A stretch of 44,983 nt of DNA, from positions 1 to 44,983 of the IMG/VR virus record IMGVR_UViG_3300036806_000165, one strand, 5' to 3'. The translations under genes were made by a program, and so were the position numbers. Shown piece by piece: positions 1-44,983 of the stretch. Numbering within the stretch: the first letter of the stretch is position 1; the number at the start of each line of letters is the position of its first letter. The notes beneath the pieces were generated by a model. It was not told the DNA's origin. It did not search any database and saw nothing but the letters and a program-made list of their open reading frames with translations. The DNA comes from a virus.

Positions 1-149
1 TCGTCAAGATTCAGCAGGACCGACTGGAAGTCCTCACAAACGCGCTGGACAAGGAATATAACGCCGGTCAAATCAGCGGCGAGGATCGCTTTAACCAGGA
101 ATATAAGCTCACCGCGGTCATTGAGCGCAATATTCTTCAGCGGAAGGAC
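1..149. repeat. Terminal overlap, left copy
   Basis: These bases are the same as 44835-44983 except for G127 against A44961. The copy lies inside the tape-measure gene and keeps its reading frame when the ends are joined. That fits a circular or circularly permuted genome whose assembly overlaps itself. A true physical terminus inside this structural gene is unlikely. Confidence 0.95.
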
Positions 150-884
150 GCCGAAATTGCCGCTCTGACGGCCGGCACCGCCGCCTATGAAAACGCCATG
201 CGGGAACGCGAGACGCTGGAGCAGCAATTCACCAAGACCATCCAAAACCAGGAAACCCAGCTGGCAGCGTCCTATGCCAAGACCTGGGCGCCGGTCACCT
301 CCGGCTTCAACACGATGGTCCATGGTCTGCTCAGCGGCAATGAAACGCTGGTCCAAGTCTTGGTCCAGGGCGCCGATACCATGCTGCAGGCGTGGATCGA
401 CAGCCAGCTTAAGCAACTCGAAGAAAGCATCTTCACGGACGAAGCCAAAGCGACCGTGGCGGCCACTTCCAGGGCGACACAGGGCGCCCTTAACGTCGGG
501 GAGGTCACTGGGCAGGCCGCCGTGGCCGCCGCCGCCGCCTTTGCCGATTTTGCTTCCCTTGGCCCGGTCGGCCTGGCTGCGGCCCCTGGGGCCGCAGCGG
601 CCGCCGAAGCGGCCGTCCTGGCATTCGCTCCCCAAGCCGCATTCGACGTCGGCACCAATTTTGTGCCCCGCACCATGATTGCCCAGGTTCACCAGGGCGA
701 GCGCATCATCCCCGCAGCCGACAACAGCGCCTTGATGAACGCGCTCAACGGCGGCGGCGGCGGTGATAGTCATTTTGCCATCACGGTCAACGTCCCCGGC
801 GGCAATGGCCAGCAAGTTGTTCAGGCGATCAAGACGGCGATCCGAACGGGGTATCTGAATCGCGGCACGTTGGCGCCGGCATGA
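1..884 (+). CDS. Tape-measure protein, C-terminal part (continues from 43409)
   Basis: This is the 3' part of the tail tape-measure gene. Base 1 is the second base of a codon, and the frame agrees with the 43409 start when the ends are joined through the 149-base overlap, giving about 769 residues. The segment has a charged helical stretch, then Ala/Gly-rich hydrophobic runs near bases 480-650, then a Gly-rich tail ending in a basic segment. Hydrophobic central parts and helical flanks are typical of siphovirus tape measures. Its stop overlaps the next start by ATGA at 881-884. One codon differs between the two copies of the overlap (Arg here, His at 44960-44962). Confidence 0.9.
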   Translation, partial: VKIQQDRLEVLTNALDKEYNAGQISGEDRFNQEYKLTAVIERNILQRKDAEIAALTAGTAAYENAMRERETLEQQFTKTIQNQETQLAASYAKTWAPVTSGFNTMVHGLLSGNETLVQVLVQGADTMLQAWIDSQLKQLEESIFTDEAKATVAATSRATQGALNVGEVTGQAAVAAAAAFADFASLGPVGLAAAPGAAAAAEAAVLAFAPQAAFDVGTNFVPRTMIAQVHQGERIIPAADNSALMNALNGGGGGDSHFAITVNVPGGNGQQVVQAIKTAIRTGYLNRGTLAPA

Positions 885-1501
885 GCGCGGCTGTTCTGCC
901 CGCGCTGGCCGGGCTGGGATTTCCCATCGACCGCACAACGATTTGGAAAACCCGTCGCCAATCGTCGGTCAGCGGCAAGCAGGTCAGGATCGCCGATTGG
1001 TCGATCCCGCTCTACCAATGGGCATTGCAATATAACCTGCTCCGCCAGGGCACGATCACCCTCACCGCCTTCACCGAGTATTCCCAGCTGGAAGGTTTTT
1101 TCGAGCAGCGGCTCGGCGCCTTCGATAGCTTCCTCTACACGGACCAGGACGACAACACGGTTACCGCGCAGGCGTTCGGCACTGGCGATGGTTCTACGGT
1201 CAGCTTCCAGCTTCAGCGCAGCTTCGGCGGCGCGTCCATTCCGATCCTCGCACCGAACGTCGTCAGTACGGTCTATAACAATGGCACGCCAGTCAGCGGC
1301 GCCGCTTGGTCGGTGACGAGTTGGGGCAGCGCCTCGCCCGGCGTCGTCACCTTCACCTCGGCACCGGCCGCCGGGCACACCCTCACCGCCGATTTCACCT
1401 TTTATTTTCCCTGCTCGTTCGACGACGACAACATCACCTTCTCGAAGATGTTCAAATCCGCCTATGAGGCCAAAAAAATTACTTTCACGAGTATCAAGTG
1501 A
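881..1501 (+). CDS. DUF2460 distal tail protein
   Basis: The 206-residue product fits the DUF2460/TIGR02217 family, whose gene-transfer-agent member forms the distal tail ring between tube and hub. Visible signs are an N-terminal block ending in a Trp-Lys-Thr, an 'LYQWALQYNLL'-like stretch, a GAFDSFLYTD region near residues 80-90 and a C-terminal Phe-rich strand with DDDNITFSK. It starts at the ATGA overlap with the tape-measure stop and leads straight into the hub genes, the order used by gene transfer agents. The family assignment is by recognition of motifs and gene order, not by a search. Confidence 0.85.
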   Translation: MSAAVLPALAGLGFPIDRTTIWKTRRQSSVSGKQVRIADWSIPLYQWALQYNLLRQGTITLTAFTEYSQLEGFFEQRLGAFDSFLYTDQDDNTVTAQAFGTGDGSTVSFQLQRSFGGASIPILAPNVVSTVYNNGTPVSGAAWSVTSWGSASPGVVTFTSAPAAGHTLTADFTFYFPCSFDDDNITFSKMFKSAYEAKKITFTSIK

Positions 1502-1761
1502 AGCAGAATTTCCTTTGGTTATTTTATTTTACCCAGCCCGATCGCCTCTGTTGCAGCGCCCGCGTCGCGGCACATAGCCGAGCGGATGCCTGTTCGGTGA
1601 TGAGCGAACATCTCGGCGGGCGCCCGCTGGTCGCCGAGGAATTCAAGCACCCAGAGCCGGGCACAATCCTGAGCCATTTCGGCAAGACAATGGATGAGCG
1701 CGTCGGCCTGGTGGCCTTCGTCAACCTCGAAGGTCAATTCGTCGAGGTGCCAGCGCAATGA
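1498..1761 (+). CDS. Small unknown protein between tail tip genes
   Basis: A GTG start at 1498 overlaps the DUF2460 stop by 4 bases, and the TGA overlaps the next ATG at 1758. The 87-residue frame is therefore coupled on both sides. Codons after about residue 14 have mostly G or C at third positions, as in neighbouring genes; the first dozen are AT-rich. An internal ATG at 1600 could give a 53-residue product. No family is recognised. The opposite strand is also open here, but it runs against the operon and is less likely. Confidence 0.6.
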   Translation: MKQNFLWLFYFTQPDRLCCSARVAAHSRADACSVMSEHLGGRPLVAEEFKHPEPGTILSHFGKTMDERVGLVAFVNLEGQFVEVPAQ

Positions 1762-2654
1762 AGCCGCATTCTCCCGAGCTCCTGGCGCTGCTGGCGACGC
1801 GCCAGTTCTTCGTCGCCGACCTGTGGACCATCACCCTCGTCGGCGGCGTCATCCTGCGCTATTGCGCCGGCGACGCGCCAATCACCGCGAACGGCCTGTT
1901 GTATCCCTCGGGCGGCGTGACCGGCCCCTATTTCGACCGCACCGACAACAAAGCGAAATGCCATTGGGGCGTCGGCACCAGCGCGGACACCCTGATCGTC
2001 GACGTCATCCCTGGCGGTGCGACGGTGCTGGGCCAGTCCTTCCTTGCGGCCGTGAGGGCTGGCGTCTTCGACGGCGCCGAGGTGATGCTTGAGCGCGCTT
2101 TCATGCCGACCTATGGCGATACCAGGGTCGGCGTGGTGCGGCAGTTCGTCGGGCGGCAGGCGGAATTGGTCGCGGGGCGCTCGATCGCCACCATGAGCAT
2201 CAATAGCCATCTCGAGCTATTGAACCGGCAATTTCCGCGCAACGTCGTCCAGGTCGGATGCCTGAACAATCTCGGCGACACACAATGCACCGTCTCCCTG
2301 GGGTCTTTCCAGCGCACCGCCACCCTGACCGGCACTCCAGGAATCGGCAGCTTCACCGCGACGCTCGGCGCGAGTGTGACGTCGGGCTTTCTGGATCTCG
2401 GCACCGTCACCTTCACCAGTGGAGCGCTCAACGGGTTCACCGCCACGGTCAAAAGCGCCCCCGTCACCGGCGGCACGACCGCCACCGTCAGCCTGGTGGG
2501 TCAATTGCCGTCCCCGCCTTCGGCTGGCGACACCTGCACCATCACTTATGGCTGCAACAAGTCCTATACCGACGCCAATGGCTGTCCGAAATTCTCGAAT
2601 ACCGTCCATTATCGCGGCATGCCCTTCGTGCCGCAGCCGACCGTGGCCGTCTGA
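1758..2654 (+). CDS. DUF2163/BR0599-type tail hub protein
   Basis: This 298-residue protein resembles the hub of gene-transfer-agent-like tails (DUF2163 N-terminal part, BR0599-like C-terminal part). The C-terminus has the family-like run of Cys, 'CPKFSN', then 'YRGMPFVPQP'. Cysteines at residues 168, 177, 266 and 276 form the pattern that in related hub and gpL proteins holds an iron-sulfur cluster; C260 is additional. The insert at about residues 185-255 is Ser/Thr/Gly-rich and looks like beta structure. It sits between DUF2460 and NlpC/P60 genes, with ATGA and TGATG overlaps. Confidence 0.85.
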   Translation: MKPHSPELLALLATRQFFVADLWTITLVGGVILRYCAGDAPITANGLLYPSGGVTGPYFDRTDNKAKCHWGVGTSADTLIVDVIPGGATVLGQSFLAAVRAGVFDGAEVMLERAFMPTYGDTRVGVVRQFVGRQAELVAGRSIATMSINSHLELLNRQFPRNVVQVGCLNNLGDTQCTVSLGSFQRTATLTGTPGIGSFTATLGASVTSGFLDLGTVTFTSGALNGFTATVKSAPVTGGTTATVSLVGQLPSPPSAGDTCTITYGCNKSYTDANGCPKFSNTVHYRGMPFVPQPTVAV

Positions 2655-3157
2655 TGCGGACCATCGCCGAGCAGCGCGCCTCCGTCATCGATGAAGCCAT
2701 GTCCTGGCGCGGCACGCCCTATATTCCGAGCGGCCGGATCAAGGGGGTCAACGGTGGCTGCGACTGCCTGACCTTTCTGGTCGGGGTCTTCGAGAACGCC
2801 GGCATCATCCCCGAGGGCCAGCCGCTGCCGGTCTATGCCCATGACTGGCACCTGCACAATCACACAGAGTATTATCTGCTCGGCAAGGACGATATGCCCG
2901 GCGTGCTGCACTTCTGCCGCGAGGTCGACGGCTCGGAAATGAAGCCGGGCGATGTCGTGCTCTGGAAATTCGGGCTCGACTATTCGCACGCGGCAATCGT
3001 GGTCGACTGGCCGCAGATCATCCATGCCTTCTCGCGGCGCCCCGTCGGCGTCGATGACGCGCTGCGCAAGACCGTGCTGTTGAAAATCCATGAGGTGATA
3101 GCGCTGCGCAACACGCCACGCCCGCGTCGCTATTTCCGCGTCAAGGATTGGAACTGA
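2654..3157 (+). CDS. NlpC/P60 cell-wall peptidase of the tail tip
   Basis: The ATG at 2654 overlaps the hub stop (TGATG), giving 167 residues. It is a compact NlpC/P60 domain. The motif GGCDCLTF contains the likely nucleophile (C38, or C36), and YSHAAIVV supplies H112; H124 is a candidate third residue. In tails of this type the enzyme cuts peptidoglycan cross-links during DNA entry. An upstream extension of the same frame lies inside the hub gene and was rejected because the TGATG start gives a normal family length. Confidence 0.9.
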   Translation: MRTIAEQRASVIDEAMSWRGTPYIPSGRIKGVNGGCDCLTFLVGVFENAGIIPEGQPLPVYAHDWHLHNHTEYYLLGKDDMPGVLHFCREVDGSEMKPGDVVLWKFGLDYSHAAIVVDWPQIIHAFSRRPVGVDDALRKTVLLKIHEVIALRNTPRPRRYFRVKDWN

Positions 3158-6100
3158 TGGGCGCGCTATTCGGCGTTTCCAATACCAACGCCTCGACCCC
3201 GAAATATACGGGCATGCAGTTGCAGAGCAGCGCCTATGGCATCCCAGTGCCGGTGGTCTATGGCGTCACCCGCGTCGGGTGCAACCTGCTGGACTATGTC
3301 AATTTTCTCTCGCACCAGACGCCGAGCTCGAGCGGCGGCAAGGGCGGCATTGTCGGCGGCGGCGGCAAAGGATCGAGCAGCACCAGCTATTCGGCTTCTG
3401 TCGCGGCGCTCGTCTGCGAGGGCCCGGCCACCGGCATCAATAGCGTCTGGTCCTCGCAGACCCATCTCGCCGGCACCCCCGGCTTCGACGTCTTCGACGG
3501 CACCATCGCCCAAACGCCTTGGGCCTACCTCACCAGCGCCTATCCGACGCACGCCCTGACCTATAGCGGGTTCGTCTATGCCGGCGGCGAGAACTATGAC
3601 CTCGGCTCATCGGCGAACCTGCCGAACTTGAACTGGGAACCGCTCGCCATCTTCGCAGGCAGCGCGCCCGGCACCTATGGCGGCAATGGCTGCTATGCTG
3701 GCGGAGACGCGGACTTTTCGAAGATCGTCCCTGACATTCTCTCCAACGGCCAATATGGCGTTGGCTTTCCGGCGGCGCGCGTGGGCCAAGTCAATAGCAA
3801 CGATGAGGCGCATGCGGTGCCTGGCGGCGGCCCATACACCATCACCGTCACGAACGCCGCGACCTATTCCTACAATATCAACGCGACGGTCCTCTCGGGC
3901 ATAGGCCTGCTGACCTGTGTTGCGAGTTCGCCAGCGACCGGGCAATACAGCTTCAATGCCGGCACAGGCGTCTATACCTTCAACGCGGCCCAGGCCGGCG
4001 TGACTGTCAATATCCGGTATGTCTCCGTCGGCTTGATGGTGGCCTACCAGAATTTCACTCTGGCCTCTGGCCTGTGGGCATCGCCCGCCTTCGTCGATCA
4101 GACCGCCGCGTCCTCGATCATCGACGACATCGCGACCGCCTCTTATTCGGAGGTCGTCTGGTCCTCTGGCGTATTGCAGATGATACCGCGTGGCACCGTC
4201 GCGATCACCGCCAACGGCTATACCTTCACGCCGAACACGACGCCGTTGTTCAACCTCACCGTCGACGACTTCATGCCGAACACTGGCAACTCCACCGACG
4301 ATCCGATCACCCTGACGCGGGTCCGTAAGAGCGACCAGACCAACGTCATCCGCATCGAGGCGCTCGACCGCGCCAACCAGTACGCGCCGATGATCGTCGA
4401 GGCCTCCGATATGGGCCTCATCCAGATCTATGGCCGCCGCGTCGCCGCGACCAAGTCGCTGCATATGTTCGCCGACGTAAATGCCGCCACGGTCAGCGCG
4501 CACCTGCAGCTGCAGGACGAGTACATCCTCAACCATTATTCCTTCCAGCTCGATGAGCGCTATGGCCTGCTCGATCCGATGGATATGGTTGGCGTCACGG
4601 ATGTCTACTTCTCCGGCCTGACCGGCACCGGCGTTCGGCTGTTAGACCTGAGCGAAAATGACGATGGCACCGTCGTCATCACCGCCGAGGAATACCCCGG
4701 CACGCTCGGCTCGGTCCCGGCCTACAATATCGACATCGGTTCGGGCGCCGTGCCGGATTTCAATGTCGATCCGGGCAATGCGCGCACCCCGGCCGTGTTC
4801 GACGTCCCAGTCCAGGGCGTCGGCACATTTGGCCTCGAGACCTGGCTGGCGACCTGCTCCGCGACTGGCAATCCCAATTGGGGCGGCTGCGAAATCCATT
4901 TGGCGACGGCGTCCGGCGGGCCCTATGCCAAGGTCGGCGAGATCGTCGGCGGAAGCCGCATCGGGGTACTCACTGCGACGCTGGCGAGCGGCTCCGACCC
5001 CGACACGACGCATACCGCCTCGGTCGACTTGAGTCTGAGCCTGGGCGTGCTCGAATCTGGCACGACCTCGGACGCCGACACCGATACCACGCTCTGCTTC
5101 ATCGATGGCGAATATGTCGCATTCTCGACCGCGACGCTCACCTCGACCTATAATTACGATCTCACGACGTATTTGCGGCGCGGGCAGTGGGGCTCGGCAA
5201 TCGCCTCACATGCCATCGGCGGCCTTGTCGTCCGGCTCGACGACAATGTCTTCACCATGCCTTATGTCGCCGCCGACAAGGGCCGCACGATCTATATCAA
5301 GCTCCGCTCCTTCAACATCTATAAGGCCGGCTACCAGGACGTCTCGTCGCTCGGCTATACCGCGCACACCATCGGCGGACCGCCAGCGATCTACGCGCCT
5401 ACCAGCCTCGCGGCTGCGCCCACCCTTCTTGGCATCCAGTTGAAATGGGTCAACGCCCCCAACGTCGGCATTGCGGCGATTGAAATCTGGCGCTCGCCGT
5501 CCTCGTCGTTCGGCTCGGCCACCCGTATCGCGGACGCCGGCGCCTATGACACAGCCTATACCGACCAGAGCGTGGCTGCGGCGACGACGTACTGGTATTG
5601 GATCAGGCCGCGCGACATCGCTGGCAATGAGGGCAACTACGACCCGTCCAGCGGCGGCGCCGGAGCGACCGCCACCAGCGGCATCGTCTCTGCCGGGATG
5701 CTCGAGCTGGTGGACCCGGACAACCTGATCCTCGACGCGCAATGTCTTGACCCGACCTATTGGTCGAACCTAGGCGTGTCTGGCACCTTCACAAGCATCG
5801 CGGGTGCAGGCGCATGGAATTCAATTAACCGCATCGCCTCCCCTGTCTCCGCTACCAGCATCTCGGTCATCGCGAACTTGGCACCATTTCAAGTTCGCCC
5901 TAGCGAGCGCTACTACATGGAATGCGCGTTCGGCATGGACAACAACACTGCCGCTGGCGTGCAGGTCCGCATGGACTTCTATGACGAAGCGCAGACCTAC
6001 TTGTCCAGCCAGTACCCCACGGGCGGCACTCAGACCGTCGCAGCGCTCTACCATTGCAATAATACCGATGTGAACGGCTTCGAAGCCCCCGCTGGCTCCT

Positions 6101-7254
6101 TCCAGGCGCGCATCTTGCTCATCAGCTTCATACAGGCGGGCAACAGCGGCAACTTCTACCTCGGCGGTCCTGTCGTCCGGCACATCAACAGCAGCAGCCT
6201 GATCGGCCCGGCGGCGGTCGGGACCACCCAGCTCGGCGTCAATAACCTAGAGAACATCATCACGAACCCGCAGTTCGTGGATGGTAACGGGGCTCCATCG
6301 CTATCTGGCTGGGTCAACGGCGCTGGCACTTTCAGCGTGAGCGACCAGGGCTCTGGTTATGGGGCAGGCGGTTGGCCGTGTCGCTACGTCGGGATCCAGC
6401 AGTCCCGCGACATCTACTTCGCTGTCGCTGGGTCAAACGGCAGCGCGGGCGCCACGGCGGGCATGATCCCGGTCACACCTGGAGACGTGTGGTTCATGTC
6501 TGCGACAGCGGCGAACGGGTCGACCCATCTGGGTCAGATGGGGATGCACTTTCTGTTGGCGGACGGTACCGCCGATACTTTTGCTGCCGCCGCCACAATC
6601 GCGGGCGGCGTCGTCACCCCGACGTTCATCAGCGGTCAGGTGACAGTCCCAGCGGGCTACATCTGGGCGCAGCCGTGGATGCAGGAGAACGCGTCCAGCG
6701 GCTTTGGCAACTTCGCCTACACCAACGTCATCTGCCGGAAGGCGACGGACAACCCGCTGCTCGCCCCGAACGCGGCTGGCACGACGAACATCATCCTCAA
6801 CGCGGTGACGGCGAACCCGTCCAGCAGCCTCGGCGCGGTCAACGTCCCCGGCGACCAGTCCTCGACCCCGAACATCGTCAGCGTCTCCTTCACGCTGGAC
6901 TTCGACTGCGCGGTGACGATCACGATCAGCGGGTCGACGTCCTGCGTGAGCTACCCGACCAACACGCCGATCAGCCTTGGCTACGACATCAAGATCGACG
7001 GGGTGACCGTAAGCAACACGGGGCTTGGAGCGCTTTTCGACAGCACCACGCCCACACAGTTCACATCCAACCCGTTCCCGCTGACCGAGAGGATACTGGT
7101 CAAGAGGCTATCCGCCGGCGCGCACACGCTCACCTGCCCGGCGACGGGCATCAACCAGTCCGGCAATTCCGGCTACCCGTACTACGCGCCGGTCTACTCG
7201 GCCACGCCCATCGTCGTCACCGCGACGGCGACGATCGAATACCCACACAGGTAA
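3157..7254 (+). CDS. Large tail tip / host-specificity protein
   Basis: The ATG at 3157 overlaps the peptidase stop (TGATG); the TTG nine bases upstream is less likely. The 1365-residue product is the expected size for the 'megatron' tip protein after NlpC/P60 in gene-transfer-agent-like tails. The N-terminus carries the Gly/Ser-rich loop (about residues 55-75) seen in tail tip attachment proteins. A region at about 745-845 looks like a fibronectin type III domain (repeated Trp, Tyr and 'YTDQSVAAATTYWY'). The C-terminal 450 residues are Gly/Ser/Thr-rich beta-like sequence and probably act in receptor contact. Confidence 0.85.
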   Translation: MGALFGVSNTNASTPKYTGMQLQSSAYGIPVPVVYGVTRVGCNLLDYVNFLSHQTPSSSGGKGGIVGGGGKGSSSTSYSASVAALVCEGPATGINSVWSSQTHLAGTPGFDVFDGTIAQTPWAYLTSAYPTHALTYSGFVYAGGENYDLGSSANLPNLNWEPLAIFAGSAPGTYGGNGCYAGGDADFSKIVPDILSNGQYGVGFPAARVGQVNSNDEAHAVPGGGPYTITVTNAATYSYNINATVLSGIGLLTCVASSPATGQYSFNAGTGVYTFNAAQAGVTVNIRYVSVGLMVAYQNFTLASGLWASPAFVDQTAASSIIDDIATASYSEVVWSSGVLQMIPRGTVAITANGYTFTPNTTPLFNLTVDDFMPNTGNSTDDPITLTRVRKSDQTNVIRIEALDRANQYAPMIVEASDMGLIQIYGRRVAATKSLHMFADVNAATVSAHLQLQDEYILNHYSFQLDERYGLLDPMDMVGVTDVYFSGLTGTGVRLLDLSENDDGTVVITAEEYPGTLGSVPAYNIDIGSGAVPDFNVDPGNARTPAVFDVPVQGVGTFGLETWLATCSATGNPNWGGCEIHLATASGGPYAKVGEIVGGSRIGVLTATLASGSDPDTTHTASVDLSLSLGVLESGTTSDADTDTTLCFIDGEYVAFSTATLTSTYNYDLTTYLRRGQWGSAIASHAIGGLVVRLDDNVFTMPYVAADKGRTIYIKLRSFNIYKAGYQDVSSLGYTAHTIGGPPAIYAPTSLAAAPTLLGIQLKWVNAPNVGIAAIEIWRSPSSSFGSATRIADAGAYDTAYTDQSVAAATTYWYWIRPRDIAGNEGNYDPSSGGAGATATSGIVSAGMLELVDPDNLILDAQCLDPTYWSNLGVSGTFTSIAGAGAWNSINRIASPVSATSISVIANLAPFQVRPSERYYMECAFGMDNNTAAGVQVRMDFYDEAQTYLSSQYPTGGTQTVAALYHCNNTDVNGFEAPAGSFQARILLISFIQAGNSGNFYLGGPVVRHINSSSLIGPAAVGTTQLGVNNLENIITNPQFVDGNGAPSLSGWVNGAGTFSVSDQGSGYGAGGWPCRYVGIQQSRDIYFAVAGSNGSAGATAGMIPVTPGDVWFMSATAANGSTHLGQMGMHFLLADGTADTFAAAATIAGGVVTPTFISGQVTVPAGYIWAQPWMQENASSGFGNFAYTNVICRKATDNPLLAPNAAGTTNIILNAVTANPSSSLGAVNVPGDQSSTPNIVSVSFTLDFDCAVTITISGSTSCVSYPTNTPISLGYDIKIDGVTVSNTGLGALFDSTTPTQFTSNPFPLTERILVKRLSAGAHTLTCPATGINQSGNSGYPYYAPVYSATPIVVTATATIEYPHR

Positions 7255-7258
7255 GCCA

Positions 7259-8005
7259 ATGAGCGATCCGTTCCGCAACCCGGTCATAGTGCAAGCGCAA
7301 CCCCGTCCGCTGATGGCCGCCTCGCCAGACGACGTCCCGCCGCCCCCGCCGCCGAAGCGGGAGTACCGCGGCTTCACATACACCGATCCGAAGCGGCTGG
7401 TCGACGGCGAGCAGGCGTTCGAGGCGGGCGTGGCGCTGCTGCCCGACGACGCCTTCGACGCCGCGCACCCGACCGGCAACGGGCAGACGCTCACGCTCTA
7501 CCCGCCGGGCGAGCAGCCGCACCCGCTGACGCACGGCATCGCGCTGGACGGGGCCGTCACAGGACTGCCGCCGCTGCCTGCGCCGCTGCCGATCCCGGCG
7601 CGGAGCGAGATGTTGAATGACCAGGCCACCACCGCCATCGAGTCCGGTTTCCTTTCCGCCGCACTCTCGCCGGATGGGCAGTCGCCGCCGTCGATCTATT
7701 TCTATCCGAGCGACGCGCAATCGCAGATTTTCCAGAGCCAAGGCGGCCAGCTTCTTTGCCGCGCGCCGGGCGATAAGATTTTGGTCCGGCGTCCTCACAC
7801 TGAAGCGCAACGACAGCAGGTGGTTGGGGATTTTGTCTCTATGCGCGACACCGTCCTGACGCAGCTGGATTTGGCGCGCGCTGACCTGGCGGCCGTGACG
7901 ACCATGGACCAAATTGAAGCCGTGACCCTGGATACCAGTGCAATCCCAGCCGCCGCCCGCCGGGCCCGCGCGACCATAGAGGAAGCCGCTATTGCCAAAC
8001 CGTGA
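7259..8005 (+). CDS. Tail-associated protein of unknown function
   Basis: Translation starts 4 bases after the tip gene. The 248-residue product has a Pro-rich N-terminal third with a run of six prolines near residue 30, a YRGFTYTDPKRLV segment, and a helical C-terminus with repeated Leu/Ala and Asp/Glu. That C-terminal pattern resembles tail-fibre assembly or accessory proteins, but this cannot be settled by eye. Position between the tip and fibre genes suggests a virion or assembly role. Confidence 0.75.
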   Translation: MSDPFRNPVIVQAQPRPLMAASPDDVPPPPPPKREYRGFTYTDPKRLVDGEQAFEAGVALLPDDAFDAAHPTGNGQTLTLYPPGEQPHPLTHGIALDGAVTGLPPLPAPLPIPARSEMLNDQATTAIESGFLSAALSPDGQSPPSIYFYPSDAQSQIFQSQGGQLLCRAPGDKILVRRPHTEAQRQQVVGDFVSMRDTVLTQLDLARADLAAVTTMDQIEAVTLDTSAIPAAARRARATIEEAAIAKP

Positions 8006-8384
8006 TATTGGGCCGCTGCACATTCGCGCGCCATCGCAGCAACTAGCGACCGGCTTCGTCGTCAATGGTCATCTGCACAATTTCGACCATGTGACGATCT
8101 TGATGGCCGGCCGGTGGTTGGTGGAGCGGGCCATTGTCGGCAGCAATACACCGCAGGCGATTGAGATCGAGGGCGGCTATTCGACGTCCGCGATATTGAT
8201 CCTGGCGAATGCCTGGCACCGCCTGACCGTGCTGCGAGGGCTTGCCTGCTATATGTGCGTCTACCCGCACCGCACCGAGGACGGGCAGATCAGCGAAACG
8301 TACACCGGCTGGGAGGGTGCTTACGATATCCCGGATCACGACCGCGTCGATCACAACACGCACATCGCACGGCCATCCCCTTAA
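7992..8384 (+). CDS. Cupin-like small tail-region protein
   Basis: A TTG start at 7992 overlaps the preceding gene by 14 bases and is the only plausible upstream start in this frame. The 130-residue product has a histidine-rich strand (GHLHNFDHVTILMAGRW) and a later W-H-R-L-T-V-L strand with a C-x-Y-P-H-R ending, the spacing of a cupin fold. Such small cupins occur beside tail-fibre genes of alphaproteobacterial phages. A metal site is possible from the His/Asp cluster. Function is unknown. Confidence 0.7.
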   Translation: MPNRDIGPLHIRAPSQQLATGFVVNGHLHNFDHVTILMAGRWLVERAIVGSNTPQAIEIEGGYSTSAILILANAWHRLTVLRGLACYMCVYPHRTEDGQISETYTGWEGAYDIPDHDRVDHNTHIARPSP

Positions 8385-8430
8385 CATAGCGGACAAAGCG
8401 TGTCATAACTCATAAAGAAGGGAATTGGCG

Positions 8431-8919
8431 ATGGCTGGTAGAAAGAGAACGGTCGCGGCTGGTTCCGGCAATGGGACCATGCAGTCCTTCGATGACAAGC
8501 ACCCGTCAGAGTTCATCGATGTGAGTGTTGACTTTTCTCCCGTCCTCACACAAGGCGTTACTTTGTCGAGCGCATTGGTAGGGGCGACGCTTTATACATA
8601 TTCTCCCGCAGATGATGATTCTCCGTCGGACATTCTCGACGGCGTGTGCGAGATAAATTCTACCCCGTATCAATTGCTGGGCGGAAAACAAATCCCGACT
8701 GGACATGGTGTGATCCAGAGGATCGAGGCCGGGACCGACCAAGCCATTTATATTCTGACATTTTTTGTCACGGCATCGGATGGGCAGGAGTTCATTGAAC
8801 AGGTTGTTCTCGTCGTTAATTCATATGGACCTGCACCGATACCGCCAGATGCGCAGCCACTAACTACAGAAGCTGGCGAGAACATTACTACCGAAGCCGG
8901 CGACATTATAACGAACTGA
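8431..8919 (+). CDS. Fibre-region protein, Ig-like or adaptor-like
   Basis: The ATG at 8431 has an AAGAAGGGA ribosome site. The 162-residue product alternates hydrophobic and polar residues like a beta sandwich (residues 25-130). It ends in a two-fold repeat of the type L/I-T-T-E-A-G-(E/D)-x-I-T. This pattern recalls the phage fibre-tail adaptor proteins that precede fibre genes. Third-position GC is lower than in the tip gene, which hints at a later acquisition with the fibre module. Confidence 0.7.
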   Translation: MAGRKRTVAAGSGNGTMQSFDDKHPSEFIDVSVDFSPVLTQGVTLSSALVGATLYTYSPADDDSPSDILDGVCEINSTPYQLLGGKQIPTGHGVIQRIEAGTDQAIYILTFFVTASDGQEFIEQVVLVVNSYGPAPIPPDAQPLTTEAGENITTEAGDIITN

Positions 8920-8945
8920 GCGGAATCTTTTATAAAGGAACCACG

Positions 8946-11510
8946 ATGAAACACTATATCGTTGGCCTGGCTTTGACGGGGATATTCGGCATTGCTCCGG
9001 CTGCGGCCCAAGTTGCCATTTCCGCGCTGCCATCTGCGACCACACCGCTGGCCGGGACTGAAGTTGTTCCTTGCGTCCAAAGCACAACGACGAAGAAATG
9101 CGCCGTTAGTGATATCGGCGCGATTCTCCCGAATGTCGTGACGGCCGGGACCACTGGCGACAGCACGCATGTTCCGCAGATCACAGTCGATGCGAAGGGT
9201 CGCATCACCAGCATCACGTCCATCCTTATTACTGGCGGAAGCGGAGCGGTTTCGAGCGTCTTCGGTCGCACCGGCGTGGTTATCGCGACGATCGGCGACT
9301 ATTCGTTCGACTTGATCAGCGGCAGCGTGACGCTCGCTCAACTGCCTTCGATCGCTGACAATACGCTTCTCGGGAATACGTCCGGCGGCTCGCACGTCCC
9401 GGCGGCGCTAACGGTCAATAGTGGCTCGAATTGCGGCGATTCCACTCACGCCCTGAAATGGACTAACGACACCGGCTTTGGCTGCCAGGCGATCACGGGT
9501 TCTGCCTCTGCCGGCGGCAGCGATACTCAGTTGCAGCGCAATAACGGCAGCGCGCTTGGTGGCATCAGCGGCGCGACGACTGACGGCACGGCGGTCACAA
9601 TGGCAAGCGGTGATCTTAAGCTTTCTGGTTCATCGAGTGGCACCGTGATCCTTAACGCGCCGGCGACTGGTGGTGGTACGCTCACCCTTCCGGCGGGCAC
9701 TGATACGGTCGCCGCGCTCGCCGCGACGCAAACCTTCACTAACAAATCGATTGCGGCATCCGAAGTCAATTCAGGGACACTGTCAGCATCCCAGATGCCT
9801 GCGTTAACCGGGGATGTCGCGACCTCCGCCGGCGCGGTGGCGACGACACTCGCAACCGTCAACAGCAACGTCGGTACATTCGGTGACAGCACTCACTGCG
9901 CTTCGGTAACGGTCAACGGCAAGGGGCTGGTCACAGCCGCGTCTCAGGGCACATCCTGCCCTGGTGGGGCGGGCAGCGGCATCGCCGTCACCGATGGAAC
10001 AAACAGCGTTTCCGGAACAACCACGGCCATTTTTGGCAATGGCTTCCGTGTCAGCGGCACAACCCCGAATGCGACGATCAATTCCACCCTCAGCGACATA
10101 ACGAAGACCACCAGCCATTCCGCCGCAATTGGCGACATGGGCAACGCCCTCAATCTCTCGGGCACGTTCACGCTCACCTTGCCGACCGCAACCGGATCGC
10201 TGTTCGCGCCGGGGCAATCACTCGCGGTTCTCAACAGCGGCTCTGGCAATATCACACTTACGAACAGCACCGGCCTGACCATGACCGGGCTCAACAGCAC
10301 GACGCTAATCCCTGGGACGAGCGGTACATTTATTGCCAACGCCAACGGCACGGGGATTGATTTCTTCGCGGCGATGCAGACACCATCCGCGACTGCACTT
10401 GGCGGGGTTCTGTCATCAACTTGCGCCGCGACGAATTTTGTTACCGGAATCACAACAGGTGGCGCGCTGACTTGCGCGGTGCCTTCTGGCGGTGGCGGGG
10501 CCAGCACTATTGTTTCCCCGCAGCCGCGCTTTTCATTACAAAGCGGAGCGGGTGTAGAAACAGCGGATGTTGCCCCGACAAGCACGACTTATCTAGTCTG
10601 TTGGGGGCGCGGAAATAATATTCCGTATTACACGGGATCAGCAGACGCACTGGACACACCAGCTTGTGGCACCAACGTGGCAAGCGATGTAATGCCGACC
10701 AGCAGCACTGGCGTAACCAACAGCGGCGCCGTCATTGACTTTTTCTGGTGTCATTCCTGTGGTGGTGGGTCTCTTGTCCACGTTACTGATGGCTCCGGTG
10801 GTGGTTGGGCTGCAGATACTAGCGGCTCGGCAACAGCACGTGGAACAGGATATAGCGCTGTTCATTATACGCGAGGCTACTGGACAAATACGAATGCTAT
10901 TGGCTCCGGCACGACCGGACGCGTCTATAACGGCAGTACGCTCTACAACAACATCGCAGCGGATCAGCTTACATACTACGACACCTGCCAGATGACCGCT
11001 GCCGGGACAACCCGGCTTGATTTACTGCCGACCCCGGCGGCTGGGGGTACGAACAATGTCATCGGATGCTGGAACGCCTACAAAGAAAATCGAGTTTCGG
11101 TTACTGCAAAAGTCGTAGATACGACTACTGGCTTTACTTATGGGACAGCTACATGGCTTGTGGCGGACGCAAGCAACACTGGGAGCGGCCTCTTTAATAG
11201 GCTTACTCAGGTTTTTGGGCTGCCGCAAACTCGCGTGACGTTCAATTTCAATCCGTTCATAACTAATGCATCTGTGGCGCCTCTGTGTTTAACGGGAGTT
11301 GATCTTGATAGCACTTCAGCGAATCCAAACTTGGCTGGCGCTCTCCAACCGTTAGCAAACAGTGGCGCTCAGAGCCCGGTAACGGATACGTTCGCTCCTG
11401 GGTCCGGGGTTCACTACCTACAGGAAATGGTATTTGTTGGCGCCTCGGGAACCTGTTCCTACGGCGGCATCGGTAACAGTTTTGCGATGCTGGTTAATAC
11501 CGAGTATTGA
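8946..11510 (+). CDS. Tail fibre-like protein with N-terminal signal peptide
   Basis: An AAAGGAA ribosome site precedes ATG 8946. The 854-residue product begins with Lys-His, a hydrophobic core and an A-A-A-Q cleavage-like site near residue 22, i.e. a Sec signal peptide. After it comes 'ISALPSATTPLAGTEVVPCVQ', a motif of phage fibre N-termini. The middle is built from Gly/Ser/Thr-rich fibre-like sequence with recurring L-x-x-T-L-L/T-G-N and 'AATQTFTNKS' elements. The last 300 residues differ, with scattered Cys and aromatic residues, and probably form the receptor-binding head. A fibre with a signal peptide is unusual. Confidence 0.8.
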   Translation: MKHYIVGLALTGIFGIAPAAAQVAISALPSATTPLAGTEVVPCVQSTTTKKCAVSDIGAILPNVVTAGTTGDSTHVPQITVDAKGRITSITSILITGGSGAVSSVFGRTGVVIATIGDYSFDLISGSVTLAQLPSIADNTLLGNTSGGSHVPAALTVNSGSNCGDSTHALKWTNDTGFGCQAITGSASAGGSDTQLQRNNGSALGGISGATTDGTAVTMASGDLKLSGSSSGTVILNAPATGGGTLTLPAGTDTVAALAATQTFTNKSIAASEVNSGTLSASQMPALTGDVATSAGAVATTLATVNSNVGTFGDSTHCASVTVNGKGLVTAASQGTSCPGGAGSGIAVTDGTNSVSGTTTAIFGNGFRVSGTTPNATINSTLSDITKTTSHSAAIGDMGNALNLSGTFTLTLPTATGSLFAPGQSLAVLNSGSGNITLTNSTGLTMTGLNSTTLIPGTSGTFIANANGTGIDFFAAMQTPSATALGGVLSSTCAATNFVTGITTGGALTCAVPSGGGGASTIVSPQPRFSLQSGAGVETADVAPTSTTYLVCWGRGNNIPYYTGSADALDTPACGTNVASDVMPTSSTGVTNSGAVIDFFWCHSCGGGSLVHVTDGSGGGWAADTSGSATARGTGYSAVHYTRGYWTNTNAIGSGTTGRVYNGSTLYNNIAADQLTYYDTCQMTAAGTTRLDLLPTPAAGGTNNVIGCWNAYKENRVSVTAKVVDTTTGFTYGTATWLVADASNTGSGLFNRLTQVFGLPQTRVTFNFNPFITNASVAPLCLTGVDLDSTSANPNLAGALQPLANSGAQSPVTDTFAPGSGVHYLQEMVFVGASGTCSYGGIGNSFAMLVNTEY

Positions 11511-11513
11511 ACT

Positions 11514-12434
11514 ATGCCGCTCATCAAACCATCGCGGCGGAAATTTATAACCGGAGTTGCCGCATTAGCCGCTATGCGGGATTTATCGCCTGATCCGGCG
11601 GAGGCCATCATGTTGCGCAATGGCGCGACGCGAGCAAGACCAGTTCCGCCACCAGCTCCGGCTTCTGTGGGGTATAATAATCTCACATTTTCAGAAAATT
11701 TCGACACAGGTGCAGGCGTCGATCTAAGTGACACAAGAGCGCCGGGGTTTAATTGGTATATCCATAATGCTTGGCCTGCTGCACCTTCTATTGGTGGATG
11801 GGATACTTTCCCAGCGACAAACCCGGCAACACTTTCGTTTTCAAATTCGCTAATGACTGCTGGGCAAGCGGCTGCAAATACCTTCGGCGTCTGTATGGCG
11901 ACAGCGTGCGCAGACCCGGCAAACGCCAATAATTATATTGGGAAGGTTTTTAATAATGGCTTCTATGCCGAATGCCGCATGGCAGTTACGCAGCCAACAA
12001 GCAGTCCAGATTTTCCAGCGTTTTGGGCTTGGTCGGTAGAATACCAGACGCAGAATGGTCCGCCGTCTAGTTGGGTAGAAATCGACGTAATGGAGCAGGC
12101 CAATACTGATGCAAATCATACAAACCTTAAAGAATTTAATTGGGTATCACCATACACAGCGAGCGCAAGTCTAGGGGCTAATCAGGCGCTTAATGGTATT
12201 GACATTTCAAAGCAAAATATTTGGGGCTTCCTAAATCTACCGGCCAGTCAAAATGCAGGGACGGGACTATTTCAGTCCTATATCAACAACGTCGAAATTA
12301 CCGCCGCCGACGCTACCTACGGCACAAGCGGAAATTTCTCGCAAATCGACAGTCAACATATGTTCATCATGCTGGGATGGGGAGTGGATACCACTTCAAT
12401 CCAAGTCGATTGGGTAAGGGTGTGGCAGTTATGA
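11514..12434 (+). CDS. GH16-like glycan hydrolase with Tat-like leader
   Basis: The start is 3 bases after the fibre stop; 306 residues. The N-terminus PSRRKFITGVAALAAM matches a twin-arginine signal (R8, R9, then F-I). The motif E189-I-D191-V-M-E194 is the catalytic E-x-D-x-x-E signature of glycoside hydrolase family 16, placed in a concanavalin-like fold. The C-terminus VDWVRVWQL is also typical of that family. It probably depolymerises a capsular or exopolysaccharide. Its AT-richer codons differ from the tail genes, which suggests transfer. Confidence 0.8.
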   Translation: MPLIKPSRRKFITGVAALAAMRDLSPDPAEAIMLRNGATRARPVPPPAPASVGYNNLTFSENFDTGAGVDLSDTRAPGFNWYIHNAWPAAPSIGGWDTFPATNPATLSFSNSLMTAGQAAANTFGVCMATACADPANANNYIGKVFNNGFYAECRMAVTQPTSSPDFPAFWAWSVEYQTQNGPPSSWVEIDVMEQANTDANHTNLKEFNWVSPYTASASLGANQALNGIDISKQNIWGFLNLPASQNAGTGLFQSYINNVEITAADATYGTSGNFSQIDSQHMFIMLGWGVDTTSIQVDWVRVWQL

Positions 12435-12567
12435 AAATTCTCCCGGTCTTCGTCGCTGCAATCCTGGTGTGGCACAACCGGCGGTGCTGCACAAATTTGC
12501 TCCTTCTCTTGCGCCATTGAAGGACGCCCTTACCTGCGAACACACTCACGATGGTCTCCCTATTTAG
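12431..12567 (+). pseudogene. Frameshifted small secreted peptide gene
   Basis: The ATG at 12431 overlaps the hydrolase stop. It encodes MKILPVFVAAIL, a good signal-peptide start, then the frame fails and ends at 12520. Moving by one frame at about 12468 restores a coherent sequence: VAQPA as a cleavage-like site, then about 28 residues ending at TAG 12565. That stop abuts the stop of the converging gene (CTATTTAG). A one-base deletion, a sequencing error or recoding would all explain it. Confidence 0.45.
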
Positions 12568-12760
12568 GTTCGAGTGCGCGAATTTCCTTCACACACTCTC
12601 TGACATCTTCGCTCATGAACATCCATTTCCGCGTGACCTTGAGGCAAGCCTCAACGCCCTGAGCGAACCCAGCCCGCTTGCCGCGCATATAGGCTGCTTC
12701 AATGGCGCCCTCTTCCTTGGCGGCGTTCATGCACCAATCCTTGCTGACTACCAGTTTCAT
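12560..12760 (-). CDS. Small unknown protein (66 aa)
   Basis: This is the last gene of a minus-strand cluster of seven tiny genes. The ATG at 12760 is preceded by TAGGCGC. The product is charged, with a coiled-helical middle, two Cys and a 'VSKDWCMNAAKEEG' N-terminus that looks like a small conserved phage protein. No function is recognised. It converges on the frameshifted peptide gene. Confidence 0.75.
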   Translation of the reverse strand: MKLVVSKDWCMNAAKEEGAIEAAYMRGKRAGFAQGVEACLKVTRKWMFMSEDVRECVKEIRALEPK

Positions 12761-12769
12761 ATCGCGCGC

Positions 12770-12934
12770 CTATTTCGCATCTCTCAGTTTGCATAACATT
12801 TCCGCAGCATGAAACATCCCGCCGCGCCAGCTATCGTTCGCACCATCGCGCACCCGCGCACCCTCTGCTCTGATCGCGTTGATGCACTCTTGGATGATTT
12901 CACGACGCGACTTCCTTGGCACCAAAGTCTCCAT
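12770..12934 (-). CDS. Small unknown protein (54 aa)
   Basis: An ATG at 12934 runs to TAG at 12770, giving a highly charged helical protein (METLVPRKSRREIIQEC...). It fits between its neighbours with a 6-base gap upstream and a 9-base gap downstream, which supports it as a real cluster member. The ribosome site is weak, so translation may depend on coupling. No family is recognised. Confidence 0.7.
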   Translation of the reverse strand: METLVPRKSRREIIQECINAIRAEGARVRDGANDSWRGGMFHAAEMLCKLRDAK

Positions 12935-12940
12935 TATTGT

Positions 12941-13135
12941 TCAATACGGTCTAGTGATAAAATCCATGTTGTCCACGCAGGTCACAAATTCGTTACCAGC
13001 ATTAGTCCTGACACGGTAAAAACGATGGTCGCCAATGACCGGAGAAACAATCCGCGTCCACACTTTGTCATTGGGATAGTCGAGCGGCCTGCGCCTGACA
13101 TTCACAACATCGCCCACTTTGAAATCCTTGGTCAT
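12941..13135 (-). CDS. Small unknown beta-rich protein (64 aa)
   Basis: The product begins MTKDFKVGDVVNVRRRP and looks like a small SH3/KOW-type beta barrel: a 'VGDVV' strand, a Tyr/Phe-rich core and a final 'VTCVDNMDFITRP'. Such small barrels can bind nucleic acid, but no family is assigned. It lies in the minus cluster between genes of 70 and 54 residues. Confidence 0.75.
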   Translation of the reverse strand: MTKDFKVGDVVNVRRRPLDYPNDKVWTRIVSPVIGDHRFYRVRTNAGNEFVTCVDNMDFITRPY

Positions 13136-13146
13136 GGCCGCTTATT

Positions 13147-13359
13147 CTACTTGAGTTCGATAGCGCGATATTGCCAGTGGCTACTACTGCTGCATTTCAC
13201 GGCGTAGTCTTCTGCCATCGACATGCTGTCGAAAGCAGCCATCGTTCGCCACGATGTTGGGCTTATGTCTGGCCGGTCATCTTTGCCCATGTATTGAACA
13301 ACGGCCTGCAACCCATCTAGATTGGTGTAGCGAAGGTCTTTTTGCGTGATGTCAGGCAT
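13147..13359 (-). CDS. Small unknown protein (70 aa)
   Basis: The ATG at 13359 is preceded by a clear TAGGAGC ribosome site, which itself overlaps the stop of the upstream membrane peptide. The product is soluble and mixed in composition, with MPDITQKDLRYTNLDGLQ at its start and a Ser-rich segment near residue 58. No function is recognised. Confidence 0.75.
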   Translation of the reverse strand: MPDITQKDLRYTNLDGLQAVVQYMGKDDRPDISPTSWRTMAAFDSMSMAEDYAVKCSSSSHWQYRAIELK

Positions 13360-13367
13360 CGCGGCTC

Positions 13368-13469
13368 CTATTTAAAAACGATGTGTAGGTGAGAGATTAC
13401 CGGCCATGCGACCGACACCAGAATACCGAAGATGGCAACGTTCAAAAGAAACCGAATGAAATCGACCAC
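13368..13469 (-). CDS. Membrane peptide (33 aa)
   Basis: A GTG start at 13469 has a near-ideal AAGGAGA site six bases upstream. The product is a single hydrophobic helix (VDFIRFLLNVAIFGILVSVAW, then a short polar end). The frame sits neatly between two genes of the same cluster. The size and shape are those of small phage membrane peptides; what it does is not known. Confidence 0.65.
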   Translation of the reverse strand: MVDFIRFLLNVAIFGILVSVAWPVISHLHIVFK

Positions 13470-13479
13470 CTGTCTCTCC

Positions 13480-13749
13480 TTAAAATGGTAGAGGGGTTTC
13501 GGGAGGATTAGGCAGCTTGTCCTCATTGAAGCGGACGAAACTCGCCTTGTGCTGACTGAACTCGGCCAAGCAACTATTCCCAGCCCAAACCCGGATGTAG
13601 GGGATCATGCAGTACTCGCCATTCTTCTCGCACGCCTCGATGTGGGTGCAGTTTTTTCCAGCGATCCAATCGAGCGGGTTGCCATGTTCGTCGCACGGCA
13701 ACTGCACGGCATCGATAACCTGTTTGATCGGATGGCTTTCGGTTTGCAT
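13480..13749 (-). CDS. Small unknown protein (89 aa)
   Basis: The ATG at 13749 (MQTESHPIKQVIDAVQLP) is chosen because TAGGAGC lies just upstream. An extended start at 13803 has no such site and would overlap the next gene. Four Cys residues fall in the middle (C-D-E-H-G, N-C-T-H, E-A-C, Y-C-M), which could form a small metal site. No family is recognised. Confidence 0.75.
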   Translation of the reverse strand: MQTESHPIKQVIDAVQLPCDEHGNPLDWIAGKNCTHIEACEKNGEYCMIPYIRVWAGNSCLAEFSQHKASFVRFNEDKLPNPPETPLPF

Positions 13750-13757
13750 TGGCGCTC

Positions 13758-13940
13758 CTATTTTGTGCAGTGCCTGTTCACCGCCGACATGACTTTGCGC
13801 CATGGGATGATGAACTGGTCGGTTTTGATAAGCGCGCCATTTGGGTAACGAACCTCATGCACGACAAGGATGCCCTTGGCGTCGTCATAGAACCAAGTGT
13901 TTGGGTCAATGGTCTTCGGAGTCAGACTATGGCGTGGCAT
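13758..13940 (-). CDS. Small unknown protein (60 aa), first of the minus cluster
   Basis: The product (MPRHSLTPKTIDPNTWFYDDAKGILVVHEVR...) looks complete and beta-rich. Unlike three of its neighbours it has no AGGAG site. Its upstream sequence changes character about 20 bases before the start and soon meets the island repeat at 13979. The island may therefore have separated it from its original promoter and leader. Confidence 0.75.
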   Translation of the reverse strand: MPRHSLTPKTIDPNTWFYDDAKGILVVHEVRYPNGALIKTDQFIIPWRKVMSAVNRHCTK

Positions 13941-13978
13941 AAGGTGCTGTCCGAAGTGATGTCAATATTGGATAGTGG

Positions 13979-14009
13979 GTGTCCTAAGTGGCGTGGGGTG
14001 TCCTAAGTC
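13979..14009 (+). repeat. Paired 12-bp repeat at left edge of the island
   Basis: GTGTCCTAAGTG at 13979-13990 recurs at 13998-14009 (last base C), with a period of exactly 19 bases. The same pair with the same period is found at 18751-18781 in the same orientation. The two pairs border the accessory genes. Confidence 0.9.
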
Positions 14010-14015
14010 GGGGAA

Positions 14016-14390
14016 ATGGACAAGCCCGGCTACCGTTACGCACTCTCGGCTCTTCGAGAGGGACGCTCCGCCCTGGCTGGCGAGATTGATGCCTTGACCA
14101 GGCGCATCGCGCACTGCGAACGGGACATGGCCCATGTTGATGCGATTCTCACTCTGCTGGCCCCATCCGCCGACCCGGCCAAGCTCCCCAAGAAGCGGTT
14201 CCAACAGCGGGTGAAGATTTTTCGGCAAGGCGATCTCGGTCGCCTGATCATCGGCGTGTTGCGGGCGGCGGGCCGCCCTATGGGCACCCACCAGATCGCC
14301 ACCGCCATCGAGGCGGCGGCGGGGTTCGCGCCGGGCAGCTTGGTCCGGCGAGTGCGGGGCAATCTCAGCTACTTGGCGGCGTGCTTGTGA
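14016..14390 (+). CDS. RYAL-type helical/winged-helix-like protein
   Basis: The ATG at 14016 lies 7 bases after the repeat pair; 124 residues. The N-terminal half (RYALSALREGRSALAGEIDALTRRI...) is a coiled coil. The C-terminal half (GDLGRLIIGVLRAAGRPMGTHQIATAI) resembles a winged-helix or HTH region. The N-terminus is clearly related to the minus-strand gene at 18722-18982 (RYALHALKDKRATLAGEI). Proteins of this layout are common in alphaproteobacterial chromosomes, but no function is known to me. It is part of the island cargo or of its border. Confidence 0.75.
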   Translation: MDKPGYRYALSALREGRSALAGEIDALTRRIAHCERDMAHVDAILTLLAPSADPAKLPKKRFQQRVKIFRQGDLGRLIIGVLRAAGRPMGTHQIATAIEAAAGFAPGSLVRRVRGNLSYLAACL

Positions 14391-14447
14391 AACATATGTA
14401 ACCGCTTGAAATATCTTGAACCATTTACTATTTGGTGAGTTATCAGA

Positions 14448-14498
14448 CCTATCATCATGATAGGAGTTGCGAATGCGGCAAATCTATCATATTGATAG
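14448..14498 (+). promoter_or_regulatory. Two palindromic operators of the toxin-antitoxin operon
   Basis: CCTATCATCATGATAGG at 14448-14464 and CTATCATATTGATAG at 14484-14498 share the pattern CTATCATnwTGATAG. Their centres are 35 bases apart, and both lie immediately upstream of the toxin start. This is the usual position for binding by an antitoxin or antitoxin-toxin complex, giving autoregulation. Confidence 0.75.
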
Positions 14499-14501
14499 GA
14501 T

Positions 14502-14834
14502 ATGCAGGACCGGCAGGAACAGGTTCCATTCCGACCATCGCGCGTTCAGCTCGAAAAGCGGATCAAGGAACTGGCGAAAAATACGGACAACATCACCTGG
14601 GGCGATCATGCCTTCGACAGGAGCGATGAACGCGACATATCGATTACGGACGGCCTGGCCGTCCTTCGGACGGGCTTATTGGACGATCACATTGAACCGG
14701 GAAATGCACCCGGCGAGTGGAAGGGGAAAATGATCAAGTCGGTGAAGGGGCGGCGTGAAGTTGGAGTGGTGGTCATCATTATCAAGGATGCGGAATTGTT
14801 TGTGAAAACGGTTGAATGGGAGGATTTGCGATGA
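14502..14834 (+). CDS. DUF4258-type toxin
   Basis: The 110-residue product has the DUF4258 pattern: a helical N-terminus, W-G-D-H-A-F-D-R-S-D-E-R-D-I near residues 33-46, 'VLRTG' near 54-58, then strands ending in 'VVVIIIKDAELFVKTVEWEDL'. DUF4258 proteins are thought to be RelE/MqsR-like toxins. The start at 14502 is uncertain because the AGGA is very close. Its stop overlaps the next ATG by ATGA, and the next gene encodes an MqsA-like HTH protein, the usual arrangement. Confidence 0.75.
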   Translation: MQDRQEQVPFRPSRVQLEKRIKELAKNTDNITWGDHAFDRSDERDISITDGLAVLRTGLLDDHIEPGNAPGEWKGKMIKSVKGRREVGVVVIIIKDAELFVKTVEWEDLR

Positions 14835-15370
14835 ACAAGCGCGAGTTCTTCAGGCATGGACGCGAAATCCAGCTTGAACCGCTGCATTATACTATGTGCG
14901 GTCTAGATGACATCTATCTGCTCAACGGATTTGAGCGGAAGAAAACCGCTCATGGTGACGGCGTGACTGTCAGTGCGATTGACGGTCTACACAAAGCTAT
15001 TGGTTTTGCGCTGATCACTGATAGGAAGACTCTGACTCCCAAAGAACTGCGTTTTCTGCGCAAGGAAATGAGTCTTACCCAGGCTGAGTTGGGAGGTGCC
15101 CTGCGGCTGTCTGGCCAACAGGTGGCGCGTTGGGAGAAGGCTGAATGTGAAATTTCCGGACCCGCCGAGACTTTGTTGCGCCTGCTCTACGTCATTACAT
15201 TGGCGCCGGCGAAGCACCGCGCCAAGATTCTTGATAAGCTTATGGAAAAGCTGGGGGCCATGTCTAAGCAGGACGAAACAAAGACGACCAAGCTTGTCTT
15301 CCGGGAGACGGAGCTCGGGTGGAGTGGGAGTCAAGCCGCCAACTGCCACAGTCATGCGATAGCCATGTAA
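14831..15370 (+). CDS. MqsA-like HTH antitoxin
   Basis: The ATG at 14831 has a GGGAGG site; 179 residues. The N-terminus (LHYTMCGLDDIYLLNGF) resembles MqsA/YgiT-type antitoxins, although only one Cys remains where such proteins often have zinc-binding pairs. Residues 68-125 form an XRE-type helix-turn-helix (LTPKELRFLRKEMSLTQAELG, then QQVARWEKAE). It probably binds the toxin and the two CTATCAT palindromes upstream. A strong terminator follows at 15460. Confidence 0.8.
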   Translation: MNKREFFRHGREIQLEPLHYTMCGLDDIYLLNGFERKKTAHGDGVTVSAIDGLHKAIGFALITDRKTLTPKELRFLRKEMSLTQAELGGALRLSGQQVARWEKAECEISGPAETLLRLLYVITLAPAKHRAKILDKLMEKLGAMSKQDETKTTKLVFRETELGWSGSQAANCHSHAIAM

Positions 15371-15459
15371 CCAAGATGACGATAAGAAATTTGTATTAGT
15401 GCCCGCACTCGTTCGAGTGTCTGAGGTGCGGCTCCAATGGGATAAAACGAAGCAAGAAG

Positions 15460-15494
15460 ACCCCTTCAGGGAGAAAACCTCTGAAGGGGTTTTT
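15460..15494 (+). terminator. Rho-independent terminator after the TA pair
   Basis: ACCCCTTCAG at 15460-15469 pairs perfectly with CTGAAGGGGT at 15481-15490, and a T run follows. It ends the toxin-antitoxin transcript. A smaller hairpin (CACTCG-TT-CGAGTG) lies at 15405-15418. Confidence 0.9.
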
Positions 15495-15607
15495 GCACAT
15501 CCGGCCTAATTCGCGAAGCGCGCCACTATTTGAGTACTACTCAGTTCCCCTTCCCCGCGCCAAAGGAAGGATTTCTGATTTAGCTCCCTCATACCCGCTC
15601 GCAGGCC

Positions 15608-15841
15608 CTATTCGCTGGACTTGAGTTTGGCGGCAAGGCGCCCCAGCGCCCCAGCTTTCCCGTCCGCTAGTCTCGCCACAACCTTTTCCCAACCGTCAGG
15701 TGGGCTCCGATGAGCCTTGGCCGCCTCGTCCAATCGAGCCTGCCGGATGGTCGCCACGGAACAGCCAAGAGCCTTTGCCAACTCATCGTGAGAAATCACA
15801 GCAAATAGCTCGTCTGTAGCTTTCCGAAAATTCTTCGACAT
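15608..15841 (-). CDS. Small HTH DNA-binding protein, putative repressor
   Basis: The 77-residue product has a helix-turn-helix at about residues 18-38 (HDELAKALGCSVATIRQARLD), followed by 'AHRSPPDGWEKVVARLA'. Proteins of this shape are widespread in Alphaproteobacteria. The gene diverges from a strong plus-strand promoter. Its own start is 4 bases from the left arm of a palindrome that brackets that promoter, so it may repress both directions. Confidence 0.75.
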   Translation of the reverse strand: MSKNFRKATDELFAVISHDELAKALGCSVATIRQARLDEAAKAHRSPPDGWEKVVARLADGKAGALGRLAAKLKSSE

Positions 15842-15844
15842 TCT

Positions 15845-15892
15845 GTATGCACTCCACTTGACAACTCTCGTTCCGTCCTATACACTGCATAC
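15845..15892 (+). promoter_or_regulatory. Sigma-70-like promoter bracketed by a palindrome
   Basis: TTGACA at 15858-15863 and TACACT at 15881-15886 are separated by 17 bases. GTATGCA at 15845-15851 and its reverse complement TGCATAC at 15886-15892 flank the promoter. The right arm overlaps the -10 region, so a bound repressor, plausibly the divergent HTH protein, would block transcription. Confidence 0.75.
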
Positions 15893-15908
15893 AACATCAA
15901 CGAGGGAC

Positions 15909-15992
15909 ATGAAAGATGTTTCTGAGGAGAAGAGCGTAAGCCCAAACCGAGCCAGTCGGGCGATTTGGGCAAACGAATCAAAACCCGACTGA
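15909..15992 (+). CDS. Possible 27-aa peptide in the short transcript
   Basis: The ATG at 15909 follows GAGGGAC closely, and the frame ends at TGA 15990-15992, just before the terminator stem. The product is polar (MKDVSEEKSVSPNRASRAIW...). Its position opposite a repressor is that of a Cro-like or peptide regulator, but the sequence alone is too short to assign. It may be chance. Confidence 0.3.
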   Translation: MKDVSEEKSVSPNRASRAIWANESKPD

Positions 15993-16005
15993 ATTTGGAC
16001 CAGAA

Positions 16006-16036
16006 GCCACCGGCTCCATCGGGTCGGTGGCTTTTT
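16006..16036 (+). terminator. Terminator between promoter and transposase
   Basis: GCCACCG at 16006-16012 pairs with CGGTGGC at 16025-16031, followed by five T. It separates the strong 15858 promoter from the transposase start at 16055, so transposase expression would need read-through or a second promoter. Confidence 0.85.
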
Positions 16037-16054
16037 CACGAATCAAGGCGTGCC

Positions 16055-16942
16055 GTGAGCAACCTGTCAGGAGACCAGAAGTCCGCCGTGATCGCGGCCC
16101 TGTGTGAGGGTGTCAGCATCCGTGCGACGGAGCGCCTGACAGGCATCCACCGAGACACGATCATGCGTCTAGGAGTGAAGGTGGGGCAGGGGTGCAATGC
16201 TCTTCACGGCCAGCTGATGGTCAATCTTCGTGTCAGCCGCGTTGAACTGGACGAGGTATGGAGCTTCGTGAAGAAAAAACGCCGAAACGTCCAGGAAAAT
16301 GATCCCGACACGGTGGGCGACCAGTTCGTCTATATCGCGATGGACTCAACCGGGAAGGCTATACTGTCGTGGCTGGTCGGGAAACGAAACACCCGCAACA
16401 CAATCCGCTTTGTGGAGGACGTTCGCCATCGCGTCCTGGGCAATCCTGAAATCTCCACTGACGGCTACACACCATACATTCGCGCCGTCGATGAAACCTT
16501 TCAGGGCATCGCAGACCACGGCATCGTGGACAAGCAGGAGGTCGTTATCGCTAAGGGGCCTGATGCCGACAAATACTATGCCAAACAGGTTCTGGTGAAA
16601 GTCGTGCGCACTGCGATCAGTGGCAGCCCCAAGCGCATCTCCACCAGCTTTATCGAGCGCCAGAACTTGACGCTGCGTATGTCGCAGCGGCGGCTGACGC
16701 GATTATCGAGCGGGTTCAGCAAGAAGTACGAAAACCACTGCGCCGCGGTTGCGCTGTATGTGACACATTATAACTTTTGCCGAGTGCACGAGACGTTGCG
16801 AATTACCCCAGCCATGCAGCTTGGTGTGAGCGATCACGTCTGGTCAATTTCTGAATTGGTTACCGCGGCACTCGCGGGCGAGATTCAGGAGCGGATTCAA
16901 ACTGAGTTGCGATTTCGGGTAATTAAGGGCGATAAAGCTTGA
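16055..16942 (+). CDS. IS1-type DDE transposase
   Basis: The GTG at 16055 with AAGGCG upstream gives 295 residues and matches the usual start of the stand-alone IS1-like family; a TTG at 15965 would read through the terminator hairpin. An HTH region is at residues 10-40 (ALCEGVSIRATERLTGIHRDTI). Candidate catalytic residues are D66 (ELDEVWSFV), D136 (STDGYTPYI) and E201 (SFIERQNLTLRMS). The C-terminus (YENHCAAVALYVTHYNFCRVHETL) is family-typical. The frame is intact. I found no inverted ends or target duplication, so mobility is uncertain. Confidence 0.85.
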   Translation: MSNLSGDQKSAVIAALCEGVSIRATERLTGIHRDTIMRLGVKVGQGCNALHGQLMVNLRVSRVELDEVWSFVKKKRRNVQENDPDTVGDQFVYIAMDSTGKAILSWLVGKRNTRNTIRFVEDVRHRVLGNPEISTDGYTPYIRAVDETFQGIADHGIVDKQEVVIAKGPDADKYYAKQVLVKVVRTAISGSPKRISTSFIERQNLTLRMSQRRLTRLSSGFSKKYENHCAAVALYVTHYNFCRVHETLRITPAMQLGVSDHVWSISELVTAALAGEIQERIQTELRFRVIKGDKA

Positions 16943-16947
16943 GATCG

Positions 16948-17640
16948 TCATCTAGGGCGAGGTGGTTCGCCCTTCCCAGTGTACGCCAGCACTTCGCGCA
17001 TCATTTCGGCTTTAGCCCGGTCATCAATCTTGCGTTTTGAAATCGTCAGCGCGCGTATATAGCGGTCACAACGAGGACCTACTGTTGCCAAAATATGCGC
17101 GATAGTTGCGAAGACCAAAGTGGCAATCAATGTCGTCATGTAAATCCAAAATAGGCAAATGTCTTGGAGTTCCCAAAATACGAAGGTGCCCATCGGTTTG
17201 ACATGGTCAAAACCGTATACTTGACCGGCTTTTTGAAAGAGGAAACAGACCAAGGAAAGCACGGTTAGGCCATACAAAAGGTATATGTGCCATCCGGTTC
17301 GCATCCAGTTGAGGAGAACCGCTGAGAAATATGATGGCCGGCGTCGATATTCGCATCGCTGCTGGCGCGGATAATTCATGCGTTCAAGGTTTCTTGCTAC
17401 TCGGAGCAAATAATGAAATTGGCGATTGTTGCAAACTTCCGCGATTTTTCGCTTACCAGTCACCGGATCAACTGTAGAAATCTCCACGTCAAATAATGTG
17501 ATTGCTTCTGAAATGCGCTCTTCAAGCTTCCGAACCTGCTCAGCCAAGGAATCGCCTTCCATGCGGACTTTTTCTAGCCCAAGCGCAACGGTTCCGGCGA
17601 GCACTGCCATGGTGCCGAGATCAAGTACGTCGGTTGTCAT
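16948..17640 (-). CDS. Membrane protein of unknown function in the island
   Basis: The ATG at 17640 has CGGGG upstream; an ATG at 17658 is an alternative. The product is 230 residues: an N-terminal helical coiled segment to about residue 60, a basic stretch (NYPRQQRCEYRRRPS), then two hydrophobic regions at about 108-130 and 145-185, and a charged C-terminus. It is convergent with the transposase and lies 91 bases downstream of a PLD-like gene on the same strand, so the two may be one operon. It is a candidate membrane effector, but this is inference. Confidence 0.7.
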   Translation of the reverse strand: MTTDVLDLGTMAVLAGTVALGLEKVRMEGDSLAEQVRKLEERISEAITLFDVEISTVDPVTGKRKIAEVCNNRQFHYLLRVARNLERMNYPRQQRCEYRRRPSYFSAVLLNWMRTGWHIYLLYGLTVLSLVCFLFQKAGQVYGFDHVKPMGTFVFWELQDICLFWIYMTTLIATLVFATIAHILATVGPRCDRYIRALTISKRKIDDRAKAEMMREVLAYTGKGEPPRPR

Positions 17641-17731
17641 AATGCCCCGAGATGACATGCACGCTATCTAACGCGCAAGACGCTTCCCCTAACGCGCACG
17701 ACACAAGAGCAGAAGTTGACTGGATGCGGAA

Positions 17732-18280
17732 CTACGGCTGATACGGAGTGGATTCGCCCAGCGATTTTTGAAACGAGGCGGTCAATGCACCCAGGTCGCT
17801 CATCCCGAATTGAGCAATAGCTTCACATGTATCGGTATCTTCCTGATATCGATAATGGGAATTATCTACGAGCATCAGGTGGAATGGCTGGCGTACATTC
17901 GCATGATGTAGCTGGACGCCACCAAGAACGTTGGCGTCACGCAATGCAGCTAGAAACTTATTGTTGGCAGAAGTGACAGCCTCATCGACCACGATCTTCA
18001 TGACCACGCCGTCACGGCGTAGAAATTCAATTGCATTGCGAATGACGTCGTCGTTGCCATATGCCGTTTTATTCAGGCAACCGGACATAGCGAGGACCTC
18101 TTTCCGGGCCTTCGCAAACAGCGCGGCGATGATAATGCCGGCGTGCGCGGCAGTCTTATTCTGGATAGTCTCCTGGCCATCACTCTTTTCAGCAACACTC
18201 TGCACGTAAGCTTTGTACTTCTCGTACTCAGCCATCGCTTGGCGTTGGAGTTCAGCCCGGCCTTTTTCGTCGTCATCCAT
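17732..18280 (-). CDS. PLD-like domain protein, degenerate
   Basis: The ATG at 18280 has AAGGTG upstream; 182 residues. After a charged helical N-terminus comes an alpha/beta domain (AHAGIIIAALFAKARKEVLAMSGCLN..., KIVVDE..., FHLMLVDNSHYRYQED). This resembles half of a phospholipase D fold. The His-x-Lys-x4-Asp motif is not intact: H is followed by L-M-L-V-D. It could be a binding or sensor version. It pairs with the membrane protein downstream. Confidence 0.65.
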   Translation of the reverse strand: MDDDEKGRAELQRQAMAEYEKYKAYVQSVAEKSDGQETIQNKTAAHAGIIIAALFAKARKEVLAMSGCLNKTAYGNDDVIRNAIEFLRRDGVVMKIVVDEAVTSANNKFLAALRDANVLGGVQLHHANVRQPFHLMLVDNSHYRYQEDTDTCEAIAQFGMSDLGALTASFQKSLGESTPYQP

Positions 18281-18289
18281 TAGGTGCAC

Positions 18290-18721
18290 CTTGGCAGTTC
18301 ATTTGGGGCTGAAATCGGCAGAAATACGCGGCCGTGCGGGGCGCGGACCTTTGCACAACGGCGATGTTGAGATCCCTAACCAAATTAGTCACATCCTCTG
18401 AAGAGGGGGGGCGTGACCTACCGGTCCTCTTCGTCCTTGAAGAGGACGAAGAAGGCCACAAAATTGGAAAAAGACTCGCATGAAAAAGGCACTTAGCAGG
18501 TTGGTTCCGAGGTGGTCCGATTGCAATGATAACCTTATACAGCGACATTATGTCGCAAATAAGGATTATCAGAATCGCCCATCGACTGGGGCATAGATTC
18601 GGCGACGGGCGCGGATAACAAGTACCCAAGCTCAGCCACGGTCCAATTTATACCTGTGGGTGTGGCGCCGCCGCCAGCACCCGTCGCAAAACCAACCACC
18701 TTGGTTCCTAACAGCTAGTGG
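18290..18721. other. Noncoding island segment with hairpins
   Basis: I see no convincing gene here. A perfect 9-bp hairpin (GTCCTCTTC 18424-18432 with GAAGAGGAC 18439-18447) lies upstream of the minus-strand PLD-like gene. A larger palindrome is listed separately. The open frames in this stretch have mixed, non-coding composition. Confidence 0.6.
18528..18570. repeat. 43-bp imperfect palindrome
   Basis: The core GCGACAT-T-ATGTCGC (18542-18556) is perfect, and the outer arms GATAACCTTAT and ATAAGGATTATC pair with one bulged base. No T run follows, so it is not a simple terminator. It could be a protein-binding, resolution or replication site. Confidence 0.7.
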
Positions 18722-18982
18722 CTATGCCGCATCGGCACTCCGAGGGCTAAGTGTCCTAAGTGCCATCGAGTGTCCTAAGTGGGTTGTCACTTGGGACAGC
18801 ACCGGGATGGCGGCAGGATCGCCCGTCGGCTCGAATATCGTCAGGCAGGCGTCTACATGGTCAAGCTGCTGGACCCGCCAGGCTAGCTGCTTCTTCAGGT
18901 CCGCTATTTCGCCCGCTAGCGTGGCGCGCTTGTCCTTCAGAGCGTGCAGGGCGTAGCGGTTGCCGTTCTCATTCTCGGTCAT
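18722..18982 (-). pseudogene. Truncated RYAL-type gene at right edge of the island
   Basis: From ATG 18982, with TTGGGG upstream, the first 60 residues (NRYALHALKDKRATLAGEIADLKKQL... to about GDPAAIP) match the gene at 14016. Then the frame runs into unrelated sequence that includes the repeat pair at 18751-18781 and ends at 86 residues. The winged-helix-like half is missing. The break near 18800 marks a recombination or insertion junction. Confidence 0.7.
18751..18781 (+). repeat. Paired 12-bp repeat at right edge of the island
   Basis: GTGTCCTAAGTG at 18751-18762 and 18770-18781, again 19 bases apart. The pair matches that at 13979-14009 in sequence, spacing and direction, while the 7-base spacers differ (CCATCGA here, GCGTGGG there). 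Confidence 0.9.
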
Positions 18983-19120
18983 CCCCAACAGATGGGATCA
19001 GGCCGGATTCCAGTCTAGTGGCGTTTGCGCCATAATACCGCACTAAAGGCAGTGAGATTTATGGTGTCTGGATGCGGCGAGAAATCGTCACCCAGCCGTT
19101 TAGTAAGAAGGGGCCCCAAC

Positions 19121-19426
19121 ATGCTCACCGATGAAAACTTGTTGATCGAACGGCCGCACTTGAGCAGCTATATTGGCGGCATCCAGCGCATCTATCGCTT
19201 TAAAAGCGGTTATGGCCTATCGGTTGTAAATTCTCCGATGCTGCACGCTTATCCGTTCGCATGGGAGGCTGCCGTCCTCAAGGGCGTGACAGACGATGGC
19301 GACTTCGAGTCCCTGGACTATTCTACTGGACTGACAGAGGACGTTGAGGTCTTCGACAGCGACGAAGAAGCGAACGACTTCATCCGCCGCGCGGCTGTGG
19401 AATTGGCCGATTTCCAATTTGCATAA
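19121..19426 (+). CDS. Small unknown acidic protein (101 aa)
   Basis: The ATG at 19121 follows AAGAAGGGG and starts the plus-strand block right of the island. The product is acidic at its C-terminus (SDEEANDFIRRAAVELADFQ), with a beta-like middle (YIGGIQRIYRFKSGYGLSVVNS, then HAYPFAWEAAVLKG). It resembles conserved small phage proteins of unknown function. The same AAGGGGCC/AAGGGCC leader type precedes the next gene, which suggests one operon. Confidence 0.8.
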   Translation: MLTDENLLIERPHLSSYIGGIQRIYRFKSGYGLSVVNSPMLHAYPFAWEAAVLKGVTDDGDFESLDYSTGLTEDVEVFDSDEEANDFIRRAAVELADFQFA

Positions 19427-19439
19427 AAAGGGCCCGGAC

Positions 19440-19595
19440 ATGGGTGAAGACAGTGAATGGAAACCGGGAGAGCGTGAAGCTGCTATTCTTAAGCTGGAAA
19501 ATATTCATGCCAATACATTACGGAGCGCTCAGGGCGCAATCAATTATGCGGAGGGAATTAAAATGGTAATCGCAATCCTCAAAGAGACAGAATAG
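19440..19595 (+). CDS. Small unknown helical protein (51 aa)
   Basis: The ATG at 19440 follows AAAAAGGGCCCGGAC, 13 bases after the preceding stop. The product (MGEDSEWKPGEREAAILKLENI...) is a charged helix ending KETE. It sits in a run of closely spaced small plus-strand genes. No family is recognised. Confidence 0.65.
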   Translation: MGEDSEWKPGEREAAILKLENIHANTLRSAQGAINYAEGIKMVIAILKETE

Positions 19596-19604
19596 GCCGC
19601 CAAG

Positions 19605-19781
19605 ATGACAGATCCGCGCGTCTGTGAGTTTTTCACCTTGGTTTTTCAAGGCGACATTCGGAAGATGCCCAACCCGCTGACGACCAAGACGCCGTTCGGC
19701 ACTCCGATAATCGCAGGAATTGGGAATGCTTTTGAAGAACTAGATGCTGCGAATGAGCGGCTTAAAGTAATCGAACAATAA
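19605..19781 (+). CDS. Small unknown protein (58 aa)
   Basis: The ATG at 19605 starts 9 bases after the previous stop with a GGCCGCCAAG leader like that of its neighbours. The product begins MTDPRVCEFFTLVFQGDI and ends with a short helix. Spacing and leader sequence support it as a gene; function is unknown. Confidence 0.6.
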   Translation: MTDPRVCEFFTLVFQGDIRKMPNPLTTKTPFGTPIIAGIGNAFEELDAANERLKVIEQ

Positions 19782-19792
19782 GGCCCGCCGAG

Positions 19793-20002
19793 ATGAGCCC
19801 ATCCGATCTTGACGCGACCTCGGCGACCCTATTCTGGATTATCGTTCTGCCGATTATCTATTTCATTCCGTCTATAGCCGGGTGGCATAAGAAGGGTGCG
19901 GCCGGAATATTTGTCGTCAACCTCTTTCTCGGCTGGACGCTTATTGGTTGGGTGATCGCGCTCGCCTGGGCCTGCGCGGCGCCACAGAAACCCGAGGTCT
20001 GA
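19793..20002 (+). CDS. Superinfection immunity-like membrane protein
   Basis: The 69-residue product has two membrane helices separated by a short basic loop (WIIVLPIIYFIPSIAGWHKKG, then IFVVNLFLGWTLIGWVIALAWA). The 'NLFLGWTLIGWVIALAWA' block is the hallmark of the Imm_superinfect family related to T4 Imm, which hinders DNA entry of further phages at the membrane. It lies directly before the endolysin with no gap. Confidence 0.8.
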   Translation: MSPSDLDATSATLFWIIVLPIIYFIPSIAGWHKKGAAGIFVVNLFLGWTLIGWVIALAWACAAPQKPEV

Positions 20003-20440
20003 ATGATACTATCCAACCACTTTACGCTTGAGGAATTCACGGCGTCGCAATCCGGTGCGAGATCTGGGCTGGACAACAAGCCGAACCCCAGCCAGATCGC
20101 GCATTTGATGGCGATCGCAGCGACATTGGAAAAGGTCAGGACGTTGCTCGGCGGCGCCGCAATCCACATCGATTCCGGCTATAGGTCGCCAGCCGTCAAT
20201 GCCCTGGTCGGCGGCGCGCCCACCAGCGCCCACTTAGACGGCTACGCCGCGGACTTCATCTGCCCGACATTCGGCACGCCATACGACGTCGCCTGCAGGA
20301 TCAGGGACGCCAAAATCCCCTTCGATCAGCTAATTTGCGAATATGGATGGGTTCACATTTCGATTGCGCCGACCATGCGCCGGGAATGTCTGACGAAGAA
20401 ATCGGCCAAAGAGCCCTACATTATGGGCTTGATACCATAG
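20003..20440 (+). CDS. Endolysin, M15-type peptidase
   Basis: The start follows the previous stop directly; 145 residues. It matches the M15_3 family: an N-terminal 'FTLEEFTAS' block, then SGYRSPAVNALVGG. Zinc ligands are likely H77 (TSAHLDG), D84 and H118 (YGWVHISI), with E113 as the likely catalytic residue. It would cut peptidoglycan peptides at lysis. No signal peptide is visible, so it should need the holin-like protein encoded next. Confidence 0.9.
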   Translation: MILSNHFTLEEFTASQSGARSGLDNKPNPSQIAHLMAIAATLEKVRTLLGGAAIHIDSGYRSPAVNALVGGAPTSAHLDGYAADFICPTFGTPYDVACRIRDAKIPFDQLICEYGWVHISIAPTMRRECLTKKSAKEPYIMGLIP

Positions 20441-20452
20441 ACAAATCCGCGC

Positions 20453-20476
20453 AATCGCCGCATTATCGCGGCGATT
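20453..20476 (+). other. Hairpin between endolysin and holin-like genes
   Basis: AATCGCCGC (20453-20461) pairs perfectly with GCGGCGATT (20468-20476) around a 6-base loop. There is no T run. It may limit or protect the message between the two lysis genes. Confidence 0.6.
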
Positions 20477-20493
20477 TGGGCGGAGCGGGTGAA

Positions 20494-20904
20494 ATGAGCA
20501 ATCCTGGCGCAAAGCCGTTCGTCCTGACGGGAAATATCGCCATTGATTCCCTGATCCTTCGAGGCCTGGCGGCGCTGGCCGCCGTCCTCACTGGCATCAT
20601 TATGACGTGGCTAAATGCCAAGGGCTTCCAAACGACGGCAATCACTATCGCGGGCCACGCTTTCTCCGTCGCCGAGCTATTGACTGCGGCAATCCTATCG
20701 GCGCTCGCGTCGGCGGCCGCTCTCGCATGGGGCTACATTACCTCAAAGATCAATGTCGGGCGCATTGCAACGGCTGGCGCGCAACTGGTCCTCGACGATA
20801 AAGCGCTGCTGGATGAGGCTGGCAGGCTCTTGCCGATCACGCAGGCGACCGCTCCGCAGATCGTTAAAGATTATGCCCCCGCGACCGTTCCCAAGACAAG
20901 TTGA
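20494..20904 (+). CDS. Holin-like membrane protein
   Basis: The ATG at 20494 gives 136 residues. Two hydrophobic helices are evident, at about residues 18-42 (LRGLAALAAVLTGIIMTWLNAKG) and 58-82 (VAELLTAAILSALASAAALAWGYITSK), with a soluble acidic C-terminal tail. Size, topology and position after the endolysin suggest the holin. A spanin-like role is less likely because there are two membrane helices. Confidence 0.7.
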   Translation: MSNPGAKPFVLTGNIAIDSLILRGLAALAAVLTGIIMTWLNAKGFQTTAITIAGHAFSVAELLTAAILSALASAAALAWGYITSKINVGRIATAGAQLVLDDKALLDEAGRLLPITQATAPQIVKDYAPATVPKTS

Positions 20905-20917
20905 AAGAGGCTATCGC

Positions 20918-21292
20918 ATGAAAATCCTACAATTGTTTGCCGTGGCGGCGCTGATCATGCTCGGCGGCTGCACGACCGTCGCCAGCGGTCTTGCTAGCAT
21001 CGCTGTTTCGACCTCCAGCGCGACCCCGAGCCAGGTCAAGACGGTAGACGAGGCGGTAAAGGCGACGGCGGTGGCCGAGCGCGGCCTTGATACCATAGTG
21101 AATACTGGTGTGATCCCAAAGCCGGTCCTGCAGCAATTGAAGATTGCCGTCCAGGCCGTCCACAATACGCTTGCGGCGGTGGAAACTGCAAATGCGTCCG
21201 GCAACAGCGCGGTGCTGGCCGCTGCCATGGGTGCATTCAACGAGGCTCTTGCGGCCTATAACAGCTACAAAACCCTGAAAGGAATCGCATGA
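20918..21292 (+). CDS. Small lipoprotein
   Basis: A GAAAGAGG site precedes ATG 20918; 124 residues. The leader MKILQLFAVAALIMLGGC ends in a lipobox L-G-G-C with C18 as the lipidated residue. The mature part is Ala/Val/Thr-rich and helical. In a lysis cassette it could be an outer-membrane spanin subunit, though it is longer and less Pro-rich than typical Rz1. Its stop overlaps the next ATG. Confidence 0.7.
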   Translation: MKILQLFAVAALIMLGGCTTVASGLASIAVSTSSATPSQVKTVDEAVKATAVAERGLDTIVNTGVIPKPVLQQLKIAVQAVHNTLAAVETANASGNSAVLAAAMGAFNEALAAYNSYKTLKGIA

Positions 21293-21582
21293 GCAATCCG
21301 AGTGCGTCGGCTATCCTTGCTGATCTTGGCGACGCCGCGCCGGTGGTCGAGACCATTCTCGATATCCTTTTCCCTGGGTCTGTTGCCACCATCGGCCTGG
21401 GCGTAAAGCTCGCGCAAGGCATCGCAGCGGGCGTGCCCCAAGCCGTCGCGCTTTGGGATGAAATCAATTCCGACGTGCCGCCGACCGCTGCAGAACTCGC
21501 TGCCGACATCGCGGACGAAAACAGCGCCTTCAACAAGGTGATGGCTGATATCGACGCCAAGCTCGCCACGCTGCCCGATTGA
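21289..21582 (+). CDS. Small unknown protein of the lysis region (97 aa)
   Basis: ATGA overlap with the lipoprotein gene, TGATG overlap with the next. The product has a hydrophobic middle (LDILFPGSVATIGLGVKLAQGIAAGV) that may be amphipathic or membrane-inserting, and a helical acidic C-terminus. Translational coupling on both sides implies a shared role with its neighbours. No family is recognised. Confidence 0.75.
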   Translation: MSNPSASAILADLGDAAPVVETILDILFPGSVATIGLGVKLAQGIAAGVPQAVALWDEINSDVPPTAAELAADIADENSAFNKVMADIDAKLATLPD

Positions 21583-22022
21583 TGAATGATGCTGTTTCCC
21601 GCGAAATACTAGATGATGCTGGTATCATTGGCGGCAGCCCAATTGATCGCGTCATCGGTATGTTGCTCGAACGCACAGAGGCGATGCGAGAGTTGCATGA
21701 GTCGATGCGTGGATCCATGCGCGAGGAACTGCATCAAATGTCAGCGACTCATGCCGATATTAAAATCACTTTGAGCCGCATCATGGAACGCCAGGATAAT
21801 CATGAAAAGAATGACCTCGCTGCCTTCGCGACGGTTCATTCCAGCAATGCGCGGATTGACGTGAAGCTCGATAATTTGGGTCAAATGATTGGTGCGGCCA
21901 CGACCGCATCGGTGATCCAAAAAGCTCAATTCGATGCTGGCTGGAAAGTGATCGTTGTGGTCGGCGGTCTCGTCGCCGCGGCCTTTGCCATCTTTGCCAT
22001 TTTTTTCAACCATAGATGGTGA
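21582..22022 (+). CDS. Coiled-coil protein with C-terminal membrane anchor
   Basis: 146 residues from the TGATG start. Residues 20-110 are charged and helical (RVIGMLLERTEAMRELHESM..., then repeated heptad-like segments). The C-terminus is a single hydrophobic helix (WKVIVVVGGLVAAAFAIFAIFF) followed by NHRW. It is a tail-anchored inner-membrane protein, possibly part of the lysis machinery. Confidence 0.75.
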   Translation: MNDAVSREILDDAGIIGGSPIDRVIGMLLERTEAMRELHESMRGSMREELHQMSATHADIKITLSRIMERQDNHEKNDLAAFATVHSSNARIDVKLDNLGQMIGAATTASVIQKAQFDAGWKVIVVVGGLVAAAFAIFAIFFNHRW

Positions 22023-22026
22023 CCCG

Positions 22027-22437
22027 GTGCCGATCACTGTCTCCGGAAAAAGCATCGTTAAGATAGGGGCTGTCATGACCGCGATATCCGCTATTGCCGG
22101 CGCCGCGATCGCTACCTTGAGCATGTTGAAGCCGTACATGGACAGCGGGCCACCGCCATTCCCAAGCCGCATGGAACTCAATACTCAGGTTGCCGGGCTA
22201 ACGGCCACGATCCAGGGCATCCAACGGCAGAACGCGGTCCAGGCTCAACAGGATGTTACCCGTGATCACCAGCTCGCCTATGTGCGCCAACAGATCCTCG
22301 AAACGCTTCTGGCCGGGGCTCAGAACGATTACCGAAGATCGCCGACACAAAGCGGCCGGACCTATATTTGCACCCTTATCGGCCAGATCGACCAGGCTCG
22401 CTCGGTAAACCGCCTACCCCCGATCCCGCCCTGTTAA
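22027..22437 (+). CDS. Inner-membrane spanin-like protein
   Basis: A GTG at 22027, 4 bases after the previous stop, gives 136 residues; ATG 22075 would give a shorter form. An N-terminal hydrophobic helix (AVMTAISAIAGAAIATLSML) is followed by a long Gln-rich coiled segment (VAGLTATIQGIQRQNAVQAQQD...). One Cys lies near residue 117 and the protein ends in PPC. Anchor plus periplasmic coil is the plan of an i-spanin, but the identity is inferred from shape and position. Confidence 0.6.
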   Translation: MPITVSGKSIVKIGAVMTAISAIAGAAIATLSMLKPYMDSGPPPFPSRMELNTQVAGLTATIQGIQRQNAVQAQQDVTRDHQLAYVRQQILETLLAGAQNDYRRSPTQSGRTYICTLIGQIDQARSVNRLPPIPPC

Positions 22438-22494
22438 AGAGAATGCGACCAAATCGGTTCCAGCGCGTTCCCTGCGAATAGGGAGGGTGATTTC

Positions 22495-22695
22495 ATGCTT
22501 CAATTGATCGTCTTCATTGTTTTCGTCGGCTTGGTTCTTTGGCTGGTGAACCAGTACATCCCGATGGATCCGAAAGTTAAACAGATACTCAACGTGGTCG
22601 TGATCATTGCGCTGGTGCTTTGGTTGCTTGGCATATTTGTGGGTTATGGGCCTGTCGGCAGTCTCGGCGGCTGTCCACCATTTTTCCACCGCTGA
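22495..22695 (+). CDS. Thivi_2564-type small membrane protein
   Basis: A GGGAGGG site precedes ATG 22495. The 66-residue product has two membrane helices around the conserved block WLVNQYIPMDPKVKQILNVV, which is the signature of the Thivi_2564 family. These proteins are common in phages and bacteria and their role is unknown; a holin-like part is possible given the neighbours. Confidence 0.85.
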   Translation: MLQLIVFIVFVGLVLWLVNQYIPMDPKVKQILNVVVIIALVLWLLGIFVGYGPVGSLGGCPPFFHR

Positions 22696-22799
22696 GCCTT
22701 TACGGCGGCACCGAAGCGTGGGCATATTGGCGGGCAAGTTGCGCCGCACAATTGTTGCATTTGGCGCGCTATAATTCACCACCTCAAGGAGAAATCACA

Positions 22800-23045
22800 A
22801 TGCACAAAGAAAAAATCCACCCCATCAGTGAAATATTCAATTCCGACGGCTCTCCAAACCACTCAATTGGCCAGAAGGGCATTGCCCATTATCTTGGGCA
22901 GGAATCCGCTCACCATTATCATATCGAACATGGTGCCGCGAGCGAGACGGTCATCGGCCCCGGCAGGACCGCAGTGATGATCGCGTTTCATCGGGTCGAT
23001 AACAATCCGGGCGAGGCTGCGGCGACACCTGCCCCGATTTCCTAG
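22800..23045 (+). CDS. Small unknown protein (81 aa)
   Basis: A strong AAGGAG site precedes ATG 22800. The product is soluble and His-rich (MHKEKIHPISEIFN..., then ESAHHYHIEHG), which could suggest a metal site. It ends in an Ala/Pro tail. No family is recognised. It is followed after 2 bases by the next start. Confidence 0.7.
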   Translation: MHKEKIHPISEIFNSDGSPNHSIGQKGIAHYLGQESAHHYHIEHGAASETVIGPGRTAVMIAFHRVDNNPGEAAATPAPIS

Positions 23046-23047
23046 CC

Positions 23048-23374
23048 GTGGAAATCACCATCCGCCACGTCATCACTTTCAACCAAGTCACCGAGGCGGC
23101 GCTGGGCGAGCTGCTGTCGTCACTCAAAGCCCTCAAAACCCAAGGAGATTTACTCATGTCGAAAATTGACGATCTGACCGCAGCCGTCGCGGCCGAAAAG
23201 ACTGTCGAGGATAGCGCAGTGACGCTGCTGCAGGGCCTCTCGGCGCAGCTGAGTGCCGCGCTGGCTTCGACCACCCCGGACACCGCCGTCCAGGCCGTGA
23301 TCGACTCCATCAATGCCAATGCAACTGGCCTGGCTTCCGCCGTCACGGCCAATACGCCGACGCCCGCCGCCTAA
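23048..23374 (+). CDS. Small helical protein with a possible internal start
   Basis: GTG 23048 gives 108 residues. An internal ATG at 23157 has its own AAGGAG site and would give a 72-residue Ala/Thr-rich helical protein (MSKIDDLTAAVAAEKTVEDS...) that looks like a free-standing phage protein. The first 36 residues (EITIRHVITFNQVTEAALGELL) form a different short unit. Either a fusion or two nested products is possible. A terminator follows. Confidence 0.7.
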   Translation: MEITIRHVITFNQVTEAALGELLSSLKALKTQGDLLMSKIDDLTAAVAAEKTVEDSAVTLLQGLSAQLSAALASTTPDTAVQAVIDSINANATGLASAVTANTPTPAA

Positions 23375-23397
23375 TCGACCCTTCGCAAAGGAAGAAA

Positions 23398-23426
23398 GGC
23401 CGCCGGCTCGCGCTGGCGGCCTTTTT
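23398..23426 (+). terminator. Terminator between converging operons
   Basis: GGCCGCC at 23398-23404 pairs with GGCGGCC at 23415-23421, then five T on the plus strand; A-rich sequence on the other side may let it serve both strands. It ends the lysis-region transcript and overlaps the end of the bet gene. Confidence 0.85.
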
Positions 23427-24535
23427 CATTTCTTCTTCGCCGCGCTGAGCGCCTTGGCCTTCGCGTTGCAGGCATCGACCCAGGGCTTCACATCGTCCGG
23501 CTTAAGTTGCGGCGTGACGTGGTCTTGCAGGTCATCGACCGTCCTGTCGAGTTTTGCGCCTTCGAGAGCCGCATATTGATCCCGGAGCCAGTCGCGGTAT
23601 GCGTCGTCGGCGACCGGAGGATCGACCTTTATAGGATCTGCGGCCACGGTCGGCTCGGCATCTTTGGGCAGATCGGGCACCACGGCTGGTTGTTCCGAGC
23701 CATCCTCGAACTCGCCATCGGCCTCATCCTCATCCTCATCCTCATCAGGAACATCGATGATCTCATTCTCATAGGGGAAACTTGTCGCCGCCGGCTTGGT
23801 TGTCTGCTCCGGGCGCTGCGTTGCGAATTTCTCCATGACCTGCTGGAAGATACGCCCTTCCATTTCCTCCGCCACAGGCACGTTGCCGAGCTCCTCGGTG
23901 AAGCCAAGCCGCAGCGCAGCAGCCTCGGCGCACTTGCCGATCATCTGATAAGGCGAGCGCTGCCAGCGGGCGTTTGGCACCTGCAGGCCCATCATCATCC
24001 CGTAGTATTCGAGGAAGCGGCATTGGGGGCCGTGAAACGGCACGCGCTCGCCCTCCACCATGCGATAGACGGTGACCTGCGCCCACTCCGGAAATGTTAG
24101 AGTCGCCTCCAGGATGCGTCCTTTCATTTTTCCTTTCTTCACTTCGGCTTTGAAAGTCATCGTTTTATCGGGACCGAACGCGACCGGATCATTGCCGGCA
24201 TATTGGCCAGTGCGATGCGCGGTGATGCGGTATTCGGTGATGGCGGGCCAGACAGTCTCGACCTCGCGGTGAAGATCGCTGTTCCACATCGGCACGATAT
24301 GGATTGGCTTCTTCATGATGTCGAGCTTGCGCGCCTTGCAATAGGAAAGGGCGAGGACGACAGCATCGGTGGTCTTCGCGGTCGGGTAAAGCGACTCGCA
24401 TAGAGCCTTCCAGGAAGCGACATCGATGCCGAACTTCTCGCCGATGGCGTCGTGGTAGGGAAGGCGCGGGCCGCGCAGGCGCCCGATCTCCTGGCGCGCG
24501 GTTGTGGCCGGCAATTGATCTGTCTTGGTGTTCAT
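23426..24535 (-). CDS. bet: Bet/RecT single-strand annealing protein
   Basis: The ATG at 24535 has a GAGAGGT site; 369 residues. Residues 30-90 (FGIDVASWKALCESLYPTAKTTDAVVLALSYCKARKLDIMKKPIH) carry the signature of the Bet/RecT annealing family, continuing through YRITAHRTGQYAG and a W-A-Q-V-T-V-Y region to about 230. The C-terminal 130 residues are a species-variable acidic tail with a run of Asp/Glu (PDEDEDEDEADGEFEDG) and a helical end, likely for partner binding. It acts in phage recombination and replication restart. Confidence 0.9.
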   Translation of the reverse strand: MNTKTDQLPATTARQEIGRLRGPRLPYHDAIGEKFGIDVASWKALCESLYPTAKTTDAVVLALSYCKARKLDIMKKPIHIVPMWNSDLHREVETVWPAITEYRITAHRTGQYAGNDPVAFGPDKTMTFKAEVKKGKMKGRILEATLTFPEWAQVTVYRMVEGERVPFHGPQCRFLEYYGMMMGLQVPNARWQRSPYQMIGKCAEAAALRLGFTEELGNVPVAEEMEGRIFQQVMEKFATQRPEQTTKPAATSFPYENEIIDVPDEDEDEDEADGEFEDGSEQPAVVPDLPKDAEPTVAADPIKVDPPVADDAYRDWLRDQYAALEGAKLDRTVDDLQDHVTPQLKPDDVKPWVDACNAKAKALSAAKKK

Positions 24536-24553
24536 TGGGTTACCTCTCAAGGG

Positions 24554-25669
24554 TTAAAGCGCGCGCGACTCGCTCACCTGTTCATATTTGACACCCGGAA
24601 CGTCGCGCCGTCCCGTCGCCATGCGTCTGCCGATTGCGATCTTGATCTCGTCGATATCCAGAAAGTCGGCCAGATATTCGGTCAGCGCCGCGTTCAGCGC
24701 CGGCCGGTCGGTCACGTCATAGACCCAGCGCTTCGCCAGCGTGTTGACGCTGCCATGCTCGCCCCGGCCGCGCGCGAGTTCGGCGTCTGTGACCGTCTCG
24801 GCCTTGCGCTCCAGCTTGCCAGCCCTGGCATCAGCGCGCACTGCATCATCCAGTTTGTTCTCGGTGGCCAGGGCCTCGCGGGCGGCCTTGTCGGCGGCGG
24901 CCTGGGCGGCTTCCGCCAGCCGGCGCTGCTCCTGCCGGGCCTGCCGGACCCGTTCCTTGGCGGCCAGCAGGGCGGCTTGCGCGGTCAGAACCTCATCGGA
25001 AGCCTTGGCGAATCCAGCCTCATCCCGGTCCCGGCGCGCTGCGGCCTTCCGGAGCTTGGCCTGGGCCAGCACGTTTTCGGCGTCCAATCGGATCTGCTCG
25101 ATTTCGTCCTGATTCTCCCGCGCCTCGGCCGCAGCCTGGTCGGCGGTGCGCTGGGCTTCCTCGGCCGCGATCTTGCGTTCCTCGGCCTGGGCGGCCTCCC
25201 GCGCCAGCCGCTCGGCTTCCTGCCGCTTGCGCAGCGCTTCGGCCTCCAGCGCACGCCTCGCCTCCTCCTTTTTCTTGTTGAGATATTCGTCCTGGGCGCC
25301 AGTGATGCGCTTCTTCAGCTTGTCCATGCTTTCCATCATGGCCTTGAAGAATGCATCGACCGTGGCGCCGCCCTTCTGGAATGGCTCTTTCTCAATCTTG
25401 CGGCCGCTATCGGCCTCGGCGTCCCAGCGCCGAATTTCCTTGATGAGATCGCCGACCTTGCCGCTGTCGATGTCGTTGGTGATGGTGGGCGGTGCCTCGT
25501 TGGCGCTGCGCACCAGTTCTTCGTAGCGGTCAACCACCTTGCTATAAGACCGCTTGAGATAAGGCGCGATGTCCTCCGGTGGCGTGACGCTGATCCGGAA
25601 ATCCTCCGGAACCATGCTGCTGTTGTCGCCGATGCCGGCGGCGCGTTCGATGGCTGGATCAAGGGTCAT
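24554..25669 (-). CDS. Coiled-coil protein of the recombination operon
   Basis: ATG 25669 with AGAGGA upstream, 371 residues. After 'IERAAGIGDNSS' and a conserved-looking region (RSYSKVVDRYEELVRSANEAP), residues 130-300 are a long Ala/Glu/Arg/Lys coiled coil. The C-terminus (WVYDVTDRPALNAALTEYLADFLD) is globular. Such proteins often stand beside annealing or nuclease genes in phages. No exonuclease is seen here, so this protein may be a partner of Bet, but that is inference. Confidence 0.8.
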   Translation of the reverse strand: MTLDPAIERAAGIGDNSSMVPEDFRISVTPPEDIAPYLKRSYSKVVDRYEELVRSANEAPPTITNDIDSGKVGDLIKEIRRWDAEADSGRKIEKEPFQKGGATVDAFFKAMMESMDKLKKRITGAQDEYLNKKKEEARRALEAEALRKRQEAERLAREAAQAEERKIAAEEAQRTADQAAAEARENQDEIEQIRLDAENVLAQAKLRKAAARRDRDEAGFAKASDEVLTAQAALLAAKERVRQARQEQRRLAEAAQAAADKAAREALATENKLDDAVRADARAGKLERKAETVTDAELARGRGEHGSVNTLAKRWVYDVTDRPALNAALTEYLADFLDIDEIKIAIGRRMATGRRDVPGVKYEQVSESRAL

Positions 25670-26088
25670 GCATTCCTCTTTGCGCGCCATCGCGGCGCCT
25701 TCACGGTTAAAAGATCGATCGGCTTGCGCGGGTCGGCCTCGGGCTGGTTCGTGCCCGCCGCCCATTCGCGCACGCGCGTCATGTGGGCATATTCCATGCG
25801 GCTAATCGGATTCTCGCAGAGTTGCAGCCAGACCTCATAGACGTTGAACCGCTCGCCGCCGATCTCGCAGCAGACTTCCTCGTCGGCCGTCAACTCGCCG
25901 TCCCGCATGAGTTGGCGCAGCCATATCTTGGCTGGAGCCATTGGGCCGCCAGCGACCAGGCGGCACTTATACCACCCAGGCCGAGGATCGTTTTCATCAA
26001 TCTCGGGAGGCTCGCCGAGCTTCATCCGCGCATGGAGCGCCGCACTGTACCAGGCATATGCATCCGAGCCCTTCGTTGGCGCGCGCAT
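25666..26088 (-). CDS. Unknown protein of the recombination operon (140 aa)
   Basis: ATGA overlap with the next gene and TGATG overlap with the preceding one make this a tightly coupled gene. The product is soluble with conserved-looking motifs (GWYKCRLVAGGPMAPAKIW, then CCEIGGERFNVYEVW), several Trp and two adjacent Cys. No family is recognised. It looks like a small phage domain that could contact a macromolecular partner. Confidence 0.75.
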   Translation of the reverse strand: MRAPTKGSDAYAWYSAALHARMKLGEPPEIDENDPRPGWYKCRLVAGGPMAPAKIWLRQLMRDGELTADEEVCCEIGGERFNVYEVWLQLCENPISRMEYAHMTRVREWAAGTNQPEADPRKPIDLLTVKAPRWRAKRNA

Positions 26089-26249
26089 CAGTTTGGTGCC
26101 GTCCAGAGAAGGAGGCTCGCTATAACAAGTCCCACGACAATAATTGTGACGATGATGAGCGGGGGAAGCGTTGCTGGCCGCGCCCGATGAAGCGGCGGCG
26201 GCTCATAGCAGGTGTGCGATTCCCAAGGGAATTTTTGATCTTCGGTCAT
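26088..26249 (-). CDS. Membrane peptide, first gene of the bet operon (53 aa)
   Basis: The ATG at 26249 has a GAGAGG site inside the leader AACCCTTGAGAGGT, the same leader found before bet. Its stop overlaps the next ATG. The N-terminal 28 residues are polar and Pro-rich; the rest is one membrane helix (LIIVTIIVVGLVIASLLLW). Coupling and leader reuse support a real gene. Confidence 0.65.
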   Translation of the reverse strand: MTEDQKFPWESHTCYEPPPLHRARPATLPPLIIVTIIVVGLVIASLLLWTAPN

Positions 26250-26387
26250 GTGAACCTCTCAAGGGTTGACGACATGGGCAGACTAAATGCCCAATTGCTC
26301 CAACGTCAAGCCCAGAATGTCCTATTTATCGGCATTTCCGTTAACCCAATATTGACAACCTTCCCAAATAGGGCGAAAAGCACTTCC
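26250..26387. promoter_or_regulatory. Divergent control region
   Basis: The minus-strand bet operon and the plus-strand Cro-like operon start from this 138-base gap, so promoters for both should lie here. A TTGACA is seen on the plus strand near 26352, and a TTGACG on the minus strand, but good -10 boxes at the right distance are not obvious. Operators for the Cro-like protein are expected here. Confidence 0.45.
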
Positions 26388-26585
26388 ATGAAATTGCAGG
26401 CATACCTCGATCTGAACGGCGTTTCATACGCTATTTTCGCCAAGACAACCAAGATTGCGAGCGCATCAGGGGTCCGAAAATGGGCCTTGGGAGAGCGTAT
26501 GCCGCGCCCCGCCGCGCTCCTAGCAATATGGAACGCCACCAAAGGGCAAGTGACCGCCGCGGACTTTCTGAGGGATAGAAAATGA
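26388..26585 (+). CDS. Cro-like small DNA-binding protein
   Basis: ATG 26388 gives 65 residues: MKLQAYLDLNGVSYAIFAKTT, then ASGVRKWALGERMPRPAALLAIWNATKG. The spacing of helices fits a short Cro/XRE-type HTH (skip-the-turn around residues 15-40). It is the first gene of the early plus-strand operon and faces the bet operon, the usual place for a lytic regulator. No CI-type partner with a cleavage domain was found. Confidence 0.7.
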   Translation: MKLQAYLDLNGVSYAIFAKTTKIASASGVRKWALGERMPRPAALLAIWNATKGQVTAADFLRDRK

Positions 26586-26695
26586 GCAATTGGCGCGACA
26601 AACACGCGGGCTGCGGCCTTCCACTGATGCTCATCAGTGCCGCACTATGGGCGGTCATCATCAGCACCTTTTTCTTCATTCGCTGGATCATCTAA
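26582..26695 (+). CDS. Membrane peptide (37 aa)
   Basis: ATGA overlap with the Cro-like gene. The product is polar for 12 residues and then a single hydrophobic helix (LPLMLISAALWAVIISTFFFI) ending RWII. Translational coupling supports expression. Role unknown. Confidence 0.65.
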   Translation: MSNWRDKHAGCGLPLMLISAALWAVIISTFFFIRWII

Positions 26696-26714
26696 CACTG
26701 AAAGGGAACTTGGC

Positions 26715-27275
26715 ATGGCGAGCAAAAAGAAAGCATCAAAGCCGAAGCGCAAATCCAAAGCCGAGTCGATGACCGGCAAGAAAGCGGCCGAGGTCGAGGT
26801 CCGCACCATTGGCGACAATTCGCAATTGCCGCTCCCGAAGCCAGACGACTACAAGCACCATATGAAAACGATCAAGGGCGCGCTTGATCGCGTGGAGACC
26901 GCAAAGTCGCTATTGAACCACGCGAAGTCAGCAGCGAACAAATCCTGTCCTGGCATGGCTGACAGCATCAAGCAGACATTGCAGATCGAGCGCGAGAACG
27001 ATCCGGCGGCGCTGCAGAAACGCCTCGAAATGCTCGGCATCGGCCTGGATGTCATCGGCCATACACTGCAGCTCACGGTCTGGGATACACTGGCCGGCGA
27101 CGAGGAAGACATGGTCTATAAGCGCGGGCACGCCGATGGCGCGGCTGGGCGCACAGCATCCAACAAGTATCCTGAAAATTCGACGTTAGCCGAGACTTAT
27201 GCCCGCGGCTGGCGCGATGGCACGGCGAGCAATCTTGGATTGACGGCTGAGCAGGCGGAGGCAGCAGAACAATGA
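26715..27275 (+). CDS. Helical protein with RMF-like C-terminus
   Basis: ATG 26715 after AAAGGGA, 186 residues. A Lys-rich N-terminus (KKKASKPKRKSKAES) precedes a helical region at about 45-125. The last 50 residues (VYKRGHADGAAGRTASNKYPENS..., ARGWRDGTAS) resemble ribosome modulation factor/CrpP-like modules (Y-x-x-G-x-x-A-G ... W-x-x-G). The combination could bind nucleic acid or ribosomes. The stop overlaps the next start. Confidence 0.65.
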   Translation: MASKKKASKPKRKSKAESMTGKKAAEVEVRTIGDNSQLPLPKPDDYKHHMKTIKGALDRVETAKSLLNHAKSAANKSCPGMADSIKQTLQIERENDPAALQKRLEMLGIGLDVIGHTLQLTVWDTLAGDEEDMVYKRGHADGAAGRTASNKYPENSTLAETYARGWRDGTASNLGLTAEQAEAAEQ

Positions 27276-27445
27276 TCCACATTGGTTGGCCTCAGGGGAT
27301 TATGATCACCCTTCTTTTCCTCGGGCTTCTGATCTATGCCGTGAAAGATGGCGAACCAAGAACGGATAAATGGAAATTCTCCATCAAGGCCGTTGATGTG
27401 ATGATAATTCTGGGCCTGCTTTATTGGGGCGGCTTTTTCAACTAG
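27272..27445 (+). CDS. Small two-helix membrane protein (57 aa)
   Basis: ATGA overlap with the previous gene. The product has two hydrophobic helices around a charged loop (MITLLFLGLLIYAVKDGEPRTDKWKF, then VDVMIILGLLYWGGFF). The 'KDGEP...LLYWGGFF' plan is common in small phage membrane proteins. Function unknown. Confidence 0.8.
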   Translation: MIHIGWPQGIMITLLFLGLLIYAVKDGEPRTDKWKFSIKAVDVMIILGLLYWGGFFN

Positions 27446-27461
27446 CAAAAAGGAACACATA

Positions 27462-27656
27462 ATGACGCCTGAAACCAAACCGCCGAAGGCCCGCCGCAAG
27501 GATGCCTATATCTCCCGCCTCATAATCTCAATCCCGCTCAATCCGATGACGCCGGAAAGCTTCGCCGATGCCGTGAAGGCAATCGAAGGATTGAGCGCAG
27601 CATTGCCGGAGGCGGCCATCATCACCGTGAACGGCGCCAGCATCGGCAAGGTGTGA
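27462..27656 (+). CDS. Small unknown protein (64 aa)
   Basis: AAAAAGGA precedes ATG 27462, and the stop overlaps the resolvase ATG (TGATG). The product has a basic N-terminus and an alpha/beta middle (SRLIISIPLNPMTPESFADAVKAIEGL..., AAIITVNGASIG). No family is recognised; coupling to the RuvC-like gene suggests a linked role in DNA metabolism. Confidence 0.75.
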   Translation: MTPETKPPKARRKDAYISRLIISIPLNPMTPESFADAVKAIEGLSAALPEAAIITVNGASIGKV

Positions 27657-28159
27657 TGCTGCTCGCCATCGACGCCAGCACATCGGCGACCGGCTATGCG
27701 TTCGGCACCGAGAAAGATGGTGCGCCGCGCTGCGGCCTGTGGAAACTGCCTGGCGGCGCCGATCTGGTATTCGACCGGACGTTGGCAATAATCAGCGAGA
27801 GTGTTTCGCAGCTTTGCAATCTGATCAAGCCTAACTCGGTGGTGATTGAGGCGCCGCTGCTGCTGGTCGATAGTGAACACAGCGCCTATACCACCGGGCT
27901 GCTGGTGCAACTCACCGGAGCCGTCCGAGCCGCTGCCGCCCGCGCCGGTGCCACCACGTCGCTGGCCGCCGTCTCGACCGTCCGCAAGACCTTCATTGGC
28001 GAACGCGGCATCGGGCGGGCTGAGGCCAAACGCAAGGTCATGGAACGCTGCCGGATGCTTGGCTGGGATCACCATGGCAGCGACGATATAGCCGACGCGA
28101 TGGCGACTTGGTATCATGCCATGGCCACGCGGTATCCGAAGTGGAAGCCTGGGAAATGA
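27656..28159 (+). CDS. RuvC-like Holliday junction resolvase
   Basis: 167 residues from the TGATG start. The RNase H-fold signature is clear: D6 in MLLAIDASTSATGYA, E65 in SVVIEAPL, and the acidic pair near D143/D147 in HHGSDDIADAMATW. These are the metal-binding catalytic residues of RuvC. It should resolve branched DNA before packaging and complements the Bet annealing protein encoded on the other strand. Confidence 0.9.
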   Translation: MLLAIDASTSATGYAFGTEKDGAPRCGLWKLPGGADLVFDRTLAIISESVSQLCNLIKPNSVVIEAPLLLVDSEHSAYTTGLLVQLTGAVRAAAARAGATTSLAAVSTVRKTFIGERGIGRAEAKRKVMERCRMLGWDHHGSDDIADAMATWYHAMATRYPKWKPGK

Positions 28160-28371
28160 CTTTCGATCCGACCAAACCTGCCACCACGCGCGACGGACGC
28201 TTTCATGCGCGGTTTGTTCAAGCGCGCCGCAGCGGCGGGTATATATTCAAGCTGCTCGGCTTCAAGCGTGATGATGGTATCGACCAGGATGTCGCCTACC
28301 GTGATGATGGAACACTCGCCGCAAGTATCGCGCCAAGCCACCTTGATCTGGTGAATGATGAATTGCCGTGA
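28156..28371 (+). CDS. Small unknown protein (71 aa)
   Basis: ATGA overlap with the resolvase. The product is soluble, with a short basic stretch (FHARFVQARRSGGYIFKLLGFKRDDG) and an acidic C-terminus. No family is recognised. Confidence 0.7.
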   Translation: MTFDPTKPATTRDGRFHARFVQARRSGGYIFKLLGFKRDDGIDQDVAYRDDGTLAASIAPSHLDLVNDELP

Positions 28372-28378
28372 AGAACAG

Positions 28379-28663
28379 ATGATGGTGCTGATTGAACGCC
28401 ACGCCGGGATGCGGTTCCCTAGCAATGATTTGTTGCCACCGAATGGGTCTGCAACCCTTCGAGAACTTGCGAGGATGGTCGCTATCCTGATTGAGATTTC
28501 CGGTCGGAACTTTCGCCAAATAACGATTTTGACTGGCGCGCTCGCAGGATTGAAATCGGCGCCGAACCCGCTCGGCCATCGTACATATCGAGTAATTGGA
28601 CGGACTGATCTGACGAACGGCGAGCCACCGAAACGACATGCGCGCTGGACAAAATATGGTTGA
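28379..28663 (+). CDS. Small unknown protein (94 aa)
   Basis: Start choice is uncertain: ATGs at 28355, 28358, 28379 and 28382 are all in frame, and none has a clear ribosome site. The product has a helical middle (SATLRELARMVAILIEISGRNF) and a basic C-terminus. It is in the same operon and overlaps the next gene by 8 bases. No family is recognised. Confidence 0.6.
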   Translation: MMVLIERHAGMRFPSNDLLPPNGSATLRELARMVAILIEISGRNFRQITILTGALAGLKSAPNPLGHRTYRVIGRTDLTNGEPPKRHARWTKYG

Positions 28664-28964
28664 TCGCCTCCGCTTTCCCAATCTGCGGGCCGGCGCATCG
28701 TTCGATTTCTCGCATGGCGGCGTTGATTATCATGCCATCGTCAACTGGTTCGAGAACGCAAGCATCGGTGAAATCTTCCTGGACGCCGGCAAGACGGGAT
28801 CAGCGGCAGACATAATCGCCGACGAGGCTGCGGTCGTATTCTCGCTCGCGCGCCAACATGGAACGCCTCTTGATGTGTTGCGCGACGCGCTGCCAAAACT
28901 TCCTGATGGATCGCCGGCCGGGCCGCTGGGGCTCGCGCTGGAAATAGCGGAGAGGAGAAAATGA
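28656..28964 (+). CDS. TSCPD-like domain protein
   Basis: 102 residues from ATG 28656 (an in-frame ATG at 28638 is an alternative). The pattern 'FSHGGVDYHAIVNWFENASIGEIFLDAGKTGS', then 'VFSLARQHGTPLDVLRDALPK' and 'DGSPAGPLGLALEIAER' fits the TSCPD domain found alone or at the C-terminus of class II ribonucleotide reductases. Free-standing copies are common in alphaproteobacterial phages. It may modulate nucleotide reduction, but no reductase is encoded here. Confidence 0.75.
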   Translation: MVDRLRFPNLRAGASFDFSHGGVDYHAIVNWFENASIGEIFLDAGKTGSAADIIADEAAVVFSLARQHGTPLDVLRDALPKLPDGSPAGPLGLALEIAERRK

Positions 28965-29188
28965 CAGTCCTGGATACTGAGACGCGATCGAACATCGCGC
29001 AACTTCTCGCCGGTAGGTGCGCCGAGGAGATCAATTCCAACGCTTTACGGCTGGAGAATTGGCGCCGCAGATTATTCCGCGATCCGATAGACGTTCCAGA
29101 CACGCGCGACCCTCCGAAATGGCCGTGCATCCGAGCGAGCATTTCATCGGCGACAATCACACGGCTCAAATCGAAGGTGCGCGCATGA
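28961..29188 (+). CDS. Small unknown protein (75 aa)
   Basis: ATGA overlap with the TSCPD-like gene. The product is Arg-rich and helical at first (TRSNIAQLLAGRCAEEIN), then Pro-rich (DPIDVPDTRDPPKWPCIRA). No family is recognised. It ends with an ATGA overlap to a 9-codon frame. Confidence 0.7.
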   Translation: MTVLDTETRSNIAQLLAGRCAEEINSNALRLENWRRRLFRDPIDVPDTRDPPKWPCIRASISSATITRLKSKVRA

Positions 29189-29214
29189 CAAAGCGCAATG
29201 GGACATACAAATAA
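29185..29214 (+). CDS. Possible 9-aa micro-frame
   Basis: ATGA at 29185 overlaps the previous stop, and nine codons follow before TAA. It may serve translational coupling, or may be chance. No product role is claimed. Confidence 0.2.
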   Translation: MTKRNGTYK

Positions 29215-29227
29215 CGGAGAAACGCTA

Positions 29228-29530
29228 ATGACAAAAAAAGCAGGTCTACCTTGGACTAAGGAAGATGGTGTCGACGATATAGAATTTGCATTTGCATGTG
29301 GATTTGCTTCGGGATGGAGAGAACGTGCAAGAGAAGACGGACGCCACATGGTTCGGACATATAAGCGATTATCGCCCGATGCGCAGCCAATTATCCATCA
29401 AATGCTATTAACATTTGGGATGCAATATTATTTGGACGCCTCATGGGATCCCCATGATGTCGACTTGAAATACCCCGAACAGCATTATGTCGCTTACAAA
29501 AAACAGTTGGCGATGGAATATAAGAAATGA
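29228..29530 (+). CDS. Unknown protein with AT-rich codons (100 aa)
   Basis: GGAGAAACG precedes ATG 29228. The product has an aromatic/helical composition (FAFACGFASGWRERARED..., IIHQMLLTFGMQYYLDASWDPHDVD). Codons are clearly richer in A/T at the third position than in flanking genes, a sign of separate origin. No family is recognised. Its stop overlaps the next ATG. Confidence 0.75.
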   Translation: MTKKAGLPWTKEDGVDDIEFAFACGFASGWRERAREDGRHMVRTYKRLSPDAQPIIHQMLLTFGMQYYLDASWDPHDVDLKYPEQHYVAYKKQLAMEYKK

Positions 29531-29802
29531 TCGACCGTTTCGGCAATGATGTGCGCGTCAGCTTCACCGAGGTTGAGGATGTATGGATCGCCGCTGCAGC
29601 TACCCTGCCTAAACTCGAACGCCTCGCGGCGCTGGTGGATATCGCGGCGATGACCGGGCATCGCTACCACAGGATTTACGACCGGATGCTAAAACTCAGA
29701 ACGCTCGCACCAGCACCAATGCCCATAAAGACGGCCACCCTGGTGCCGGTGATCCCACCAATCCGACCGCCCTCGCGCGAGCGACTGATGGCCGGGAGGT
29801 GA
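29527..29802 (+). CDS. Small unknown protein (91 aa)
   Basis: ATGA overlap at the start and TGATG at the end. An alpha-helical N-terminal half (FTEVEDVWIAAAATLPKLERLAALVDI) is followed by a Pro-rich, basic tail. GC-rich codons return. No family is recognised. Confidence 0.75.
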   Translation: MIDRFGNDVRVSFTEVEDVWIAAAATLPKLERLAALVDIAAMTGHRYHRIYDRMLKLRTLAPAPMPIKTATLVPVIPPIRPPSRERLMAGR

Positions 29803-29975
29803 TGATGGACGGAAACAAATGCCCAAAATGCGGTGAGACGATGATCCGCAGCTCCCGCGCCGAGGACTACAAGCAAAAGCCAAATCCCAAGAAAAAATAT
29901 TGGTTCAAATATTGGGACCACTGCGCAAACTGCCGTCACGTCCAGCACTACGAGGAAGCCAAAGTGCGGACTTGA
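29802..29975 (+). CDS. Small zinc-ribbon protein (57 aa)
   Basis: TGATG overlap and a GGGAGG site support the start at 29802 (29805 is also possible). The Cys pairs KCPKC (residues 7 and 10) and CANC (41 and 44) form a C-x2-C...C-x2-C zinc ribbon with a Lys/Tyr-rich loop. Such small ribbons often bind nucleic acid or partner proteins. Confidence 0.75.
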   Translation: MMDGNKCPKCGETMIRSSRAEDYKQKPNPKKKYWFKYWDHCANCRHVQHYEEAKVRT

Positions 29976-30098
29976 CGCGGCGGCGATAGCGGTTCCACTG
30001 TGGTGTCGCCGGGTTGATCTCCGGCGGAATAAGGCATCGGGCCGGGCGGGTGATCCCTTTCCGCTTTGTCCGGCCGATGACCCTTGAAAGGGGTTAAA

Positions 30099-30821
30099 AT
30101 GACATCTGATGGCGGACACTGGATGCCCCTTTACTGGGCAGAATATCTTGCCGACACCACTCACCTCACAACATTCCAGCACGGAATGTACCTGCTTTTG
30201 ATCGGCGCTTATTGGCGCCGCGGAGGCCCGATTCCGTCCGATCCAGACTTCCTCGTTAACGTAGCAAGAACGTCAAAAGACAAGCTAGCAAGATATGGAA
30301 AACCTGTCCTAGCCATGTTCACTTGCGAGAATGGCTTGCTTCACCATAAACGCATTGATAATGAACTACTTAGGTCTAGCACCCGCTTAGCGGCTGCTGT
30401 GGCGAACGGTAGAGCGGGCGGGTTAGCAAAATCCAAGCTATCTACATCTACATCTACAAGTACAAAAGAAGAAGTAAGAAGTAAGAGCGCCGCTCACGCG
30501 GCGATTTTCGATTCTAATTTCAATCGGTTCTGGGAAGTGTTCCCCCGGAAGGATGGTTCGAAGACTGCCGCCCAAACCGCGTTCCTCGCATGTGGCCTCG
30601 ACCTCGAGATCATCATCGATGGGGCAAAGGCCTACGCAGTATCCGACGAGGCCCAACGCGATGAAGGAAAGTTTTCGGTTGGCGCATTACGCTGGCTGCA
30701 GGAAAAGCGTTGGCTTGGCCACCCAAAACTGCCATCGCCGCAGGAAATGGCCGAAAACTTGGACAGAGCTGATAGGCTGTTGCGCCGAGGAAAATACGCC
30801 GAAAAGTACGGCTCGACCTGA
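30099..30821 (+). CDS. DUF1376 replication-type protein
   Basis: AAAGGGG precedes ATG 30099; 240 residues. Residues 8-105 match DUF1376 (MPLYWAEYLADTTHLTTFQHGMYLLLIGAYWRRGGPIP, then ARTSKDKLARYGKPVLAMF and HHKRIDNELL), typical of phage replication initiators or helicase loaders. A Ser/Thr linker at about 115-125 is encoded by a six-base repeat. The C-terminal domain (FNRFWEVFPRKDGSKTAAQTAF) is also common in such proteins. A DnaA box lies 32 bases downstream. Confidence 0.8.
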   Translation: MTSDGGHWMPLYWAEYLADTTHLTTFQHGMYLLLIGAYWRRGGPIPSDPDFLVNVARTSKDKLARYGKPVLAMFTCENGLLHHKRIDNELLRSSTRLAAAVANGRAGGLAKSKLSTSTSTSTKEEVRSKSAAHAAIFDSNFNRFWEVFPRKDGSKTAAQTAFLACGLDLEIIIDGAKAYAVSDEAQRDEGKFSVGALRWLQEKRWLGHPKLPSPQEMAENLDRADRLLRRGKYAEKYGST

Positions 30822-30852
30822 ACGACTCGCCATCGAATCAGAAACATCGCCC

Positions 30853-30861
30853 TGTGGATAA
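30853..30861 (-). promoter_or_regulatory. DnaA box
   Basis: TGTGGATAA is the exact reverse complement of the consensus TTATCCACA. It lies just after the replication gene and before the late switch. I found only this perfect copy nearby, so an origin is possible but not shown. Confidence 0.5.
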
Positions 30862-30873
30862 CTTTGCGTCAAT

Positions 30874-30901
30874 TTGCGCTTGCACAATCTCATGCTAATA
30901 A
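30874..30901 (+). promoter_or_regulatory. Possible promoter of the NusG-like gene
   Basis: TTGCGC at 30874-30879 and TAATAA at 30896-30901 are 16 bases apart and directly precede the TTG start at 30925. The match is moderate. Confidence 0.4.
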
Positions 30902-30924
30902 TCTTGCCCTGTTCGGAGGGGCGA

Positions 30925-31473
30925 TTGTTCTCAAATTGGCGTCACGAGCCGCGCACGTTCGTCGTCCGCACCAAGCCCGCCCGCGAAATCACAGCAGCAG
31001 CCACAATCCCGTCTGATGGCGTCAGCATCTTTTTCCCCATTCGCTATGTCGAAATCAGCCATGCGCGGCGCCGCGAGTTCGTCATGCGGCCGCTGTTTCC
31101 CCGATATATTTTCGCCCGCTTTGTTGAATCGGAAAAGCGCTATGGGCGCATCAACCGCGCGCGTGGAGTCGAGCGCATCCTGGCCGACGCTGACGGCATA
31201 CCGATCCCGCTGCCTGAGGCAATCGTCCACGATCTTCGCCATCGCGACCGTTGCGACCGCGCCGCCGCCGGCGAATGGAAAACCGGCTGGCAACCAGGCG
31301 ACAAATTCAAGCTCCTAATTGGAACATATGCCGATATTACAGTGACTTACGTTGGCGAGGAGAATGGCTCCGTCACCGTCATTGTGCCATTCCTCGGGAT
31401 CAACCATCTCATCCATGTCGCAATCGACGCGGTCCCGCCGAGCCAACAATCTGTTGACGCCGCAGCGGCTTAA
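30925..31473 (+). CDS. NusG/RfaH-like transcription elongation factor
   Basis: A TTG at 30925 with the strong site GGAGGGG is preferred over upstream ATG 30892; 182 residues. The NGN domain is visible (TFVVRTKPAREITAAATI, SIFFPIRYVEISHARRREFVMRPLFPRYIFARF, then RARGVERIL). A KOW-like C-terminal domain (GWQPGDKFKLLIGTYADITVTYVGEENGSVTVIVPFLG) follows. Such phage paralogues bind RNA polymerase and reduce pausing or termination. It stands directly before a hairpin, a terminator and the late genes. Confidence 0.85.
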   Translation: MFSNWRHEPRTFVVRTKPAREITAAATIPSDGVSIFFPIRYVEISHARRREFVMRPLFPRYIFARFVESEKRYGRINRARGVERILADADGIPIPLPEAIVHDLRHRDRCDRAAAGEWKTGWQPGDKFKLLIGTYADITVTYVGEENGSVTVIVPFLGINHLIHVAIDAVPPSQQSVDAAAA

Positions 31474-31496
31474 GTGCATATCTTGGCGAGATTATC

Positions 31497-31526
31497 GCGC
31501 GGGGTGAGCATTTCACCCTGACGCGC
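31497..31526 (+). promoter_or_regulatory. Strong hairpin after the NusG-like gene
   Basis: GCGCG-GGGTGA (31497-31507) pairs with TCACCC-tga-CGCGC (31513-31526), leaving a 5-base loop and a 3-base bulge. It is not followed by a T run. It could be a pause or antitermination recruitment site. Confidence 0.6.
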
Positions 31527-31636
31527 GGCGCTTGCCAAACCATCCAATTTCGCCTTAGCCTGCCTGCGCTCCCGGATCGCCATTGTGGTTCCCGCGGGCA
31601 TTCTTCTGGTTCGCATCCCACCTCATCTGGTAACTC

Positions 31637-31673
31637 GGCCGCCTCGTCGTCCACGACTTGGCGGCCATTTTTA
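31637..31673 (+). terminator. Terminator upstream of the late block
   Basis: GGCCGCC at 31637-31643 pairs with GGCGGCC at 31660-31666, with an inner GTCGT/ACGAC stem, then ATTTTTA. It lies between the NusG-like gene and the first late genes. Confidence 0.8.
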
Positions 31674-31685
31674 TGAGGCCTCGAT

Positions 31686-31886
31686 ATGGCCCAGCGCCTC
31701 ACCGAACAATTTGTCCCCGTCGAACTCGGTCGCTTGGCGCGCGTGCGCCGCGCGATGTTCGAGAATGAAATGGCGTTCTTCGCCGAACGCTATGCCGACC
31801 CATCAGAACTACAACGCTTGCGTCGTGAGATCTGGTCAATCGAACTGCACATCATCAGCGCCTCGCTCGGCAAGGCTGTCGGATAG
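31686..31886 (+). CDS. Small helical protein before the HNH gene (66 aa)
   Basis: The ATG at 31686 follows a GAGG about 8 bases upstream, in the tail of the terminator. The product is helical and charged (MAQRLTEQFVPVELGRLARVRRAMFENEMAFF...). The next gene follows its stop directly. No family is recognised. Confidence 0.75.
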   Translation: MAQRLTEQFVPVELGRLARVRRAMFENEMAFFAERYADPSELQRLRREIWSIELHIISASLGKAVG

Positions 31887-32252
31887 ATGGGTCGATTGAA
31901 GGCGATCGGTTCGCGCGTGGTGACGGTCGAGACAAGACGTGTGATGCCACCACCAAAGGAAGCGGACGCGATCTACTCCACCACCAATCATCGAGACTGG
32001 CGCGCGTTAGTCGTCGCCAATGCAGGCGGCCAGTGTGAGGCGCGCGACGGCAATCACCGTTGCTGGAAGTCCGAGCCTCACGTGCGCTTGTATGCTGACC
32101 ACATCATCGAGCTGAAGGATGGCGGCGCGCCGTTCGACGTGAGCAATGGTCAAGCACTATGTGCGAGGCATCATACGTTGAAGACCGCAGTCGAGAAGCG
32201 CAGGCGCAATGGCTGGGCTGGCACTCCCGAAGCAATACCCAGGGGAGGATAA
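31887..32252 (+). CDS. HNH endonuclease
   Basis: 121 residues from the ATG directly after the previous stop. The HNH core is YADHIIELKDGG (D71, H72), N87 in 'DVSNGQALC', and H95/H96 in CARHH; Cys at 50, 59 and 92 may help bind metal. Virion HNH proteins encoded next to HK97-type terminases assist cutting at cos sites. This makes cos-type packaging likely. Confidence 0.9.
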   Translation: MGRLKAIGSRVVTVETRRVMPPPKEADAIYSTTNHRDWRALVVANAGGQCEARDGNHRCWKSEPHVRLYADHIIELKDGGAPFDVSNGQALCARHHTLKTAVEKRRRNGWAGTPEAIPRGG

Positions 32253-32365
32253 TTCCCTCCCGAATCCAGCGCGTCGCCGCCATTGGTTGCCATGCGTATC
32301 TTTTTTTAATCGGCCGACGCCCCTAGCAAGCTATTGAATTTGTATACAAAACCCGAAAGGCATCG
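32253..32365. other. Gap before the terminase genes, possible cos region
   Basis: This noncoding 113-base stretch includes a T run near 32301 and the perfect palindrome TTGTATACAA at 32340-32349. Its place between HNH and small terminase is where a cos site or packaging start would be expected. The exact cut site cannot be read from sequence. Confidence 0.35.
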
Positions 32366-32782
32366 ATGACCCCTGGTCGGAAGCCGTATCAACCGACGAA
32401 AGCCCAGCGCAAAACCGTCGAACTTTGGCGCGGATGCGGGCTTTCCGAGCAGGCAATGGCCGATTCTTTGGGGATCACTAGGGTGACCCTCAGGAAGCAC
32501 TTCAAGGTCGAGCTTGCTACCGGCGCTGGGCGCGCACGGGCAGAGAATTTGGCCAGGCTGAAAAAGGCGGCGGAAGGCGGCAGCGTCGCGGCGATCAAAT
32601 ACCTGGACGCGAAGTTGATCATCGCCCCATCTGACTTCACCGCTGCATCGATTGTGGCGCCGGAGCCGCAAAAGCCAAAGCTCGGCAAGAAAGAACAGGC
32701 CGTCATTGACGCCGCAAACCCTGATACCGAGACGATGATGGGCGATCTGATGGCTCAGCGCGCGGGTCTGCTTACCAACTGA
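32366..32782 (+). CDS. terS: Terminase small subunit
   Basis: The ATG at 32366 has GAAAGG upstream; 138 residues. An HTH is visible at about residues 12-50 (KAQRKTVELWRGCGLSEQAMADSLGITRVTLRKHF), followed by a helical oligomerisation-like region. The C-terminus is Lys/Pro-rich. The stop overlaps the large-subunit ATG (TGATG). Position and HTH support DNA recognition by the packaging motor. Confidence 0.8.
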   Translation: MTPGRKPYQPTKAQRKTVELWRGCGLSEQAMADSLGITRVTLRKHFKVELATGAGRARAENLARLKKAAEGGSVAAIKYLDAKLIIAPSDFTAASIVAPEPQKPKLGKKEQAVIDAANPDTETMMGDLMAQRAGLLTN

Positions 32783-35637
32783 TGGCGTGGGATTTATCGT
32801 GCCGCGACTGGCAGGATAGAATCCGGGCCGGTACGTCCCTCATTCCAAAGCTTCCTCTATACGAGGCCGAGGGAGAGATAGCGGTTAAGTTTTTCGACGC
32901 GCTGCGCCTGCCGGACGTTGCCGGCCTGCCGCTGATGCGCGATGCCTCCGGGCCATGGTTTCGTGACATCGTGCGGGCGCTGTTCGGTTCGCGCGACCCG
33001 GTGACCAACGTCCGGTATGTGGAGGAAATCTTCGCCCTGGTGGCGAAGAAGAACAGCAAAGCGATTGCACTCGACACATTGATTGCGACGCCGACCGGGT
33101 TCGTGACAATGGGCAATGTTCGGATCGGCGATGCCGTGATGGACGCTAATGGCCAACCGACGAAGGTCACCGCTAAATCGGAAGTCTTTGTTGGGCACGA
33201 TTGCTTTGAGGTTGTGTTTAGTACCGGCGAATCTGTCGTCTGCGACGCAGAACATCTCTGGATAACTGACGCTCATAAGGACAGAGAAAAACGACGCGGG
33301 CACCATCGCAATGCAGAGTCACCCTCTGCTAAGACAACACGAGAGATTGCCGCGTCCCTGAAAGTGTCTAGCGGGCGTTATGTCATCAACAATCACCGCA
33401 CCGCATTGTGCGGAAAGCTTGATTGTCCGCAATCCGATTTGAAAATTCCGCCATATGCACTTGGCCTTTGGCTTGGCGACGGCACGACGAGTCAGGCGCA
33501 GATAACCGCGGGCCTGGCCGAAGCCGATATCCTGGTCGGTGAACTTGTAGCGAATGGACAACCAGCATTCGTAAGGTCGCGCTATCCAGAGAAAGGATCG
33601 ACGACAATCTCGTTGACGATACCAGGAACCGTCAATCTTTCGCTGCCATATAGATTTCGCACCGAGGCAATCAAACTCGGGTTGCTAGGACGAAAGCATA
33701 TTCCGCAATCATATTTGCGCGCCTCAAATGATCAGAGGATGGCGCTCTTGCGCGGACTGATGGACAGCGACGGATCGATCGCCAAAAGCGGCCAGGCGGC
33801 TTTCACCACGACACTTGAATGCCTTCGAGACGACGTTCGTGAGTTGATAAATTCTCTTGGCTTCAAATCAACGGTATCGGAGCATAGAGCAAAGATTTAC
33901 GGTAAGGACTGCGGGCCAGTTTGGTTCATCCAATTTTGGCCTTTTGATACCGCCCCTGTTTTCAGTCTTGCCAAAAAGCTGGTGCGGCAGATGGGATCGA
34001 AGGCGAAAAACTCCGCGCGATCCAAAACCAGACAAATTGTTGATGTCCGCAAGGTCAAGAGCGTCCCCGTCCAATGTATCGCGGTTGCGAGCAAAACCCA
34101 TCAATATCTCGTAACGCGATCACTTATACCGACCCATAACACCACCAACGGCGCGGCGCTGATGCTGACCGCCATGCTGATGAATGGAAGGCCGCGGGCG
34201 GAATTCCTTTTTGTAGGGCCGACCCAGGCGATCAGCGACCTGGCCTTTTCCCAGGCCACCGGCATGATCGAAGCCGACCCGGAATTGAAGCGCCGGTTTC
34301 TCATCCGCGAACACGTCAAGGAGATCAAGGACCGTCTCAACGGCGCCAAGTTGCGGATCAAGACCTTCGACCTCGATATCCTGACTGGCCCGCGCCCGGC
34401 CGGGGTGCTGCTGGACGAGCTTCACCTGCTGGGCAAGCACAGCCAGGCATCCAAGGTGCTGCGCCAGCTGCGCGGCGGGCGACAATCGATCCCCGAGGGC
34501 TTCATGGTCATCTTGACCACGCAGTCGGATGAACCGCCGGCCGGTGCGTTCCGGGAGGAATTGACCAACGCGCGGGCGGTGCGCGACGGGCGGGCGGGCG
34601 GGATTGTTCTGCCGGTGCTGTATGAGTTCCCGCCTGAGTACACGGCGCCGGTGCGGCGCGACCAGACGCCGGCTTGGTACGACCCCTCGATCTGGCACAT
34701 GGTGATGCCGAACCTGGGGCGATCGCTGCGCATCGAGGCGCTGGTCCAGGACTTCGAGACGGAAAAGCTTAAAGGCGAGAGCGCCATCCGGGTATGGGCC
34801 TCGCAGCACCTCAACATCGAGATTGGCATCAGCCTGCTGTCCGACCGCTGGGCCGGCGCCGACTTCTGGCAGGCCGCTGCGGAGCCGGAATTGGCCGACC
34901 TGGACACGCTGCTCGACCGCTGCGAGGTCGCCACGGTTGGGATTGATGGTGGCGGGCTGGACGATTTACTCGGCGTCGCGGTGGCGGGCCGGGAAAAGGT
35001 GACGCGGCGCTGGCTGCTATGGACCCATGCCTGGGCACACCAGACCGTCCTCGATAGGCGCAAGGAGATCGCGCCGGCCCTGCGAGACTTCGCCGCCGCC
35101 GGAGACCTGACCATTGTCGAGACCCCTGGCCAGGATGTTGAGGAAGTGGCCGACATTGTGGAGCGGGTGCAATCCTCCGGCATCCTGCCGCTGAAGAACG
35201 GCATCGGCGTTGACCCGGTCGGCATCGGCCAGATCCTCGATGCCCTGGTCGAACGCAATATGCCGGAAGGCTGCACGGTCGCCGTAAGTCAGGGCTGGAA
35301 ACTGAGCGGCGCCATCAAGACGGCCGAGCGCGGCCTGAGTGACCTGACGCTGGTGCATGGTGGCCAAGCCATGATGGCCTGGTGCGTCGGCAACGCCAAG
35401 GTCGAGCCTCGCGGCAACGCGATCACGATTACGAAGCAGGCCGCCGGGACGGCGAAGATCGATCCGCTCATGGCGAGTTTCAACGCCATATCGCTGCTGT
35501 CGCTCAACCCGGATGGGGTGCGGTCAGTCTATGAGGAGATCGCCGCCGAGCCCGAGCCGGAGAAACCTGATCCCAATAGGGCGATCATCATAGATCGCCG
35601 CGGCGACGAGGAGGCGTTCTGGCATGAGCTTCCTTGA
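32782..35637 (+). CDS. terL: Terminase large subunit precursor with intein
   Basis: The precursor has 951 residues; removing residues 94-453 leaves a 591-residue HK97-type (Terminase_1) protein. The Walker A motif is rebuilt as KKNSK-TT across the splice point. Walker B is VLLDELH (D545, E546) and the nuclease motif VGIDGGGLDD begins at about 719 (D722). It translocates DNA into the prohead and cuts it at the end. Without splicing the ATPase should be dead, because the insertion splits the P-loop. Confidence 0.92.
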   Translation: MAWDLSCRDWQDRIRAGTSLIPKLPLYEAEGEIAVKFFDALRLPDVAGLPLMRDASGPWFRDIVRALFGSRDPVTNVRYVEEIFALVAKKNSKAIALDTLIATPTGFVTMGNVRIGDAVMDANGQPTKVTAKSEVFVGHDCFEVVFSTGESVVCDAEHLWITDAHKDREKRRGHHRNAESPSAKTTREIAASLKVSSGRYVINNHRTALCGKLDCPQSDLKIPPYALGLWLGDGTTSQAQITAGLAEADILVGELVANGQPAFVRSRYPEKGSTTISLTIPGTVNLSLPYRFRTEAIKLGLLGRKHIPQSYLRASNDQRMALLRGLMDSDGSIAKSGQAAFTTTLECLRDDVRELINSLGFKSTVSEHRAKIYGKDCGPVWFIQFWPFDTAPVFSLAKKLVRQMGSKAKNSARSKTRQIVDVRKVKSVPVQCIAVASKTHQYLVTRSLIPTHNTTNGAALMLTAMLMNGRPRAEFLFVGPTQAISDLAFSQATGMIEADPELKRRFLIREHVKEIKDRLNGAKLRIKTFDLDILTGPRPAGVLLDELHLLGKHSQASKVLRQLRGGRQSIPEGFMVILTTQSDEPPAGAFREELTNARAVRDGRAGGIVLPVLYEFPPEYTAPVRRDQTPAWYDPSIWHMVMPNLGRSLRIEALVQDFETEKLKGESAIRVWASQHLNIEIGISLLSDRWAGADFWQAAAEPELADLDTLLDRCEVATVGIDGGGLDDLLGVAVAGREKVTRRWLLWTHAWAHQTVLDRRKEIAPALRDFAAAGDLTIVETPGQDVEEVADIVERVQSSGILPLKNGIGVDPVGIGQILDALVERNMPEGCTVAVSQGWKLSGAIKTAERGLSDLTLVHGGQAMMAWCVGNAKVEPRGNAITITKQAAGTAKIDPLMASFNAISLLSLNPDGVRSVYEEIAAEPEPEKPDPNRAIIIDRRGDEEAFWHELP
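33061..34140 (+). other. Class 3-type intein with LAGLIDADG endonuclease
   Basis: The intein spans 360 residues, from Ala94 to the terminal T-H-N (N453), with Thr454 as the +1 residue. It starts with Ala rather than Cys or Ser. It has the class 3 triad: Trp160 in CDAEHLW (block B), Cys432 in VPVQC (block F) and Thr451 in PTHN (block G), plus His158. Both endonuclease motifs look intact: LGLWLGDG (227-234) and LLRGLMDSDG (322-331). It probably both splices and homes. Confidence 0.9.
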
Positions 35638-36961
35638 TCGCATCCGCAGTTTCGTTAACAGGCAGACGCAAAGCTATTGGCCGAACCGGGCCAGCCGCAT
35701 CGTCTATGTTCAATCGACCCTTGCAGGCATCAGGGTTACGCCGGACACGGCGCTCCAGCAAAATTGTGTCTGGGGATGCGTCAATATCCTGTCGAAGTCG
35801 GTGGCGATGCTGCCGTGGCGGATGATGAAGGAGGTTTCCACAAAAGGCGAAGCCGGGCCAAAGAGTCTCGTCGTCCCAGGTGCGCTGGACGATCTGCTAA
35901 ATCACCGGCCTAATCCGGAGATGTCTGCCTTCACTTTCCGGCAGACGATGATGGGCAACGCCCTGATCTGGGGAAACGCCTTCGCCGAAATCGAGCGCGA
36001 CGGCGCCGGCAGGCCGATTGCGCTTTGGCCGATTGAGCCGGATCGGGTGATGATCAAGCGGTGGTGGGACACCAATCGCCTCTATTACATGGTCAACAAT
36101 CAGACCAAGGCGATCACGAACATCGACTTCATGGACATGTTTCACATCCACGGGATGAGCTTCGACGGCATCACCGGCTACCAGACGGTCGGCTATGCAG
36201 CCCAGAGCATCGGTCTTGCGATGGCGCTGGAACGGTTCGGCGCCGCGTTCTTCGGCAATAACGGCCAGCTCGGTGGCATCATCGAGAACTCCCGTTCAAA
36301 CCTGGACGCCAAGGGCCGCGAAAGTTTGCTCGCCAGTTTCAATGCCAAGCACAAGGGTCCGGACAACGCGCATCGCTGGGAATATCTCGACAGCGGAATG
36401 AAGGCGACGCCGATCATGGTCGAGCCGAATAAGGCGCAATTCGTCGAGGCGCAGCAGAACCAGGTTGAGGTCATCTGTCGCTGGTTCGGCGTGCCGCCTC
36501 ACAAAGTCCAGCATCTTTTGAGATCGACGAATAATAACATCGAGCATCAGGGCATCGAGTTCGTCACTGACGGCATTCTTCCCTGGACAACGATCTTCGA
36601 GCAGGAAGCGAATTTCAAACTCATCAACCAGCGCAATCCGCAGGGCTATTATTCGCGCATCGACGTTCGCAGCCTGCAGCGCGGCGATCTCGCCGCCCGC
36701 GGCGGCTTCTACAAGGACATGTTCGACCGCGGCGTGTTCTCGGCGAACGACATCCGCGAATCCGAGGGCATGAATCCGATCAGCACTGAGGAAGGCGGCG
36801 ACAAGCGCTTCGTTCCGCTCAACATGCAGACGCTCGAAGATGCCGGCAATCCTGATCCCGATGATCCGGAAGGCGCGCCGACCGATCCAACCGGAAACGA
36901 TCCGAACGACCCGCAACCCGGCGAGAGCCAGATCACGACAGGCGAAGGGCCATCCGCATGA
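35624..36961 (+). CDS. HK97-type portal protein
   Basis: 445 residues; the start overlaps the terminase stop by 14 bases. The family core is clear: 'CVNILSKSVAMLPWRMMKE', 'LLNHRPNPEMSAFTFRQTMMGNALIWGNAFAEI', 'GYAAQSIGLAMALERFGAAFFGNNG' and 'VEVICRWFGVPPHKV'. The C-terminus is a disordered Asp/Pro-rich tail. It forms the dodecameric ring through which DNA enters. It ends with an ATGA-type overlap with the protease. Confidence 0.95.
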   Translation: MSFLDRIRSFVNRQTQSYWPNRASRIVYVQSTLAGIRVTPDTALQQNCVWGCVNILSKSVAMLPWRMMKEVSTKGEAGPKSLVVPGALDDLLNHRPNPEMSAFTFRQTMMGNALIWGNAFAEIERDGAGRPIALWPIEPDRVMIKRWWDTNRLYYMVNNQTKAITNIDFMDMFHIHGMSFDGITGYQTVGYAAQSIGLAMALERFGAAFFGNNGQLGGIIENSRSNLDAKGRESLLASFNAKHKGPDNAHRWEYLDSGMKATPIMVEPNKAQFVEAQQNQVEVICRWFGVPPHKVQHLLRSTNNNIEHQGIEFVTDGILPWTTIFEQEANFKLINQRNPQGYYSRIDVRSLQRGDLAARGGFYKDMFDRGVFSANDIRESEGMNPISTEEGGDKRFVPLNMQTLEDAGNPDPDDPEGAPTDPTGNDPNDPQPGESQITTGEGPSA

Positions 36962-37653
36962 AATATTACAGCATGAAGGCGAAGGGCTCCGAAGGCGAAA
37001 TCCTGCTCTATCAGGACATCGGCCAGGGCGGCTTTTTCAGCGAAGGCACGTCCGCGGAAGGCTTTGCAAAAGACCTGAAAGCGCTTGGGAAGGTTTCCAC
37101 AATCAATTGCAGGATCAACAGCCCAGGCGGGAACGTCTTTGAAGGGATGACGATCTATAACCTGCTCGCATCGCACCAAGCGCGCATCGTCGTGCATGTC
37201 GATGGGCTCGCCGCGTCGATTGCTTCCGTGATCGCCATGGCGGGCGATGAAATCAATATGGCCGACAACGCCATGATGATGATTCACAATGCCTGGGGCA
37301 TCGGCATGGGGAGCGCCGAGGATCTGCGCAAGACCGCCGATGTGTTGGATTCGATCACCGGCACCATCGGCGCCACATATACCAAGCGCACCGGCGTCAA
37401 AGAGGACAAGGTTCGCGCCATGATGGACGCCGAAACCTGGATGACCGCAGCCGACGCCAAGACCGACGGATTTTGCGACAATGTGGTCGATAACATGAAG
37501 ATGGCGGCCTGCGCTTTCGACCCTCGCCGCTTCAAGAACATCCCGGCCACGCTGTCGGCATCCAATGATGCGCGGCCGCGCAAGGACGAGTTCACGGTGC
37601 GGTTCGCGCAACTCGAAACAGACATGATCCGCGAGAGATTGACTCGCCAGTAA
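36958..37653 (+). CDS. ClpP-like prohead protease (S14)
   Basis: 231 residues with the ClpP fold: INSPGGNVFEG (oxyanion region), VDGLAASIASVIAMAGDEI with likely nucleophile S87, and MMMIHNAWG with H110. The catalytic Asp should lie in TAADAKTDGFCD (about 163-175). It cleaves the capsid delta domain or scaffold during maturation. It lies between portal and capsid genes, as in HK97-type phages. Confidence 0.95.
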   Translation: MKYYSMKAKGSEGEILLYQDIGQGGFFSEGTSAEGFAKDLKALGKVSTINCRINSPGGNVFEGMTIYNLLASHQARIVVHVDGLAASIASVIAMAGDEINMADNAMMMIHNAWGIGMGSAEDLRKTADVLDSITGTIGATYTKRTGVKEDKVRAMMDAETWMTAADAKTDGFCDNVVDNMKMAACAFDPRRFKNIPATLSASNDARPRKDEFTVRFAQLETDMIRERLTRQ

Positions 37654-37671
37654 CCCCGGCGCCGCCGGCTA

Positions 37672-37695
37672 TGCCCAATCCCCAGCCCTTGGGCA
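37672..37695 (+). other. Hairpin before the capsid gene
   Basis: TGCCCAA (37672-37678) pairs with TTGGGCA (37689-37695) around a 10-base loop. It could be a message-processing or stabilising element upstream of the highly expressed capsid gene. Confidence 0.5.
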
Positions 37696-37720
37696 AGGCT
37701 TCCAAAAAGGAAACAAAGCC

Positions 37721-39190
37721 ATGAAGACCCATTCGGTCTCCGTTGCGGCGCTGCTCAGCCTACTGGCCAACAGCCCGAACGCCATCTATTTCAACGATGG
37801 CAATACGATCCAGAATTTGCGCGACCGGCTGGTCGAACTCAACGACCAGGCCAAGACCATCCAGGCCAAGGCCGACGCCGACAAGCGCGATTTCAGCGAG
37901 CAGGAGGCGAAAGACCTCAAGGACATCTTCTCGCATATCGACTCCACCAAGGTGGATATCGAGCTGCGTGAGCGCATCGTGGAAAATTCGGCTGCGCTGG
38001 CGTTGCCGGCCGGTCGGCAGACACAGCCGACCGATCCTGTCGATCCGGCCGCTGATCCCATCGATCCGGCGCCGCAGAATCGCATCCCAGCCCGCAGCGC
38101 GGCCCGCACTATCCAGAACGCTCCGCGCCCCGGCAGCGATTACAACCGCCGCGGATTCAACAACATCGGCGATTTCGCCCGGAATGTGATGATGGCGGCC
38201 CGCCCCGGCGGCGCCGTCGATCCTCGCTTGCTGGTCGATGCTCCGACCACATTCGGGTCGGAAGGCGTTGGCGCCGATGGCGGCTTCGCCGTGCCGCCGG
38301 AGTTCCGCACCATGATCATGCAGAAGGTTCTCGGCGAGGCCAGCCTGCTCGGCCGCACCGACTTGATCGATACCAGCGGCAACAGCATCACGATCCCCAA
38401 GGACGAGACGACGCCATGGCAGACCACCGGCGGCATCCTCGCCCAGTGGGAAGGCGAGGGTCAGCAATTGACCCAGACCAAGCCGCAGTTGGAGGATGTG
38501 ACCGTTCGCCTCAACAAGCTCACGGCCCTGGTCCCGGTCACCAGCGAATTGCTGGAAGACGCGCCGGCCCTGGCCAGCTACATCAACCGCAAGGCGCCGG
38601 AAAAGATCGATTTCAAGGTCAATCTTGCGATCTTGGCGGGCACCGGCGTAGGCCAGCCGCTCGGCATTCTCAACAGCCCGGCGCTGGTCGCGGTTGCCAA
38701 GGAAAGCAGCCAGACCACCTATACGGTCAACCACGCCAACATCATGAAAATGTGGGCGCGGCTTTATGCACCGGCACGGCAGAATGCGGTCTGGCTCATC
38801 AACCAGGATGTCGAGCCGCAACTCAACACCCTCGGATTCCCGGCGGCGGCCACCACCGTGCAGTTCCCGATCTACATTCCGCCGGGCGGGCTGAGCGGCG
38901 CGCCCTATAGCACCTTGCTTGGCAAGCCGGTCATTCCGACCCAGGCATGTTCGAGCGTCGGACTGCAGGGCGACATCGTGCTGACCGATCTGAAAGCCTA
39001 TCTGGCGGCTCAGAAGGTTGGCGGGCTGCGCGCGGAAACCTCGATCCATCTGTGGTTCGATTATGACGTGACCGCCTTCCGGTTTATCCTGCGCGTTGCA
39101 GGCCAGCCGTGGTTCTCGTCCACAATCAGCCCGCTCAATGGGACGAACACTCTGTCGCATTATGTGACCCTCGCGGATCGCACGTCGTAA
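37721..39190 (+). CDS. HK97-type major capsid protein
   Basis: AAAAAGGA precedes ATG 37721; 489 residues. Residues 20-100 form a charged coiled coil (NLRDRLVELNDQAKTIQAK...), the delta domain removed by the protease. Then a Pro/Ala-rich linker and the HK97 fold from about residue 170: 'GSEGVGADGGFAVPPEFRTMIM', 'LLGRTDLIDTSGNSITIPKDE', 'LVPVTSELLEDAPALASYI', and the E-loop and P-domain regions to the end. It builds the icosahedral shell. Confidence 0.95.
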   Translation: MKTHSVSVAALLSLLANSPNAIYFNDGNTIQNLRDRLVELNDQAKTIQAKADADKRDFSEQEAKDLKDIFSHIDSTKVDIELRERIVENSAALALPAGRQTQPTDPVDPAADPIDPAPQNRIPARSAARTIQNAPRPGSDYNRRGFNNIGDFARNVMMAARPGGAVDPRLLVDAPTTFGSEGVGADGGFAVPPEFRTMIMQKVLGEASLLGRTDLIDTSGNSITIPKDETTPWQTTGGILAQWEGEGQQLTQTKPQLEDVTVRLNKLTALVPVTSELLEDAPALASYINRKAPEKIDFKVNLAILAGTGVGQPLGILNSPALVAVAKESSQTTYTVNHANIMKMWARLYAPARQNAVWLINQDVEPQLNTLGFPAAATTVQFPIYIPPGGLSGAPYSTLLGKPVIPTQACSSVGLQGDIVLTDLKAYLAAQKVGGLRAETSIHLWFDYDVTAFRFILRVAGQPWFSSTISPLNGTNTLSHYVTLADRTS

Positions 39191-39218
39191 CCGGCCCATT
39201 CCTGAAAGGAAAACGCCA

Positions 39219-39722
39219 ATGATCACGGAAAATGCCAATCTTTCGGAACAGGCCGCCCTCGAAGTGGTCCTGTCGAATACTACCCCGTCGTCCACCACGC
39301 CGCGGCGCTTGTGCATGAAGGGCTATCATCGTTGCACCTTCGTCATCACCGCGCTGAATGCGACAACCGTCACAGGATCAGCCATCACGCTGAAGCAGGC
39401 GACCGATGTCACCAATTCCGCGTCGGACGAGAAGGCTGTGTCGTTCAGTGTGGCGCTGCGCAATGTCGATCGCGGAGCGGCGGACGTTCTATCGAGTTTT
39501 ACGGTGAGCAGCGACACTTTCACGACGGACGCTACCAACTCGAAGGAACTGCAATACATTATCGAGGTCAAAAATTCGGACCTCGATATCGACAATGGCT
39601 TCGATTGCCTGCGCATTGGCACCGGCAATGCGGTAGCGACGACCGTCAGCGTCGTCGCTATCCTATGGTCTGCCCGCTACGGCAAGGTCGCCACGGCGCG
39701 CATCAACCCGGCCACGAACTAG
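39219..39722 (+). CDS. Putative head decoration or accessory virion protein
   Basis: GAAAGGA precedes ATG 39219; 167 residues rich in Thr, Ser, Val and Ala with alternating hydrophobic residues, a beta-sandwich-like pattern. Its position right after the capsid gene is that of decoration or head-associated proteins. No family signature is certain. Confidence 0.7.
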   Translation: MITENANLSEQAALEVVLSNTTPSSTTPRRLCMKGYHRCTFVITALNATTVTGSAITLKQATDVTNSASDEKAVSFSVALRNVDRGAADVLSSFTVSSDTFTTDATNSKELQYIIEVKNSDLDIDNGFDCLRIGTGNAVATTVSVVAILWSARYGKVATARINPATN

Positions 39723-39731
39723 ACTAACGGA

Positions 39732-39758
39732 ATGGGCGGCGGCGATGCTGCCGCCCAT
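39732..39758 (+). terminator. Hairpin after the decoration-like gene
   Basis: ATGGGCGGC (39732-39740) pairs perfectly with GCCGCCCAT (39750-39758), then CTTTCC. It may reduce transcription past the head genes or protect upstream message. The poor T run makes full termination doubtful. Confidence 0.5.
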
Positions 39759-39778
39759 CTTTCCTCGCAGGAGCAATC

Positions 39779-39967
39779 ATGACCGAATCGCGGATGGTTT
39801 ATTTTGTGGAGGGCCGCCAGATCAGGCGCAACCACAAAACCGTGCAATGGAAGGGTGAACACACCTATCCCTACGACAAGGAAATGGATGACGCCATTGC
39901 CATGGGTCATGCTCGCTTTGTTGAGCCTGAGCCAGCGAAGCCAGCCAAGGTTTCCGCACCAAAATAA
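39779..39967 (+). CDS. Small unknown head-region protein (62 aa)
   Basis: CAGGAGCA precedes ATG 39779. The product is small, basic-acidic mixed (MVYFVEGRQIRRNHKTVQWKGEHTYPYDKE) with a Lys/Pro tail. The stop overlaps the next start. Function unknown. Confidence 0.75.
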   Translation: MTESRMVYFVEGRQIRRNHKTVQWKGEHTYPYDKEMDDAIAMGHARFVEPEPAKPAKVSAPK

Positions 39968-40641
39968 TGGACCGGATCATCAAGGTTCTCACCCCGGCAT
40001 CGTCCTATGACATGACGACCATCGAGGTGATCAAGACAGAGCTCAAGATTCCGCTTGGCGACACCGAGCGCGACAATTACTTCAAGCGCCAAATCACGAT
40101 GGCGAGCCGCGCGGTGGCGAATTATTGCAACCGCGATTTCATCGCAGAGCCGATGCAGGAGCAGTTCCGCCCCTATCCTTTCATCGATAGCGCCTCGCTG
40201 AATAACATTCCGGAATTTCTCTATCTCAGCCGCCTTCCGATCACCACCATCACGTCCATCAATATTTCCGAGGACACAGAAGGTCCGCTTGTCGAAGGAA
40301 CCGACTTTGAATGCGACTATGCGACCGGGCGGCTGATCAGGCTTTACAATGATGTGCCCTATCGCTGGCACTTCCGAAAACTGACCGTGCAATATACCGG
40401 CGGGTTTACGTTCCCCGGAACATTGCCCGCCGATCTGCAGCAGGCCGTGAACGAATTGGTCAAAGACATGCACGCGACCAGCATCCGCGATCCCATGATC
40501 CGCGCCCAGGAGACGCCAGGGATCGGCCGCATTGAATATTGGGTGAACACGAAAGCCGATGGCAGCGCATGGCCGCCGCGCATCACTGATCTACTTTCCG
40601 CCTACATTGGCGCCCCATTCCTATTTGGAGCCGGAATATGA
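39967..40641 (+). CDS. Head-tail connector (gp6-like adaptor)
   Basis: 224 residues. The N-terminal helical region (TIEVIKTELKIPLGDTERDNYFKRQITMASRAVANYCNRDF) matches the gp6/gp15-like adaptor that binds below the portal. A beta region follows (LSRLPITTITSINISE..., RKLTVQYTGGFTFPGTLPADLQQAVNELVKDM), which is family-typical. It overlaps the next gene by ATGA. Confidence 0.88.
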   Translation: MDRIIKVLTPASSYDMTTIEVIKTELKIPLGDTERDNYFKRQITMASRAVANYCNRDFIAEPMQEQFRPYPFIDSASLNNIPEFLYLSRLPITTITSINISEDTEGPLVEGTDFECDYATGRLIRLYNDVPYRWHFRKLTVQYTGGFTFPGTLPADLQQAVNELVKDMHATSIRDPMIRAQETPGIGRIEYWVNTKADGSAWPPRITDLLSAYIGAPFLFGAGI

Positions 40642-41033
40642 GCGATTTCCTTCGGAACTCCGGCGGCGGTGTCGTCGAAAAGTTCAAGGACATGGGCGAC
40701 GGTTCATGGGCCTTGGTGGTGGCAATGGCCGGCGGTTTTGTCGCCGTCCCAGGCTGGTCCAGCCAGCACGTCACCGGCGCTGGCGCGACCTATGCGGCCA
40801 TCAAAACTGGCGCTGGCACACTGCACAGCGTTTCGATCAACAAACTTAGCGTCGGCGGCACCGGCTTGACGCTTTACGACAGCCTGACCGGGACCGGCAC
40901 AGTGCTGGCCGTCATCGACACCACCGCCGCGCTAACCACTTTGCTCTATGATCTGGCATTCTCCACCGGCCTGACTGCCGTACAGAACGACGGCGGCACC
41001 ACCCATGCCGACGTGACGATTGCTTATGCCTGA
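40638..41033 (+). CDS. Small virion-associated protein (131 aa)
   Basis: ATGA overlap with the connector. The product is Gly/Thr-rich and beta-like (GAGATYAAIKTGAGTLHSVSINKLSVGGTGLTLYDSL...). A sequence of this kind is seen in small fibre or decoration proteins of phages. It lies between connector genes. Role not certain. Confidence 0.65.
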   Translation: MSDFLRNSGGGVVEKFKDMGDGSWALVVAMAGGFVAVPGWSSQHVTGAGATYAAIKTGAGTLHSVSINKLSVGGTGLTLYDSLTGTGTVLAVIDTTAALTTLLYDLAFSTGLTAVQNDGGTTHADVTIAYA

Positions 41034-41517
41034 TGTAATCGGGGTTGAGGTCGTTGGCGCACGTTCCGTCGAATTGCAGTTTGAACGGTTCCCAGAACGA
41101 CTTCGCGGTCAACTGACGCTTGCAATCACCAAGATCACCGATACCTTGGCAGGGCGCATCCGCTCTGCGGCACCGCGGCGGTCCGGCCGCTTGGCTGGCT
41201 CTATCCGAAATACCGTCTATCAGAATCAGGATAGCGTTGCCGGTTACATCGCGGTCTCCGAGGACTTCGCCAAGGCGGGCGCACTCGAATATGGCGCCCC
41301 TGGCCCGCGCAATCGTAATCAGGTCAAGGCGCATGAGGCGCGATTGGATCACCTTTGGGGAAACAAACTGGCTCAACCATTGACGGTGATGGTCGCTGCC
41401 CATACGCGAACGCTGAAGGTGAAAGCCCATCGCTATCTCCGAGATCCAACCGCCGCAATGAGTGGCGAAGTTCTGGCGGCAATCGAACAAGCCTGCGAAA
41501 CGGCCACCAATGAATAA
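41026..41517 (+). CDS. HK97 gp10-like head-tail completion protein
   Basis: ATG 41026 (TTG 41020 is less likely); 163 residues. The pattern 'LAGRIRSAAPRRSGRLAGSIRN', then 'AVSEDFAKAGALEYGAPGPR' with the typical LE-Y-G, matches the HK97 gp10 family of tail completion or neck proteins. It overlaps genes on both sides. Confidence 0.85.
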   Translation: MPDVIGVEVVGARSVELQFERFPERLRGQLTLAITKITDTLAGRIRSAAPRRSGRLAGSIRNTVYQNQDSVAGYIAVSEDFAKAGALEYGAPGPRNRNQVKAHEARLDHLWGNKLAQPLTVMVAAHTRTLKVKAHRYLRDPTAAMSGEVLAAIEQACETATNE

Positions 41518-41938
41518 CGACTATGAAACGGTGATCGCCGGGTTTTTCGATTTCCTGACCGATCAGACTCCATCGTTCCAATATCGCAGTCGGCGTCTCA
41601 AACAATGGACCGACGTGGCCACCTTCCCGGCGCTATTCCTTCGTCAGATCGGCGCCGACGACGAATATCCGACCACCATTTTCGCGCGCACCACTTTGGA
41701 TGTCGAACTCTGGCTTTATACCCGCGTCGGAGTCGACCCGAATGCTGCGGCGAGCGCCGATCTGAATGCGCTGGTCGAGGAAGTGCGTGACGCCATGCTG
41801 CCTGACGATCCCAGCGGCCGGTTCACCATTGGCGGTTTGTCGGCATGGTGCCGCGTCGAAGGACGCACCGAATACGATCCAGGTGATCTCGACACCTACG
41901 GCAAGGCCTTGCTTCCAGTGAAAATTCTGCTCCCGTAA
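41510..41938 (+). CDS. Tail terminator-like protein
   Basis: ATG 41510 overlaps the preceding stop; 142 residues. The sequence (LTDQTPSFQYRSRRLKQWTDVATFPALFLRQIGADDEYP..., LDVELWLYTR, LVEEVRDAML, WCRVEGRTEYDPGDLDTYGKALLPVKILLP) has the plan of tail terminator proteins that cap the tube. It directly precedes the tail tube gene, as expected. Confidence 0.8.
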   Translation: MNNDYETVIAGFFDFLTDQTPSFQYRSRRLKQWTDVATFPALFLRQIGADDEYPTTIFARTTLDVELWLYTRVGVDPNAAASADLNALVEEVRDAMLPDDPSGRFTIGGLSAWCRVEGRTEYDPGDLDTYGKALLPVKILLP

Positions 41939-41954
41939 CAAAGGAAAAAATCTC

Positions 41955-42758
41955 ATGGCCAATACCAATGTCGTGCCGCAGGGCATATTCGGTCCCGGCG
42001 TTCTCTATGTCACGAGAACGGATGTCGCAAATTCGACGCCGTTCAACGTCGGGTTCTGCCATGAATTTTCGACTGACCTCAGCTTCGATGTGAAAGACCT
42101 TTATGGTCAGAAGCAATTTCCGCTGCTGTCGGCACGCGGCACCGCCAAGGCAACCGGCAAGATCATCGCGGCCACAATGTCCGGTCAGGCGCTGAACACC
42201 ATGATGCTTGGTGGAACCTGGACCGCCGGCACGCAATACGACACAACGATCAGCGCATCGACCGCTATCCCCACGACCCCGTTCACGATCACGCCGACCG
42301 TTCCGAGCAGCGGCACCTGGGACGGCGATCTTGGCGTGACGGTGTCGGTAGCAGGAACATCGGGATTTGCTGTCGGCCAGCCGCTCACCAAGGTCGCAAA
42401 TTCGCCGACGACAGGGCAATATAGCGTCTCAGCCGGCGTCTATTTGTTCGCGGCTGCGGACGATAGTGGCGGGTTTGGCATCTCTGTGCAGATCGCATTC
42501 TCCTATCATTATGCGAGCGCGCCAGGCCAATCACAGACCTGGGCCAATACCGATATCGGCACAACGCCCACCTTCCAGCTCGACTACAAATCGACCCTGT
42601 ATGGAGCGACCTATTACCTGCGCATCTTCCAGGCGATCTGCACCAAGTGGTCGATGGGGCACAAGCTCACCGACTTCGCGCCGCCAGAGTTCGATTTTTC
42701 GTTCTTCGCGAATGCGGGCCAGAACATCGGCCTCATCAGCCTCGCGTCGCAGGCCTAG
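41955..42758 (+). CDS. Major tail tube protein
   Basis: AAAGGAAAA precedes ATG 41955; 267 residues. Features are a beta-rich tube domain (FGPGVLYVTRTDVANSTPFNVGFCHEFSTDLSFDVKDLYGQKQFPLLSARGTAKATGKI) and a long Ser/Thr/Gly-rich insert at about 95-185, perhaps a surface domain. Position before the chaperones and tape measure supports the assignment. Confidence 0.85.
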   Translation: MANTNVVPQGIFGPGVLYVTRTDVANSTPFNVGFCHEFSTDLSFDVKDLYGQKQFPLLSARGTAKATGKIIAATMSGQALNTMMLGGTWTAGTQYDTTISASTAIPTTPFTITPTVPSSGTWDGDLGVTVSVAGTSGFAVGQPLTKVANSPTTGQYSVSAGVYLFAAADDSGGFGISVQIAFSYHYASAPGQSQTWANTDIGTTPTFQLDYKSTLYGATYYLRIFQAICTKWSMGHKLTDFAPPEFDFSFFANAGQNIGLISLASQA

Positions 42759-42761
42759 TCG

Positions 42762-43091
42762 ATGCTGGAAACGAAAACCATATCGTTGGCGGGCGTCTCC
42801 TATACAATTTCGTCCCCCCTCACTCTCGGGCAACTGATCGATCTTCAGGTCGCCGCCGTCATGCCACCGCTAGACGATCAGCAAGAGAATGTCCGGCGCG
42901 GCGCGGAGCGCAACGTCGCAATCCTGGTCGCAGGGTTGAAATCCGACTATCCGGAAATCAACGCCAAGGCCCTGATCGAGATGCGGATCACCCGCGACGA
43001 GTTTGCCGCCGCCGTCAGCGCCGTTCTCGATATTTCCGGACTGTTGCCAAAGGATCAGCCAGCGGGGGAAGCGCAAGCGGAAGCGGCATAG
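42762..43091 (+). CDS. Tail assembly chaperone, upstream frame (gpG-like)
   Basis: 109 residues starting 4 bases after the tube gene. The product (TKTISLAGVSYTISSPLTLGQLIDLQVA...) has the usual plan of the first chaperone that coats the tape measure during assembly. It ends in an Ala/Glu-rich tail just after a G-rich slip candidate at 43064-43070. Confidence 0.8.
   Translation: MLETKTISLAGVSYTISSPLTLGQLIDLQVAAVMPPLDDQQENVRRGAERNVAILVAGLKSDYPEINAKALIEMRITRDEFAAAVSAVLDISGLLPKDQPAGEAQAEAA
43064..43070 (+). promoter_or_regulatory. Candidate -1 frameshift site
   Basis: GGGGGAA spans codons GCG-GGG-GAA. Slipping back one base at GGG would continue into the frame that reads to 43408. The heptamer is not a perfect X-XXY-YYZ, so the site is a suggestion. 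Confidence 0.5.
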
Positions 43092-43408
43092 ATTGGCGCT
43101 ACGTCGTCGGACGACTTTGTACAGCCCTTAAAAAGCTGCCGTCCGAAGTCCGAACCATGACGCTTCCGCAAGCCTTCGATCTCTTTGAATATTGGAAAGC
43201 AGCACCGCCGGAACACGAACTGGTCGCCATGCTCGCCACCGTCTACACGACTTGGCGCCCTGCCGAGCAGAAGCGCATGACCGTCGAGGAAAAGTGGGCC
43301 GCTGGTGCCCTTAACCCAGCGCAGATGATGGGAGCGATGGATTTGGCCGTTGTGAAAGTCAACGAACAACCGCCCGGCATTGGTCCGTGGCCTTGGGCCG
43401 TCCATTAG
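43067..43408 (+). CDS. Tail assembly chaperone extension (gpGT-like), -1 frame
   Basis: This frame (GSASGSGIDWRYVVGRLCTALKKLPSEVRTMTLPQAFDLFEYWKAAP...) looks coding before its first ATG at 43157, so entry by -1 frameshifting from the upstream chaperone is likely. The fusion would carry about 102 + 113 residues. It stops at 43408 directly before the tape-measure ATG. An independent start at 43157 (83 residues) is the alternative. Confidence 0.7.
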   Translation, partial: GSASGSGIDWRYVVGRLCTALKKLPSEVRTMTLPQAFDLFEYWKAAPPEHELVAMLATVYTTWRPAEQKRMTVEEKWAAGALNPAQMMGAMDLAVVKVNEQPPGIGPWPWAVH

Positions 43409-44983
43409 ATGGCGTCCAATGTCGCTGTCAGGATCACCGCCGACACAGCCGACCTACAAGCCAAGCTTGCGGTCGCCTCCGCCTCATCGCGCGCATTCTC
43501 CACAGAACTGAATAACCTCGCCAAGCAGGCCGTGGCGGCAGGCGGAGCCACGCCCGAGCTTAATGCTCAGTTGCAGAAAGTGGCGTCGCAAAGTTTGGCG
43601 GCGAAATCGCAGGTCGCCGGGCTCCGTGCAGAACTCGGAACCGCGCGAACCGGGATGCAGGAATTTGGCGGCGCTGCATCGCTCGTTAGTCAAAGCCTGG
43701 GGGCGCTCGGTATCGTCGCCAGCATCGGATCGGTCATCGAATTCGGCAAGAGCGTGTTCGATGCTGCGGAACATGTTCAACATGAATCCGAAGTCCTGCA
43801 GCTTTCGACCACCGCCTATCAGGACTACACCAAGGCAGGAATGTTGGCCGGGGTCGCCACCGACACCATCGACACGTCTTTGCGGCGGTTCAACGCCGCC
43901 CAAGGGCTGGCCCAGACCGGCATTGGTCAGCAGGCCAAAGCCTTCAACGATCTCGGCGTCTCCGCAAAGTTACCAGCCGAGGACGCGCTTCCAGCCCTTG
44001 CACGCGCGCTAATCAGTCTTGAAGACCCAGCCAGGCGGGCGCGAGACATCCAGATTTTGTTTGGCCGCAGTGGCGCTGAGATGATCCCACTGTTGGAGCA
44101 ATGGGCGCAGGGAACTGGCGCGCTCACGGAAAAACTTACCGCGTTGGGTCTCATCATGGACCCAAAGGTGGTGGCAGCCGCCAAGGCGACCAAAGTCGAA
44201 ATGGATACGACATGGTCGCAGGTCGCCGTCGCGTGGGCACCGGCGGTCAATTTCTTCTCGTCGGCCATTGCGGGCCTCTTGACCAATCTCACGAAGTTGC
44301 CGGCATATCTGAGCCAGGATTTTGGCATTGGCGAAAGCGAGATTGAACAACTCACAGCATCGGCTCAAAAGGCCCAAGGAGCAATCGAGGGCGCATATTC
44401 GGGTTCCGGTACGACCCATCGCACGCCGCCGCCGACCAAACAGCCAACGCCGAATTTCACCGATGATGCAGACGCCAAGAAAGCAGCGGCTCAGGCGCGC
44501 CGGATCGCCGATGAAATCGCTACGGCCTATCAGCAAGGCAACCTCCGCCACATTTCCAGCGAACAATCCACAAATTCCGCGCTGCTCGAAATGGGCCAGA
44601 AAACCATCGCGCAATGGTTGGCGCAAGAAACGTCGCTCGAAGATCATCGCTATGAGATTGCGCTCAAAGGTGCCGCCGACCGCATCAAAGCCGATGCCGG
44701 AGACGGGGCGAAACTGGCGAAGGATTGGGCCGAGGAAGCGCAACTCTTTCAGGAACATAAGGACAAACTCACCGCCACAGGCTTTCAATATCAGGCCAAG
44801 CAAAAGCAGCAGGATGCCGCCGCTGTCCAGAATTTCGTCAAGATTCAGCAGGACCGACTGGAAGTCCTCACAAACGCGCTGGACAAGGAATATAACGCCG
44901 GTCAAATCAGCGGCGAGGATCGCTTTAACCAGGAATATAAGCTCACCGCGGTCATTGAGCACAATATTCTTCAGCGGAAGGAC
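43409..44983 (+). CDS. Tape-measure protein, N-terminal part (continues at base 1)
   Basis: ATG 43409 follows the chaperone stop directly. The 525 residues here are helical: 'RITADTADLQAKLAVASASSRAF' (typical tape-measure start), a hydrophobic segment near 90-115, 'TAYQDYTKAGMLAGVATDTIDTSLRRFNAAQGLAQTGIG...' and long charged coiled coils to the end. The frame is open at the window edge and continues at base 1 to 884, about 769 residues in total. By the usual 0.15 nm per residue this implies a tail near 115 nm. Confidence 0.92.
   Translation, partial: MASNVAVRITADTADLQAKLAVASASSRAFSTELNNLAKQAVAAGGATPELNAQLQKVASQSLAAKSQVAGLRAELGTARTGMQEFGGAASLVSQSLGALGIVASIGSVIEFGKSVFDAAEHVQHESEVLQLSTTAYQDYTKAGMLAGVATDTIDTSLRRFNAAQGLAQTGIGQQAKAFNDLGVSAKLPAEDALPALARALISLEDPARRARDIQILFGRSGAEMIPLLEQWAQGTGALTEKLTALGLIMDPKVVAAAKATKVEMDTTWSQVAVAWAPAVNFFSSAIAGLLTNLTKLPAYLSQDFGIGESEIEQLTASAQKAQGAIEGAYSGSGTTHRTPPPTKQPTPNFTDDADAKKAAAQARRIADEIATAYQQGNLRHISSEQSTNSALLEMGQKTIAQWLAQETSLEDHRYEIALKGAADRIKADAGDGAKLAKDWAEEAQLFQEHKDKLTATGFQYQAKQKQQDAAAVQNFVKIQQDRLEVLTNALDKEYNAGQISGEDRFNQEYKLTAVIEHNILQRKD
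44835..44983. repeat. Terminal overlap, right copy
   Basis: Right copy of bases 1-149, with A44961 in place of G127. The difference changes tape-measure codon 518 from Arg (CGC) to His (CAC). Confidence 0.95.

Follow-up and report, generated by a model that had tools for sequence, protein, structure and literature searches.

A class 3 intein, full length and probably active, in the Walker A loop (TerL1-a site) of an HK97-like phage terminase

Inteins inserted between the Lys and Thr of the Walker A loop of the phage large terminase subunit (TerL) have already been described as TerL1-a (Kelley et al. 2016, PMC5050341). They occur in mycobacteriophages, for example in Rimmer TerL, and in a Kocuria rhizophila prophage (PMC5050341). 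For the TerL inteins of BAKA (TerL1-b) and Bethlehem (TerL1-c), both splicing and cleavage of empty TerL DNA have been shown, and the TerL inteins tested so far splice quickly (PMC5050341).

We identified an insert of this kind in the TerL gene of IMG/VR virus record IMGVR_UViG_3300036806_000165, analysed over a stretch of 44,983 nucleotides (hereafter the window). Sequence comparison, a structural model and analogy with characterized systems make it highly probable that the insert is a full-length class 3 intein occupying the well-known P-loop (TerL1-a) position in a TerL of the HK97 type, probably active and predicted to splice and to home. It shares with the Rimmer intein (331 aa, also full length) the Lys/Thr site, Ala at position 1, the HLW motif, the block F Cys and the terminal THN, but the two are 32.5% identical and belong to different TerL lineages and host groups. 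The TerL intein of Vibrio phage 489E54-1 (OX241561; 345 aa) has the same K/T site, the Trp-Cys-Thr (WCT) triad and both LAGLIDADG motifs; however, it is 37% identical to the window intein and resides in a different TerL. The class 3 inteins MchDnaB1 and MsmDnaB1 (6RIX, 6RIY, 6BS8) have the splicing domain, triad, Ala1 and THN in common with the window intein, whereas they are mini-inteins of 139-146 aa, located in DnaB and without a nuclease. The BAKA and Bethlehem inteins carry a LAGLIDADG nuclease, as does the window intein. That of BAKA is full length with a class 3 triad and lies in Walker A, one residue off the window site, whereas that of Bethlehem lies in another helix.

The window TerL is a single uninterrupted frame of 951 codons (32782-35637; 951 aa), and its start overlaps the stop of the small-terminase-like gene in the sequence TGATG (Table 1). 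The extein segments (residues 1-93 and 454-951) match large terminases, and precursor residues 94-453 (33061-34140; 360 aa) are foreign to terminase. The insert is flanked by Walker A Lys93 and Thr454, the upstream junction reading VAKKNSK93/AIALDT and the downstream junction IPTHN453/TTNGAA. An HNH endonuclease gene (31887-32252, + strand) immediately precedes the terminase genes, an arrangement shared with HK97-like packaging modules.

Table 1. Features of the terminase locus, in window coordinates.
Feature	Coordinates	Strand	Evidence
Probable small terminase subunit	32366..32782	+	PHROG phrog_309 (terminase small subunit) E 9e-5, phrog_12540 E 8e-24; directly precedes TerL
N-extein of large terminase, residues 1-93, with Walker A KKNSK at its end	32782..33060	+	tblastn, intein-free TerLs 46-60% identical; phrog_7622 terminase large subunit
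Class 3 intein (by sequence), 360 aa, Ala1 to Asn360	33061..34140	+	phmmer to 6rix/6riy/6bs8; aligned with 79 IMG/VR relatives, every one with WCT
N-terminal splicing part, blocks A and B (Ala1, His65, Trp67)	33061..33270	+	66% aa identity to L027, residues 1-80
Region spanned by both LAGLIDADG motifs of the predicted homing endonuclease, intein residues 134-141 and 230-238	33460..33774	+	Pfam LAGLIDADG_3, Hom_end; invariant columns; PI-SceI and I-DmoI matched by Foldseek
C-terminal splicing part, blocks F and G (Cys339, Thr358-His359-Asn360)	34021..34140	+	Aligned with MchDnaB1 Cys124 and THN; 80% aa identity to L027
C-extein of large terminase (remaining ATPase, nuclease domain), first residue the Walker A Thr	34141..35637	+	Pfam TerL_nuclease E 3.2e-9; phrog_9 terminase large subunit E 2.4e-97; HK97 TerL 6z6d weakly matched by intein-free orthologue

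The edges of the insert can be placed exactly at Lys93/Thr454 because intein-free orthologues read through the site. Eleven such TerL loci are gapless across it (L002-L007, L010-L012, L014 and L017, the last two apparently a single sequence). The empty site reads VPKKNAK/TTNGAA in Sphingomonas laterariae (L017) and VPKKNSK/TTNGAA in L005, and the orthologues thus show an uninterrupted KKNxK/TT where the window is split between the invariant P-loop Lys and Thr. The sequence-only reading of this DNA had put an intein at precisely this point of the large terminase, and the 11 empty orthologues agree. An intein-free orthologue aligned weakly with HK97 TerL 6z6d (E 0.0017), with KKNAKT opposite ARKNGKT, in keeping with its assignment to Walker A. 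A search for a near-identical intein-free sister phage found none; the best empty site shared 39 of 48 nt around the junction.

The residues of the insert are those of a class 3 intein. Position 1 is Ala, with no Cys, Ser or Thr there, and block B contains H65-L-W67. The triad consists of Trp at B:12, Cys at F:4 and Thr at G:5 (W67, C339 and T358), followed by H359-N360 at the intein C-terminus and Thr at +1; in precursor numbering W67 is W160, C339 is C432, residues 358-360 are T451/H452/N453, and the +1 residue is T454. In a phmmer search of the PDB, class 3 DnaB inteins ranked first (6RIX, E 2.5e-24). C339 aligned onto Cys124 of MchDnaB1, the assigned nucleophile of the WCT motif (PMC7664689). 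W67, C339 and T358 were kept without exception in eight phage inteins and in 79 IMG/VR inteins (80/80 rows of the IMG/VR alignment, including the window), and His65 and THN were invariant or nearly so among the aligned relatives. The contrast between intein classes rests on published class definitions, as low-scoring phage matches chosen as class 1 controls nearly all had the class 3 triad too and gave no negative control. On these grounds the sequence supports assignment to class 3. The residues and numbering given in the sequence-only reading were all recovered, and its equation of a WCT triad lacking Cys/Ser at position 1 with class 3 holds with the triad placed by alignment to solved class 3 inteins. 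A different residue at the block F nucleophile position, which it had named as contrary evidence, was not seen.

Two LAGLIDADG motifs were found, LGLWLGDG (intein residues 134-141) and LRGLMDSDG (230-238), with both motif acids (D140 and D237) and the block D residue K212 present; Pfam LAGLIDADG_3 matched at E 2.5e-9. Both acids are kept in 75 of the 79 IMG/VR relatives (76/80 aligned rows including the window). An AlphaFold2 model of the intein, with 30 IMG/VR and window rows as its input alignment, had a mean pLDDT of 88.8. Foldseek matched the model to PI-SceI over the whole chain (E 3.7e-20), to I-DmoI over the nuclease, and, for the splicing domain, to class 3 DnaB inteins (TMt 0.83-0.88); the predicted structure has the HINT splicing fold. 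These results agree with the earlier description of the nuclease as apparently intact.

A relative in L027 (IMGVR_UViG_2710723518_000009) interrupts an orthologous TerL (exteins 52% identical) at the same position and keeps all catalytic residues. With 63% intein identity it is otherwise the same element, but differs in its higher GC content (61%). Codon comparison of the two gave pS 0.74 and pN 0.27 for the whole intein, 0.69 and 0.25 for the N-splicing part, 0.78 and 0.31 for the nuclease part, and 0.72 and 0.13 for the C-splicing part, the ratios being rough as synonymous changes are near saturation. Both the splicing and nuclease parts look to be under purifying selection. The window intein has a GC content of 52% and a GC3 of 0.55, compared with 61-65% and 0.75-0.83 in the exteins, as would be expected of a later arrival. 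Its distribution among TerL orthologues is patchy; in L037, a third TerL from this broad family (42% precursor match), the same position holds an intein of 41% identity. Patchy occurrence, low GC and conservation fit a mobile element. In the intein tree the window was firmly grouped only with L027 (support 100), and deeper branches were weak. When the whole phage of L027 was compared, its packaging and tail genes proved broadly though weakly related to those of the window, and the intein may therefore have been inherited together with TerL instead of arriving by a separate transfer.

The sequence-only reading had regarded a full-length class 3 intein with an intact nuclease as uncommon. This part does not stand: the TerL1-a type was already published (PMC5050341) and such inteins are numerous in phage genomes, mostly at such a site. 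The window intein was matched by 724 phage records at E <= 1e-5. A single-sequence scan of IMG/VR returned no relatives, whereas alignment queries did: a scan keyed on the nuclease motifs, and by that design uninformative on the share of mini-inteins, yielded at least 592 confirmed relatives. A second scan was keyed on the splicing block alone. Among the best 80 of the matches listed, 74 had a readable end; 70 of these 74 were full length (>=277 aa), including two of 277 and 281 aa in which no nuclease motifs could be recognised, four were minis of 130-155 aa, and 69 of the 74 were at K/T or K/S. Choosing the best 80 favours likeness to the window query and the full-length share is no census, but these comparisons exclude rarity of full-length class 3 inteins.

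Across 385 alphaproteobacterial genomes we detected three clear relatives, two with a full-length profile match (L119 and L120) and one smaller (L121); L119 and L121 carry the class 3 triad on reading. The L121 intein, of about 209 codons and without a nuclease match, lies at GK/T of an ATPase-like protein. Class 3-like inteins also occur elsewhere in apparent Walker A loops, at G/SGKT (L186), at K/TGK (L166 and L192) and before CGKS (L065, which ends in PTGN and has lost the penultimate His). As these are inserted at differing points, the group appears to hit several positions of such loops. A relative in Vibrio phage D462 (L114:235-1257) has the block F Cys and THN, with His-Ile-Asn in block B instead of His-x-Trp. 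Located at AK/TT, close to the beginning of a protein that carries the annotation 'DarB-like antirestriction', it is possibly a class 3 variant without the Trp in a misnamed terminase.

Elsewhere in the window, a tail module of phiJL001 or gene-transfer-agent type (1758-7254, + strand; Phage_phiJL001_Gp84_N, NlpC/P60 and Rcc01698-like) points to an alphaproteobacterial host. Downstream of the tail genes, where GC falls, an 854-aa ORF (8946-11510, + strand) without a match in Pfam, PHROGs or NCBIfam is possibly a tail fibre. The genome also encodes an IS1-family-like transposase (15965-16942, + strand; NCBIfam IS1 E 3e-17, below its cut-off), for which no clear terminal inverted repeats were detected; it may be either an insertion element or a phage-borne DDE protein.

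From class 3 biochemistry (PMC5222942), we predict that Cys339 attacks the Lys93-Ala1 peptide bond to give the first branched intermediate. The acyl group would then pass to Thr+1 (Thr454), Asn360 would cyclise with the help of His359, and the exteins would be joined as KKNSK-TTNG, rebuilding the Walker A loop. Conservation of these active-site residues is in itself no proof of efficient splicing. The nuclease may cut this site in the intein-free terminase genes of co-infecting phages or of resident ones, with repair copying the intein in; motif integrity, selection and precedent suggest such homing. Packaging should depend on splicing, because unspliced TerL has a disrupted ATP site.

Alternatively, Thr+1 could attack the N-terminal junction directly, as in class 2 (KlbA-like) splicing, leaving Cys339 dispensable; an Ala in first position suits either of these classes. 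Class 2 inteins of the KlbA type lack the WCT triad, but the window intein and its 79 aligned relatives all have the complete triad, and the solved structures that it matches best by sequence are the class 3 DnaB inteins, leaving the class 2 route a very low probability. An active splicing domain might also be paired with a nuclease that no longer homes, that is, one that does not cut present-day empty sites. Homing nucleases commonly decay once fixed, and the first LAGLIDADG acid is gone in 4 of the 79 aligned relatives. We consider such decay unlikely in the window intein, given the retention of D140, D237 and K212, the conservation of the nuclease part relative to L027 and the PI-SceI-like fold predicted with high confidence.

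The intein might instead be domesticated, with redox- or metal-timed splicing making TerL active late in infection. Mycobacterial DnaB inteins are reported to change their splicing under oxidative stress and with chlorine species or zinc (PMC6195587, PMC8557812, PMC7360933), and the nucleophile here is also a Cys, in an ATPase active-site loop. A redox- or metal-sensitive Cys339 could then act as a timing switch, delaying the rebuilding of the terminase ATP site until late infection, and the phage would gain from keeping the intein. The patchy distribution, intact nuclease and low GC suit a mobile element, and the tested TerL inteins splice fast (PMC5050341). Thus, regulatory use seems very improbable, and we judge the timing switch equally so.

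We conclude that the window most probably carries a mobile, self-splicing class 3 intein, another member of a group known from other phages, where its activity has been demonstrated. The example is clean and apparently intact, nuclease included, and comes from an HK97-like terminase in what is probably a phage of Alphaproteobacteria. The survey corrects the idea of rarity, as full-length class 3 inteins far outnumber minis among the matches listed in sampled viral contigs. Among the solved class 3 intein structures found here there are only minis, and one that retains its nuclease would be a sensible structural target.
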